Of a DNA stretch of 64,000 nucleotides, positions 1 through 64,000 are shown in pieces. The stretch covers positions 1 through 64,000 of the forward strand of contig JADZDX010000013.1 of the NCBI GenBank assembly GCA_020850835.1, written 5' to 3'. Within the stretch, counting starts at the first letter, position 1. Every line of letters begins with the position of its first letter. The notes under the pieces were generated by a model. That model made no database searches, was not told the DNA's origin, and saw only the letters and a program-made list of their open reading frames with translations. Position numbers and translations under genes: made by a program. This DNA comes from Fimbriimonadaceae bacterium (GTDB lineage: Bacteria > Armatimonadota > Fimbriimonadia > Fimbriimonadales > Fimbriimonadaceae).

Positions 1-1137
1 TAGGCCAGCGCGGGTTTGGAATACCAAGGTCCGATTGCCAGATGTCTCGGTGGGATTGAGTTCAAAGGTGCTGCCGGCACCCAAGGTGGGGGGTCGGGTT
101 TCGACCCCCGAGGCCCCATCCCAAACTTCGACCGTGAGAGTCGAGCCGTGGAGCGTCCCAGTCAAGCCGTCAAGAGCGATGCGTCCGCTGATTCGCTGGG
201 GTGCCCCAGTCGGTATGACCGCGATGTAGCCCATGTTGTGGCCGGTCGCGATCGCACCATTATCAATCCAGGAGCCATTGCCCCCAATCACGTAACGATT
301 GATCCGGTTCGTAGTGTGGCCAGAGACGTACATTTCATTACCGTCGGGGCTGAACCCAATTCCAATGCCATTCGCGAGATTGAAAAGTTGTGTCGAGCCA
401 GTCGGTTTGAAGTTGACGCCCAAGTCAACCCGATGCACGGTCGAGGAACTGAAGCCCGCACAGTAAAGTGAACCGCCTTGATAGGTGAGCTGATGGAAGG
501 TGGTACCTCCAGGGATTTGAAAATTCGTGTAGTTCGAGAAGGTGTTACCAGAGACATCGGAAACGCGAACGCTACCCCCGGTGCCAGCCTCAATCAGAAC
601 GGCGCCATCGGGAGAAATCCACGCATCTCGCCCGGCATAGCTGGTTGTACCACCCGTATCGGGGAATGGCGACCCCGGGGGCGTAAACTGGCGGCTACCT
701 CCGTTGACCGTGCTTACATAAAGTTTGCCGTCACCTGCGACGCTTAGGCCATGAAAACCTGCGTATGAGCCACTGGTCGAAGTCGCCACCGTGGTGCCGA
801 CCCCCGAAAGGGCGCTACCATCCCAGTCAAACGCTTTCACGCTTCCCTGACCCAAAGTGTTCCCATGACGATTGGAGACGTAAAGCTTACTATTGGCATA
901 GAAAAGACCAACCGGGTCGCTCAGTTGGCCCGCCGGGATCCCGGTCCCTGCCGTAGCAGCAGCACCGCTGAGGGTGAAGTTGTAGCGTTGAACGCCTCCA
1001 TATGCGGCAGTGTTACCACCGAGTGAACCCATGGTGGTTTCAGCCACAAATAGCGCGTAGCCATTGCTCGGACCAGCGCCAGCTATGGCGCTCGCCGCAA
1101 TCGCAACAACGAGTGACAACGTCAAGATTTGCTGCAT
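1..1137 (-). CDS. Secreted beta-propeller-type protein, 3' end outside the window; C-terminal part resembles the beta-sandwich module that precedes dockerin-like repeats in other proteins here
   Basis: Missing from the ORF track because it runs off the edge. Reverse frame is open from ATG at 1137 to base 1: MQQILTLSLVVAIAASAIAGAGPSNGYALFVAETT...PQRISGRIALDGLTGTLHGSTLTVEVWDGASG... Confidence 0.8.
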   Translation of the reverse strand, partial: MQQILTLSLVVAIAASAIAGAGPSNGYALFVAETTMGSLGGNTAAYGGVQRYNFTLSGAAATAGTGIPAGQLSDPVGLFYANSKLYVSNRHGNTLGQGSVKAFDWDGSALSGVGTTVATSTSGSYAGFHGLSVAGDGKLYVSTVNGGSRQFTPPGSPFPDTGGTTSYAGRDAWISPDGAVLIEAGTGGSVRVSDVSGNTFSNYTNFQIPGGTTFHQLTYQGGSLYCAGFSSSTVHRVDLGVNFKPTGSTQLFNLANGIGIGFSPDGNEMYVSGHTTNRINRYVIGGNGSWIDNGAIATGHNMGYIAVIPTGAPQRISGRIALDGLTGTLHGSTLTVEVWDGASGVETRPPTLGAGSTFELNPTETSGNRTLVFQTRAGL

Positions 1138-1365
1138 AGATACCCTAGCTAGAATTATAGTTGGCGCAAACGCAATTAAGAACAATCCAAGTACATTTAC
1201 GGTTCCAATGAGCCAGTTCCGTAACGGTGTTGTCACGAATGGAATACTGCTTACCAATAATGTGCGACTGCGAAACCGGATGCAATCTGACAAGATTGAA
1301 CCCAAGCCATTCGCTGGTATCGTGATCCGATGCCTGCTGCGGAAGGCTGGCATGCCTCAGATCCA

Positions 1366-2181
1366 ATGAACCTATGTTCAGTCCCCGACCTACGCGACCT
1401 GCTGATTCGGCATGGTCTGAGCCCATCCAAGCGGTGGGGGCAGCACTTTCTGGTCTCCGAGCGCGTGGTATCTAGCATCCTTGCGTCAGTCCCTCCACGC
1501 ACCCAAAGTATCCTTGAAGTGGGCCCAGGCCCCGGGGTACTGACGGCCGAACTCTCCTCGCAGTACAAAGTCACCGCCGTCGAGATTGATCCCATTGCCG
1601 TCTCTGCCCTCACAGAATCGGCTCCAAGGGCGAAAGTCATCGTGGGAGATGCCTTATGCACGGACCTTGCCGTCGTGCTCGGGGAACTTCCGGAACCGAG
1701 AATGATTGTCAGCAACATGCCCTACAACATCACCGGGCCGCTACTCACGTCCTTCACCGCCCTTCGCAAACAAGTGGCCGGCATGATTGTGATGATGCAA
1801 AAGGAGGTAGCCCAACGGATCCTGGCGCAACCCGGTGATCGCGAGATGGGCTCGCTTTCCGTTATGCTCCAATCTCGGTTTGAGATTTCAAAGGTGATTG
1901 ATGCTCCGGCCGGTGCGTTCTACCCACCCCCGAAAATTGACTCCTGCGTTCTGCAGCTAACCCCTATCCAGACCGGATGGGCCGATGCCTTCGACCAATT
2001 TCATGAGCGCATCGTTCGCCAAGGATTTGCCCAGCCTAGAAAGACGCTCGCCAATAACCTGAAGGCCCACAGCTTTGATCCTTCCGTGGAAGGCTGGAAC
2101 CCAACAATTCGCCCCCATCAACTTACCATCGCTAACTGGGAAACCCTTGCCCGTGCTCTTGAGCTACGAACTGCACCATGA
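1366..2181 (+). CDS. rsmA: 16S rRNA (adenine(1518)-N(6)/adenine(1519)-N(6))-dimethyltransferase
   Basis: KRWGQHFLVSE, EVGPGPGVLT and NMPYNITGPLL motifs typical of RsmA/KsgA; in-frame ATG at 1366 (ORF opens at 1330). Confidence 0.93.
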   Translation: MNLCSVPDLRDLLIRHGLSPSKRWGQHFLVSERVVSSILASVPPRTQSILEVGPGPGVLTAELSSQYKVTAVEIDPIAVSALTESAPRAKVIVGDALCTDLAVVLGELPEPRMIVSNMPYNITGPLLTSFTALRKQVAGMIVMMQKEVAQRILAQPGDREMGSLSVMLQSRFEISKVIDAPAGAFYPPPKIDSCVLQLTPIQTGWADAFDQFHERIVRQGFAQPRKTLANNLKAHSFDPSVEGWNPTIRPHQLTIANWETLARALELRTAP

Positions 2182-3128
2182 CCTCCTCCATAACAAGCGA
2201 TGCAATTCACCGGCTTGCAAAGGATGCAGGATTTGAATTGGTCGGCGTGTGCTCGGCGACGGAACCCTTCGCGGGCCTTGGCTTCTACCGATCATGGCTT
2301 GCCCGAGGCAACCACGCCGGAATGACTTACCTAGTGCAGCACGCTGAACTCAAGGCCAACCTGGAGAGCGTGCTCCCAGGTGTTCGCTCGGCGATTGTCG
2401 TTGGGGCAAACTATGCGCAACCGAATCCACCGACACCGGGGATGCCGCGCATTGCCCGCTACGCTTTGGGGCGGGACTACCACAGGGTCATGCGCAAGCG
2501 TCTCGCTAGGGTTGCAAAGGAGCTGGCCGCCCTCCTGCCGAAGGCCAGATTTCGGGCCTGCGTGGATTCTGCGCCGGTTTTTGAACGAGAGCTTGCGAGT
2601 CGGGCGGGCCTCGGATGGTTTGGGAAGAACACGATGCTAATCAACTCTCACCGAGGGTCGTGGTTCCTGATCGGAGTATTGCTGACGGATGCCGACTTAC
2701 CTCCAGACCGCCCTTCGGAAGGCGGGTGCGGGACTTGCCAAAGCTGCATAGACGCTTGTCCTACCGGAGCGATCGTTCAAATGGCCGATCGCTGGAGTGT
2801 GGATGCTCGAAAATGCATCAGCTACTGGACGATTGAGGACCCGATGGGACGCCCTTCGGAGTTGAATACCGCAGAATGGAACTTTGGATGTGACATTTGC
2901 CAAGAAGTGTGCCCATTCAATTCACCGCGAGAGCATCAACCCCTGCGAGCTCGGGATACAAGGGATCCAGACTTCCTGCCCAAGGGGCCTGAACCCTCCT
3001 TAGTCGTAATTCAGAACTTCTCCGAGGGTCAGTGGGACACATGGACAAGGGGACGGGCCATCCGGCGGGCTGGCTTCGCCGGGTGGCGGCGCAATGTTAT
3101 GGCACCGGACGACGAAACCCAGCCATAA
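2178..3128 (+). CDS. queG: Epoxyqueuosine reductase
   Basis: Two 4Fe-4S motifs (CGTCQSCIDACPTGAI, CDICQEVCPFN) and RYALGRDYH; ATGA overlap with rsmA. Confidence 0.92.
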   Translation: MTSSITSDAIHRLAKDAGFELVGVCSATEPFAGLGFYRSWLARGNHAGMTYLVQHAELKANLESVLPGVRSAIVVGANYAQPNPPTPGMPRIARYALGRDYHRVMRKRLARVAKELAALLPKARFRACVDSAPVFERELASRAGLGWFGKNTMLINSHRGSWFLIGVLLTDADLPPDRPSEGGCGTCQSCIDACPTGAIVQMADRWSVDARKCISYWTIEDPMGRPSELNTAEWNFGCDICQEVCPFNSPREHQPLRARDTRDPDFLPKGPEPSLVVIQNFSEGQWDTWTRGRAIRRAGFAGWRRNVMAPDDETQP

Positions 3129-3168
3129 GGGCACCTTCCTCACAGGTATCCTTTAGCCTCAGAACACC

Positions 3169-4350
3169 ATGAACAATGATGTCGTGATTTTGTCGGGAAT
3201 GCGAACACCGGTTGGCTCGTTCCAAGGTGCCCTCTCCAGCTTTAGCGGACCACAACTTGGCTCTTTTGCAATCCAAGCGGCCCTGGACAAGGCGGGTGTC
3301 GAGGCAGAGGCGGTGGACGAAGTCCTCATGGGGTGCGTCCTCACCGGAGGGCTGGGGCAGGCTCCAGCCCGACAGGCAGCGCTTGCGGCTGGCATTCCGA
3401 ATTCGGTGCCTTGCACGACCATCAACAAGGTTTGCGGAAGCGGAATGAAAGCGGTGATGATGGCTGCTCAAGCCATAAAATCCGGCGATGCCAATGTTGT
3501 TGTGGCGGGCGGGATGGAAGGCATGTCCCAGGCACCCTATGCGCTTCCCAAAGCACGCGATGGTTACCGAATGGGCAACGGTGTGCTGCTTGACCTCATG
3601 ATTCATGATGGCCTATGGGACCCCTACAAGAATGTCCATATGGGCTCCTGCGGCGACCAAACGAGCGCCGAATGCGGCTTTTCTCGAGAGCAACTGGACG
3701 AATTTGCTGTCGAAAGCTATCGGCGAGCCCTTGCCGCTCAAGCCACTGGAAAGTTGAATGATGAAATCGTGCCTGTGCAGGTGCCTCAGCGCAAGGGTGA
3801 TCCGATCACGGTGTCTCAAGATGAGGAACCCGGAAAGGGCAACCCGGCCAAGATCCCTGACCTCCGACCAGCCTTTAGTAAGGACGGAGTAACGACCGCT
3901 GGCAACGCTAGTTCCATTAATGATGGCGGAGCCGCCCTCGTTATCAGCAGCCACGAGTGGGCCAGCGCGAACGGGAAGCGACCCTTGGGTCGCGTTGTCG
4001 CCTATGCACAACATGCTCATGAACCCGAGTGGTTCACCACCGCTCCCGCATTTGCCGTTAGCAAGCTTCTTGAAAAGCAGGGCCTGACCGTGGCTGACGT
4101 TGACCTGTTTGAGGTCAATGAGGCCTTCAGCGTCGTGGCCTTGGTCGTCGCCCAGAAGGTCGGCATCCCAACGGAGAAGTTGAACGTGAACGGAGGCGCC
4201 GTAGCAATCGGGCATCCGATCGGAATGACGGGGGCACGCCTTATTCTTAGCTCGCTCCATGAGCTTAGACGCCGGGGAGGCAAGTACGCGATCTGCAGTC
4301 CCTGCATCGGCGGTGGCGAAGCCACCGCTATCCTGATTGAGGCCCTTTGA
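3169..4350 (+). CDS. Acetyl-CoA C-acetyltransferase (thiolase)
   Basis: NKVCGSGMKAV, GGMEGMSQAPY, NVNGGAVAIGHPIGMTGAR and CSPCIGGGEATA thiolase signatures. Confidence 0.93.
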   Translation: MNNDVVILSGMRTPVGSFQGALSSFSGPQLGSFAIQAALDKAGVEAEAVDEVLMGCVLTGGLGQAPARQAALAAGIPNSVPCTTINKVCGSGMKAVMMAAQAIKSGDANVVVAGGMEGMSQAPYALPKARDGYRMGNGVLLDLMIHDGLWDPYKNVHMGSCGDQTSAECGFSREQLDEFAVESYRRALAAQATGKLNDEIVPVQVPQRKGDPITVSQDEEPGKGNPAKIPDLRPAFSKDGVTTAGNASSINDGGAALVISSHEWASANGKRPLGRVVAYAQHAHEPEWFTTAPAFAVSKLLEKQGLTVADVDLFEVNEAFSVVALVVAQKVGIPTEKLNVNGGAVAIGHPIGMTGARLILSSLHELRRRGGKYAICSPCIGGGEATAILIEAL

Positions 4351-4375
4351 CTCTGAACCAAAAAGTCCCAAAGTT

Positions 4376-4403
4376 TCGTAACTGATTTTAGGCTCGGGCG
4401 TCC
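4376..4403 (+). promoter_or_regulatory. Candidate ECF-type promoter of the sigma gene
   Basis: GTAAC (4378-4382), 16-nt spacer, CGTCC (4399-4403): the AAC/CGTC architecture typical of autoregulated ECF promoters. Confidence 0.5.
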
Positions 4404-4424
4404 GATCAGCGAGGTTGATCGGAC
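4400..4424. repeat. Perfect inverted repeat upstream of the ECF sigma start codon
   Basis: GTCCGATCA-gcgaggt-TGATCGGAC, 9-bp arms and 7-nt spacer; ATG at 4428. Confidence 0.85.
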
Positions 4425-4427
4425 ATC

Positions 4428-5072
4428 ATGAGCACGCTAGCGTTAAATCTGCAGAAAAGCATGCAAAACCCCGCCAAGACCCTGTCCATCGCGGGCGACA
4501 GCGAGACTGATGAGTCTCTAGTCGTTCGGGCCAAACAGGGCGATTGGGGTGCTTTTGAGACCCTGTTTAACCGCCACCGCACCCTGGTGTATCGATACGC
4601 CTATCAGATGGTGCAACGGAGGGACGATGCTGAAGATATCGTGCAGGAAGTCTTTGTCCGTGCCTACAAGAACCTAGATCGCTATCGGGATGAAGCGAGA
4701 TTCACGACGTGGCTCTTGCGGATCGCCACCAACCTTGCGACCGATCGAGCTCGAATGAGCACCCGTCGCCAAGCTCTTGAGCAGCAAGAGGCTCAAGGTG
4801 CCTTGACGTGGATGACCACAAATGTTAGTGAAGATCCAGTAGAAAACCTGGAATCAGAAAGGAAAGTGTTGATTCTCCGCAAGGCACTCAATGCCATGCC
4901 TGAGCACCATCGCAATATGATCATTTTGAGAGATATTGAAGAGCGGGACTACGAAGAGATCGCCGGTATTTGCGGAACGTCGGTTGGTGGGGCCAAATTG
5001 CGCGTTCTCCGCGCTCGACGCGCTCTGCGCGATCGAATGTTGCCGCTCCTCGAGGAGGACGAGAATAAATGA
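4428..5072 (+). CDS. ECF-family RNA polymerase sigma factor (RpoE-like)
   Basis: YRYAYQMVQRRDDAEDIVQEVFVRAYKNLDRYRDEARFTTWLLRIATNLATDRAR (sigma2) and MIILRDIEERDYEEIAGICGTSVGGAKLRVLRARRALR (sigma4). Confidence 0.93.
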   Translation: MSTLALNLQKSMQNPAKTLSIAGDSETDESLVVRAKQGDWGAFETLFNRHRTLVYRYAYQMVQRRDDAEDIVQEVFVRAYKNLDRYRDEARFTTWLLRIATNLATDRARMSTRRQALEQQEAQGALTWMTTNVSEDPVENLESERKVLILRKALNAMPEHHRNMIILRDIEERDYEEIAGICGTSVGGAKLRVLRARRALRDRMLPLLEEDENK

Positions 5073-5791
5073 GAGATGACCAAGAACTGAAGTTTGCTGC
5101 CGGCGAGATGTCTGATGTCGAGCTTCTGGCATTTGAGCAATCTCTCACCCCCGAAATCCAGGAGTTCAAGTCAGTTTTTTCAAGCCTCAAGCTACTGAGC
5201 CAAGGGATTCCGGAACCTCAGATTAGCTTTGACCGAGTTAGGCACGCCATCGAAAACAGCCCGTCGTCGCCGATACCACATTGGACAAGGTGGCTTGCTT
5301 GGGCGACACCCATTGCAGTCATGGGAGCACTCGCCATCGTCATGATGCGACCCGCCGCACCGACATCTCTAGGTCAAGTCGAGCAACCTAAGGCGGTCGC
5401 TCAGGCGACAGAACCAGAGTTGCACCGCACGCCAACCATGGAGAGCACCAGTCCCCGCGTGATCGCACCGACACCAGCAAAGACTACAAACGGCGCAACG
5501 GCTCAGACTGAATCTCGAAGTAATCGAAGACTTCGTCGTCACGCACGCGCCGTACTCGTCGCCCAGAACAGAGAAGAGTTTCGTCGTCCCAGTGAGGGAC
5601 TGCCGAAGGCTGCGCCCACCCCAACCAATAGCGCAAACACAGTCCAGCTCGCACCAGCGCCCGTGGAAGCTGTTGAACCAGCACAGCCGCAAGAGTCAGT
5701 TGTTGTGGTCTCTTCGACCCCGAACGAGCAAACTGGCGCAAACGCCGCCACGGAGGTAACTAAACAAACTGATGATGTACTTGGCGGCTAG
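5069..5791 (+). CDS. Putative anti-sigma factor / membrane-anchored protein
   Basis: ATGA coupling to the sigma gene; N-terminal cytoplasmic-like region, one TM (WLAWATPIAVMGALAIVMM), low-complexity extracytoplasmic tail. Confidence 0.6.
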   Translation: MRDDQELKFAAGEMSDVELLAFEQSLTPEIQEFKSVFSSLKLLSQGIPEPQISFDRVRHAIENSPSSPIPHWTRWLAWATPIAVMGALAIVMMRPAAPTSLGQVEQPKAVAQATEPELHRTPTMESTSPRVIAPTPAKTTNGATAQTESRSNRRLRRHARAVLVAQNREEFRRPSEGLPKAAPTPTNSANTVQLAPAPVEAVEPAQPQESVVVVSSTPNEQTGANAATEVTKQTDDVLGG

Positions 5792-6755
5792 CGTTGCACT
5801 CCTAATGAATAGCGGGGTAACACCGCTCTCAGATGGGCTTGCCCTACTTGGGACGAAAGACAACCCAACGGGTGTTGCGGTCCAGATTGACAAGGAACAC
5901 CTGTTTTTGGTCGCATCGAACTTGGTGCCAACCGAGACCGCAACAGCCTATTGCGCGAAGGGCGACCACTATACGGTTCGCGTCGTGGCACGAGACGACA
6001 TCACCCAACTTTCATTAGTTAGGATTGAAAACTGGCCCAGCCAATCAAGCCGCGTATTCCAGGTTGCCAGCGAGAAGGTAGTTGCCACGACAAAGTTGGC
6101 GGCACAGCTTCCGAGCGGGATTGTCCCCGGACAGTTAGTCTCCATGGATAGAACCGGGGTCCTCATGGGCTCACGTCGATATGTCCGCCTCTGGGAAGTT
6201 CGCTTTGAATCCACCGATCAAAAGCTAGGTGGAGCACCAGTCTTTACGGTTGATGGCCGCCTTGCCGGAATCATGAACGCAACTCTCCAGCCATACGGCG
6301 AGGTCATTACCGCCAAGATTCCCTTGGACGCCCCTCCCAGATTTGGGCCAAAGGGTATGACAGTTGGCTATGCTCTTGGGCCCAAAGTGCTCTCCCGTGT
6401 GGTTGAGGGATTCTTGAATGAAGACCGCACCCCGCTACACCCAACGGTTGGCATGTACTTCCGTAAAGCCACAGGGGGGGGTGTAGAACTCACCTCAATC
6501 ACCCAGGGCTCCGCGGCAGCTCGAGCTGGCCTCAAGGTTGGCGATGTTCTCACTAAGCTAGACAATGAAGTGATCAAAGACGCCTACTGGCTAGCCGCCC
6601 GTCTATTCGAATCCGAGATCGGTGAGTCCCTGCAGTTTCAAATGCGACGAGACGAACGAGTTAGCTCCATCAAGATTATCGTTGAGAGCCTCTCCGAAGC
6701 GAGGCAAAACCGAGAAATCGGCCCCCGCCTTACGACTCTGGCGCCAAATCACTAA
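5772..6755 (+). CDS. PDZ-domain protein with degenerate trypsin-like (HtrA/Deg) fold
   Basis: N-terminal hydrophobic segment; HtrA-like blocks; PDZ GVELTSITQGSAAARAGLKVGDVLTKLDNEVI; overlaps the previous CDS by 20 bp. Confidence 0.7.
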   Translation: MMYLAASVALLMNSGVTPLSDGLALLGTKDNPTGVAVQIDKEHLFLVASNLVPTETATAYCAKGDHYTVRVVARDDITQLSLVRIENWPSQSSRVFQVASEKVVATTKLAAQLPSGIVPGQLVSMDRTGVLMGSRRYVRLWEVRFESTDQKLGGAPVFTVDGRLAGIMNATLQPYGEVITAKIPLDAPPRFGPKGMTVGYALGPKVLSRVVEGFLNEDRTPLHPTVGMYFRKATGGGVELTSITQGSAAARAGLKVGDVLTKLDNEVIKDAYWLAARLFESEIGESLQFQMRRDERVSSIKIIVESLSEARQNREIGPRLTTLAPNH

Positions 6756-8463
6756 TCACCCACTGGGGGCGCTCACGACCGTTCCAGCGGTTTATGTTCG
6801 CTTCAAACACCAACGAGACCCGATCCTTCTGGTTGACTTCTTCCAACGCTTGGCTCATGCCGAAGCCAAGGGCCTCAATCGATGACCCCTCAGGACTTCG
6901 CAGAATCAGCTTTGCATGCTCGGGCTTGTTGGGCATTGGGCTGATGGACTCAACGGATAAATGGCTGGCCAAAAAGGAGGGCTCCGGATTCCCAGCTCCG
7001 AATGGTGCCAGCTTCTCCAACTCGTGAAGTACCTCAAGACTACACTCCTCTACTGTCGTCTCGGCGTCAATTCGTCTTCGTCTGATCAGAAGGTCGGGAG
7101 TCAACATCTGGGCGGCGTCCTGCTGGATTGCCTGCCGAAAGTCTTCTACTTTCTCAACCTTGGTACCGAAGCCGGCGGCCGCCTCATGCCCACCGTGGTT
7201 GTCGAGGTGTTCGGTAACTCGCTTGAGAGCATCGGCAAGGTGATAACCGGGAATAGTGCGCGCCGAGCCCTTTGCCAGACCATTCTCACCATAGGTCATC
7301 ACGAAAGCCGGGCGATAGAAGCTTTCGGCCAACCGGCCAGCCACCAGGCCAATGATCCCCGGATGCCATTCCGCGCTCCCGACCACAATTGCCGTCTCTT
7401 GATCAAGCCCCTCGGACAACACCTTTTCCTTGGCCTCGGCAATGATTCGGTCCTGTTGCTCGCGCCGACTGGTATTAATCACTTCCAACTGACCAGCAAT
7501 CTCGGCCGATTCGGTTTCATCCTCGCTCAATAGCAACAATAGTGGTAACTCGGCGTCTGCAATGCGACCCGCCGCGTTAAGTCGAGGGCCCAGTTGGAAG
7601 CCGATAGTCCGAGGCGTAACTCGACCGTCCCGAACAGAGATGTTCTGCATCAGCGCTCTGATGCCGGGCTTGCGGCTCTGGAGGATGCGCTCGCAGCCAA
7701 ACGCAGCAATCACTCGGTTTTCGTCCACCAATGACATTACATCCGCAACCGTCCCCAGAGCCGCGAGGTCAAGGTAGGCGCGATAGTACTGGGCCACATC
7801 AAGTCCAAGTTCAGCGGTTATTCCTGCACAGAGCTTGAACACAACCCCGACGCCACTTAGGCCGTCGAATGGATACTTGTGCCCTTCCCGGTGGAGATTG
7901 ACAAACGCATCGGCCTGCGGCGGAGCCCCGTCGTGGAGTTCGTGGTGATCCGTCACCACAACGCGCATGCCGTACTGCTTGGCCCGTTCAATCTGTTCTA
8001 TCGCTCCGCTACCGCAATCGCAAGTTAGGAATACGCTGGCTCCCGCCTCCTTCGCCTTCTCAACAGCAATCATATTGATGCCATAGCCTTCCTTTATTCG
8101 GTGCGGGACATGCGTCGTGACATCGCACCCAATCCGGCGCAGGAACCGGCTAAAGAGAGCCGCCGACGTAATGCCGTCCACATCATAGTCACCGTGGATG
8201 AAGATCATTCGTCCTTCTTCCTTCGCGCCTAGAATCTCCTTTACTGCGGCGTCGAAGTCGGGCAGGAGGCGGGGGTCATGGAAGTGATCGAGACGTGGAT
8301 TAAGGAAGCGTTCCGCGGATTCCGGTGTACTGTATCCGCGCTGTACGAGGAGCCGCGACACAAGGCTACTCACGCCAAACTCGGAGACTAAACGATCAGC
8401 CGCGACTTGGTCACAGACCGCAAGATCCCACTCCGCCCCTGTTAGGGATCGTTCAGAAATCAA
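6730..8463 (-). CDS. recJ: Single-stranded-DNA-specific exonuclease RecJ
   Basis: HGDYDVDGITSAAL, VVTDHHELHDGAPPQADAFVN and GFQLGPRLNAAGRI motifs. Confidence 0.93.
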   Translation of the reverse strand: MISERSLTGAEWDLAVCDQVAADRLVSEFGVSSLVSRLLVQRGYSTPESAERFLNPRLDHFHDPRLLPDFDAAVKEILGAKEEGRMIFIHGDYDVDGITSAALFSRFLRRIGCDVTTHVPHRIKEGYGINMIAVEKAKEAGASVFLTCDCGSGAIEQIERAKQYGMRVVVTDHHELHDGAPPQADAFVNLHREGHKYPFDGLSGVGVVFKLCAGITAELGLDVAQYYRAYLDLAALGTVADVMSLVDENRVIAAFGCERILQSRKPGIRALMQNISVRDGRVTPRTIGFQLGPRLNAAGRIADAELPLLLLLSEDETESAEIAGQLEVINTSRREQQDRIIAEAKEKVLSEGLDQETAIVVGSAEWHPGIIGLVAGRLAESFYRPAFVMTYGENGLAKGSARTIPGYHLADALKRVTEHLDNHGGHEAAAGFGTKVEKVEDFRQAIQQDAAQMLTPDLLIRRRRIDAETTVEECSLEVLHELEKLAPFGAGNPEPSFLASHLSVESISPMPNKPEHAKLILRSPEGSSIEALGFGMSQALEEVNQKDRVSLVFEANINRWNGRERPQWVISDLAPES

Positions 8464-8510
8464 AAAGAGGGAGCGCTCCTTCGCATCCCTCTATTCTACG
8501 CTACAAACGT

Positions 8511-9212
8511 CTACCGACTTGCTCGTTCGTTAAAAACGTGGACGGTAACCTTTCGACGACCCCATCTTCGCGCCTCGGCCATCGTCGGTACGCAAACATC
8601 AATGATGTTGCCTTTGATTGCGCCGCCAATATCGGCCGCGATGGCAAACCCATAGCCCTCAACGAAGCAAAGAGTTCCGAGCTTAATCACGCGAGGGTCC
8701 ACGGCGATCACACCATATTTGGCCGGGAGCCCCATTTTGGTCTTGAAAGTTGGGTTCTTGAGGCCTGCGCTCGGGGTATAGGCAGTAGATTGCATGACCT
8801 TGACAACACTTCGGGTAAAAGAGCCACGGCTTGTAGTGTGCCCTTGGCGCCCCATGCCAATGACCGCTGATATCATAGGAATCGTCTCAACCTTGGTCTC
8901 GCGGCTGATTTCTTTGCCGTTGAGGTCCAGAGTTATGAGAGTCGTGGTTCGTACTTCTCCGTCCTTGCCGTCCCGCTGCTTCCGTACGCGGCCGGGTCCG
9001 AGGGTTCGATCAAAAATGTAATCCACCGTGTGGGGGATCTTCTTCACAACCGTTTTCGTGATGACCTTGGTCTCGCGCTTGGCTTCCGCCTTTGCCTCAA
9101 CTGGAATCGGATCACTGGTTGTCTTCGCATCCTCTTGACGAGCGATAGCGGGCATCACGAGGACAACCGCCAAAAGCACCGACAAGAGTGCGGGAGCCTT
9201 GCTATTGTTCAT
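8511..9212 (-). CDS. Secreted G5-like and 3D (DDD) domain protein
   Basis: Signal peptide; TKVITKTVVKKIPHTVDYIFDRTLGPGRVRKQRDGKDGEV (G5-like); STAYTPS...GVIAVDPRVIKLGT...AADIGGAIKGNIIDVCV (3D). Confidence 0.82.
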   Translation of the reverse strand: MNNSKAPALLSVLLAVVLVMPAIARQEDAKTTSDPIPVEAKAEAKRETKVITKTVVKKIPHTVDYIFDRTLGPGRVRKQRDGKDGEVRTTTLITLDLNGKEISRETKVETIPMISAVIGMGRQGHTTSRGSFTRSVVKVMQSTAYTPSAGLKNPTFKTKMGLPAKYGVIAVDPRVIKLGTLCFVEGYGFAIAADIGGAIKGNIIDVCVPTMAEARRWGRRKVTVHVFNERASR

Positions 9213-9336
9213 AGTAGTATCTCCTGCGCTCTAAAGCGCACAAGAACTTCATAATACCCGCTCAGAACATGTTACCTTTATCACTGGGCCTTTGGATTTC
9301 TCGGAATGCGGGACTGCTGATGCCGCGCAATCCACG

Positions 9337-10170
9337 CTAACGCGCTAAGATTCCCCACAGCGTGCAAGGCGTACCTTCACTGGTCGTCACCAGCCTATTG
9401 CTATCCAGTGCGTAGCAAATCGCTTCGCCCTGAACCTGTGGAGGGGTCTGAACCCGAGAACAAGTTGTCTCCAAGAAACTTTCCATCTTCCTTGGAATCG
9501 GAAACTCGTAGGCGAAGGCATAGGTGCGTAGGACCAAGTGCTTGCCGTCCGGAGCAACCGCCCCTCCGGTGATCACGCGCATTGGCGCTAGGCCATCCGG
9601 AAACGAGATGCTTCCCTTGCGCTCGAACTTAAACTTCCCCGATTTACCCGGCTTGCGTAATCGATAGATACTCCCCGAGCCCGCCTTTTTTTCTACGATC
9701 CAAATGTCGCCGGTCTTTGGGTCTACCATCAACGTCTCGGCATTGCGCGGGCCCCCTGGGTATGTAACCTCATATTTTTGAAAGTCACTGATCTCCTGAT
9801 TGCCCGTCCCATTGGGCTCCTCAACCCGGTATATGAGCACCGACTTGTGCTTAGAGTCATTGTCGCCAATGTCGCCAAAGTAGAGGAAGTTCTTTCCATC
9901 TATTCGCGCTGAAGCCATGTCCTCCCAATCCCGGGCCAGAACACCCCGCAGCGTATATGTCCCCCTAATCTCGCCGTTCGACCCTACCCGAAAGAACCGC
10001 GCACGATCGCCGCTATCATTGTGCGTGTAGTACTCGCCCGCATAAGCCCGGCTTGGCGCAATCCCCGAGCTCTCGTTGACCTGAGAAGACGAGATCGTGG
10101 CCATTAGTGCCGGCGCATCAAAGGCCCGCCCCGTCTGGGCCACGATGAGAAGAGGAAGAGCAATCATCAT
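9337..10170 (-). CDS. Secreted hypothetical protein, probable beta-propeller
   Basis: Signal-like N-terminus; ESSGIAPSRAYAGEYYTHNDSGDRARFFRV...WEDMA...YFGDIGDN repeats. Confidence 0.6.
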   Translation of the reverse strand: MMIALPLLIVAQTGRAFDAPALMATISSSQVNESSGIAPSRAYAGEYYTHNDSGDRARFFRVGSNGEIRGTYTLRGVLARDWEDMASARIDGKNFLYFGDIGDNDSKHKSVLIYRVEEPNGTGNQEISDFQKYEVTYPGGPRNAETLMVDPKTGDIWIVEKKAGSGSIYRLRKPGKSGKFKFERKGSISFPDGLAPMRVITGGAVAPDGKHLVLRTYAFAYEFPIPRKMESFLETTCSRVQTPPQVQGEAICYALDSNRLVTTSEGTPCTLWGILAR

Positions 10171-10275
10171 ACTGACTCTTATTCTAGTCCGTTAAGAGCC
10201 ACCTGTTCCCAACTCCTCGAACCTCCGCCCCGTCCCCCTTCTTGGTTCACGCTGCCATAACGAAACCAGTCCTGT

Positions 10276-11157
10276 TCAGTTACCACCCGATCTTCCCGAC
10301 ACGACACCCGCATAATACACAAACAACTGGGCGTGCCCCGCCCAGGGCCCGAAGAGGCTACGGAAGTGATCGCCGATAGCCTGGTACTTCTTGTCGGTGA
10401 GCGTTGTTCCACGCCACTCACGGAAGTAGAGTCTCACCGCCCCGTTCCAGAGGTGAACGTCCACCGGGACGGCCTCGGTGTTGTGGAGCGCATAGAGGGC
10501 GATGCAGTCGGCGAGCTTGGGGCCCACGCCGGGAAAGCTGAGGAGTTCAGCTTGAGCTTCTCTCAAGGAGGCTTGGCGAAGGTCGAGTAGGTACTGACGG
10601 CCGCCCCGCATGATGAGAAGCTGGGCGGCCCGAGGGATCGTGGCGGCGCGATACCCGAACCCGGCTGCACGGAGTTCGGATTCGGTAAAGCTAGGAATAT
10701 GGAGCAATCGTTCTGGGTCACCGGCCGCAGAACTTTCTCCCATGCTGGACTCATTGGAGAGTGGGAAGAGATGCTCGACCATCTTGGTGATGCGGCCGAG
10801 GTGGTTGTTGGACGTGCACAAGAAGCTAAAGAAGCTCTCAACCGGGTCGCTGGGGCGAAGCAAACGCAGACCCTCTTGGCGAGGCAGAGAGGCAAATTTC
10901 GGGCACATTTCCGCGATGTGGGATTGCAGATCTTGAGGCTCGTCAAGTCGGAAGTATTGATGCCAGCTCCCATGTATCGCAAGCTTCAGCTTGCCTGACG
11001 GGTCTTCTTGCAATCCAAAGCTTGCGGTACCCAATCGCCCAAACTGAGACCCATCATTGCCCTCCCATACTCCCGGCTTGACCTCGCGCCATCGGAATAC
11101 CTGCCCGCTCGTGAGGCATTTGCGAAGGTCAATCGGGTTCATAGACTTCCTTGTCAA
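10276..11157 (-). CDS. 8-oxoguanine DNA glycosylase (Ogg1-type)
   Basis: TSGQVFRW N-terminal motif; HhH-GPD motif FPGVGPKLADCIALYALHNTEAVPVDVHLW. Confidence 0.85.
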   Translation of the reverse strand: MTRKSMNPIDLRKCLTSGQVFRWREVKPGVWEGNDGSQFGRLGTASFGLQEDPSGKLKLAIHGSWHQYFRLDEPQDLQSHIAEMCPKFASLPRQEGLRLLRPSDPVESFFSFLCTSNNHLGRITKMVEHLFPLSNESSMGESSAAGDPERLLHIPSFTESELRAAGFGYRAATIPRAAQLLIMRGGRQYLLDLRQASLREAQAELLSFPGVGPKLADCIALYALHNTEAVPVDVHLWNGAVRLYFREWRGTTLTDKKYQAIGDHFRSLFGPWAGHAQLFVYYAGVVSGRSGGN

Positions 11158-11214
11158 CGGGCGACCAGGTAGGGGCTCAGGGCTAACATCTTGATGTCGG
11201 CAAGGATGCCGATA

Positions 11215-14708
<3,494 letters not shown>

Positions 14709-14766
14709 ATAAAGTCCAAAAAGTCAGCCGCATTTCAGAAAAAGCGGTTATAGTAAAGGCAAGATT

Positions 14767-16086
14767 ATGCAAGTTCGATCCTTTGGCATCGGGTTATGTT
14801 GCTTGAGCAGTGCTTTCGCACAGGCAACAATGGTCTATGTGCCGGACATCAATTCTAATTCTGTATTGAAGTTTGATGCGACAACCGGCGAGTACAAGGG
14901 CATTATCGGGGCTGGATTCCTTAATAATCCTCTGAATCTAGAGCAAAACCCTAATGATAATCGCTTGTATGTGACAAGTATCGGGCGCGTGGTGCGCTTG
15001 GATCCCTACACGGGCGAGTACCTAGGCCTAGTCGGATCTGGCTTTTTGGAGTTCCCCGATGACATTACTTTTGGTTCGGACGGAACCATGTATGTCACTG
15101 ACCTTAAGTCCACCGGGACGTGCATTCTCAAGTTTAACCCGGTCACGGGCGAGTACAAGGGGATCATAGCGACCGGATTCCTAGGGAACCCCTCATGGGG
15201 CTCCTGCTTAGAGATTGCAGCAGACGATACGGTCTACGTCATTGGTGCCGGGGGGACCGCGATCCAAAAGTTCAACGGGGTTACCGGGGAATATCTGGGC
15301 GTGATCGGGAGTGGGTTCTTTAGCAGCGGTCGTGGCCTAGCACTCGCGGATGTGGCGGGTAACCCGACGGTCATGTCAGGCGTGGCAACGTCAAATGGGT
15401 CTGTATTCAAGTTCAGAACAGACACATCGGCTTACACGGGCATGTTCGCCACTGGCGGATTCGTACCGAATGTTCGAGCGATTGCAAAGATGCCGAACGG
15501 GTGGATCCTTGCTCGAGGTCAAAGCGGTAGCACCGAATACGTTGCTCGATTTGTTCCCGACACGGGTGAATACAAGGGGTTATTCGCGGCGAATTGGAAT
15601 ATCTTTGGGTACGGCCTTGCGGTTGAAACCCCAGCAACGGTTTCTGGATCGCTGGTCTTCGGGGACTACGTCGGCACCGGGGTAGTCCGCCCTGTTACCT
15701 TTGAGTTCTATGACGGAGCCACTTTGATTGACTCCACAACCGTCAACGTGACCCCAAACGGTGGGACGCCAGTTGCCTACAGCGTCCGGACGGATGCTCG
15801 CGGCCCAGCAATCACGGTCAAGGCTAGGGGTTCTCGATGGTTGAAGAAGGCAGTCGTCGCCAATATTTCTGGGCCAGGCGTCTCCGGTGTTAGCATTTCC
15901 ATGACCAATGGCGACTGCGATGCTTCCACTGAAGTTGATGCCGCCGACATTGATCTGGTTATCGCCAATTTTGGATTGATCTTCCCTGGGCCAGGTCCCG
16001 AAGATTCCGATATTGACGGATCGGGAGAAGTTGACGCTGCTGATATTGATATCGTCATTGCCAACTTCGGTACCGTTGACGACTAA
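14767..16086 (+). CDS. Secreted TGEY-repeat beta-propeller protein with C-terminal beta-sandwich and two dockerin-like repeats
   Basis: Signal peptide; repeated 'F(D/N)xxTGEY(K/L)G(I/L/V)' units; C-term [23 protein letters not shown]...[26 protein letters not shown]. Confidence 0.82.
15907..16083 (+). other. Dockerin-like paired Ca-loop module (copy A)
   Basis: D[13 protein letters not shown] loop occurring twice at the extreme C-terminus. Confidence 0.75.
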
Positions 16087-18218
16087 GCGGGAAGGAGCAC
16101 ACCGTCAAGTACAATATCATCCGGTGCTAGGCACTCTGTGTCGGTGCAGGCTTGGAACTGAACGGTCACCTGAAACTCCGTCGAAGACGTAGCGTTAACG
16201 CTGAACTCAATCTCTACAGTTCCCGTGTACTGATCATCGGCTCCCTTCGGATAACGGACTTCCGGCTCAATCCCCTGGAAGCGAAGCTGAGTCGGGGTGA
16301 GCCAGCGCGCAGGAGGGTCGTTTGTATTAAGGTGCAATCCTTCAGGAATGTTCAGGATAACCACTCCAGTGCCGCTAACCTCGCGATCCCTAAGTACGGC
16401 GGTGACTTTGCCGAGTACCTGCTTTTCTGAACTCCCAATAATCGGCACGGGCACTCCGTTGGAATGCTCTAACATCATGGCGACCCGCACCAGACTTTCA
16501 GCCGCTTGGGGCATTTTTTGGGCGATCCCGACTACCGCCATGAGCGCTCGCTCGGCCACTTCCCTCTCTCCGTAGGCGAGACATGCTTCAATGGCGATTG
16601 CGTTAGGTGAGGGAGCGGCCTGATCCATTGCAGGCTTTGAACGACCAAAAAGGTCGTCGTGGCTCTCGTTCGTAAAATAGAAGCCACCCTTTTCCCGGTC
16701 CTCAAACTCGGTGATCATGTGCTGAATCAGTTGCTTGCCAAACGCTTGGTACGCGGGCTCGCCTGTCGCTCTCGCAAGGTCAATCGCCGCCAGCGCCATG
16801 TGTGCAACATCATCAAGGTAGGCTTCCCCACTCGGCACCCCATCCGTGACTTGATGGGGCAAGGCTCCATGAGTTTCGACATGCTTTATCCAACTCCGCA
16901 TTGCCGCTTCGGCCATCAGCAATTCATCGGCCGCAACTAACCCACGAATCACCGCGCCATTCCACGCGGCAATTGCCTTGTTATCCAGTTGCGGAGCAGG
17001 TCTGACCTGCCGGGCCTCTAGCAAAGTTCGCAAGGGTAGTCGAAACTCCTCCCGGCGATCTTCTGCGAGGTAAAGCAAATTGAGGCCTGTCAATTGCTGG
17101 GTGGCTTCATCAAGGAAGTTGCCGTTCTCGTCAATAGCAAAAGCCTCGATGAATGCCGCAGCATCTTGGCCAAGAGCTGCCTTGATTTCATCCACCGACC
17201 ACAGGTAATAGAGCCCCTCCTCGCCCATGGTATCGGCGTCTTGAGCGGAGCAGAAGAGTCCTTCGGCAGTGACCATTTCTCGCTTTAGCCATTCGATGAT
17301 GCCAATCGTTGTCTGCTCCAACAAGCTGGCCACGGGAGCATTCATTTCACCAGCGAGCTGGGCAGCTCTTGCGTAGACCTGAAGGAGGAGCCCATTGTCA
17401 ATCAGCATCTTCTCAAAATGCGGAAGTCTCCACTCAGCATCCGTGCTGTACCGATGGAACCCGCCGCCTACCTGGTCATGAATCCCACCCAGGGCCATTC
17501 GTTCCAAGGTCAAGAGCACCATTGATAGTGCCTCACTGGTCGCATCAGGGGCAGTTGAGCCGTAGTCAAGCAAGAAAAGCAGAGCTGGTGCGGGAGGAAA
17601 CTTGGGAGCTGGCCCGAAGCCACCATTCTCACCGTCAAAATCTGCCCTTAAGGCATTGAAGCAGTCCGTAAACAGCGAGGGCTGAATCGTACTGGTGAGG
17701 GAGCCCATGGTTCGCCCCAAAGCCTTGCCAATCGCTTGTGAGATCTGCTCTGCGCTCTTCAGAACATCGGGCCGCGACCGGCGCCAAAGGGTGGCAATCT
17801 GCGAAGCCAAAGTCGCGAAGCCAGGAACCTTGCCCCGATCCTGTCGGGGAAAATAAGTACCCGCGAAGAATGGCTTACGATCGGGCGTCATGAAGATCGT
17901 CATGGGCCATCCCCCCCGTCCGGCAATCATTTGGACGGCAAGCATATAGGCTTCATCCACATCGGGTCGCTCTTCCCGATCAACCTTAATACTTACGAAG
18001 TGTTCGTTCAACAACTCGCCAATAGCGGGATCTTCAAACGATTCATGCGCCATGACGTGGCACCAATGGCACGAGCTGTAGCCGATACTCAGAAAGATCG
18101 CCTTGTCTTCGGCTTTAGCCTTGGCAAATGCCTCGACTCCCCACTCATACCAGTCCACCGGATTATCTTGATGTTGCCTTAAGTAGGGCGACATTGACTG
18201 GGCAAGGCGGTTGGGCAT
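16083..18218 (-). CDS. DUF255 / thioredoxin-like domain protein (YyaL/SSP411 family)
   Basis: [60 protein letters not shown]. Start placed at ATG 18218; the longer ORF (to 18536) reads antisense through a tRNA. Confidence 0.9.
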
Positions 18219-18272
18219 ATCGCTATTGTGACAGCCCCGGGCAAGGCTCTTGGGGGTATCCTTTGGGCTCAG

Positions 18273-18348
18273 GCGCTCGTAGCTCAGTGGATAGAGCATC
18301 AGCTTGCGGAGCTGGGGGTCGGAGGTTCGAATCCTCTCGAGCGCGCCA
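18273..18348 (+). tRNA. tRNA-Arg (anticodon GCG)
   Basis: 76-nt cloverleaf: GCGCTCG/CGAGCGC acceptor, TCAGC-TTGCGGA-GCTGG anticodon arm, GGAGG-TTCGAAT-CCTCT T arm, discriminator G, encoded CCA. Confidence 0.95.
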
Positions 18349-18401
18349 AAAACTGGCAGAATTGATTTGGGTCTGGCACGAAGTTTTCGTATACTGTAGC
18401 C

Positions 18402-19664
18402 GTGCATGCTCGCGTAACTGCCCTTTGTGTTGGCCTCTTGGGAGCCAGCTTCAGCCACGCTATTATCCGGCGCGTTGACGTTCCCGATGCCCAGTATCAG
18501 GCCCTGGCCAACAATATTCCCCTCGGGTGGATCCAATACCCTTCACCGAGCGCCGTTCCGACAAGTTGTGCCTTGATAGCCGACCAGTTCATTCTGTCTG
18601 CCGGTCACACATACTCCAGCACTCCGGGCGCGATCATCAAGCTGGGTGGTGAAACCTATAATATCGTTGCTTGGGTCAAGAATCCGGCCTTCAACATTGG
18701 CGACCTGACGGCCGGTCACGATTTCTCGGTTGCAAGGCTGGATCGGCGCGTTTTGAACCAGACGCCCCTTACCATTCGATCGGCCACGGTGCCGGTGCAA
18801 ACGACAATCAAGTGCTTCGGGATGGGTACGACTGGGCTTGGCGATGGCACAGGCTTTGTCGCCCCATGGAATCCGATTCCGAGTTCTTGGCCACCCCGTG
18901 GCATGACAAACCGGGTCGATATTGATAGCTCCATACCCAATGTTATCTTGACTGACTTCGACAAACCAGATGGGACGACAAATACCCTTTCGGACATTGG
19001 TTCCAGTCCAGCCGCTACCGACCTCGAAGGACAATTGGCGGGTGGCGACAGCGGTGGGCCAGTGACCATGTTGGTCAATGGCCAGGAACAGATTGTAGGT
19101 GTCAACTCGGCGGTAGCCAACTTCAACAACAATGGAATCACAGGAGACTACGGGGATCTGTCCGTGGTCTCGAAGATATCTGTGGATTACACATGGGTCA
19201 TGAGCAACGCCTGGCAGGCGGGGCGAGTAGCAGGAAAAATCAACTTGGGTGACTTTGTTGGTTCACCAATGTTGCGAACTGCAACCATCTCCCTTCGCAA
19301 TCCTGGAAGCACCACAGACTTGGAGAGCTTTAATGTTCCGCTAGCGATCGATTCGGGCTTTTCATTTGTTACAGCCCGTCGAGGTTTGACCGACCTACAC
19401 ATTACGATTCCCGGGTTCTGCGCGAGGAATCTGACAAATGTCAACATCACCAACACATCACCGGGCAATCTAAGCATTCTTCTTCCCAACGGCGATCCCG
19501 ATCAATCGCAGGAAGTTGATGCTGTGGATATTGATCTCGTCATCGCCCACTTTGGCGAACCCACCACGGATGCAACTCAAGGTGACCTTGACGGCTCTGG
19601 CGAAGTGGACGCAACCGACATTGATATCACGATCGCCAATTTTGGAATTCTTGGGCAACCTTAG
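18402..19664 (+). CDS. Secreted trypsin-like (S1) serine protease with C-terminal beta-sandwich and dockerin-like repeats; GTG start
   Basis: Signal peptide; [16 protein letters not shown] (His), HDFSVARLD (Asp), GGDSGGPV (Ser); C-term [23 protein letters not shown]...[22 protein letters not shown]. Confidence 0.85.
19488..19661 (+). other. Dockerin-like paired Ca-loop module (copy B)
   Basis: [12 protein letters not shown] and [12 protein letters not shown] loops. Confidence 0.75.
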
Positions 19665-19688
19665 GCCATCTCGTTCTACCGTCCGAAC

Positions 19689-22600
19689 CTAGAATCGAAG
19701 CTGGTAATCCAGTCGAAGCGTCCAGTTGTCGCGCTTCACATTTGCGTCACGGAAATTAGCCCAGCTGACATTACCGGCACTAACATTGAACAACTGATTT
19801 GGACCGGGGCGCTGGCTAAACTCAATTCCATACCGATGCATGGTTCTGCGCACGCCATCAAGATCGGTCTGCTCCAAGCCGTAACTGAGCCGCAATGGGG
19901 ATGGGTTCTGAGCGTTCAGGGTCAAATTGATGGCGGCAATACGCGACAGCTGATGGGTCTCGTCGTTGATCCGCTCTTCCCAAGAAGCACCGAAGAGTGT
20001 ATTTGCCTTGTCGCTTCGTTGTTGGAGCCGGAACCCTTGAGTTCTGGTCGGCTGGACAATTGAGCCCAGTAACGCATCGCCCCTCGCCTGTTCTGGATAG
20101 GTCTGCGTTTGGAAAGTTAAGTCGTAGCCGGGGATGTATCGTGCCGTTACCGCAACATTGCGAATCATGTACGTCTTGTCCCACGGTAACTGACGCGACT
20201 TGAGCATTGCATCAAAGCTCAGCTTGCGCGTTGGCTCATTCGGAGTTGAGAACCGAAAAGCTCGATCTACGGCGCGGCGACCTTCGCCGTCGACCTGCCC
20301 CGTGTAATCAAATCCGAGCGTCAGATCCCCGATACGAAGGCCCACAGAGCCAGTTTGGTTTTCGCGTTGCCAACGACTGTAATCTTTGACGGTATCACTT
20401 CCGATTGAGAAACGGAAATCCCGAATGAAACCGAGTTGAATGGGCTTGCTTGTGCCCAGCTTGAAATTGCCGGTGGATCGGTCTCGCTCCGTCCCCCAAG
20501 CCTGTTGAGTATAGTTTGCCCCACCGAAGCTCAGTCCTCCAATAGTGCCACCGGACAGACTCATCTGTGAGTTCTGAGTATCGTTCAACCCCAGTTCTCG
20601 AGCAAATCCATAGGTGAACTTGATGCCGCCGCCAAGATTAACCCAGAATCCATAGTTCCTCCGTTGTTCGTCGGGGCGATCGGCCTGCGTACGACTGATT
20701 TTCACCTCTGTAACGCTCACTCCGGTGCGTTCCGTGATGCCGGTACTGAGGGTGTGGGCGCTAACGGTCTCGCGATTACCATCGCTGTATTCCGTCCTAG
20801 TTTGCTCTGTGCGAATGTTTGTGTTCGCGGCTACCTTCGCTTCGGCGGTTAACGAGTTACGAGTACTATCGGGGGCCGTTGTCGAGGTGCCACCGTTCTC
20901 GATGACTTCGCGCTCAAACTGCACTGCACCAAACCCATTGAAATTCCTGGCAAGCAGCAATCGGTCCACGGACTGATCAAGTAGCGTCTGCGTCGGGTCC
21001 GTCCATGAATTCGCATACCGGAACCACTGCAGTTTCGTGTCTTTATCAATATCCCACGTCAGCAGGGACTCCGCAATGGTGCGCTTTTCGTCCAAGAGGT
21101 CGTTCTGAGACTTCATGAGGTTCATCCTCACGTTAAGCCCGCGCATGAGCATCAGATTGGCAAGGAGCTGGCGTTGCTCTTGACCAATCATCTGGCCAAG
21201 CATCTCTCGTTCTGAATCCACCAAGCCCGAAACATTAAGGAAATTGGGATCAACCCCGCGCTCGATGTACTGAACTTCCATGCGGGGGTCCTGCAGGCGG
21301 AAGCTGCGGCGATGGGCCGAGTTCTCCCCGATGCGGGCGGTCATTGAACTAGCCTCAAATGATCGCCCCGAGCCCAAACTGGTTGAGAAGTTCAAGTCTG
21401 TCTTGATCAAGCCAGGCAAAACCCCGAGTCGCTCGCGCTCGAAGCCCATGAGGGAGTTTAGCTCCACGAGATTGGTGCCCAACTCCTGGTGCCGGTAGGC
21501 AAACTTGGTGCTGCCCCAGTCCAAAGTTCCGGTCGTCAGGCGACCCGAGTCCTGAGTGCCAGAAATGAGAAGATCCGAGATGCTCACCCCGATGCCCTTT
21601 CCGGGAGAGTAGTTCATTCGATGAGAAGTGCGTGTCAAACCCGTAGATCGGGTGAACCATTGCCGATCTTCGGGGCGTGCACTGAGACCGGTAGGCTGAT
21701 ACATCATGGCGATACGAGCGATGTTGCCATTCTGCTCCGCTTCGCTCTGTTTGCTCGGGCCGTCAAAGCCATCGTCGTTGCCGATGGTGTTCTGCTCGTA
21801 GCTCCAATTCGTTCCTGTTACTGCGATGTTTTGGGTGGAGAAGCCCAGCCCCGCGCGATTCATCTCGCTTTGGCTGTACTTCAGCGTTAGCCCTTTCGTT
21901 CCCCAGCCGAGATCAAAAGCCGTCCGAGAGATCCCCCGTTCCTTGGCCAACTGACCTTTGTCCGACTCTCGCAAGCCCTCAAATTGGTCGAAAGACTGGT
22001 CTACCGACTGGCTAAGGTATCCAAGGGTTAGGGCGCCACTTTGCAGGCCAAGCTTGGTGCGCTGAACCATGCCGCCACTACCTTCGCGGACGCTGAGATC
22101 GGACAGGCTTAGCTTTGCACCCTTCTGGTCTAGGTTAAAGCCGAAGTTGGTGGTCTGAAGTCCTCGCTCCTTCTCAAGTTGCTTGCGATCAGACTCGCGG
22201 AGGTCTTTGAAGCGGTCGAATCCAGAGTCCACATTCCGGGTGCTGTAGTTCAGCGACCATCCGGCACCGGCGACACCATAAGACTGTCGCGTTATGGAAT
22301 TACCCCTCTCGCCAACGGTCTGAAAATCCTGATTCAAGGTGAGGGTCCCCGCCTTGATGTCCTTCATGCTCAAGCCGATCCGCTTGAGTCCCCGCTCCTT
22401 GGATAGTGCCGAAACATCAGCTTCGCTAAAGCCATTGTCGGTGAAGGCGCTAAAACCAGTGAACTTACGATCAATCGATTGGTAGCTGAGCGAGACCTTA
22501 CCGCCTAGGACATTGCCACCGATTTCCTGCACGATGGCAGTTCCCGACTCTTGCGCGGGCTGGTCAAGGCCATCACTAGCACCCATCATGGACTGGGACT

Positions 22601-23144
22601 GTGTAGTCTTCCGGCTTGAATAGGCGAACATGCCATTCATGCGCAGTGAGCGTCCAAGTCCAAAGTTGTTCTTTAGGCCGTACAAATCCGTTCGCATAAC
22701 CGAGCCATTTTCGCCTCGCTCGGCCATGCCTAGGCCCAAGACAATGTTGGACTGTCCGAGGCTTAGCTTCATCGTGTTGAGGCTGCTTCCCACCTTTACC
22801 GCTTGTTCCTGGTCGGGATCGTGACGGTACGTAACCCGGAGGGTCTGCCCTGGCTTAACGGCAATCCGCAGCATGAGCATTCCACTCGGATAATCCATTA
22901 CATACTCATCCGACTTGAGGTCACGCCCTTCCAAGGTAATGGTCTCGCTTCCCTTCACCACACCAGCGAAGCGAAGAGGGACGGTCGGGGCACCATCAAG
23001 GCGAATAAAATCGGCCGCGGATATCCCACCCACAGCCGATGTCTTGGGCGTTTCGCCGGCGGACGCAGAAGAACCCTGCGCGAAACCGATCACGGGCATC
23101 GCGCAGACCAACAGAGCTATCTTAAGCAACCGTTTTCTCTGCAT
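19689..23144 (-). CDS. Large predicted outer-membrane beta-barrel protein with internal repeats
   Basis: Signal peptide MQRKRLLKIALLVCAMPVIGFAQG; alternating strand-like pattern throughout; C-terminus NWTLRLDYQLRF ends in Phe (beta-signal-like). Confidence 0.65.
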   Translation of the reverse strand: MQRKRLLKIALLVCAMPVIGFAQGSSASAGETPKTSAVGGISAADFIRLDGAPTVPLRFAGVVKGSETITLEGRDLKSDEYVMDYPSGMLMLRIAVKPGQTLRVTYRHDPDQEQAVKVGSSLNTMKLSLGQSNIVLGLGMAERGENGSVMRTDLYGLKNNFGLGRSLRMNGMFAYSSRKTTQSQSMMGASDGLDQPAQESGTAIVQEIGGNVLGGKVSLSYQSIDRKFTGFSAFTDNGFSEADVSALSKERGLKRIGLSMKDIKAGTLTLNQDFQTVGERGNSITRQSYGVAGAGWSLNYSTRNVDSGFDRFKDLRESDRKQLEKERGLQTTNFGFNLDQKGAKLSLSDLSVREGSGGMVQRTKLGLQSGALTLGYLSQSVDQSFDQFEGLRESDKGQLAKERGISRTAFDLGWGTKGLTLKYSQSEMNRAGLGFSTQNIAVTGTNWSYEQNTIGNDDGFDGPSKQSEAEQNGNIARIAMMYQPTGLSARPEDRQWFTRSTGLTRTSHRMNYSPGKGIGVSISDLLISGTQDSGRLTTGTLDWGSTKFAYRHQELGTNLVELNSLMGFERERLGVLPGLIKTDLNFSTSLGSGRSFEASSMTARIGENSAHRRSFRLQDPRMEVQYIERGVDPNFLNVSGLVDSEREMLGQMIGQEQRQLLANLMLMRGLNVRMNLMKSQNDLLDEKRTIAESLLTWDIDKDTKLQWFRYANSWTDPTQTLLDQSVDRLLLARNFNGFGAVQFEREVIENGGTSTTAPDSTRNSLTAEAKVAANTNIRTEQTRTEYSDGNRETVSAHTLSTGITERTGVSVTEVKISRTQADRPDEQRRNYGFWVNLGGGIKFTYGFARELGLNDTQNSQMSLSGGTIGGLSFGGANYTQQAWGTERDRSTGNFKLGTSKPIQLGFIRDFRFSIGSDTVKDYSRWQRENQTGSVGLRIGDLTLGFDYTGQVDGEGRRAVDRAFRFSTPNEPTRKLSFDAMLKSRQLPWDKTYMIRNVAVTARYIPGYDLTFQTQTYPEQARGDALLGSIVQPTRTQGFRLQQRSDKANTLFGASWEERINDETHQLSRIAAINLTLNAQNPSPLRLSYGLEQTDLDGVRRTMHRYGIEFSQRPGPNQLFNVSAGNVSWANFRDANVKRDNWTLRLDYQLRF

Positions 23145-23252
23145 CTTCTCCTATCCCATATTATAGGACGAATTACGTTCAAAGTTGCTTCATTTCACTA
23201 AGTTCTTGGTGAACTTACAGATATTGGGCCTTTGGGTATCATATTCGGGCGC

Positions 23253-23328
23253 CCGGACGTAGCTCAATGGATAGAGCATCAGTCTTCGGAACTGAGGGTT
23301 GGGGGTTCGAGTCCCTTCGTCCGGGCCA
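23253..23328 (+). tRNA. tRNA-Arg (anticodon TCG)
   Basis: 76-nt cloverleaf: CCGGACG/CGTCCGG acceptor, TCAGT-CTTCGGA-ACTGA anticodon arm, encoded CCA. Confidence 0.95.
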
Positions 23329-23334
23329 AGAAGC

Positions 23335-23374
23335 ATTGAAGCGAAGCCTATTTAGGCCTCGCTTCAATTTTTTT
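23335..23374 (+). terminator. Rho-independent terminator downstream of tRNA-Arg
   Basis: ATTGAAGCGAAGCC-tattta-GGCCTCGCTTCAAT followed by a T run. Confidence 0.8.
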
Positions 23375-23388
23375 AGAGTCGGACTAGC

Positions 23389-24759
23389 TTAGTCGTCCAC
23401 ACCACCAAAGTTCGCGATGACAATGTCAATGTCCGCGGCATCAACCTCATCGGAGAGGTCCACATCGCCGTTGTTTGGCCCAACGGCCATCTGCCCAAAG
23501 TTGGCAATCACGAGGTCAATATCGGCGGCGTCGACCTCCCCGGAACTATCAGGGTCGCCATTTTGCATATTGACCTTGTGCTCAAAGACCCCGGTTTCCG
23601 TCAGCGTGATCGGAACGACACGCTTCAACCACGAGCCGCCATCAATGACGAGGTTATAGTCGCCCCGAACATCGACCGGAAATCCAATGTTGATTTCGCC
23701 ATTGGCGTTCATGTTTGCGGTAAACGTACTGACAGCGCTATTGGTATTGCCGTTGATCGGCACCAGTTCCAAGCTGAAGGCGACCGATTGGGCTGCCGTC
23801 TGATTCACGATATCGCCGAGGATCGGGAGAATCTGCATTGAGCCATTCGGGAAAGCCCTCACCTTGATGTCATCAACCCAAACATCCTGCGATGCTGTTT
23901 CCAATGTTGGATTGAGGATGATCGTGTTCAACTTCCTTTGGGTGCCGGTAAGGTTCGGGTTGATATCCCAAGCCCCGTACAGCATACTGTCCACATAGAA
24001 CTCAACGCGCCGAACGTTGTAGACCGTCGTAAACTTATGCCACCCATTTGATCGCCGGTAGTCATCGCCGACGCCGTAGAACATCCAGTTCGGTGCGGAG
24101 TTCCCGCCAAGCTCTAACGTTGTCGTACCTGACATGAAGCCTGCACCGGGAGCCACCGAAAAGATGCGGCCAGCGTAGTGGTTAGCGATATTCTGTCCCG
24201 TAGGAGCGAGACCGAACCAAGCGTTGCCAACGAATCCCGTACCAAAGGACGTGTTAGCTCCGTTCCAGAGGCCGTGAGCGATGATCTGATTGAGGCCGAC
24301 GAAAGGATCTACCCCGCCGCTCTCTCGCAAAGCGACGAAGAAGCGTTGGTTGTAAATGCTGTCGGTCCCCGATGTTGTTACTCCCGCACCGCCGACCTGG
24401 TCGTAGATGAAGTGCGAAAAGACTACCGTCTCGTCAGCTGTCTGCTGGCGAGAGAACAGCGCACCCTTGCTGACTCGTGGGCTTCGCAACGGGTCACCAG
24501 TGGGCGCTCCGCTTCTGCCTTGAACCTTGACGGCATATTGGCCCTCAAACACGTGCTCCGTCGTTGAAGCGGAAACGGTTACCGGGGTTAGGGCAGTAGC
24601 CGTGCCGCTAACGGTTGAGAATGGCCATGCCGCTAGGTTGTTCGATTCAAAGTTATCAGCGAAAAGGACTTCCGGGGTGAGGCTGGTTTGGCCAAAAGCG
24701 ATGGATGCGGAGATACCGGACAGGACAAGCGCTGTCGTGAGTTTGGTCATGGGTTGCAT
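23389..24759 (-). CDS. Secreted protein of unknown function (LamG/ConA-like middle region suspected) with beta-sandwich and dockerin-like repeats
   Basis: ATG at 24759 after GAGGAAATT RBS; signal peptide MQPMTKLTTALVLSGISASIAFGQ; C-term [23 protein letters not shown]...[26 protein letters not shown]. Confidence 0.78.
   Translation of the reverse strand: MQPMTKLTTALVLSGISASIAFGQTSLTPEVLFADNFESNNLAAWPFSTVSGTATALTPVTVSASTTEHVFEGQYAVKVQGRSGAPTGDPLRSPRVSKGALFSRQQTADETVVFSHFIYDQVGGAGVTTSGTDSIYNQRFFVALRESGGVDPFVGLNQIIAHGLWNGANTSFGTGFVGNAWFGLAPTGQNIANHYAGRIFSVAPGAGFMSGTTTLELGGNSAPNWMFYGVGDDYRRSNGWHKFTTVYNVRRVEFYVDSMLYGAWDINPNLTGTQRKLNTIILNPTLETASQDVWVDDIKVRAFPNGSMQILPILGDIVNQTAAQSVAFSLELVPINGNTNSAVSTFTANMNANGEINIGFPVDVRGDYNLVIDGGSWLKRVVPITLTETGVFEHKVNMQNGDPDSSGEVDAADIDLVIANFGQMAVGPNNGDVDLSDEVDAADIDIVIANFGGVDD
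23392..23562 (-). other. Dockerin-like paired Ca-loop module (copy C)
   Basis: [12 protein letters not shown] and DVDLSDEVDAAD loops. Confidence 0.75.
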
Positions 24760-24914
24760 AGAATTTCCTCGTTGAAAGGTGCAACACGAACTGCGTGTCG
24801 CACCTATAGGATACGACACTGAGGCAACGAGTGGGCTACCGGGATCAGATAATCGGGGGGTCAACGATCACAAGCCCGTAGGAATACGGGCATGCAAAGC
24901 GCAAACGAGTTTGT

Positions 24915-25700
24915 TCAGACCTTATCGTAACGTCCGCGTTCGTTCTTACCGCGGTACAGTACTTTCCCGCTCTTGGACACCATTGCCTCAAAGGACTTGG
25001 CGTCAGACTTATCGGGAGCCTTGCCATCAATAGTCTTCACCGAGAGGGTTGCAACCCCGTTCTTGACGGTCCAAGATCCGATGATCTTACGCCCCGTAAT
25101 CAGAGCATTGTCATCCCAAACAAAAGTGCCGTCTGGTTTCAAAGTGAGGATATTGTCGATCGGGAATATTTTCTTCCCGCGCTTCTTCTGGAGAGCTTCA
25201 ACCTTAAGATACTTGCCACGCAGCTTGGGGTCAATGTAGCGCTTCCAAGTACCGGCAAAGTTTGTCGCCACTGCGCCCTTGTTGGCGTCAGCAGGGATAA
25301 CAGGCTTGGGGCGGGCTTGAGGAGAAGGCGTACCTTGGGTGCTTGAAGGATTTAGCCTCTGCTCCGAAACTTTGGATGCTTCTATCGTTGGCTTGGCCTG
25401 CGTAGCCTTGGCCTTTTCGGCTTCGATCACACGACGCTTTTCTGCCTCGGGGTCCTTTGCAGCCGTTTCTTTGGCTTGAGTGCCATTGGTGTCCGGTTTC
25501 TCTTGCTTCGACTCGGACAAAGTGGTCTTGGCCGTCTCCGCGCCACGCTTTACGTCTGCAGGGGCGGTAGTCGTTGGGTTGCTCGACGCGACCGACGTCC
25601 CATCAGCCTTTGAAGTTGTTGCCTCCTCCTTCGGCTGGCATCCAGCTAAGACCAGCACTCCGAAGAGGGCTGAAAACATAAACCACGTTCCTTTTCTCAT
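24915..25700 (-). CDS. Putative lipoprotein of unknown function
   Basis: MRKGTWFMFSALFGVLVLAGCQPKEE (lipobox LAGC); Pro/Lys/Thr-rich linker then a small globular domain. Confidence 0.7.
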   Translation of the reverse strand: MRKGTWFMFSALFGVLVLAGCQPKEEATTSKADGTSVASSNPTTTAPADVKRGAETAKTTLSESKQEKPDTNGTQAKETAAKDPEAEKRRVIEAEKAKATQAKPTIEASKVSEQRLNPSSTQGTPSPQARPKPVIPADANKGAVATNFAGTWKRYIDPKLRGKYLKVEALQKKRGKKIFPIDNILTLKPDGTFVWDDNALITGRKIIGSWTVKNGVATLSVKTIDGKAPDKSDAKSFEAMVSKSGKVLYRGKNERGRYDKV

Positions 25701-25781
25701 TGTCTTTCCCGTATCAGTATAGGATATTTTGGCGCAATCTCCAGGTTCAAACAACCTCTCGGACCCAGTTTGAGTTCCCGA

Positions 25782-27176
25782 CTACCACCGGCTTTCCACC
25801 GTAAAGGTGACCGTTTTAACTTCGTTTGCCTTTAGCGGCACTTCAAATTGGAAGGTATTCGAATCTAGCTGCTTGTAGGCCATGCTCGGGTTTGTTACCT
25901 TGTAGTCGCCCCAAAATCGCTCAATGCATGTAACCGAGTCCGGGGTGTCTTTACGATTGCGCAACTCGATCACGAAGGTCTCATTGGCGCCTCGAATGGT
26001 CTTTCCATCCCGAACATAGTCAAACTTCGTTCGCTTCCTTTCTCCCAGCACGTCAAACGCCCTTCCTACAACAAGGCTGATCATCTCGTCCTTGGGAGTG
26101 TGGGCAATGGCATCTTCTCCAAGAAGTTGGAGCGAGCCCGACTTATCGCGCTGAAATACCTTGACCGTGCCCTGGGGCAGGGGCATGCCCATGCGACTCG
26201 CTTGGTCGTTTTTGAACTCAATCCGTATCTGGGGCTTCATTGCGCCCGTCCCGACCTCACCTTCCTGGGGTCGCCAGCCTCCATATGATCGCATCGGATC
26301 AAGGATCAATTTCTTACGAACGGGAACGCCAAAAGCCTCTAGCAGCGAGACCTGCTTGGCCTCATTGTTCTTCACGGTAGCCGGACGTTGAAGGGTGTAC
26401 AAATGATAGTCAGCAAATTGCTCTTCAGCAAAACTTTCCTTGGCCGCGGCCATTGGGGCCGCATCATAGCCGCCTCGAGACCGACCCATTTGGTTGGGCT
26501 GGACCCGCTGTACGTCGCCCGCCAGGAGTTTCAATGTGGCATTGGCGAAATTGGCCCCACTCTGATTGTCAAGCCGAACCCAGCCCTTAAAATCACCTGT
26601 GGCCCCATCCTTGTCAAGCGCCATGACGTAGTCGCAAGTCCAACCGATCCCTTGGGTTAGGTAGCTTAACTCGATCGTGTTGCTTCCAGCCTTACTGGAT
26701 TCAAGGTCCCAAACGAGCGTCGGCTTACTGATCAACCCTTCAGGCATGCTATCCACGGTGATTTCGCCGCTCGGATTGAGCAGAATCCTACCATCATCGG
26801 CCTGAACCACCATGCCATTAGCCGGTGAACTCAGCAAGGTGCCACGGATGGTTTCCCGGTCACCGTTGGGAAGAACGCGATGGAGGGTGATCTTATGACC
26901 AACCGCCTTGTTCAAGATTGCGGTAACACCAATCAGATCGTATTGGTAGTTTTGCTCAAGAATCGTGAATGATCCGGGCGCGCTCAAGCTCTTGATCGCG
27001 ACACTGTTCGGTTCGATCCTTTCGGCCACATCTTCTACATTGACCAGCTGTCGACCCGAACGAAGGTCCATCGTTCGGGTTTCCTTGACGAGGGCAAACC
27101 CCTGGTTGTAAACCGTTAACTCAGTAGCTGTGGGACCAGCAGTAACGATAGCGGCGAGAGCAGCAGCGTGAATCAT
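25782..27176 (-). CDS. DUF4139-like domain protein
   Basis: TELTVYNQGFALVKETRTMDLRSGRQLVNVEDVAERIEPNSVAIKS N-terminal pattern; ends KANEVKTVTFTVESRW. Confidence 0.65.
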   Translation of the reverse strand: MIHAAALAAIVTAGPTATELTVYNQGFALVKETRTMDLRSGRQLVNVEDVAERIEPNSVAIKSLSAPGSFTILEQNYQYDLIGVTAILNKAVGHKITLHRVLPNGDRETIRGTLLSSPANGMVVQADDGRILLNPSGEITVDSMPEGLISKPTLVWDLESSKAGSNTIELSYLTQGIGWTCDYVMALDKDGATGDFKGWVRLDNQSGANFANATLKLLAGDVQRVQPNQMGRSRGGYDAAPMAAAKESFAEEQFADYHLYTLQRPATVKNNEAKQVSLLEAFGVPVRKKLILDPMRSYGGWRPQEGEVGTGAMKPQIRIEFKNDQASRMGMPLPQGTVKVFQRDKSGSLQLLGEDAIAHTPKDEMISLVVGRAFDVLGERKRTKFDYVRDGKTIRGANETFVIELRNRKDTPDSVTCIERFWGDYKVTNPSMAYKQLDSNTFQFEVPLKANEVKTVTFTVESRW

Positions 27177-27212
27177 TTGTGTTAATAACCTTTCCGGTGA
27201 TTGGGACGGCTC

Positions 27213-27884
27213 TTAACTATGTGTCGTTACACTTCTCGCCCGTTCAATGATTTTTGCCGCCACTTCATGGGGGGTTAATCCATAGGTCTCAATGACCATG
27301 GCATCAGGCACGCGAATCAGGGGTGAGTCAGACCGATTCATATCGCGAGCATCACGCTCCGCTATCTGCTTCATGAGTTCTCCAACGCTGACCTCGTGCT
27401 CGGTCGCAACCAAGTCTTTTCGACGCCTTTCTGCTCTTTCTTCGATACTCGCCGTCAAATACACCTTGACTTCGGCATCGGGAGCAACAACACTCGTCGT
27501 ATCCCGCCCCTCAAGCACATACCCACCCTCTAAGATAATTTGACGCTGGCGCGATGCAAGCACACGGCGAATCGCGGGCTTCGCGCTGAGTGAACTGGCC
27601 AAGTTCGAAAGCTCGGGAGTTCGAATGGCCTTCGTTACGTCTTCCCCATCAAGGAGGACACCGTCTTCAATGAACTTGATCTTGCTCCGCTCAGCAAGCG
27701 CGGCAACCTCTTCGCTTTCGGACTCCTTGAGTCCCGCGCGCTTTGCCAGCAACGCCACACAGCGATACATCGCGCCGGTATCCAAGTAGCGCAGTCTGAG
27801 TGCCGAAGCTACCAACTTGGCAACCGTACTCTTCCCCGCTCCTGCGGGCCCATCAATAGCGACAACAATTGGCTTAGTACTCAA
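27213..27884 (-). CDS. cmk: Cytidylate kinase
   Basis: VVAIDGPAGAGKSTVAKLVASALRLRYLDTGAMYRC and GRDTTSVVAPDAEVKVYLTAS; likely TTG start near 27884, overlapping the aroA stop. Confidence 0.9.
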   Translation of the reverse strand: MSTKPIVVAIDGPAGAGKSTVAKLVASALRLRYLDTGAMYRCVALLAKRAGLKESESEEVAALAERSKIKFIEDGVLLDGEDVTKAIRTPELSNLASSLSAKPAIRRVLASRQRQIILEGGYVLEGRDTTSVVAPDAEVKVYLTASIEERAERRRKDLVATEHEVSVGELMKQIAERDARDMNRSDSPLIRVPDAMVIETYGLTPHEVAAKIIERARSVTTHS

Positions 27885-29133
27885 CAAGTTTCTCCAAATG
27901 TTTGACGAAGTCTGGGTAGCTTGTGGCGATACAATCCACATCATTTACAACCGAATCTCGTTGGGCGAGGAGCCCAGCGATCACCTGGCTCATGGCTATT
28001 CGATGATCGCCACCTGAATTCAGCACCGCCCCCCGTAGCGGAGTTGGGCCCTCAATGATCATGCCGTCATCAGTTGCCGTGATGCACGCCCCCATCTGAG
28101 TCAGGAAGGTTACGGTAGCGGCAATTCGGTCACTCTCCTTCACCCTAAGTTCTGAGGCATCCTTGAAAAGGCTCGTCCCTTGCAATTGGGTGGCCAAGAC
28201 GGCAAGGATTGGGATTTCGTCAATGAGGAGCGGCACGAGTTCCCCTTCAATCGTGAATGGTTTGGGTTTTGCGGGTTGCTGAATCACTAGGTCACCCATT
28301 GGCTCTCCAAGAGCTACACGCTCACTTTCAAGCACAACGTTTACAACTCGTAGCAAACCGGATCGGGTGGGATTCGTGCCCAACCCGTGCACGATAAGTT
28401 CAGAACCGCTCAAGAGCGTTGCTGCAACAATCCAAAAAGCAGCACTGCTGAAATCGCCCGGAATATCTATCTCGAATCCTGGGAGCGGGCCGGGTTCAAC
28501 TTCCGTCCATCCCTCAGCCGAGCGGATCCCGACACCGATGGAACGCAATAACCGCTCAGTGTGGTCTCGGCTCTGGCATGGCTCCCGAACAACGGTAGTA
28601 CGATCGGCGCGAAGACCAGCCACCAGCAGGGCTGATTTCACCTGCGCACTTGCAACCTCAAGATCATGCTCAATGCCTCGAAGTTGCCGCCCGATTAGAG
28701 TAAGCGGAGCGGTATCTCCAGCTATCTCGGCCCCCATCTGGCGCAGGGGCTCGGTAACACGGCGCATTGGGCGTTGACTAAGGGACTCGTCACCAATGAG
28801 CGTTGCCTGAACGCCCCGGTGGCTTGCAATGGCGCCAGCCAAGAGGCGCATTGCCGTCCCGCTATTGCCGCAATCCAGGGAGACATCCGAACTCTGTAGT
28901 GGGCGCGGTGACAACCGTAGGCCGGGTCCATCAAGTTCGGCCCCTAAACCGAGGTTCCGAAGGCACTGAAGCATGGCTCGGCAATCTTCCGCCCACAAGG
29001 GATTGCGGATGAATGACCCAGATTCAGCCAGGGAGCCAAGCAACAACGCTCGATGCGTGATGGACTTATCGGACGGAGCATGAATTTCTCCCGCAATGCG
29101 CTTGGCGGGGCGGATGCGCAGGGAACTCACCAT
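27874..29133 (-). CDS. aroA: 3-phosphoshikimate 1-carboxyvinyltransferase
   Basis: HAPSDKSITHRALLLGSLAESGS, LDCGNSGTAMRLLAG and ELRVKESDRI motifs; ATG at 29133. Confidence 0.93.
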   Translation of the reverse strand: MVSSLRIRPAKRIAGEIHAPSDKSITHRALLLGSLAESGSFIRNPLWAEDCRAMLQCLRNLGLGAELDGPGLRLSPRPLQSSDVSLDCGNSGTAMRLLAGAIASHRGVQATLIGDESLSQRPMRRVTEPLRQMGAEIAGDTAPLTLIGRQLRGIEHDLEVASAQVKSALLVAGLRADRTTVVREPCQSRDHTERLLRSIGVGIRSAEGWTEVEPGPLPGFEIDIPGDFSSAAFWIVAATLLSGSELIVHGLGTNPTRSGLLRVVNVVLESERVALGEPMGDLVIQQPAKPKPFTIEGELVPLLIDEIPILAVLATQLQGTSLFKDASELRVKESDRIAATVTFLTQMGACITATDDGMIIEGPTPLRGAVLNSGGDHRIAMSQVIAGLLAQRDSVVNDVDCIATSYPDFVKHLEKLVEY

Positions 29134-29185
29134 TTCCTTGTACCCGATGCGCCACCGGACGAGAGAATCGCGTATTCTGGAACAC

Positions 29186-30049
29186 ATGCTTGCCGCCACG
29201 CTTTCCGCGGCCATTGCCATGGCGCAACCTAACCTTGACCAGATATGCCACAGCGCCTTTGTCGCAGCAAAGACCAGCCTTCCAGCGGAGAAGCTCGATA
29301 TAGGGGATGTCTCCATCACTGTCATGCAGCGGGAAGGAACGAAATGGCAGGTTGGCGGCTTTGAGCAAGACACGCCTATGTACCCGGCAAGCGTGGTAAA
29401 GCTCTTCTGGCTCGCCTTCGCCCATCACTCAGTCACGAAGTGGTCGGATGAGGACCTGAGAGCCGCGAAAGAGATGATTGTGGATAGTAACAATGATGCA
29501 ACGGGGCACATCGTGAATCTTTCAACCGGCGCCCTTCCTGGCCCGGAACTTCAGGGGAAGGATTTTGATAAGTGGTCATTTCGACGACATGCCGCCAACC
29601 GGTGGTTTAAGTCCCTTGGCTACGAAAAGATCAACGTCTTGAACCGAACGTACAACGAGGGACCCTTCGGCCGAGAAGCGCAAATCATCAAGGTCTCTGG
29701 ACGAAATAGCCTCACCACCCGAGCCACCGCTCTCCTCATGAGTCAATTTGCCGATGATCAGGTCGAACCCCGGCGATCTATCGTGTCTTTGCGGCAGTTC
29801 CTGAAAAGGGACATTAACTCTGCCGATGAACAGGTCAAGGGTTACCTTGGCGGCATCATGCCCACGGGAACCAAACATTGGTCGAAGGCAGGCTGGACAA
29901 GCGAAGTCAAGCACGATGTCAGCCATGACATCATGCCGGACGGCCGGCAATTTGTATTTTGCATCTTCACGAAACGACCGGACAGCGAGGTCCTAATCCA
30001 CCTTATCGGACGAGAATTGTTGAAGGGACTTGGCTATCCAACCAGATAG
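29186..30049 (+). CDS. Serine hydrolase, class A beta-lactamase-like fold
   Basis: SxxK in YPASVVKLFWLAF, SNND, and KAG (HWSKAGWTSEVKHD); signal-like N-terminus. Confidence 0.75.
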   Translation: MLAATLSAAIAMAQPNLDQICHSAFVAAKTSLPAEKLDIGDVSITVMQREGTKWQVGGFEQDTPMYPASVVKLFWLAFAHHSVTKWSDEDLRAAKEMIVDSNNDATGHIVNLSTGALPGPELQGKDFDKWSFRRHAANRWFKSLGYEKINVLNRTYNEGPFGREAQIIKVSGRNSLTTRATALLMSQFADDQVEPRRSIVSLRQFLKRDINSADEQVKGYLGGIMPTGTKHWSKAGWTSEVKHDVSHDIMPDGRQFVFCIFTKRPDSEVLIHLIGRELLKGLGYPTR

Positions 30050-30063
30050 CGTGCAAAGTAGTC

Positions 30064-31083
30064 TTAAAAGTTGTCTTTGGGTACCACCAATTTCCCAGCA
30101 CCAATCTCTTTGCGGGCATTCTCTACCTTTTGCATGGCTTCCGGCGAAACTTTGCCCGCAAGTGCTGGGTTCATTACGAAATCAATCGCTCCCTCTTTCA
30201 TACCGAAGAGTTGGATTCCCCCCTTATGCTTCCCTGCTTTCACCTCTTCAGCAAGGGCAATAAACGCGGGCTTGGCGACGATTGTGGCCGAAGCCAAGAC
30301 CGCGCCGCTTGAGTTACTGTTCTGGTCCAAGTTTGCGCCGATGGCAAACACGCCCTTTTCCTTGGCTGCATCGAACACTCCTTGCGCGGCTGCATTTGCC
30401 TGATGGATGAGCACATCGGCCCCCTGATCAATGGCCGAGAGAGCCGCTTGCTTTGCGGCCTGAATGTCGGTGTTCATGGCCAGACTCATTCTGATAATTT
30501 GAATGTTTGGCTTCACGGACTTCGCGCCCGCTTCGTAGGCCTTAAAGGTACTCACGATCGAGGGGATCGTATCAATGCCTACGGTCGCGATCTTGCCGGT
30601 CTTGGTCGTTTCCGCCGCCAAAATACCCGCAAGGTAGAACCCTTGCTCAAGGTAGAACCGAAAAGCTCCGGCATTTCGAGTGAACTTGCCACCACTTGAA
30701 CTCACAAAGGTCGTGTCGGGAAAATCCTTTGATAACTCGATCGCGGGCTCGTTGTACTCAAACCCATGGCCGATGATCAGTTGGTAACCATCTTGGGCAA
30801 AGCTGCGCATGGAGTCCTTGATCTTTGCGCCACCCGCAACTTCGTTGGCAATCTTTGCCCCGGTGGCTTCTTGGATCCCCTTCAGCCCTTCGTAAGCCAT
30901 TGCGCTCCATCCCGCATCGCTGACTGGGCCGGGGGTAATCAAAGCGACCTTAAAGTCCCCCGTTATGGGTTTCATCGGTTCCGAAATGGCATCCTTTGAC
31001 GATGCTTGCGTTGAGGACACCGTTGGCGACGACGAACAACCAACTAGGGCGGCAAGAAGAAGAGGAATCCAAGCAAATCTCAT
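30064..31083 (-). CDS. BMP/PnrA-family ABC transporter substrate-binding lipoprotein
   Basis: Lipobox ALVGCSSS; FKVALITPGPVSDAGWSAMAYEGLKGIQEATGA; ADVLIHQANAAAQGVFDAAKEKGVFAIGANLDQN. Confidence 0.88.
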   Translation of the reverse strand: MRFAWIPLLLAALVGCSSSPTVSSTQASSKDAISEPMKPITGDFKVALITPGPVSDAGWSAMAYEGLKGIQEATGAKIANEVAGGAKIKDSMRSFAQDGYQLIIGHGFEYNEPAIELSKDFPDTTFVSSSGGKFTRNAGAFRFYLEQGFYLAGILAAETTKTGKIATVGIDTIPSIVSTFKAYEAGAKSVKPNIQIIRMSLAMNTDIQAAKQAALSAIDQGADVLIHQANAAAQGVFDAAKEKGVFAIGANLDQNSNSSGAVLASATIVAKPAFIALAEEVKAGKHKGGIQLFGMKEGAIDFVMNPALAGKVSPEAMQKVENARKEIGAGKLVVPKDNF

Positions 31084-31114
31084 GGCTTAAGCCATGATGC
31101 TACCCCGGGCTTGA

Positions 31115-31324
31115 TTACATTTCAGGAAAGGCGATCTCTTCCTCGTCGTTCAGGAACCCTGGAAGGAGCGCGTCCGGCACGGAATAACCTTGGACGATGA
31201 AATCATCTTGATTCGCGGTATAGGTCCCAGACTCGAACATATCCGCGCTGAGCGAAATGAATGTCAGCCCAAATGCTGGCGTTGCCATAATGGCGAGGGT
31301 GGCTAATGCGACTATTCTGCCCAT
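31115..31324 (-). CDS. Small secreted protein of unknown function
   Basis: 69 aa with signal peptide MGRIVALATLAIMATPAFG and acidic C-terminus. Confidence 0.45.
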   Translation of the reverse strand: MGRIVALATLAIMATPAFGLTFISLSADMFESGTYTANQDDFIVQGYSVPDALLPGFLNDEEEIAFPEM

Positions 31325-31419
31325 TCCTTGAATCTCCTACAACCTAAGGGACGATCTTAAGATTGCTGGGGAGCAAGGATTGTTCCAAGAAAGGGGTCGC
31401 AACGATGATTTGGGCGAAA

Positions 31420-31908
31420 TTACCTAATCGTTGGTACTCGCTTGTAGCACTCATCCGCTTCGCCAGGGACCTTCTCAAGGAGCATTTCCTTGGTATAAAT
31501 GAAGTCCTTACGCTCGTAATTGGCGAGCTCAAAGTTCTGCCGGAGAACGATCGCTCCAGTGGGGCAGGCTTCTTGGCAATAGCCGCAAAAGATGCACCTA
31601 AGCATGTTGATTTCGTATCGCTTTGCGTAGCGCTCACCCGGGCTGTAGCGCTCCTGGTCTGTATTCTCTTCCGCCTCAACGTATATGCATCGGGCTGGGC
31701 ATGCCCCCGCACAGAGCGAACAACCAATACACTTCTCCAGCCCCGATTCGTAGCGGACAAGATAATGGCGCCAACGAGTACGCGGATACTGCTCTCGTCG
31801 CTCGTCCGGGTAACTAATCGTGACCTTCTTATTCTTTAGGCGACGAGCGGTGATGCCAAAGCCAGCCAGAATTGGCTTAGCGACATCGCGCATGAGGTCT
31901 AGGCTCAT
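31420..31908 (-). CDS. nuoI: NADH-quinone oxidoreductase subunit I
   Basis: [16 protein letters not shown] and [16 protein letters not shown]. Confidence 0.92.
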
Positions 31909-32484
31909 TTAAGCTGAATCCTCCAAGGTGCGTGGAGCGACCTCAATAATTCGAAGGTCGCTGAATGACGTGGCCTTCTTGCGCTTGATTTTTTCTTGCA
32001 ACTTCATGACCGCATAAATCAAGGCATCTGGATTGGGTGGGCATCCCGGCACATACACATCGACTGGCACCACCTGATCGGCCCCTTGAACGATGGCGTA
32101 ATTGTTGTATACCCCTCCACTACTTGCGCAGGCACCCATACTGATGACCCATTTGGGTTCTGGCATTTGATCGTAAATTTGTCGAAGCACCGGAGCCATC
32201 TTCTTACTGAGACGACCCGCAATGATCATGACATCGGCCTGCCGAGGGGTTGCCCGAAAAGCTTCACTTCCGAACCTCGACAGATCAAATCGAGAAGCTA
32301 CGGTAGACATCATCTCGATGGCGCAGCAGGCGAGGCCAAAGGTGAGGGGCCAAAGCGCATTAGCCCGCGCTTGGCTCAGGAGTGTCTCGACAGTTGTGAC
32401 CACCACGTTCCCGCCCTTCTGGATGTCGCCCAGAACTGGTGTAGAGCTATCGTGGAGAACCACCGTTTCGATCTTCTTTGGCAT
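31909..32484 (-). CDS. nuoB: NADH-quinone oxidoreductase subunit B
   Basis: [28 protein letters not shown] and [19 protein letters not shown]. Confidence 0.93.
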
Positions 32485-32501
32485 GAATGATGAGTCTACC
32501 T

Positions 32502-33305
32502 TCAGTCGGAGAGCATCTGAGAGATGGCCGACTTGTCGCCCGATTCGAGGGCCTTGAGGAGATCCTGCAGGCGGCCCTCCAATGCCAAGATTGCCAGCCG
32601 GATTTCGTCACGGTTGTGCAAGAGAACCTGCGCCCAAAGTTCAGGACTCGTCCCTGTATGGATCGGCCAATTTGAATCAGAAATGTGAGCGAATGATAGG
32701 TCCCGTTCCAAGCCACCAAGCATGCCGGCCAGCGTTGCTGGAAGGTGACTCAGCATCGCGAGGTGACGGTCGTGGTCCGAGGAAGTCATATGAACTGGGA
32801 TTGCATCTAGGGCAAAGACCATTTGTTCAATACGCTTGACGGTCGCGTCGTCCGCATCACCTGGGATCAATATCCAATGCTGATCAGCAAAGCAGTGTGG
32901 GTTGGATGCCTCACAACCGTGCTGGTACCCACTGATAAGGGGGTGCCCTCCCACGAATCTAGTTCTAAGTCCATCTGGAATACAAGCGTAGATTGACTCT
33001 TTGACACTCGTGGTGTCGGTAATCACGGCCCCAGGATGTGCAAGTGCAGCAAGGCGCTCAAGCCAAGGCCCCACACTATCGGGCGGTACGGCTAGGACCC
33101 ATATATCAACCACTCGGGCATCTTGGGCAAGGTCAAGGCGTCGGGTTACCGGGGCCTGCTGAAGGGTCTTTGAATCAATATCTTCGCCTACAATCTCGGT
33201 GGCAAACCCAGATTCTAAGAGCCCTTTCGCGATGGATGCACCAATGAACCCGGTGCCGATAACGGCGACCGTCAAGCCCTTTTCGTCCACCAAATCAACG
33301 GCCAT
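32502..33305 (-). CDS. tyrA: Prephenate dehydrogenase
   Basis: [29 protein letters not shown] and [12 protein letters not shown]; TyrA-like H/D-R motifs. Confidence 0.82.
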
Positions 33306-33432
33306 CCCTCAAACTACGCAACTTGCGGGGAGGACCGTGTCCAAATCCCGAGCATTGACTATTTTGACCCCATGTCACCAATGTTCGTTCGCCCCTCGCG
33401 CCACCAAGCCCATAGAGTATGGTTTGCGTTAG

Positions 33433-34803
33433 ATGCTCACCCTCTCGGGAATCACCAAACGGTATGGCGGATTGCTCGCCCTTGACGGGGTCTCAATCGA
33501 ATTTGCCCCAGGCGAAATCCATGCCGTCATTGGCGAAAATGGAGCTGGCAAGAGCACGCTAATGAATGTCATTGGCGGATTTATCGCTCCTGACTCCGGT
33601 ACAGGATCCTTGGGTGAAGGCACCCCATTACCTTTTGGCGATCCTCGCCGTACGCGCAAACTTGGCGTTGAAATGGTGCACCAGCATTTCGTGCTTGTGC
33701 CCGAGTTTTCGGTAGCTGAGAACCTAGCGCTCTCAGCGATTGAGTCGTTGTCCGGTGCCCTAGACTTAGATACCGCAACGTCAAAGCATCGAACATTGGC
33801 GGCAAGGCTCGGCTGGACACTGGATTTCAAGGCAAGGACTGGCTCCCTACCCGTCGGCACTCAGCAACGAGTAGAACTGCTGAAGTCCCTGGCCGCGGGC
33901 GGCACCGTCATTGTCCTAGATGAGCCGACAGCGGTTCTTTCTGACGAAGAGGTTACGGAACTTTTCCGGGTGATGGGCGAACTTCGAGACGAAGGAAGGG
34001 CTGTCGTCCTAGTGGCCCACAAACTGCGCGAAGTTCTCGCCGTTGCCGATCGCATAACGGTTCTTCGGAATGGTCGGGTTGTTGGCTCAACCCTCGCTGA
34101 TGGCACAACCGAGCACGAACTCCAAACCTGGATGGCTGGTGAGGCTCTCAGCCCAATGGCCTCGTCAAGAACAAACGCCGGTGAGATTTGCCTTGAAGTG
34201 CGTGGTCTGCGAGTTTACGGCGACCGAGGAGAAGAGGCGATTCGAGGGATTGACCTTGCCGTCAGGTATGGCGAGGTCATAGGAATTGGCGGTGTGGATG
34301 GCAATGGTCAGGTGGAGCTTGCAGAAGCAATCGTTGGTATTCGGAGTTCACGGTCAGCTTCCCTACGCCGCCCGGAGAAAATCGGCTACATCCCGCAGGA
34401 CCGGCAGGCAGATGCTTTGGCGCTAACGATGTCAGTCAAGGAAAACTTTTTGATCGGAAGTACAGCAGGGCCGCTGCTCATGCCCAACGCCGTTAACAAT
34501 GGCGCAACACTCTTAATCGATAAGTTCAATATAAAAGCACAGAACATTAACGCTTCTGTTGGCTCCTTGAGCGGAGGGAATCAACAGAAAATCGTCGTCA
34601 GCCGCGCTATGGAGCGACAACCCTCGCTTCTTGTTGCGGTGAATCCGACCCGTGGATTAGACTTCCAATCAACCAAGTTTGTCCATACGGCTATTGCCGA
34701 AGCTGCCCAAGGCGGGATGGCCGTCTTGTTGATCAGCACGGATCGTGATGAGATTCGTCACTTGGCAACTTCAGTGCACAGGATTGAGGGTGGACGAATT
34801 TGA
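33433..34803 (+). CDS. Nucleoside-type ABC transporter ATP-binding protein (two NBDs)
   Basis: GENGAGKSTLMNVIGG, VILDEPTAVLSDEE and SVGSLSGGNQQKIVVSRAMERQ. Confidence 0.9.
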   Translation: MLTLSGITKRYGGLLALDGVSIEFAPGEIHAVIGENGAGKSTLMNVIGGFIAPDSGTGSLGEGTPLPFGDPRRTRKLGVEMVHQHFVLVPEFSVAENLALSAIESLSGALDLDTATSKHRTLAARLGWTLDFKARTGSLPVGTQQRVELLKSLAAGGTVIVLDEPTAVLSDEEVTELFRVMGELRDEGRAVVLVAHKLREVLAVADRITVLRNGRVVGSTLADGTTEHELQTWMAGEALSPMASSRTNAGEICLEVRGLRVYGDRGEEAIRGIDLAVRYGEVIGIGGVDGNGQVELAEAIVGIRSSRSASLRRPEKIGYIPQDRQADALALTMSVKENFLIGSTAGPLLMPNAVNNGATLLIDKFNIKAQNINASVGSLSGGNQQKIVVSRAMERQPSLLVAVNPTRGLDFQSTKFVHTAIAEAAQGGMAVLLISTDRDEIRHLATSVHRIEGGRI

Positions 34804-35771
34804 CAAGGTTCGTTCCCGCGATCATTCTCATTTTGCTGCTCTCCCTTTGGGCATTTGGGGTGAACCCGATAACTGGCTGCGAGATCATTGCTCGCGGGGC
34901 ATTTGGCGGAGAGGTCGGCCTGTCGAGGACCTTAGTCGCAATGACCCCCCTCCTGCTGACGGGGCTAGGCATGGTGATCGCTTGGCGTGCTGGGATGTAC
35001 AACATTGGCGGTGAGGGGCAATATATTATCGGCGGGCTTATGGGCGCTTCCGTTGCGAAACTCCACTTCGGAGGCCCCGGGGTTATCTTGCTGTCCACCG
35101 GACTGGGTGGTGCGTTCTATGGTGCGCTTGCGGGCTGGCTCCAAGTCAAGCGCGGAGTCCACGCGGCGATATCAACGATCCTGCTGAATTTTATTGCCTT
35201 GCAGATCCTCGCTTGGGCGGTGACAGGCCCCCTTCAGGCCCCAGGCACTACCGCGAGTCAAACCGCAACACTTGAACCCGACCAGATGCTAGCTAGGTGG
35301 TCAAATCGCACCGATCTTCATTCGGGTGTTCTGCTGGCTATTCTGCTCAGTTTCGCCGTGTGGGTGTTGCTGAGCTATACAAGCTTTGGATTCCATCTCC
35401 GCCTGACGGGGGAAAATCCGAGGGCGGCTAGGGCCGCGATGTTGAATGCGGACCGCATCCGAGTTCAGGCAATCGCCCTAAGCGGTGGACTTTGCGGCCT
35501 TGCGGGGGGCGTCCAGTTTTTGGGCACAAGCGGTGTCATTGATGTTGGTTTCAATCAGCAATGGGGATTCTTGGGAATTCCGGTTGCCTTACTAGGTGGC
35601 CTCAATGCTCTCGGAGCACTGGCGTCTAGCTTTTTGTTCGGAGCCCTGATGGCCGGTACGCAGTCGCTTTCGCGATCCGTTCTCGGCGGAGATCTCCTGA
35701 TCTTTGTAATACAAGGTGCCGCAGTTCTGGCCTTCTTGGCGATGCGCAGGCGGGAGCAAGCCAATGCTTGA
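34800..35771 (+). CDS. ABC transporter permease (BMP/nucleoside family)
   Basis: WRAGMYNIGGEGQYIIGGL and GFHLRLTGENPRAARAAMLN; ATGA overlap. Confidence 0.9.
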   Translation: MTRFVPAIILILLLSLWAFGVNPITGCEIIARGAFGGEVGLSRTLVAMTPLLLTGLGMVIAWRAGMYNIGGEGQYIIGGLMGASVAKLHFGGPGVILLSTGLGGAFYGALAGWLQVKRGVHAAISTILLNFIALQILAWAVTGPLQAPGTTASQTATLEPDQMLARWSNRTDLHSGVLLAILLSFAVWVLLSYTSFGFHLRLTGENPRAARAAMLNADRIRVQAIALSGGLCGLAGGVQFLGTSGVIDVGFNQQWGFLGIPVALLGGLNALGALASSFLFGALMAGTQSLSRSVLGGDLLIFVIQGAAVLAFLAMRRREQANA

Positions 35772-36603
35772 CTTGCTGAGATTCGCGGCTCCAGTCGCCT
35801 TCGCCAGTCTTGGCGAGACCATTGGGCAGCGAGCTGGCGTGCTCAATATTGGTCTAGAGGGCATGATGCTCTCGGGAGCTTATGCTGGCATGCTCGCACG
35901 CCAAACGGGAAACCCTTGGGTAGGCATATTGGCGGGAGTTGCCGCTGCGATTCTGGTTGGCCTCTTGCAACTCATTTTTGTCCTCAAGCTGGAGGCCGAT
36001 CAGGTCGTAGCGGGAACCGCAATCAACTTGCTCGCGCTCGGGGTTACCAGTGCCAGCTACCGAAAGATCTTTGGCGAGAGTGGCGAGCTTCTCAGCATTC
36101 CATCAATATCTAATTCAGTGCTCATAGGATTCATGGTTTTGAGCGTTCCTATGCTGACCTGGCTACTGTTCAAGACCCGATGGGGACTTGCGCTGAGAGC
36201 CGCCGGCGAGTACCCCGATGCCGTTCAAGCGAGTGGTTTCAGCGTGGTGAAACTCCGCCTTCAGGCTTGCCTCATTGGAGCAGCTTACGCGGGACTTGCT
36301 GGCGCTCACCTTAGTATCGTCAATGCAGCCAGCTTCCAAGAAGAATTGACAAAAGGGCGGGGCTTCATTGCCATCGCGATGGTCACCTTTGGTCGGTTCA
36401 ATCCTGCATGGGCGTTCGTGGCGAGTGTCGTGATTGGGGGAGCAGAAATGCTCCAGTATCGACTTCAAGCGCAGAGTATTCAAGCTCCTCCTCAATTATT
36501 CTTGGCCTTGCCGTATGTGTTTGCCCTGCTAGTCTTGGTTTTTGTCGGAAAAGGTGGCCGGGCGCCGGGAGCTTTGGGAATACCGTACCGTAAGGAACAG
36601 TGA
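35764..36603 (+). CDS. ABC transporter permease (BMP/nucleoside family)
   Basis: LGETIGQRAGVLNIGLEGMMLSGAYAG and LALRAAGEYPDAVQASGFSVVKLRL. Confidence 0.9.
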   Translation: MLDLLRFAAPVAFASLGETIGQRAGVLNIGLEGMMLSGAYAGMLARQTGNPWVGILAGVAAAILVGLLQLIFVLKLEADQVVAGTAINLLALGVTSASYRKIFGESGELLSIPSISNSVLIGFMVLSVPMLTWLLFKTRWGLALRAAGEYPDAVQASGFSVVKLRLQACLIGAAYAGLAGAHLSIVNAASFQEELTKGRGFIAIAMVTFGRFNPAWAFVASVVIGGAEMLQYRLQAQSIQAPPQLFLALPYVFALLVLVFVGKGGRAPGALGIPYRKEQ

Positions 36604-37421
36604 TGGGCGCAGTCCGACTTACCCGAAGAGTCACGTTCAGTAGCGGTCACCGCTACTGGAATGCCTCCCTATCGGCGGAGGAGAATCGTGCCCGGTTTGG
36701 GCCTTGGGCCTCGCCTTTCAACCACGGACACAACTATGTGCTACTTGTCACCACCATCGGACACGTCAACCCGCTGGATGGCATGGTTATCAACATCAAG
36801 ACTATTGATGACCTTTTGCAAGAACACGTTGTGGCCAGATTTGACCAGCACTCAATCAACGATGAAATACCTCCATTCAATGTCTCCCCACCGACAACAG
36901 AGAACCTTGTTCAGTACTTTGCGGATCTATTGCCCAGACATCTCCCGGCTGAGGCTCAACTTGATGAACTTAGGCTGGAGGAGACCCCGACCCTCTTTAG
37001 CGGTTGGAAGGCAAACATCGTGACGCTCACGAGAAGTTATGAATTTGCAGCAGCTCATAGGTTGCACAGTGCAAACTTGTCGGAAACTCAAAATCTCGAA
37101 CTCTACGGCAAGTGCAACAACCCGGCTGGGCATGGTCACAACTATGTGCTTGAAGTCGAAGTCACGGGGCCCATCAGCGCTGAGACCGGGATGATGGTGG
37201 ATTTACCGACATTAGATTCGATCGTCAATCGAGAGGTCGTCGATCGGTACGACCACCACAACTTCAACTGCGATCTTCCTGAATTCGAAGGCAAGAATCC
37301 GACTAGTGAAGTCGTATGCGAAGAGATTTTCTCGCGTCTCGCTTCTTCCCTTCCCGTGAAGCTGGTCAGCATCCGTCTTTGGGAAACGCAACGCAATATG
37401 TTTGAGGTGCGGGCTGAGTAA
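36603..37421 (+). CDS. Tandem 6-pyruvoyl-tetrahydropterin synthase / QueD-family fusion
   Basis: Two PTPS domains: FSSGHRYWNA...NHGHNY...RLEETPT and FAAAHRLHSA...CNNPAGHGHNY...RLWETQRN. Confidence 0.88.
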   Translation: MGAVRLTRRVTFSSGHRYWNASLSAEENRARFGPWASPFNHGHNYVLLVTTIGHVNPLDGMVINIKTIDDLLQEHVVARFDQHSINDEIPPFNVSPPTTENLVQYFADLLPRHLPAEAQLDELRLEETPTLFSGWKANIVTLTRSYEFAAAHRLHSANLSETQNLELYGKCNNPAGHGHNYVLEVEVTGPISAETGMMVDLPTLDSIVNREVVDRYDHHNFNCDLPEFEGKNPTSEVVCEEIFSRLASSLPVKLVSIRLWETQRNMFEVRAE

Positions 37422-38112
37422 GCGCGTTCTCATCACGGGGGCAAGCAGCGGGATCGGTCGGGCCACCGCGTTTGAACTAGCCAGGGAAGGCTACAGTTTG
37501 GTCTTAGCCGCCCGAAGAGAGGACTTGCTCTTGCAGGCGTCAACGGAGTGCATGAAGTTGGGCGCACCAGCTGTCGTTCCAGTGCCTTGCGATATTACGC
37601 AGGATGTGGGCAGACAACGGGCTGCCCTGGCCCTTGGCGAACTACCCAACGACCTTGAACCATGCCTAGTCAACAATGCCGGCATCGGCGAGTTCGGCCA
37701 ATTTTCTGGCATGAGTGGGCACGACATCGAAAGCCAGATCCAGACCAATTTGGTTGGCACGATCCTGCTTACCCATCGCGTGATGCCACTCTTCGTAAAC
37801 GGCGGACGAATGATCAATGTCCTCAGCGTTGCGGCTTCGGTGCCTTTGTCAGGAGCCGCGGTATATGGAGCGAGTAAGGCGGGGCTGCGGATGTTTGGCT
37901 TGGTCTTGCAAGCCGAACTTCGAGATCAGGGTGTCGTCATCACGAATCTGTTGCCGGGAGCAACCAGCACAGACATGTGGTCCGAAAACTCGCCACGGGA
38001 AGACATGATGCCCCCGGAGGCCCTTGCCGAGACGGTCGCTTGGCTCCTTTCCTTACCCAAAGATCGTGTGGTGGAGGAGATGAGCTTAATGCCGCCTAAG
38101 GGAATCTTGTAG
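37402..38112 (+). CDS. Short-chain dehydrogenase/reductase
   Basis: VLITGASSGIGRATAFELAREGYSLVLAARRE, LVNNAGIGEFGQF and YGASKAGLRMF; start codon uncertain. Confidence 0.9.
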   Translation: MRCGLSKRVLITGASSGIGRATAFELAREGYSLVLAARREDLLLQASTECMKLGAPAVVPVPCDITQDVGRQRAALALGELPNDLEPCLVNNAGIGEFGQFSGMSGHDIESQIQTNLVGTILLTHRVMPLFVNGGRMINVLSVAASVPLSGAAVYGASKAGLRMFGLVLQAELRDQGVVITNLLPGATSTDMWSENSPREDMMPPEALAETVAWLLSLPKDRVVEEMSLMPPKGIL

Positions 38113-38114
38113 TC

Positions 38115-39653
38115 TTATTGGTTGGCCCATCGGTTGATCAGCCACCAACAGGCCTGGTCGTGAGGGACGAACTTGGGATGCGTGATGACCTCCCAAGCTG
38201 GCATATAACCAAGGGATCCATCACCGTAAGCGCGTACTCGCTGCATTACCTTTTCAACCCACTCCTTGCCAATCCGGCACCGTTCAATATCGGCTAAAGA
38301 ACCTCCGATGCGCTGGTGGTTCCACCGGGCGTATTTAGCAAGATCATCAAAGACTTGACGGGAGGCCGCTAGCTTTGCGACGGCTGCCTCAGTCTGGCCG
38401 CGTGCATAGAGTAGCCGAGCCTCCTCTGCGATCTTGACAAAGCTCATCCCGCTACGCAAGAGCATCGCCGGTCCCTTGTAGGCCTCCTCTGGGGCGACCA
38501 TTAAGGCTTTCTCGGCAATCTCAGCGGCTCGATCCCCCCGTTCTTCCTCGGCAAGATCCTCGGCATGATGCATCCACAATAGGAATGGATTGCTCATCAA
38601 AAGGAGCCGAGTCTTGAGCCAACTCCTGATTTGGGCGGGGGTAAATCCGCCGCCAAGCGACGCCAGATTCTCGCTCATCAGTCTTGCCCATTCTTCATGG
38701 GCTCCACTCTCACGACCGTATTCCTCATAGAACGAGACTTGGCTACCGTTCATGATCGCCGCGCTAGCCCGCAGGGCTGGAAACAGCGTGTCGTAGGCCC
38801 CGAACATGCCGCATTCCCATGTCGTTACGCACTCGCCAAAGAGGTTGAGCTCCCGAACATCGTCGGCCACCTCACGAACGTTCCTTTCGCTGGCCTCAAC
38901 ATGCTGCCAGGTTGCATTATAGGTCTGAATTGCAGGACAACCCACTACCTCGAACCCTTGTTCGCGGAACACCGACGCCCATTCAGAAACCCCCTTAAAG
39001 TACTGCCACTCAAAGATCAGAGTGCTCTTGGGCATGAAGTCGAGAGCACGCGGATGATCATGGAACATATCTCCCCACACGGCAGGCCGGCGGCCCTTCT
39101 TAACGACCGCCTCGGCAAGCGGACCGAAATGAGCTCCGTAAAGGAGCGCCTTTCCATCATCCTCTCTACTGTTTTGACAAAGTAGTTCATCAATGCGCGC
39201 CTTGCTCGCGTCGCTCGCCCCTAACTGCCAAGTTTCGTCGCCCCCAATATGGATGATCTCGCTGTCGAAAATAGTGCAGGTATCTTCAATTATTTGGTGA
39301 CAAAGCTCTACAAAAGCCGGGTTAGCAGGGGACGCTTGAAGTCCGGAAAAAAGCTCTTCACGAAATTGCTTACCGGTCTCGGTATAGAGGAACCCCTCAA
39401 AGTGGCCCAGTAGATTTATAAAAGGAATCAGCACTAAACTTGGAAATTCTGATCGCAACCGCGCGATCATCTCCGGCGTAACGCAACCTTTCCCCTGAGC
39501 CCAGGGCGTCGAAGGGTAGGCAAACCGGTGCTCCATGTAGAGGCCGAGGGCATCAAAGCCGGCTTCCTGAGTGAAAGATGCGATCTGGTAGAGGTGGTCA
39601 ATTGTTGGCGCCTGCTCGCGAGCGAGGTCATAAGTCCACATCTTCAACTGCAT
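38115..39653 (-). CDS. GH20-like glycoside hydrolase (beta-N-acetylhexosaminidase-like catalytic domain)
   Basis: EIIHIGGDETW (GH20 HxGGDE); AGFDALGLYMEHRFAYP; ATG at 39653 preferred over 39884. Confidence 0.75.
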   Translation of the reverse strand: MQLKMWTYDLAREQAPTIDHLYQIASFTQEAGFDALGLYMEHRFAYPSTPWAQGKGCVTPEMIARLRSEFPSLVLIPFINLLGHFEGFLYTETGKQFREELFSGLQASPANPAFVELCHQIIEDTCTIFDSEIIHIGGDETWQLGASDASKARIDELLCQNSREDDGKALLYGAHFGPLAEAVVKKGRRPAVWGDMFHDHPRALDFMPKSTLIFEWQYFKGVSEWASVFREQGFEVVGCPAIQTYNATWQHVEASERNVREVADDVRELNLFGECVTTWECGMFGAYDTLFPALRASAAIMNGSQVSFYEEYGRESGAHEEWARLMSENLASLGGGFTPAQIRSWLKTRLLLMSNPFLLWMHHAEDLAEEERGDRAAEIAEKALMVAPEEAYKGPAMLLRSGMSFVKIAEEARLLYARGQTEAAVAKLAASRQVFDDLAKYARWNHQRIGGSLADIERCRIGKEWVEKVMQRVRAYGDGSLGYMPAWEVITHPKFVPHDQACWWLINRWANQ

Positions 39654-39683
39654 GACAATAGTATGCAGTGGTACCTTCTTAGG

Positions 39684-41072
39684 ATGTTCGCCAGCATCCA
39701 GGCCAGTGCCGACACTTCCGCTTCTACGAAAGCCATTTTCCTCAGCCCAGCCCTTAAGGCACCACAGGGCATTTCGTCGATACCATCCAAGTTTAAGGGC
39801 AGGCGAGGCGAAGTCAAAGAAATCCTTGATGACAACGGGCGCACCTTTCTGATCGGCACAGGAATCGACGGCGACACCTTCCATGCGGCTGGGGTGTTGG
39901 GTCGAAAGCTAGCTGAGCTTGAGATTGCAGAAGTCCGCGTCCTAGGCGACTATGACGCAGTTCAGCTCGGAGCTGGCCTCGGGGTCCTTGGTTGGAATCC
40001 GACCCAGTTCAAGGGCGCCGGCACCCCGAAGAAGGAACTCGTGAGTCTCACGGTCCAGTTGGAAGAAATCGACGCCTTCAAGAGGGGACAGGGGGTCGGA
40101 GACGCAATGAATCTGAGCCGAGACCTAAGCCTCACCCCTCCCAACATTGCGACTACCGACTTCATTGCCATACAAGCCGAAAAACTGGCCGAAGATGCGG
40201 GCCTTGAGTGCACTATTCTCCGGGGTAAGGACCTAGAGAAAGAGAAACTGGTCGGCCATATCAATGTTGGAAAGGCCAGCGAGAATGCGCCGTGCTTCAT
40301 CCGCCTCGCTTACAACCCCAAAGGGGCTGAAGGAAAGCCGGTCGTTTTGGTCGGTAAAACCATGTGCTATGACACGGGTGGACTTAGCCTGAAGATTAGC
40401 GGCAGCATGGTGGGCATGAAGCAGGATAAGGATGGAGGATGCGCAGTCTTAGGCGCGATGCACCTTATTGGCAAGACCCTCAAACCGAGCGTGCCGGTTG
40501 TCGCCTTGCTTTGTGTCGCTGAGAACTCGGTTAGCGACGAGGCCTATCGTCCGGATGACATCCTGACCTATCGCAATGGGGTGACGGTTGAAGTCACCAA
40601 TACCGACGCCGAGGGTCGCCTCGTCCTCGCGGACGGTCTCTGCTGGGCTTGTGACCAAGAGGACCCAGGGGTCATTGTTGATATTGCTACTTTGACGGGC
40701 GGCGTAGTGACGGCGCTTGGCAAGGTCTACGCCGGTGGATTTGGTAACGATGAAGAATCTTACAGTGCTATGAACGCGGCAGCCACGGCGACCGGAGAGC
40801 GAGTTTGGAGATTGCCTCTGCATGAGGACTATCGCGAAATGATGAAATCTCCGGTCGCTGACATTCTGAACTCAAACCCAAATCGACAAGCCCATCCCAT
40901 TCAGGGAGCCGCGTTCCTCTCCTACTTTGTGAATGAAAGCACGCCGTGGATTCACCTTGACATTGCGGGCGTCCACAATGCAGAGAAGGACAACGGCCCG
41001 TTCATCAAGGGACCAAATGCGTTTGGGGTCCGCCTACTAGCAGAGTTTGTTGCCAGTTGGAAAGGTAGCTAA
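39684..41072 (+). CDS. pepA: Leucyl aminopeptidase (M17)
   Basis: VTNTDAEGRLVLADGLCW M17 signature; VGKTMCYDTGGLSLKISGSMVGMKQDKDGG. Confidence 0.9.
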   Translation: MFASIQASADTSASTKAIFLSPALKAPQGISSIPSKFKGRRGEVKEILDDNGRTFLIGTGIDGDTFHAAGVLGRKLAELEIAEVRVLGDYDAVQLGAGLGVLGWNPTQFKGAGTPKKELVSLTVQLEEIDAFKRGQGVGDAMNLSRDLSLTPPNIATTDFIAIQAEKLAEDAGLECTILRGKDLEKEKLVGHINVGKASENAPCFIRLAYNPKGAEGKPVVLVGKTMCYDTGGLSLKISGSMVGMKQDKDGGCAVLGAMHLIGKTLKPSVPVVALLCVAENSVSDEAYRPDDILTYRNGVTVEVTNTDAEGRLVLADGLCWACDQEDPGVIVDIATLTGGVVTALGKVYAGGFGNDEESYSAMNAAATATGERVWRLPLHEDYREMMKSPVADILNSNPNRQAHPIQGAAFLSYFVNESTPWIHLDIAGVHNAEKDNGPFIKGPNAFGVRLLAEFVASWKGS

Positions 41073-41437
41073 GCAGTCCGTTTCTTGGCCATAAAGTGAG
41101 CTGAAGACAGCGCAAGCAGAACGAGCAACCCCACGACCCAAAGGGTCAGATTAGGCCAAGGCTTCCAGGTGGATTCTGTGATACCGACTAACTTCATCTT
41201 GCCATCCACACGAGTCGTCAAGGCAAACTGAATGGTCATGAGGAGGGCCAAGACCGATGCCCCAATGTACGCTAAGCGGGGCTTACTTGGGACCAAGCAA
41301 AAGCAGACAAGAAGCAATACCCCTACTCCCCCGCCCGCAATGAGGGACGGGATGCTCCCCTTGCTGGAATAGGCTTCAATTCCTACGCCAAGATTGAAGA
41401 GTCCGTACAAGCCGACGAGTGCGCGGGGCCAAGCCAT
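41069..41437 (-). CDS. Small integral membrane protein (TMEM14-like)
   Basis: Four hydrophobic segments; GIEAYSSKGSIPSLIAGGGVGVLLL. Confidence 0.5.
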   Translation of the reverse strand: MAWPRALVGLYGLFNLGVGIEAYSSKGSIPSLIAGGGVGVLLLVCFCLVPSKPRLAYIGASVLALLMTIQFALTTRVDGKMKLVGITESTWKPWPNLTLWVVGLLVLLALSSAHFMAKKRTA

Positions 41438-41454
41438 GACCCAATTGTACCGGG

Positions 41455-43545
41455 CTAAGCCGCCGCTTCAGTCTCAGGTTGAACTTGTCCAACGAACTCG
41501 ACTTCCGCCCGTGATGACACCTCGTTATAGCTGAGGACATGAAGTTGCGGGATATATCTCTCTACGAGTCGCCGTAGAGGTAAGCGCAATGACGCCGAAC
41601 AAAGAACCACGGCCTGAATGCCTTGAGCCATTGCGTTTTCGGTCTGCTCACGGATACTTCGAATGAGACCTTGCTGCGTCGCGGGATCAATCGCAAGGAT
41701 GCTTCCGCCTGCAGTGAGCTGAATCTGTTCGGTCAATCGTCGCTCCAAAGTTGGATCCAAGGTAATGCAGTAAAGCTTGTTTTCGTGGTCGAGATATTGG
41801 CGGGTAATGGTACGACTGATCGCCGATCGGACAAGCTCGCCCATCTGCTCTGGGTCCTTAACGCGGCCAGAGTAGTCGGCCATCGTTTCGAGAACAGTGA
41901 CCATGTCGCGGATCGGCACGCGCTCGCGCAATAGGTGCTGGAGGACTTTCTGAATATCACCAATCTGAACCACGTTCGGAACCAGTTCCTCAACGACGGC
42001 GGCATTGACCTGCTTGGCGTTTTCGACAATCTGGGCGACTTCTTGTCGGGAAAGAAGCTCGGCAGCATAGGCCTTCACGATTTCGCTCAAGTGGGTGCTG
42101 ATCATCGCGCTCGGTTCGATGACGGTGTAGCCATTTCTTTCGGCGACATCGCGGACTTCGCGGCTGATCCAAATCGCATCAAGCCCAAACACGGGATCCT
42201 TTGTTACCTGCCCTGGAATCGGTTGGATGACCCCTCCACTATTGATTGCCAGAAGCAGGTCCGGCTCGGCGGTAGCTCGGGCCACCTCCTCACCGCGCAC
42301 CTTGATAACGTAGTTGTTAGGCGTCAGCGTGATGGCATCGCGAATCCGAACGCTGGGCATCACGTAGCCGAGGTCAATCGCGATTTGGCGCCGGGTCGCT
42401 GTGATCCTCTCTGGAAGATCACCGCCCGCCTTGATATCCGCGAGCTTGGTGAGGCTATAACCGATTTCGATTTCCAGCGGGTCAACACTCAGTAAAGGCA
42501 TGACCGCTTCCGGCGAAGAGGGCGCGGGCCCGGCAGAAACTTGCTCCTTGGGGGCTGGATCAGCCTTGGGGCTTGTGAACTTGGTGATGAGATCGCCGTT
42601 CTTTCGGATGAATCGGCTCAATGCAATGAGCCCCCCTCCCACGCCTAGGAAGATGATCGTCGGAAAGCCGGGCACGAAGCCGAACAGACAAAGGAAAGCG
42701 CCGCTGGTTAGAATGGCCTTCTCTTGACTGGCGAGCTGGGAAAAGACTTCCCCACCCATGCTCCGCTCCTGACCGGCACGGGTCACCAGCAAGCCGCTAG
42801 CAGTAGAGACCAACAGGGCTGGAATTTGGGCAACGAGGCCCTCGCCGACGGATAGAAGGGCGTAGCGCTGGAGAATCTGAATGGCGTCGCCTTCTCCCCG
42901 GAAGAAGCCTACGGCGAAGCCACCGATGACATTAATGATAATTATGAGGAGAGCTGCAATGGCATCGCCCTTGACAAACTTGCTTGCACCGTCCATCGCA
43001 CCATAGAAGTCAGCCTCTTGCTTGACCTCCTTGCGCCGCTTTCGGGCCGCTTCCTCATCAATCAGCCCCGCGGCCAAATCAGCATCAATGGCCATCTGCT
43101 TACCAGGCATGGCATCCAAGGTGAACCGGGCTACGACCTCTGAAACACGACCCGCACCATTGGTGATGACCAAGAACTGAACGGCCATCAGGATAAGAAA
43201 GGCGACAAATCCAACGACAAAGTCTCCTCCCATGACAAAGTTGCCAAAGGTCTCAATGACATGGCCACCATCACCATGGCCGAGAATGAGTTTTGTCGCC
43301 GCGATGCTCAGGGCAAGTCGAAACAGCGTTGTCACCAAGAGCAGCGACGGGAAGATGCTGAACTTCATCGGCTCATCAACGTTCACTGCGCTCAACAGAA
43401 TCAGTACAGAACTGGCGAGGGCGATACAAAGACCGAAGTCAAGGAGCCAGGTGGGTAGCGGAAGCACCAGCATCGCCACGACAATCAAGAGACCCACTCC
43501 GAGGAGCAGATCTGTATTCTTAAGGAGACGCTGGAGAGCCTTCAT
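41455..43545 (-). CDS. flhA: Flagellar biosynthesis protein FlhA (FHIPEP family)
   Basis: VDEPMKFSIFPSLLLVTTLFRLALSIAATKLIL; FVKGDAIAALLIIIINVIGGFAVG; RSIREQTENAMAQG. Confidence 0.92.
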   Translation of the reverse strand: MKALQRLLKNTDLLLGVGLLIVVAMLVLPLPTWLLDFGLCIALASSVLILLSAVNVDEPMKFSIFPSLLLVTTLFRLALSIAATKLILGHGDGGHVIETFGNFVMGGDFVVGFVAFLILMAVQFLVITNGAGRVSEVVARFTLDAMPGKQMAIDADLAAGLIDEEAARKRRKEVKQEADFYGAMDGASKFVKGDAIAALLIIIINVIGGFAVGFFRGEGDAIQILQRYALLSVGEGLVAQIPALLVSTASGLLVTRAGQERSMGGEVFSQLASQEKAILTSGAFLCLFGFVPGFPTIIFLGVGGGLIALSRFIRKNGDLITKFTSPKADPAPKEQVSAGPAPSSPEAVMPLLSVDPLEIEIGYSLTKLADIKAGGDLPERITATRRQIAIDLGYVMPSVRIRDAITLTPNNYVIKVRGEEVARATAEPDLLLAINSGGVIQPIPGQVTKDPVFGLDAIWISREVRDVAERNGYTVIEPSAMISTHLSEIVKAYAAELLSRQEVAQIVENAKQVNAAVVEELVPNVVQIGDIQKVLQHLLRERVPIRDMVTVLETMADYSGRVKDPEQMGELVRSAISRTITRQYLDHENKLYCITLDPTLERRLTEQIQLTAGGSILAIDPATQQGLIRSIREQTENAMAQGIQAVVLCSASLRLPLRRLVERYIPQLHVLSYNEVSSRAEVEFVGQVQPETEAAA

Positions 43546-43602
43546 TCAACTGGCCCATTCGGGGCCAATTGGATTGTCGGCTAATACCGACTGATTCTGA
43601 AG

Positions 43603-45009
43603 CTAAACGATCACGGTCTTCCACTGACCGCGCTTCCAGTAGACCATGGCAAGGAGCCCTTGGGCGACCTGTGAGAGGGACATCGCGATCCAGCCGCCGG
43701 TGGACCCGAGCGCAAAAGCCGGATGCGTGAGGATAAACGCCAAAGGAACCCTAATGGCCCACAGTGTCGCGATCGTAATCCACATTGTGCGCTTAGCATC
43801 CCCTGCGCCTTGCATCGCCCCGATGAGCACCATCGCGTACCCAAACATCATCTCGGTCGCGATAAGAATCCGAATGTAGTTTGCCGCCTCCACCGCCACT
43901 CCCGGCTTATCCCCGCCCGTGAGCAGGGTCGCAATGTGGGGGGCAAAGATGAAGATCGGAATCGACACAACTAAGATGACAATGGCAGCATAGTGCCCAG
44001 CCGTCCAGCCGAGGCGCTCGGCTCGGCTAGGATCCTTGGCCCCTAGGCTCTGGCCAACCAGAGCACCCGCAGCCACCGAAAGGCCAAAGGCGGGCATGAA
44101 CATCATGCCTTCAAGCGCGATGCCCACCCGCAAGGCCGCGAGGGCATCGGCGGCGGTCGGAGTGTTCCGAAGGATCATGGTGAAGAAAGTGAAACTTCCT
44201 ACACGCAACAAGGATTGCAACGCACTCGGTATCGCAATGGCCTGAATACGCTTGACCCAGTCCATGCTGGGCACCTTGAACCGAGCCTGACCAAGTTTCG
44301 TTCGTTTGGTGTAGATAAAGTAAAGGATCGCGCTCGACCATCCGCTCACCGCAATGGCAATTCCAGCGCCCGTCAGTCCAAGACCAAGCCCGGGAGCTTC
44401 AAATGGAAGGAAGCCATGATGTCCGTTCGGATAGATGAGAAAGAAATTGAGGATCATATGTAGCAGAATTTGAATTCCGCTAATCACCATCGGCGACTTG
44501 GTATCGCCAATCCCTCGCATAGATCCACTAAGCGTCGTAAACACCGCTGTGGCGGGAACTCCAAGAGCGTAAGCAGTTAAGAAATTCCTGAATAGGGTTG
44601 CAGCCTCGGCATTCCCGGCGGGCACCAGAAAGGGGGCAGCGAGCGGCGCGAGCACCAGGCAAGCCGCCGCCAAGATTAGCCCGATAACAAATGAAAGACT
44701 CAAGCACTGACGGTTCGCCTCCCGATACTCTGCAGGATCATCCGCACCGTATGCCCGGGCCACCATTGCGGTCGAAGCGACGCTGATCGTCATGGCGAGC
44801 GAGAACATCAGAAAGATTACGTTCAACGCCGCCCCATGAGCGGTCAAAGAATTGACCGAAAGATGACCTACAAAAAAGGTATCCAGCAAACTGTTGACTA
44901 CCTGCAAGCCGTTCAGGGCAACAGCGGGCCAAGCGAGAGCCCAGACCACCTTGCCATCTACTCTCATCCGCCTACGCGCTTTGAGTAGGGCTCGTTTGGT
45001 GGTCACCAT
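43603..45009 (-). CDS. MATE family efflux transporter
   Basis: 12-TM pattern; AWPAVALNGLQVVNSLLDTFFVGHLS; PAFGLSVAAGALVGQSLGAKDPSRAERLGW. Confidence 0.88.
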   Translation of the reverse strand: MVTTKRALLKARRRMRVDGKVVWALAWPAVALNGLQVVNSLLDTFFVGHLSVNSLTAHGAALNVIFLMFSLAMTISVASTAMVARAYGADDPAEYREANRQCLSLSFVIGLILAAACLVLAPLAAPFLVPAGNAEAATLFRNFLTAYALGVPATAVFTTLSGSMRGIGDTKSPMVISGIQILLHMILNFFLIYPNGHHGFLPFEAPGLGLGLTGAGIAIAVSGWSSAILYFIYTKRTKLGQARFKVPSMDWVKRIQAIAIPSALQSLLRVGSFTFFTMILRNTPTAADALAALRVGIALEGMMFMPAFGLSVAAGALVGQSLGAKDPSRAERLGWTAGHYAAIVILVVSIPIFIFAPHIATLLTGGDKPGVAVEAANYIRILIATEMMFGYAMVLIGAMQGAGDAKRTMWITIATLWAIRVPLAFILTHPAFALGSTGGWIAMSLSQVAQGLLAMVYWKRGQWKTVIV

Positions 45010-45065
45010 GCTTACTTATTCTATACTCATTTGTCTGCTAAACCATTCCCACTGGGCCCAATCGC

Positions 45066-45722
45066 ATGCAAGTCGAGCTTCTTCATCAACCCGCTTCCAC
45101 CATTGCCAAAGTTACATTGAGACATGGCGAGTCAGTCCGAGCCGAGAGCGGGGCCATGATCGCGATGACACCGACTATTGAGGTCAAATCCAAGCTGGAG
45201 GGAGGAATCGGTAAGGCTCTCGGACGGTTCCTGGCGAAGGAGAGTCTATTTCAATCCACCTTTACCGCGTCGCTCGGTCCGGGCGAGGTCTTACTGGCCC
45301 CAGCGGGACCCGGTGATGTTGTGGCCGTGGAGCCACGCGACGGGTTGATGGTGACCAGCGGGTGCTACCTTGCGGGCGACCCAGGCATAAAGTTCGAAAC
45401 GATTACCTCGGTGAAGAACTTCTTCAGCGGAGAAGGCATATTCCTCATGCGAGCCAGCGGAGACGGCAAGATACTGCTCAGCAGCTATGGGGCGATCCAT
45501 CCCGTGCAACTTCAGCCGGGGCAACAGTATCTGGTTGACACCGGACATTTGGTGGCTTTCTCCGCCAGCCTTGGGTATCGCTTGAGGAAGGTGGCAAGAG
45601 GCCTGCTCAACACGATCAAAAGCGGCGAAGGAATCGTGGTGGAACTGACAGGTCCCGGCATCGCGTACCTTCAGACACGCACCCCCCACCCCTTTGGTGT
45701 AGCCACGGGTGGAAACGACTAG
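45066..45722 (+). CDS. TIGR00266/AIM24-family protein
   Basis: VRAESGAMIAMTPTIEVKSKLEGGIGKALGRFLAKESLFQSTFTASLGPGEVLLAPAGPGDVV. Confidence 0.82.
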   Translation: MQVELLHQPASTIAKVTLRHGESVRAESGAMIAMTPTIEVKSKLEGGIGKALGRFLAKESLFQSTFTASLGPGEVLLAPAGPGDVVAVEPRDGLMVTSGCYLAGDPGIKFETITSVKNFFSGEGIFLMRASGDGKILLSSYGAIHPVQLQPGQQYLVDTGHLVAFSASLGYRLRKVARGLLNTIKSGEGIVVELTGPGIAYLQTRTPHPFGVATGGND

Positions 45723-46096
45723 TGATCTGGCGCAAGTCCTACCAAACCCTTATCAAAGGGCCTTGCAGGGTGCCGCAATTGTCGTTTGAAGGACGGGCGG
45801 CGCTATTGGCGGCACCAACGGCTGATGGCTTTCGTGAACTCGAGGTCTGGCGCCGCCTCTGTGAAGCTGAGTTGCCCATTCCCTACTGGCTCGGGGCAAT
45901 TGAGTTTGACGCATTGCACCTGATTTCACCACCTTCACGGCACGATCGGCTCATCCGACTCGGTGAGGAGTGGGTTGGCGTTGCCGGAGATGCACCTTGC
46001 CTCGCGCTCATCGGGCAAGGAAACGAGGCCGAAGTCCTCATGCTTGGGTCGCCAACAGAAGATGCTTGGGCCGAGTTCCTTCGGATCAGCACCTAG
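45722..46096 (+). CDS. Hypothetical protein
   Basis: ORF with GTG start overlapping the previous stop; no recognised family. Confidence 0.55.
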   Translation: MIWRKSYQTLIKGPCRVPQLSFEGRAALLAAPTADGFRELEVWRRLCEAELPIPYWLGAIEFDALHLISPPSRHDRLIRLGEEWVGVAGDAPCLALIGQGNEAEVLMLGSPTEDAWAEFLRIST

Positions 46097-47073
46097 GCTT
46101 GAAGATCCATGTCACTACTGTGGCCCGGAAACAGTTTCGCCTCCGGTTCGATGAGAGTCTTTGCCACGCACACCGCTGTAGCCGCCTCACCAACCCCTGT
46201 AGCAATGAGCTTGAGTTTCCCGTCGAAGGTACACACATCGCCAACAGCAAACACTCCAGGGCGGTTTGTTTGATAAAGGTGATCAACCACTATCTGGTTC
46301 TTCTCAATCGTCAAGCCCCACTCCTTGAGCGGCCCCAACGAAGACTTAAAGCCGATGTTTACGATGACCGCATCGCACTCTAGGATCGAACGCTCTTTCG
46401 TCTGGGTGTCCTCCAACTCGATAGCGGATATCTGCTCATCGCCCTGAATGGCGGCCACGGTCTTGAAGAGATGAAACCCGATGGGCAATGCTTGAACCTT
46501 CGCCACCGTATCCTCATGAGCCCGGAACCCATCTCGGCGATGGACGATACAAACATCGCTGGCAACCTCCGAGAGCGCTAGGGCCCAATCGAAAGCACTA
46601 TCTCCACCGCCAATGACGGCCACCCGGCGTCCTGCGAAATCAGCAAGGTGGCGCACGCCATAGGAGAGACCCCTCCCTACCCAACTCTCTTCATCGGCAA
46701 GGCCAATCTTCGTAGGCGAAAAGGCACCAGCTCCCGCCGAGATTATCACGGTCTTCGTTGGCAAATGCAAGCCGCTTCTCGTGCTGATAACCAGTTCATC
46801 ACTCAGTGACTCGGCTGTGTCACCAAGCACCACCTGGGGAGAGAACTGAGTTCCCTGTTGGGCCATTTCTCGCGCAAGATCCTTGGCCAAAATCTTGGGA
46901 AAGCCCGGCATATCGTAGACATACTTTTCTGGATACAGGGCGGTCAGTTGACCTCCAAGTTCTGGCAACGAATCTATGATCCTCACTGACATGTTGCGAA
47001 GGCCAGCATAGAAGGCAGCGAACAGACCGACGGGTCCGCCGCCAATAATGGTCACATCTACTTGGTCAGTCAT
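46093..47073 (-). CDS. NAD(P)/FAD-dependent oxidoreductase (thioredoxin-reductase-like ferredoxin-NADP reductase)
   Basis: IIGGGPVGLFAAFYAGLRNMSVRIIDSLPELGGQLTALYPEKYVYDMPGFPKI, VIGGGDSAFDWA, GVFAVGDVC; no redox CxxC. Confidence 0.85.
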   Translation of the reverse strand: MTDQVDVTIIGGGPVGLFAAFYAGLRNMSVRIIDSLPELGGQLTALYPEKYVYDMPGFPKILAKDLAREMAQQGTQFSPQVVLGDTAESLSDELVISTRSGLHLPTKTVIISAGAGAFSPTKIGLADEESWVGRGLSYGVRHLADFAGRRVAVIGGGDSAFDWALALSEVASDVCIVHRRDGFRAHEDTVAKVQALPIGFHLFKTVAAIQGDEQISAIELEDTQTKERSILECDAVIVNIGFKSSLGPLKEWGLTIEKNQIVVDHLYQTNRPGVFAVGDVCTFDGKLKLIATGVGEAATAVCVAKTLIEPEAKLFPGHSSDMDLQA

Positions 47074-47077
47074 TCAG

Positions 47078-47476
47078 TCAGAAGGTACCAGACCTCTCCC
47101 AGCCATTCAGGGGATGAACTGTGGCGCAGACCGGAAGCCCCGACTTGTCGCGCCCCTCAAGCTCGGCCACATATCTTGCTCCACTCTCCAATTCCTTTGG
47201 TAAGTAGACCTTGGCTCGCCGACAGATCTGGGTCATGGGCTGCCCTGCTTGAGTGCCCCAGAGAACATATATGAAAGCCCCTTTGGAATCCTTTTGTACA
47301 AACTTGCCCGTTGGTTTACCGTTCTTCAACGTAACCGATACGGACCACTCGGCTTCCCCACCCGTCAGCTTCTTCAAATCAGTCGGCTCACCGGCTGATC
47401 CCTTCCCGCGCTGAATTGCTCCCCAGACGCCGGGCATGACATCCAAGAATCGAATCCCAAGCTTAACTTCCTTCAT
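47078..47476 (-). CDS. Small protein resembling DUF5990
   Basis: KLGIRFLDVMPGVWGAIQRGKGSAGE...GKFVQKDSKGAFIYVLWGTQAGQPMTQICRRAKVYLP; ATG at 47476. Confidence 0.5.
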   Translation of the reverse strand: MKEVKLGIRFLDVMPGVWGAIQRGKGSAGEPTDLKKLTGGEAEWSVSVTLKNGKPTGKFVQKDSKGAFIYVLWGTQAGQPMTQICRRAKVYLPKELESGARYVAELEGRDKSGLPVCATVHPLNGWERSGTF

Positions 47477-48077
47477 TGGCGAGGGCTTTCTTTGCTTCAG
47501 CAATCGCTTCCTTGGCGATCTCAATTGGTCGCGATATTCCCTGCCGCTCTCGCTCTTTCAATCCGAGTTCAAAGAACTCCAAGGCCCTCTCAAAGTTCCC
47601 AAGATCATAGTACGTCCAGCCCAGGTTGTTGTAGAAGGGGCCTAGCCAACGGCGGCACTTCTCGTCTTGGGCATTCACTGCGATCGCGATTCCTTCTTCG
47701 GCCCAGCCGATTGCCCCCTGGACGTCAGCAATGGCAAGCATGTGTATGGCGTCAAGCTGGAGGTTCTCCATCTGAGATTCCCTGGCCAACTCCCTAGCAG
47801 AAAGAAAGTGAGGTTGTGCCTGCTGAGGATAGCCCGAACTATTGAAGACTCGGCCCAGCTCCAATTCATATCGGACCCGCGCTTCGGGAAACGACCTCTC
47901 AACCTTGTTCAAGGCATCTCGTGCCTCGTCAAACATGCCTCGTAGACTATAGGTTCGGGCAATCTGCGTCCAGAGGACCGCACAAGTCTCATCATCTGAT
48001 TCGGCGAGATGGCTCCGGAAGACGACTTCTGTCTCCTCAGGTTCGCTGAAATCCCACAAACTTTCAATGTCAATCAT
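47463..48077 (-). CDS. TPR-repeat protein
   Basis: TPR-like AWTQIARTYSLRGMFDEARDALNKVERSFPEA and YNNLGWTYYDLGNFERALEFFELGL. Confidence 0.7.
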   Translation of the reverse strand: MIDIESLWDFSEPEETEVVFRSHLAESDDETCAVLWTQIARTYSLRGMFDEARDALNKVERSFPEARVRYELELGRVFNSSGYPQQAQPHFLSARELARESQMENLQLDAIHMLAIADVQGAIGWAEEGIAIAVNAQDEKCRRWLGPFYNNLGWTYYDLGNFERALEFFELGLKERERQGISRPIEIAKEAIAEAKKALANEGS

Positions 48078-48137
48078 CTGCGATGACCATACCTAGCAAC
48101 ATGAGCCCAGTTCAAATATGGAAAATACCCTTGTTCA

Positions 48138-49559
48138 ATGAAGGTCCTTTTTGTTTCCGTTGAGGTCGCTCCATGGGCAAAGGTTGGCGGATTAGCCGAC
48201 GTTGCTGGATCCCTTCCTCAGGCTCTTCGTGGGCTAGGGCATGAGGTCCGAGTGCTCATGCCTGCTTATGGCATGGTGATCAAGGGCAAGGTGCCCACCA
48301 AGACCTTGTCCGTTCGTGTGAACCTCGAAGAGGAGTACAAGGCGAACCTTTTCGAAGTTGACGGGATCTGGATGGTCAATTGCCCTGAGTTCTTCGGGAA
48401 TGCTTCTCGATCTGAAGAAATCTATGCCTATGGGCGCGACGCCTATCTGTTCCTTAGCCAAGCCGCAATTGCCCTATGTGAAGCCTCGGACTGGATCCCG
48501 GATATTGTCCATGCAAATGATTGGCATACCGGCTTTGTTCCCGTCATGATTCGCGAAAAAGGTGGGAAGAAATGGGATCGCACGGCCACGATCTTCACCA
48601 TTCACAACTTGCTTTATCAAGGCACCTTCGGCAAGGATACGATCGAAGCGGCCGGTCTGGATCCGGGCCTGTTCACCATGGACAAGCTCGAAACATGGGG
48701 CGGGGTTAATTTCATCAAATCAGCCTGTGTGTATGCTGATATGGTCAGCACTGTGAGCCCGACCTATGCGAATGAAATTCAGACCGAAGAATATGGCGCC
48801 AGCCTTTGGGGCCTCATGCGCGATCTTCACCAACTAGGCAAGCTCCGCGGCATCCTCAATGGAATTGACACGGAGTTCTTCAACCCACAAAACGACCCGG
48901 CCATCGCCGCCCCGTTTTCGGCGGCTGACTTAGGTGGCAAGGCAAAGTGCAAGATTGCGCTCCAAGGCGAACTTGGGCTTCCACTCAGCCAAGGGCCACT
49001 CTTGGGGATTGTCAGCCGATTGAGTGATCAAAAGGGGTTTGACCTCATTATCAAACAGGCGTATGGCATGCTAGGGTTGGGCAGTCAATTTGTCGCGCTT
49101 GGGACGGGAGACCCCTGGGCGGCAGATCAATTGAGGCAGTTGGAGAGAGATTGGCAAGACCAGGTTCGCTTCATTGAGCGGTACGACGCTCCACTCGCCC
49201 AGCGGATATATGCGGGCTCGGACATGTTCCTCATGCCCAGCGCCTTCGAACCCTGCGGCCTCGGCCAAATGATCGCATGCCGGTACGGTACGGTTCCAAT
49301 CGTTCGCAAAACGGGGGGACTTGCCGACTCCATTCATGATGGAGACAACGGCCTCGTTTTTGAAAGAAAATCTGCACGCGAACTGTTCGAGACTATCCGG
49401 CGCGGCGTGAATCTCTACGGAGACCAAGCGAGTTGGCTGGAATTGGTACGCCGATGCATGACCACGGACTTCAGCTGGACCAAAAGCGCACAAGACGTCA
49501 TCGCAATGTACGATGACGCCCTGCAAGCTCGGATCGGGGCAATGGCCGTTAGCCGGTAG
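48138..49559 (+). CDS. glgA: Glycogen synthase (ADP-glucose)
   Basis: VEVAPWAKVGGLADVAGSLPQAL (KxGGL), HANDWHTGFVPV, FLMPSAFEPCGLGQMIACRYGTVPIVRKTGGL. Confidence 0.95.
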   Translation: MKVLFVSVEVAPWAKVGGLADVAGSLPQALRGLGHEVRVLMPAYGMVIKGKVPTKTLSVRVNLEEEYKANLFEVDGIWMVNCPEFFGNASRSEEIYAYGRDAYLFLSQAAIALCEASDWIPDIVHANDWHTGFVPVMIREKGGKKWDRTATIFTIHNLLYQGTFGKDTIEAAGLDPGLFTMDKLETWGGVNFIKSACVYADMVSTVSPTYANEIQTEEYGASLWGLMRDLHQLGKLRGILNGIDTEFFNPQNDPAIAAPFSAADLGGKAKCKIALQGELGLPLSQGPLLGIVSRLSDQKGFDLIIKQAYGMLGLGSQFVALGTGDPWAADQLRQLERDWQDQVRFIERYDAPLAQRIYAGSDMFLMPSAFEPCGLGQMIACRYGTVPIVRKTGGLADSIHDGDNGLVFERKSARELFETIRRGVNLYGDQASWLELVRRCMTTDFSWTKSAQDVIAMYDDALQARIGAMAVSR

Positions 49560-49561
49560 CT

Positions 49562-50800
49562 CTATTCACCCAAGCTTTCCAACTGCGTAGCTTCAGCTTT
49601 GGGGATGTCGTTGCTCTCGGCCAAGGTCGCTTCGGATTTCTTGTGCTCTGGCGGAGTCTCGAGGATGCCCTTGAGGGTCATTAACCCAATCAAGAGAATC
49701 GCCGCAAAGCCCGACATGATAATCCACTGTCTCTTGGCGGGATGGCGTGATTTGGACCGGTCTAACCACGGTAAAGCAAACATGCCAATGGTAATTCCCG
49801 TGGGGATAATCACCGTCGCCACGACTTCCCAACCGCTTGGCATCACCTTCAAAAGCTCATATAGCCCGAGGAAGTACCATTCTGGTCGCGGGCTAAAATC
49901 AGTTCCCGTAGGATCAGCAATCGCTTCTAAACCTGGGGGCAATGCGACGGCAAGATAGATCAAGAGCCCAACTCCAAAGAGCAACACAATGGCGTCCTTG
50001 AAGAGCTGGTTTGGATAGAAAGGTACGGGAGCTCCTTTTGCGGGAGTTACCGGGCCGGCAATGTGATGTCGCCTCACCAGATACAGGTGGAGGAAGGTAA
50101 AGAGAATCAGGCTTGCCGGTAAGAGCATCACGTGGAAGGAATAGAAGCGGGTCAGCGTTAGGGCCCCCACCTCCTCTCCACCTCGAATAAAGACCAACAG
50201 TGCATGGCCAACAACTGGGATGGTCGCAGCTATGCGGGTTCCAACAACGGTCGCCCAGTATGCCTTTTGATCCCAAGGCAACAGGTAGCCCGTAAACGAG
50301 AAGCCAAGGATCACCTGGAAGATGATGACCCCGACAACCCAAGTCAACTCCCTAGGCTTCTTATAGGAGCCCCAGAAGAACACCCGAAGCATATGGAGCA
50401 CTACGGCGATAACAATGACCGTTGAACCCCATGAATGTAACCCTCGGATGAAGGATCCTAAGCCGACCTCATAAGTAAGGTGCTTTACGCTGGCATGAGC
50501 GGAATCGGGACTCGGCGAGTAATACATCGCCAAAGCAAAGCCGGTGATGAACTGAAAGACCAGCAGCGTCATCAGCAGATTGCCGAGTGTCTGCCACCAA
50601 CCCACTCCCGCGGGCATTGGCTCATCTAGGTTCTTCCGGACAAAACCGTACCAGCCAAGTCGCAAATCCATCCAGTCGCGAAGCGATGGGCGCTCTATTT
50701 GGAGACGTTCTTCTGACGAAACAGCCTCACGAGGCTCATCTACCTTGACCTCAGGACTGAGGGTTGGGGCATCCTTGGGTTTGTACGTCTTTTGGCTCAT
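49562..50800 (-). CDS. Cytochrome b of a Rieske/cytochrome b complex (unsplit, b6-like)
   Basis: Heme ligand pairs HSWGSTVIVIAVVLH and HVMLLPASLILFTFLH; PEWYFLGLYELLK Qo motif. Confidence 0.9.
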   Translation of the reverse strand: MSQKTYKPKDAPTLSPEVKVDEPREAVSSEERLQIERPSLRDWMDLRLGWYGFVRKNLDEPMPAGVGWWQTLGNLLMTLLVFQFITGFALAMYYSPSPDSAHASVKHLTYEVGLGSFIRGLHSWGSTVIVIAVVLHMLRVFFWGSYKKPRELTWVVGVIIFQVILGFSFTGYLLPWDQKAYWATVVGTRIAATIPVVGHALLVFIRGGEEVGALTLTRFYSFHVMLLPASLILFTFLHLYLVRRHHIAGPVTPAKGAPVPFYPNQLFKDAIVLLFGVGLLIYLAVALPPGLEAIADPTGTDFSPRPEWYFLGLYELLKVMPSGWEVVATVIIPTGITIGMFALPWLDRSKSRHPAKRQWIIMSGFAAILLIGLMTLKGILETPPEHKKSEATLAESNDIPKAEATQLESLGE

Positions 50801-50803
50801 TGT

Positions 50804-51298
50804 CTAGACCTCTCGAGAAATCCAAATCTTTCCTGCTTCGACCTTGACAGGGTGGCGCTCCAACGGCTTGGGCGGAGGCCCTGATTTGTTGGTGCCCTCA
50901 TCGTCGAAAACGCCACCGTGGCAAGGGCATATAAACTTGTGCTGATCAGCGTGATAGTCCACGCGACATCCAAGGTGAGTGCAAGCTGGGTCAATGCAGA
51001 TCACATCTTCCTCACTCCGCCGCAAAAAGACCGTGAACTTCTGTTCTACTTCGTGATAGCCATCAACGACGAGTAACGAGTAGTTCACTTCCTTCACTTC
51101 GCCGGGCTTGATACGCGACTCGTCCATCAACTCAACCCAGCGAGACTTCCGCTTGTTGCCAAGGGGGGCAGCAGCAAACCCGACCATGGGGCCAACGATG
51201 GCACCGATGAGGCCTAAGTTGATCACGCCAACGACGAGGCCCATCATCTTGCGGCGGGAGATTTCGATATTGTCTTGGTTCAGATTATCTTTTGGCAT
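50804..51298 (-). CDS. Rieske 2Fe-2S protein
   Basis: CTHLGCRVDY...CPCHGGVFD; SRRKMMGLVVG Tat-like N-terminal anchor. Confidence 0.92.
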   Translation of the reverse strand: MPKDNLNQDNIEISRRKMMGLVVGVINLGLIGAIVGPMVGFAAAPLGNKRKSRWVELMDESRIKPGEVKEVNYSLLVVDGYHEVEQKFTVFLRRSEEDVICIDPACTHLGCRVDYHADQHKFICPCHGGVFDDEGTNKSGPPPKPLERHPVKVEAGKIWISREV

Positions 51299-51309
51299 GT
51301 TTTGGGTTC

Positions 51310-52437
51310 CTATGGGTAGTAGCGCATGGTTATCGGGCCATCTTCGCCAAGCTGTTTCATGACATCGCTTGCGATCTTCATGGATTTGTGGTGCCGCCCT
51401 GGGGATGGCTCGCGTTCAAAGCCTAGTTCCACCCCGCTGGCAACGATGGCTTCAGTCAGTCGAGTCATTGCGGCGAGGGCTGGCACAACGTACATGTGCT
51501 GGAACCGTGTAAACGGCCCAGTGGCGATGAGGAGCGCTACCGCCGCCAGGTGCCAGATGTAGATCGTCATCACAAAGTCATGGATTCCCATTCGCTTAAG
51601 GGCGACCACGAGGAACCCGCTGATGATCACATGCACAAGAAGATTGACAAAGAGGAAGTCCTTACCGAGTGTTAGCCCGTTATCAATGAACTCATCCTTC
51701 TTGTAGCGGTACATCACATAGAAGATCCCTATCAAGACGGCAATCCCTGAAACGACCGGCAAGAGCTTTAGGGGATGCGTCAAGGGCACCTGACCTCGCT
51801 GGGGATTCAAGATCGCGATCAGAATATCAGCGAGAAGGAGGCCACAGAAACCATAGAGGAGTAGCCCGTGCATGAACCACCGTTTCTTGTTGTTCTGCCA
51901 AAGAGATCCGACTAAGAAGCCGTCAACGATGAGGGACTTCAGGACGACGCCAAAGGATCGCGCCCATCCAAACTTAGCTATCGCAGGCTTCAGCTCCTTC
52001 AAGCCAGCACACTTCAGCCAGTAGCTGAGTCCTCGAATGGCAAAGACCGTGGCAAAGAGGAAGACAACGATAAAGAAGTGGCTTACACTACGAGGCGTCA
52101 GAAATTGTCCGACCTTAAAGGCAATCGGGATTTCGTCGGGAATCCACGGCTTGGCCTTCACTTCTTCGTAAACTTGATCCAGGTCCGAATCACTGAGGTC
52201 CGCTTCACTGATTGCGGGCATCATCCCCTTACCATTCCTCACCACTTGCCGGAACGTAGACAGTCCGACCTTGGTTTGAGCCAGTGGTGGCCCCAAGCCG
52301 CCCATTGCATTCTGGCCGTGACAGCCCATGCAAGACGTAACCGGATAGACTTCCTTCTTCTGGAGGTCAGTCTGGGCATGGCCGCATGCCACGGCCAAGA
52401 GGAGCATGAAGATCGCGACTACTCTTGATAGTTTCAC
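51310..52437 (-). CDS. Cytochrome c fused to NarI/HdrE-like membrane cytochrome b
   Basis: Signal peptide, CMGCHG heme c site, then several TM helices with histidines. Confidence 0.75.
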   Translation of the reverse strand: MKLSRVVAIFMLLLAVACGHAQTDLQKKEVYPVTSCMGCHGQNAMGGLGPPLAQTKVGLSTFRQVVRNGKGMMPAISEADLSDSDLDQVYEEVKAKPWIPDEIPIAFKVGQFLTPRSVSHFFIVVFLFATVFAIRGLSYWLKCAGLKELKPAIAKFGWARSFGVVLKSLIVDGFLVGSLWQNNKKRWFMHGLLLYGFCGLLLADILIAILNPQRGQVPLTHPLKLLPVVSGIAVLIGIFYVMYRYKKDEFIDNGLTLGKDFLFVNLLVHVIISGFLVVALKRMGIHDFVMTIYIWHLAAVALLIATGPFTRFQHMYVVPALAAMTRLTEAIVASGVELGFEREPSPGRHHKSMKIASDVMKQLGEDGPITMRYYP

Positions 52438-53153
52438 TTTTGACCTCGCTGTGTTCTTTGGGCTTCTTCTTGCTTGGCATCTCCGATGCCATCCGACTGA
52501 CCGAGGGTGCTCGGTCGTTGCTCGGCCATGGTTCCGAGGTAGCAGCCGGCGGGTTTTGTCTCCGCCTCGGGAAGGAGGTGGAAGGGTGACCGACCGGTCT
52601 GTTCCTTCTGCTCTTCAATGTAGGTCGAGACATCACTTTCGGGGTCTTCTAAGTCACCGAAGATACGAGCCGTTGTCGGGCATGCAACAACGCAAGCAGG
52701 CTGCAACCCTTGGTCAACCCGGTGTGCGCAATACGTACACTTGCGGGCTACATTCTCCTTCATGCGAAGCTTAACAAAGTCCTTTTCATAGGCCTCGTTC
52801 TCGTCGAGGTACCACCCTTCTTCCTCGCGGTGAAGGATGATGTTTCCGTAGGGACAAGCCGAGACGCAGGCTCCGGTGCCTCGACAACGATCCTGATCCA
52901 CGAGAACAATTCCATCGGGCCGTCGGACAATAGCCTTATTCGGGCAGGATTTGAGGCACGGTGCATCGTCGCAGTGGTTACACAGGACCGGAATGTAGAC
53001 CCGCTTCACGTCAGGATACGTTCCAGCCTCAACATTTAGGACACGGGCAAAGAAGGTGTCGTAAGGCGTTCCGTTCTCCTGCTTGCAAGCCAAGGTACAA
53101 GCATCGCAACCAATGCACCGCGTCAGGTCAATGAGCATCGCGAGGCGTGCCAA
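52434..53153 (-). CDS. 4Fe-4S ferredoxin-type electron transfer subunit (DmsB/PsrB/NrfC-like)
   Basis: CIGCDACTLACKQEN, CNHCDDAPCLKSCP, CRGTGACVSACPYG, CTYCAHRVDQGLQPACVVACPTTARIFGD. Confidence 0.9.
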   Translation of the reverse strand: MARLAMLIDLTRCIGCDACTLACKQENGTPYDTFFARVLNVEAGTYPDVKRVYIPVLCNHCDDAPCLKSCPNKAIVRRPDGIVLVDQDRCRGTGACVSACPYGNIILHREEEGWYLDENEAYEKDFVKLRMKENVARKCTYCAHRVDQGLQPACVVACPTTARIFGDLEDPESDVSTYIEEQKEQTGRSPFHLLPEAETKPAGCYLGTMAEQRPSTLGQSDGIGDAKQEEAQRTQRGQK

Positions 53154-53154
53154 C

Positions 53155-55596
53155 TTACTTCACCCTCCTAATGTCCACGCGAGTGTCCTTCCAGTGCTGT
53201 CCCGGCGCATATACCGCCGGCAGGTAATAGACCTCATGGGTTGGTTTCACCTTTTGATACGTGTGCACGCTGTGGTACTTTCCTGCGCCGAGATAGCGAT
53301 CCCACCATCCGTGATCGACACAAACCACACCCGGTTTGATAGCCTCTGTCACTAGAGCCCAGAGCTCGTAGCTTCCAAACTCATTGAAGACTTCCACCGC
53401 TTCCCCGTCTTTGATCCCCCTCATAGCCGCATCCTTGGGGTTAATCTCAACGACCGGTTTACGATTGAGATTTCTAAGGAATGGGTTATTGCAGTGGGTC
53501 GAGTGAACGCGCCACTTTGAGTGAGGAGTGACGATCGCGAGAGGCATTTCTTGGGCGGATACCGGAAGGTGCTCAAATGCCCAGTGGTAGGTCGGCACCG
53601 TCTCGCCCATCTTCTGGTAGATCTCCTCTTCCTTGTAGAACTCCATACGACCAGTCTTGAGGAATTCCCGCTGGGCCCCTTCAGGGAATGGATAGGCACG
53701 CGGCGGGAAGAGCTTGTCTTCATGAAGCTGTTCGTCCAGCCCGCACTCGGGGTCGTGGACATTCAGCCGCACGGGACCCTTCTGGAGCATTTCCAACGTT
53801 ATGCCTTCAACCTCCTTGCCTCCTCCCTTGAGCATGATTTCGATAGCGTCTTCCTCGGTGTAGTCCATCTGCTTGGCGAGCTCTGGATCGATTCGTTTGA
53901 GGAGTTCTTTCTGAACCCACATCTCAGTGCGGCTCTCGTACTGAGGTTTAACGACCTCCTGCTGGATTTGTAGATACGGATGGCAGCTGGTGCCCACCAA
54001 GTCCAATTTCTCCCAGAAGGTTGGAGCCGGCAGGACCACATCCGCGTACTCACAAGTCGGTGTCATCGAGAAGTCGGTGACCACGAACAGATCCAGTCGG
54101 TCAATCGCGTCCTTCATGGGGGCGCTAAACTCCGTGACCAATGGATTGGCGTGACTCACAAACAGGGCCTTGAAACCATCCTTCGGGAACTTGATCTTGG
54201 GATTCATCGTCCCCGTGGGCTGACCAAGGACAAAGTAATGCATCGGCACGCCGTTCGGCCGCTTTCCATCCGGGAACCACCAAGGGGAGACATCGAGCCG
54301 GAAATGGTGCTGCCCAGAGTAGATCGAAACGCTCTCGCCCGGCTTACCATGAGCTCCGACAAGCGAAGCCAGAAGGAGGATAGCGCGAATCGTCAGGTCG
54401 CCGTGCAATCGGTGATTTACGCCCATGCCAATGATAATTGAGCTAGGCCGCTCGGTTGCATATCGAATGGCGACCTGGCGGATGGTGTCGGCTGGAATGT
54501 CGCAGGTCTTGGCGACATGCTCAGGCGCATATTCGTCCCGCAGGATCTCGTTCTCAAGGAGTTCAAAGACCGGAGTTACGCTGACCTTCGCGCCATCGCT
54601 CAATTGAACTGTGCGCTGGCCCCGAAAAGCGAACTTGGCGTCCTCGGGCAGCTTCAGCGAATCCATCGGTAGCTTGTAAAGAGCATCCTTTCCTTCGTCC
54701 CAGACCATGAACTCGGCCTCAGTTCCTTCTCCAACGTCGCTGGCGCGGAGTCGCTCGCCCGTATCCTGCCGAATAAGCGTGCAAACGTCGCTGAACTTTT
54801 GCAAAAACGCCCAATCCACATGGCCTTCCTTCAAGACAACCTGGCACATGGAGAGCGCAAGCGCCCCGTCCGTTCCCGGGTTGACGGGGAGCCACAAGTC
54901 CGCGCCCTTGGCGGTTTGGCTGGCGCGGGGATCAATCGAGATGATTTGGCAATTGTTTCGCTGCTTGGCATGGGTCGTGAGGAACTTCGCGTCGGGGATT
55001 CGGGTTTGGAAGATGTTGCTGGACCAAAGGATCGCGGTCTTGCAATGAGCCCAACTTCGGGTCTCGCACTCCACGCAGTCAATGCCTACGGTCTGGGTGA
55101 AACCCATCGAAATATCGCCATTGAAGTCATACGCCGTGGCGAAGGACATCCCGAGCAAGGCGGCGGCCCGGACTTGGGCGCCTTTCTGGACATATCCTGT
55201 GCCCACCACTTGATTGAAGAGGAGCATGGATTCGGGCCCGTGATCCTTGCTGATGCGCTTCATGTGGTCGGCGATATAGTCCAAGACCTCGTCCCATCCG
55301 ACCTCCCGCCATTTGTTTTCCCCGCGCTCGCCGGCCCGGATCAAGGGCTTGTGCACGCGGTCCGGCCCATAAATAATGTGCGTCATGGACATCCCGCGCA
55401 GGCATCCGCGAGGGTTGTATTCCTGGCAGGGATAATCCGCCGCCGGCTTTAGGTCAACGATAACATCGTCCACGACGGTTGCGAGCCAGCCACAGGCTCC
55501 GGTGCAATTCGGACTATCGGTGGTGCGAACCACCCGCGCCTTTTCGTTGGGAGCGACCGTTGGTGCTCGACCCGGAACTTTATGTCTGGTTGCCAT
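53155..55596 (-). CDS. Molybdopterin oxidoreductase, type II DMSO reductase-like
   Basis: SPNCTGACGWLATVVDD...YNPRGCLRG; YDFNGDISMG; SNIFQTRIPDAKF; C-terminal WRVHSTHCNNPFLRNLNRKPVVEINPKDAAMRGIKDGEAVEVFNEFG. Confidence 0.88.
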   Translation of the reverse strand: MATRHKVPGRAPTVAPNEKARVVRTTDSPNCTGACGWLATVVDDVIVDLKPAADYPCQEYNPRGCLRGMSMTHIIYGPDRVHKPLIRAGERGENKWREVGWDEVLDYIADHMKRISKDHGPESMLLFNQVVGTGYVQKGAQVRAAALLGMSFATAYDFNGDISMGFTQTVGIDCVECETRSWAHCKTAILWSSNIFQTRIPDAKFLTTHAKQRNNCQIISIDPRASQTAKGADLWLPVNPGTDGALALSMCQVVLKEGHVDWAFLQKFSDVCTLIRQDTGERLRASDVGEGTEAEFMVWDEGKDALYKLPMDSLKLPEDAKFAFRGQRTVQLSDGAKVSVTPVFELLENEILRDEYAPEHVAKTCDIPADTIRQVAIRYATERPSSIIIGMGVNHRLHGDLTIRAILLLASLVGAHGKPGESVSIYSGQHHFRLDVSPWWFPDGKRPNGVPMHYFVLGQPTGTMNPKIKFPKDGFKALFVSHANPLVTEFSAPMKDAIDRLDLFVVTDFSMTPTCEYADVVLPAPTFWEKLDLVGTSCHPYLQIQQEVVKPQYESRTEMWVQKELLKRIDPELAKQMDYTEEDAIEIMLKGGGKEVEGITLEMLQKGPVRLNVHDPECGLDEQLHEDKLFPPRAYPFPEGAQREFLKTGRMEFYKEEEIYQKMGETVPTYHWAFEHLPVSAQEMPLAIVTPHSKWRVHSTHCNNPFLRNLNRKPVVEINPKDAAMRGIKDGEAVEVFNEFGSYELWALVTEAIKPGVVCVDHGWWDRYLGAGKYHSVHTYQKVKPTHEVYYLPAVYAPGQHWKDTRVDIRRVK

Positions 55597-55710
55597 GATT
55601 CATGTGCACGTCCCCTCGTGCTCACATGAATTATCAAACACTTAAAATAAGTTCAGTATGATGATGATCATACTGGTAAAAAAACTTGTCACCGCCCAAA
55701 TTTGAGCTGG

Positions 55711-57297
55711 TTAACGATTTCGAAACTTGGCCAAGGCCCGATCAATCGTCGCCGTTTCGGGCATCCCCATCTTCTTCGTGATCCAAGTGTAGAGGCCCAT
55801 TCCGAGGAGCCCATAGATCGCTAATCGAGCAAAGGACCACAGGTGACTCCCATGCTGAGCGACCGGCCCCCACGCCAAACAGAGGCCAACCAGCACGATG
55901 CACATCGCCAACCCGGCCAAGAGGGTCTGGTCAAGGGCGCGCCCGATCTGGCCTACCTCCAAACCGTTTGCATCCTTGCGCAATGTAAAGGTCATCAGAC
56001 AGGCCAAGAAGATCGCCGACAGCGAACTGGCCAAAGGCAAGCCCATATAGGAAAGCGGGGTCGCGAGGAGCGTGTACGCCAAAACGATAAACACCAGCGT
56101 CGTCGCCGTCCCCAAAACAATCGGCTTGACCGTCTTGTGCATCGCAAAATAGCCGCGCATCAGGATCGGATGCATGCACCAGGCCGGGATGCCGAGGCAG
56201 AATAGCCGCAGACAAATCACCATCGCCGTTGGGTCGCTCTTCGCGCCCTTGCCATAGCCAAAAAGCGCGTTGACAATGTCGGGCGCCATCACCGCCATGT
56301 AAATCGCGATCGGCACGCTCACATACAAAGCGGTGCGCATCGTCTTCACGATCTGCTCGCGGAACATGTCCATCCGTTCCTGGGCGAAAAATTGCGATAA
56401 GGCCGGGAAAACCGCGATCGCGAAGCTCTGTCCGAAGACGCCCAGCGGCGCCTGCATCAGCTTGTTGGAGAGATCGAGCGAGGTGACGATGCCATTCACA
56501 AAGCCACTCCCGAAATAGCGCATGAGGATCCCGTAAACCCCGGGCAGCGAGAGGCCAAACACCACGGGCAGCATCAGTACGAAGACCTTTTTGACGCCCG
56601 GATGCCGAAAATCGAAGTTCGGACGGAAGTCCACGCCGATCTTGCGCATCTCCCACGCCGGGAGCACGAGGTTTCCGACGAACGCGCCGATCAACGCGCC
56701 CCAGGCCATGCCCGCAATGCCCGGATGCACAAAATGGGAGAGAATCAAAGCCCCCAAAATGATGCCGATATTGTAAACATTTGGCCCTAAACCTGGAATC
56801 GAGAAGCGCTGATGGGCATAGAGCGTTCCAAACATCAACCCGCCCAAGAAAAACGCGAATTGGGCCGGCAACACAATGCGGCTCATCTGCGCGATCATCG
56901 GGATGCTCGCGTGCTGCTCGGGCTGCAAGGTCAGGCGCAGGAGCGGTTCCGTGTACACAAAGACCAGACCAACCATCACGAACAAGGCGGCCGTCATAAT
57001 CGTGGCCACCGCGCTGAAGATGTGCCACGCATCGCGCTTTCGATCCGTGTGCAAGTATTCGGAGTAAACCGGAATAAAAGCCGAGCTCAGAGCCCCGCCG
57101 GCAATCAAGAAGAAGAGGAGGTCGGGGATGACAAAAGCGAGTGAATAGGCGTCGGTGAACTGGTTTCGACCGAACTGGGCCGTCATGATCATGTCGCGAA
57201 CGATGCCCAAGATCCGGCTGAGCAAGAGGCTGCCCCCCATGATGAGGCTCGCGCGGCCGACGTGGGGTTTCCCGCCCTGTTCTTCCATGAATCCCAC
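55711..57297 (-). CDS. murJ: Lipid II flippase MurJ/MviN
   Basis: GGSLLLSRILGIVRDMIMTAQFGRNQFTDAYSLAFVIPDLLFFLIAGGALSSAFIPVYSEY. Confidence 0.93.
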   Translation of the reverse strand: MGFMEEQGGKPHVGRASLIMGGSLLLSRILGIVRDMIMTAQFGRNQFTDAYSLAFVIPDLLFFLIAGGALSSAFIPVYSEYLHTDRKRDAWHIFSAVATIMTAALFVMVGLVFVYTEPLLRLTLQPEQHASIPMIAQMSRIVLPAQFAFFLGGLMFGTLYAHQRFSIPGLGPNVYNIGIILGALILSHFVHPGIAGMAWGALIGAFVGNLVLPAWEMRKIGVDFRPNFDFRHPGVKKVFVLMLPVVFGLSLPGVYGILMRYFGSGFVNGIVTSLDLSNKLMQAPLGVFGQSFAIAVFPALSQFFAQERMDMFREQIVKTMRTALYVSVPIAIYMAVMAPDIVNALFGYGKGAKSDPTAMVICLRLFCLGIPAWCMHPILMRGYFAMHKTVKPIVLGTATTLVFIVLAYTLLATPLSYMGLPLASSLSAIFLACLMTFTLRKDANGLEVGQIGRALDQTLLAGLAMCIVLVGLCLAWGPVAQHGSHLWSFARLAIYGLLGMGLYTWITKKMGMPETATIDRALAKFRNR

Positions 57298-57643
57298 AGG
57301 GTACCCGCGCCAGACAGTCCACCCATTTTTCGGCTCCCGCCCTTCGCTTGATCAAGGAACCCCGTCAGAAACGAGATTTGTCCTCCCGGAAATGCGTTAA
57401 ACCCCCTCGGGCAAGGCAAGAACCCCGACGAAAATCCCTTGAACCACCTCATTCAAGCGAAAAACCTTTGCATTTGCAAGAAGAATGTCGAGGTTCTCGA
57501 CTTACTTTTGCAAGAGTCAGAATGGCATGCGCCCGAAGCCGAACCGAAGTGTCTTGATATTGCGCACTTAGCCTAATGAATCGCTCATGGCTTGCCAACA
57601 CTTCTGGATAAGCGCACTTCTTGCGCCGCAAAAGGAAGCAAAT

Positions 57644-58285
57644 ATGTACATTACAGAAATGTATAGCGACGTCGAGCTCAAGAACGAGCTCCCTAACTTT
57701 CTGGCTCAGATGACGGCGAATGCCGCCGTGTTGGGCGTGACCCCGGCCGAAATTGACACCCTTGGCGACAACATCGTCGTGTTTAATGACGCGATGGATG
57801 ATGTCGTGGCGACCAAGGCGGCGGCGAAAGCGGCGGTGAGCGCGAAGAACGACGCGGCTTATATCTTGCGCAAGCAGATCGGTTCGTTCTCGCAGACTTG
57901 GCGAGCCAACGACGCGATCCCGGATGAGACTCTGGCCAAGGTCAACGTTCCTCCGCACGCGACCGGCGGTAGCCAGACTCCGGCTACTCCGCCCACAGGC
58001 TTGAGCTATACGATGGTGAACGCGAACACTCTTGGCCTGAAATGGAACGCCAATGGTAACAAGGCGGGCACCGTGTATAACCTCGAAATCTCGGCCAATG
58101 GCGAGACGAACTGGACGATGGTGCGCTCGACCACGAAGACGAAGGCGCAGCTTACTGGCACCCCGGGCGAGCCTCTTTATATTCGGGTTCGCGCGGTCCG
58201 GGGGGATTCGACCTCGTTGCCTAGCAATAGCATCGTGGTTTGGGCCGACAGCGGCTCTGGCTCGGGCTTGGAATTGGCGGCATAA
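57644..58285 (+). CDS. Protein with N-terminal helical region and C-terminal fibronectin type III-like domain
   Basis: AAGGAAG RBS before ATG 57644; PATPPTGLSYTMVNANTLGLKWNANGNKAGTVYNLEISANGETNWTMV...PLYIRVRAVRG. Confidence 0.7.
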   Translation: MYITEMYSDVELKNELPNFLAQMTANAAVLGVTPAEIDTLGDNIVVFNDAMDDVVATKAAAKAAVSAKNDAAYILRKQIGSFSQTWRANDAIPDETLAKVNVPPHATGGSQTPATPPTGLSYTMVNANTLGLKWNANGNKAGTVYNLEISANGETNWTMVRSTTKTKAQLTGTPGEPLYIRVRAVRGDSTSLPSNSIVVWADSGSGSGLELAA

Positions 58286-58310
58286 GGCCTTTTTCGTTTC
58301 GCTTATTTCT

Positions 58311-58346
58311 CCCCCTCCGGATAATCGGAGGGGGCTCTTTTGTTTT
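58311..58346 (+). terminator. Strong Rho-independent terminator
   Basis: CCCCCTCCG-gataat-CGGAGGGGG perfect 9-bp stem followed by CTCTTTTGTTTT. Confidence 0.93.
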
Positions 58347-58492
58347 GGTTGGGTTGATTGGATTTCGTCATTCGTTGGGTCGAAACGTTTCCAGAGGATG
58401 GTTTCTCTTCATCCCCACGAGCACGCCCCAGGTTTTGTGGAAAAGATGTTCATAACCGGTGGAAGCTCCCGACAAAACCAAGGGAAAAGCGT

Positions 58493-58570
58493 AGGACAAG
58501 ATGTGAAGAAAAAAGTGCATCCATTCCACATCTTGTGTCGTCCATAATGTCGCGATACAAGATGTTGTAT
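58493..58570. promoter_or_regulatory. Array of three NrdR-box-like sites
   Basis: ACAAGATGT at 58496-58504, inverted at 58528-58536, direct at 58557-58565; third lies in palindrome ATACAA-GATG-TTGTAT (58555-58570). Confidence 0.65.
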
Positions 58571-58584
58571 TGCGAGGGGTTGAA

Positions 58585-59058
58585 TTGATTTGTCCGTACT
58601 GCGGCGGGGAGGAGCAGAGAGTGCTCGACTCTCGAGACGCCAAGGACGGACTTGCGATCCGACGCCGTCGCGAATGCGCCTCGTGTAATCGTAGATTTAC
58701 GACGTTCGAGGAGCCGGAAAAGCCGCGTCTCTTCCTGGTCAAGCGAGATGGGTCGAGGGAGGAGTTCTCCCGAGAAAAAGTCCTGCGGGGCGCCATTGTG
58801 GCTTGCCGAAAGAGGCCGGTGGATCATAGCCGGCTCCTGGAACTCGCGGAGGGAATCGAAAGAAGCCTTATGGATGATGGCGAACTCGAAATTCCATCGG
58901 CCCAAATCGGCCGAATGGTGATGGAGCGGCTCCTCGATGTGGACGAAGTCGCCTATGTTCGGTTCGCCAGTGTTTACGAGCAATTCGAGACGCCCGCCGA
59001 GTTCAGCAACATCGTGGATCAAATCAAAAAGTCGCGCAAGCCGCGCATTTTAATGTAG
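58585..59058 (+). CDS. nrdR: Transcriptional repressor NrdR
   Basis: ICPYCGGEEQRVLDSRDAKDGLAIRRRRECASCNRRFTTFE; TTG at 58585 with RBS AGGGG preferred over 58570. Confidence 0.92.
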   Translation: MICPYCGGEEQRVLDSRDAKDGLAIRRRRECASCNRRFTTFEEPEKPRLFLVKRDGSREEFSREKVLRGAIVACRKRPVDHSRLLELAEGIERSLMDDGELEIPSAQIGRMVMERLLDVDEVAYVRFASVYEQFETPAEFSNIVDQIKKSRKPRILM

Positions 59059-59088
59059 AAGTTTGTATACTAAAGCAAGGAAAGCACA

Positions 59089-62000
59089 ATGAAGATTAAG
59101 AGGGTTTTCACCACCGCCGGGCAGGACGCCTATGCAGGCATCGAGTTTGAAGCGAGAAAGAGCGAGATTCGCAATCCCGACGGCAGCACCGTCTTTTTGA
59201 TGGAGGATGTCATGGTGCCGAGCCATTGGAGCCAAGTCGCGACCGATATTCTCGCGCAGAAGTATTTCCGCAAGGCCGGACTGAAAGATCCCTCGAACGA
59301 GAAAGGCCACCCCAGCAAGTTTGGTGATAAGTCTATGGACCGCGAGACCGATAGCCGTCAGGTCTTTCACCGTCTCGCCGGCTGCTGGCGACACTGGGGC
59401 GAGCAATTCGGCTATTTCGATACAAAGGACGACGCCCAGGCTTTCTATGATGAGCTCGTCCGCATGCTGGCGATGCAGGTCGCGGCGCCGAACAGTCCGC
59501 AATGGTTCAACACCGGCCTCCACTATGCTTATGGGATCACGGGCACCTCACAGGGCCACCACTATGTGGACCCCAAGACCAAGAAGCTGAACCGAAGCGT
59601 CAATGCCTACGAGCGCCCCCAGCCTCATGCATGCTTTATCTTGAGCGTGAAGGACGATCTCGTCAACGAAGGCGGCATCATGGACCTTTGGACGCGAGAA
59701 GCGCGCATTTTCAAGTACGGAAGCGGCGTCGGCACGAACTTTAGCAAGCTCCGCGGCTCCAATGAAAAGCTGAGCGGTGGTGGTCGAAGTAGCGGTCTCA
59801 TGAGTTTCCTTCGCGTTGGCGATCGAAGCGCGGGCGCGATCAAGAGCGGCGGCACCACGCGCCGGGCGGCCAAGATGGTCTGCCTTGATGTTGACCATCC
59901 AGATATCGAGCAATTCGTGAACTGGAAGGTGAAGGAAGAGCAGAAGGTGGCGGCGCTCGTCACCGGCTCGGTTCTCAATAGCCGGCACTGCAATGCGGTC
60001 GTGAAAGCCTGCTGGACAGGCACGCGCAACGAAGAGCAGCAAGCGCAGAACAAGCCAAACACCGATCCGCGCAGCAACCCCGAGCTCCGCCTCGCGATCG
60101 CCGAAGCCAAGCTCGACGCGATCAGTCCGAACTACATTCAACGGGCGATTCAACTCGCAGGAAATGGCGTCACGAGCATTGACTTCCCTGTCTTCGACAC
60201 CGGCTACGAGAGCGAAGCCTATGTAACCGTCGCCGGGCAGAATAGCAACAATAGCATCCGCCTCAGTAATGCCTTCCTCGAAGCGGTTGAGAATGACGCC
60301 GATTGGCACCTAACGGCCAGAACAAATGGCGAGACCGTCAAGACGATGCGTGCTCGCGATCTTTGGGAGCAAGTCTGCGAAGCCGCCTGGCAAAGCGCCG
60401 ACCCCGGCACCCAATACGATACGACCATCAACGAGTGGCACACCTGCCCGGAGAGCGGCCCAATCAATGCCAGCAACCCGTGCAGCGAGTACATGTTCCT
60501 CGACGACACGGCCTGCAACCTCGCCAGCATCAACCTCATCACGCTTTATAATAAGGAAACCGGTGAGTTCGATATCAAGGCTTACGAGCACGCGATCATT
60601 CTCTGGACCATGGTCCTTGAGATCAGCGTTCTCATGGCGCAATTCCCGAGCAAGGAGATTGCCCAACTCAGTTACGACTTCCGCACTTTAGGTTTGGGCT
60701 ATGCCAATCTTGGCGCGCTGCTCATGCAGATGGCGATTCCTTACGACAGCCCGCAAGGATTTGCGATTGCCGGTGCGCTCACCGCGATTCTTGGTGGCCA
60801 AAGCTATGCGACCAGCGCGGATATGGCCCGTGAGCAAGGCCCGTTCCCGGCTTTTGGTAAGAGCAAGGATTCGATGTTGCGCGTCATGCGTAACCACCGC
60901 CGCGCGGCTTACAATGCCCCGGCGAGCGACTACGAAGGATTGAGCATCACGCCGATTGGGATCGATCCCGATGAGTGCCCGACGGATTTGTTGAAGGCGG
61001 CCCGCGAAGCCTGGGACAAGGCAGTGGATCTCGGGGAGGCCCATGGCTACCGCAATGCTCAGGTGACGGTGCTCGCGCCGACCGGCACGATCGGCCTCAT
61101 CATGGACTGCGATACGACCGGCGTCGAACCCGACTTTGCCTTGGTGAAATTCAAGAAACTCGCTGGTGGTGGGTACTTTAAGATCGTCAACCAGTCGGTT
61201 CCGCCTGCGCTGGTCAAGCTCGGCTACAACCCCGAGCAGATTGAGGACATCGTTAATTACTGCGTCGGCTCCGGCACGCTTCGCAATGCTCCTGGTGTGA
61301 ATCACGAGACACTGGCGGCCAAGGGTTTCACACCAGAAGCATTAGAGAAGATCGAGAAGGGCCTTGAAGGCGCGTTCGAGATTCAGTTTGTCTTCAACAA
61401 GTTCACGCTGGGCGAAGACTTCTGCCGCGATTTCCTTGGGTTCACCGATGAGCAATTGGGCGATTGGAGCTTCAACATGCTTGACGCGCTCGGCTTCAGC
61501 AAACAAGAGGTCGCCGAGGCCAACGATTATGTCTGTGGCACGATGACCGTCGAAGGCGCTCCCCACCTGAAGCTCGAGCACTATCCGGTGTTCGATTGTG
61601 CCAACAAATGCGGCAAGCAGGGCCAGCGATTCATTCAATACATGGGGCACATCCACATGATGGCGGCGGCTCAACCCTTCCTTTCCGGTGCGATCAGCAA
61701 GACGATCAACCTGCCGGCCCACGCCACGGTCGAAGACGTTGAGACAGCTTACATGCAAAGCTGGAAGCTCGGAATCAAGGCCAATGCGCTCTATCGCGAT
61801 GGCTCGAAATTATCTCAGCCCCTGAATGCCAGCACCGACGATGCCGCCGCAGCAATCCTAGAAGCGTCCGTAGATCAGGCCGATTTGTCCGAGTTGTCGC
61901 AGCACGCCCAAATCGAGAGGGTCGCCACCAAACTCGTCTACCGCTATCTCGCCAAGCGCCGCATGATGCCGACCCGCCGCAAAGGTTACACCCAGAAGGC

Positions 62001-62745
62001 CCGCATCGCCGGCCACAAGGTCTACGTTCGCACCGGTGAGTATGACGACGGCACGCTCGGCGAGGTGTTCATTGACATGCACCGGGAGGGGGCGGCCTAC
62101 CGTTCGCTCATGAACTGCTTCGCAATCGCGATCTCGCTCGGTTTGCAATATGGAGTTCCCCTTGAGGAGTTCGTCGAGGCTTTTGTTTTCACAAGATTCG
62201 AGCCCAATGGTCCGGTCACCGGGCACGAGAACATCAAGATGAGCACGTCGGTGATCGACTTCATCTTCCGCGAGCTCGCATTCTCGTACCTCGGCCGCAA
62301 TGATCTGGTTCAGGTTAAGCCCGAAGATCTGCGGTTCGATGCCACCGGCACCCCTTCGCAACATCCCGACTTTGAGGATGAAGAGGAAGGCGACGAGATC
62401 GAAGGCACGATGCCCGGCGCGGCCCGCGACGAGCATGAGGCCAATGGCTACAACCGGGGGCTGTTCGATTCAAGTTCGGAGGGAGGCGGACCTTCATCCA
62501 CCGCAAATCTGAGTCCCTCAAATGCTCCACAAGTTGGACCCCTAGGCATCGGTTCTTTATCTGTCAAGTCCGAACCCAAGGCAGGAGTAACCGAAAACCG
62601 GCGTAGCCTGTCCGATCAACAACGCGAGGCCCGCATCAAGGGCTACGAAGGCGACCCCTGCACCGAGTGCGGCGCCTTTACGCTGGTGCGGAACGGCGTC
62701 TGCCTCAAGTGCAACACCTGCGGCAGCACGAGCGGTTGTAGCTAA
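59089..62745 (+). CDS. nrdJ: Vitamin B12-dependent (class II) ribonucleotide reductase
   Basis: [68 protein letters not shown]-terminal [28 protein letters not shown]. Confidence 0.94.
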
Positions 62746-62783
62746 TAGAGGATAGGCTTTAGCCTGTCTCAAGTGCCGGGCCG

Positions 62784-63740
62784 TCAGGCTCGGCGCAACG
62801 AGCGCTTTCGACGCCGCAACAAAGCGGTGATGCCAGCACCGAGAGCGATCATCGTGCCGGGCTCCGGGGCAAGGACGGACGCCATCGCAATTGGCTTTCG
62901 CAACACTGACCCCCCAAACGACTGCATTTCAGCACCGGAGTTGGCAAACCGGGTGATCAAGCCTTGGGTTGGAGTCGCCGCATCTATTCCGACCAAGTAG
63001 GCCCCGCTATGAGCGGCCGAGGCTGCGGTGGCGGTGCCGATCTGGCTGGTGTAGTAAAAGCTAGAGCCGAAGCCCGAACTGCCATAGCGATACGCATAAC
63101 CAAGCCCAGAATAGCTCAGGGCTTGGAGGCTCCCACCTCCACCGATGTTCGCTGCGGCACCTAACACAACGCCGGGGTTAAAGCCCGTCACGCCCGTGCC
63201 TGTCCCAGGGTTAGTGGCATCGTAGGAATAGACCGCGGCCTGGCCGGACCGGGTCTGGCCCGTCATGACCTTGTTTCCCCAGGTCACGGCGACCGAGGTC
63301 ATAGTGGCGGACGCATCATTCACCCATATAGCAGGGGAAAAGCTTCCTGCGTCCATGAACGCAGTTGTGGTCTTATAAATCGAGCTCGTGCCACCCACTG
63401 CGTAAAAGGTCGAATCGTCTTGTGAGAAAGCGACGTCGGTGAAGACCCAGCCGCCAAAATCCTTCTTTAAGGCCCCGGTGTTGTAATCGAAGACATAGAG
63501 CGTCGAACCGGCCGTAACATAGGCTTCGTTCCGGCTCTGTCGAATCTCGATACTCTGGATGTCGCTCGAAAAATTGCCGAAGGCACCCAGGTAGACCCCG
63601 GAATCAGGATCGAAGCGATGAATCCGCCGCGTGGGTGTGGTGTTCGCCCCATTGTCGGCGACGAGGAGCATTTCGAAGCTGGCGAGCGCGCAAGTTGTGA
63701 GTGCGCCGAACAAGCCAATGGACGCTAGGTGCTTAACCAT
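62784..63740 (-). CDS. Secreted beta-propeller-like protein with PEP-CTERM sorting signal
   Basis: Signal peptide; C-terminus APEPGTMIALGAGITALLRRRKRSLRRA (PEP, TM, basic tail). Confidence 0.85.
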   Translation of the reverse strand: MVKHLASIGLFGALTTCALASFEMLLVADNGANTTPTRRIHRFDPDSGVYLGAFGNFSSDIQSIEIRQSRNEAYVTAGSTLYVFDYNTGALKKDFGGWVFTDVAFSQDDSTFYAVGGTSSIYKTTTAFMDAGSFSPAIWVNDASATMTSVAVTWGNKVMTGQTRSGQAAVYSYDATNPGTGTGVTGFNPGVVLGAAANIGGGGSLQALSYSGLGYAYRYGSSGFGSSFYYTSQIGTATAASAAHSGAYLVGIDAATPTQGLITRFANSGAEMQSFGGSVLRKPIAMASVLAPEPGTMIALGAGITALLRRRKRSLRRA

Positions 63741-63853
63741 AGCTCATTATCCAACAATTCTCTAGTGAATCAAAAGGCCATCCCGGATTCCAGAAGGAAA
63801 GCTCACCAGCATTGAAGCTCCGCGGGCAAGCGCGCGAGTCAAATTTCACCGTT

Positions 63854-63975
63854 TTGTCATATTGCTGACCAGTTTTGAAACAAAGCTCACGGGTCTTGTA
63901 ATTTTGCTGACCACTTTTGGACCCCAGCGGACCACTTTTGAAGCATAACTAACAAGCTCCGAACCAAAACTGGTC
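63854..63975. repeat. Cluster of four 12-bp repeats (TGACCA[C/G]TTTTG) in direct and inverted orientation
   Basis: 63866-63877, 63908-63919, 63929-63940 direct; 63964-63975 inverted (CCAAAACTGGTC); the 24-mers at 63854 and 63896 match 21/24. Confidence 0.8.
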
Positions 63976-64000
63976 TGCCCGAGAACAGGATCAGGTAGAA

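Follow-up and report, generated by a model that had tools for sequence, protein, structure and literature searches.

The window, that is, the whole stretch of 64,000 nucleotides that was analysed, holds a three-gene ECF operon preceded by a thiolase gene (Table 1). All three open reading frames lie on the same strand, with an overlap of 4 bp between the sigma and anti-sigma genes and of 20 bp between the anti-sigma and HtrA-PDZ genes; the three coupled frames are thus present as the initial annotation had described them. The first product matched the Pfam domains Sigma70_r2 (4e-20) and Sigma70_r4_2 (5e-12) and scored above the TIGR02937 cut-off, which confirms its earlier assignment as an ECF sigma factor. 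It is of the ECF type in having regions 2 and 4 only and a promoter of the −35 AAC / −10 CGTC type, and its orthologues align well across the core. A recJ-like gene on the minus strand (6730-8463) converges on the third gene, whose last 26 bp lie within it. The recJ gene is likewise convergent and downstream in most relatives from families f1 (the window's own family) and f5.

Table 1. Features of the operon in the window and the evidence for each.
Feature	Position	Strand	Evidence
Predicted autoregulatory ECF promoter	4377..4402	+	Motif upstream of sigma gene in orthologous loci
ECF sigma factor gene, 214 aa	4428..5072	+	Pfam Sigma70_r2/r4_2, TIGR02937
Predicted membrane anti-sigma factor gene, 240 aa	5069..5791	+	Zinc motif in orthologues, TM
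Anti-sigma factor, conserved tail (C-terminal 30 residues)	5699..5788	+	Pairwise identity above background
HtrA-PDZ pseudoprotease gene, 327 aa, predicted exported	5772..6755	+	hhalign, hydrophobic N-terminus, dN/dS
Asn50 codon, at catalytic His position	5919..5921	+	Profile alignment
Gln79 codon, at catalytic Asp position	6006..6008	+	Profile alignment
Gly153 codon, at catalytic Ser position	6228..6230	+	Profile alignment and intermediate sequences
PDZ domain with invariant loop glycine Gly227 (HPTVGM)	6447..6680	+	PDZ_2 E 8e-10

We searched 40 relatives for the same arrangement. An operon-linked HtrA-PDZ protein was found in 39, and in 38 of these the sigma gene is the second gene upstream of it; the remaining locus is cut by a contig end before the sigma gene. 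The arrangement is also that of families f8 and f12, two more lineages at family level elsewhere in the phylum. The window is Fimbriimonadaceae-like, and the phylum is accordingly taken to be Armatimonadota. Start codons are uncertain in some of the distant loci. All examined ECF factors with a match to the subgroup at E <= 1e-63 are followed by an HtrA-PDZ gene, and none of the ten next-ranked ECF factors examined is. The one relative from family f4 (G027) has no operon-linked protein, and in two g42 genomes, G212 and G216, both of 1.5 Mb, the gene is absent save for one weak match (3e-13). The operon can be lost, because it is missing from the two g42 genomes and the f4 genome.

The HtrA-PDZ protein and its catalytic triad

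On its own, the third protein matched PDZ_2 (residues 226-303) and gave a weak match to Trypsin_2 (0.04); its best relative in the PDB was DegP of E. coli (1e-10). When a profile of the f1/f5 family was aligned by hhalign with a profile of intact HtrAs, built from proteins of the same order, the match covered 267 columns with a probability of 99.9% and an E-value of 1.6e-31. Trypsin_2 was matched by 13 of 27 family members at E up to 0.01, the best at 5e-9. The HtrA-type domain and the PDZ domain that had been proposed earlier are therefore both present. The loop glycine Gly227 of the PDZ domain is 100% conserved among all operon-linked proteins.

We then compared the catalytic positions. In the profile alignment the catalytic His aligns with Asn50 and the catalytic Asp with Gln79, in agreement with the by-eye alignment of the initial annotation. 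Its third replacement, Ser to Leu, was shifted by one column: the Ser position corresponds to Gly153 and not to Leu152, because the intermediate sequences GSSGAP (family f8) and GEPGAP (family f2) fix the register. With this correction the complete triad is lost, as had been claimed (Asn50/Gln79/Gly153). Compared with HtrA/DegS proteins (S1C), the protein has the trypsin-like domain and the PDZ domain but lacks Ser-His-Asp. A functional triad elsewhere in the protein would have spoken against a pseudoprotease, and the alignment shows no alternative conserved pair of nucleophile and base. No highly conserved Ser, His or Cys that could act as a replacement catalytic residue occurs in the protease-like domain of the f1/f5 alignment; the most conserved candidates outside this domain are Ser247 (PDZ domain), Ser7 (leader) and His223 (linker before the PDZ domain). 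An AlphaFold model of the pseudoprotease from two sequences reached a pLDDT of 31, too low to be of use.

In about 45% of the f1/f5 proteins, among them the f1 orthologues L035, L038 and L043, a His stands two positions ahead of the former catalytic His (AHRS motif). This His is not present in the window copy.

Triad loss was then checked in the orthologues. None of the 69 operon-linked proteins keeps His-Asp-Ser, whereas all 25 intact HtrA paralogues from the same order do, and one branch with a support of 100/100 splits the operon-linked proteins from the paralogues. The catalytic pattern differs between lineages. It is always [Asp/Glu]-Asn-Ser in f8 and f12, [Asp/Glu]-[Gly/Asn]-[Pro/Gln] in f2, usually [Glu/Asp]-Asp-[Gly/Ala] in f5 and mostly Ser-Gln-Gly in f1. 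Against the nearest relative, dN/dS was 0.046 for the pseudoprotease, similar values being obtained for the sigma factor (0.062) and the thiolase (0.053), and a looser one for the anti-sigma factor (0.30); the pseudoprotease gene is thus under purifying selection.

The weak single-sequence match to Trypsin_2 might suggest an ordinary HtrA that has decayed locally or has been misannotated. However, the triad is lost in every linked protein, the reading frames are open and the dN/dS is low, by which local decay is ruled out and an ordinary HtrA of either kind becomes extremely improbable. From the sequence comparisons, the identification of the third product as a pseudoprotease and not merely a decayed copy is strongly supported.

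Acidic-base serine proteases exist, the sedolisins being an example. It could thus be supposed that the [Asp/Glu]-Asn-Ser members are cryptic enzymes of this kind and that the Fimbriimonadales copies represent later losses, since the exchanges of His for Asp/Glu and of Asp for Asn are fixed and the Ser is kept in 20/20 members of f8 and f12. However, the geometry of the chymotrypsin fold normally requires His-Asp, and within the order the motif is reduced to GEPGAP and GGAP, where the function must be non-catalytic. We consider such an enzyme very unlikely. The outgroup members with the inverted triad (L101-L108, L117, L118 and L216-L225) show an unusual pattern, which might have its own function.

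The anti-sigma factor and its C-terminal tail

The second protein of the window gave no Pfam match. A single TM segment is present (residues ~76-93), and the layout of the protein consists of a short cytoplasmic domain, this TM segment, a Pro/Ala-rich linker and a conserved C-terminal tail. The anti-sigma motif Hx3Cx2C occurs in 28/28 orthologues outside f1/f5, in 3/6 from f5 and in 0/34 from f1, and zf-HC2 was the top Pfam match, although below threshold, in the four motif-type orthologues scanned. Because of the TM segment, and of the zinc motif and zf-HC2 in the orthologues, the protein is most likely an anti-sigma factor whose zinc site was lost in family f1, which agrees with its earlier description as anti-sigma-like. 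The position of its gene directly 3' of the ECF gene and the single TM segment are also those of class I zinc anti-sigma factors (ASDI/ZAS); it differs from them in the Hx3Cx2C motif, which the window copy lacks together with all the other f1 copies. ASDI proteins without zinc are already known (PMC7406223).

The stretch from the TM segment to the last ~30 residues is unconserved, with a mean pairwise identity of 0.08. For the last 30 residues, the mean pairwise identity among 37 f1/f5 sequences was 0.30, against a background of 0.083 +/- 0.017. The consensus of the tail in f1/f5 is a hydrophobic strand, then TGAxxAxEV, and [D/N]VxxGG at the end. The last six residues of the f1/f5 anti-sigma factors overlap the start of the pseudoprotease gene, and part of the conservation at the tail end may reflect this overlapping gene. 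When the positions in the gene overlap were left out, the identity was still 0.25. Frame overlap as the sole cause was ruled out, because the conservation runs past the overlap and conserved tails are also found in lineages where the genes overlap little or not at all. In f2, no conservation above background was detected apart from the last residues.

The last residue itself is nearly fixed within each lineage. It is Gly or Ser in 35/37 f1/f5 sequences, Phe in 7/7 from f2, Tyr or Trp in 11/12 from f12 and Glu in 8/8 from f8, the last all from one genus. Such a near-fixed free C-terminus looks like a PDZ ligand. Aromatic C-termini are known ligands of the PDZ domains of DegS (YxF) and AlgW (WVF) (PMC8545111). 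The tails of f1/f5 end in -GG and those of f8 in -VE, neither of which is a classical ligand of HtrA PDZ domains.

Possible role of the pseudoprotease and comparison with known systems

The pseudoprotease of the window is probably exported, as its N-terminus is hydrophobic, but it lacks a positive n-region. The idea of the initial annotation that the pseudoprotease acts as a ligand sensor or scaffold is plausible, and two findings make it more specific, namely that the anti-sigma tail is conserved and that the PDZ domain has retained its loop glycine. Our preferred reading, to which we give a probability of about one half (0.48), is that the dead HtrA is a periplasmic co-regulator that would hold the anti-sigma tail and shield it from site-1 cleavage.

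For this co-regulator we infer, from sequence features, its export, the binding of the tail, the shielding, the ligand, the sign of the regulation and the protease that cuts. After export, the pseudoprotease would hold the C-terminal tail of the anti-sigma factor by its PDZ domain, by the degenerate substrate cleft, or by both. In the bound state it would shield the anti-sigma factor from site-1 cleavage, as RseB/MucB does in proteobacteria. Under stress, the tail would give way to exposed C-termini or to another ligand, and the anti-sigma factor could then be cut by an intact HtrA (or another site-1 protease) and afterwards by RseP. The released sigma factor would then drive transcription of its operon at the conserved promoter; more inhibitor and more pseudoprotease would be made and the system would be reset. 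RseP and two intact HtrAs are also encoded in the genome, so that the usual cleavage cascade could run without the pseudoprotease.

A bolder version may be proposed, in which the pseudoprotease is a receptor. Its PDZ domain would hold a built-in ligand mimic at the C-terminus of the anti-sigma factor, and stress-exposed C-termini would compete for it. The ligand-mimic C-terminus is still OMP-like aromatic in f2 and f12. If this were true, sensing would occur by displacement and not by protease activation; we regard it as doubtful, though worth keeping in mind.

HtrAs oligomerise through the protease domain, and intact HtrAs are present in the genome. The pseudoprotease could therefore be an adaptor or activator that, in mixed oligomers with an intact HtrA, delivers the anti-sigma factor and promotes its cleavage. 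A precedent is given by MamO, a dead HtrA that activates MamE-dependent proteolysis (PMC4794232). However, the operon encodes no intact HtrA, and the operon-linked and the intact proteins are highly divergent, so that this role seems rather unlikely to us.

The proposed co-regulator can be compared with several known systems. The E. coli RpoE-RseA-RseB-DegS system has likewise an ECF sigma factor, a membrane anti-sigma factor, an HtrA-PDZ protein and the RseP site-2 protease. DegS has protease activity and its gene lies outside the sigma operon, whereas the HtrA of the window operon is dead; an RseB-like gene is also missing from the latter. The positive feedback of the RpoE system on its sigma factor is a further likeness (PMC8103513).

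RseB/MucB is encoded in the sigma operon and works in the periplasm, where it binds the anti-sigma factor and governs its cleavage (PMC8103513, PMC10202637). The third protein here is also a product of the sigma operon, and its periplasmic location and its binding to the anti-sigma factor are proposed from sequence. However, it is an HtrA-PDZ homologue and gave no MucB/RseB match in Pfam or NCBIfam.

MamO of magnetotactic bacteria is similar in being HtrA-derived, with a degenerate active site and non-catalytic roles (PMC4794232). It keeps H116 and D149 and has Thr225 in place of Ser, whereas all three residues are lost in the window protein. Magnetosome function and metal binding belong to MamO, whereas the loci of the window type have an ECF/anti-sigma context. 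The sigE, rseA-htrA-tatB locus of M. tuberculosis shows the same order of sigma, anti-sigma and HtrA genes; however, its HtrA has been described as a serine protease that is essential, and its sigma gene is not co-transcribed with rseA (PMC10027907).

Switches of the sigma-E type are usually seen as protease cascades, with an HtrA making the cut. The HtrA of this operon probably acts by binding, because it is dead across a large part of the phylum and yet strongly selected. The lineages provide a natural series of catalytic loss in one conserved operon, with [D/E]-N-S, [D/E]-G-P and S-Q-G, and both the tail peptide and the promoter are defined well enough for the mechanism to be put to a direct test. 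In the open-access literature that we searched, we found no description of such a system.

Promoter and predicted targets of the sigma factor

In the window, the predicted promoter has the −35 element GTAAC (4378-4382), a 16-nt spacer and the −10 element CGTC (4399-4402), and 25 bases separate it from the ATG of the sigma gene. Of the orthologous loci, 51/57 carry the pattern [T/A]AAC-N15..17-CGTC upstream of the sigma gene, with G[T/A]AAC-N16-CGTC as consensus; first-order Markov shuffles gave a mean of 1.3 (max 5 of 200). This conserved ECF-type promoter implies that the sigma factor autoregulates its operon, as far as can be read from sequence. The −35 element is GATAAC in the outgroup loci L101-L108, L117-L118 and L216-L222 and mostly G[T/A]AAC within the order; in the same outgroups the −10 element CGTC is unchanged and most spacers are of 16 nt. 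Classical GGAAC...GTC promoter patterns showed no enrichment.

When whole genomes were scanned with the promoter motif, matches were no more frequent than for a backwards control pattern, and the strict motif therefore points mainly to the operon itself. The matches in the window's own genome lie mostly inside genes. One conserved second match sits inside a deaminase-like gene, and a widely shared match, CGTAACCGCCATGCTGACTTGACGTCA, appears to be 16S rRNA.

With few other promoter matches, the operon is the main predicted target of the sigma factor. HtrA proteins serve also as chaperones, so the pseudoprotease might simply be a co-expressed target, namely a periplasmic chaperone or scaffold that makes no contact with the anti-sigma factor. 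In M. tuberculosis, rseA and htrA share an operon for a reason that is unclear (PMC10027907). However, the HtrA-PDZ gene is fixed in the third position and tightly linked only with this ECF subgroup, and the 20-bp overlap and the co-conserved anti-sigma tails favour a direct partnership. A mere co-expressed target is thus unlikely.

The only other intergenic match next to a gene start in the window's own genome is L134 (G000:C8:966-990, minus strand). Here GTAAC-N16-CGTC lies just before a pilin/prepilin-like gene (FTLIELLVVIAIIAIL...), which is possibly a second target of the sigma factor, or the match may have arisen by chance.
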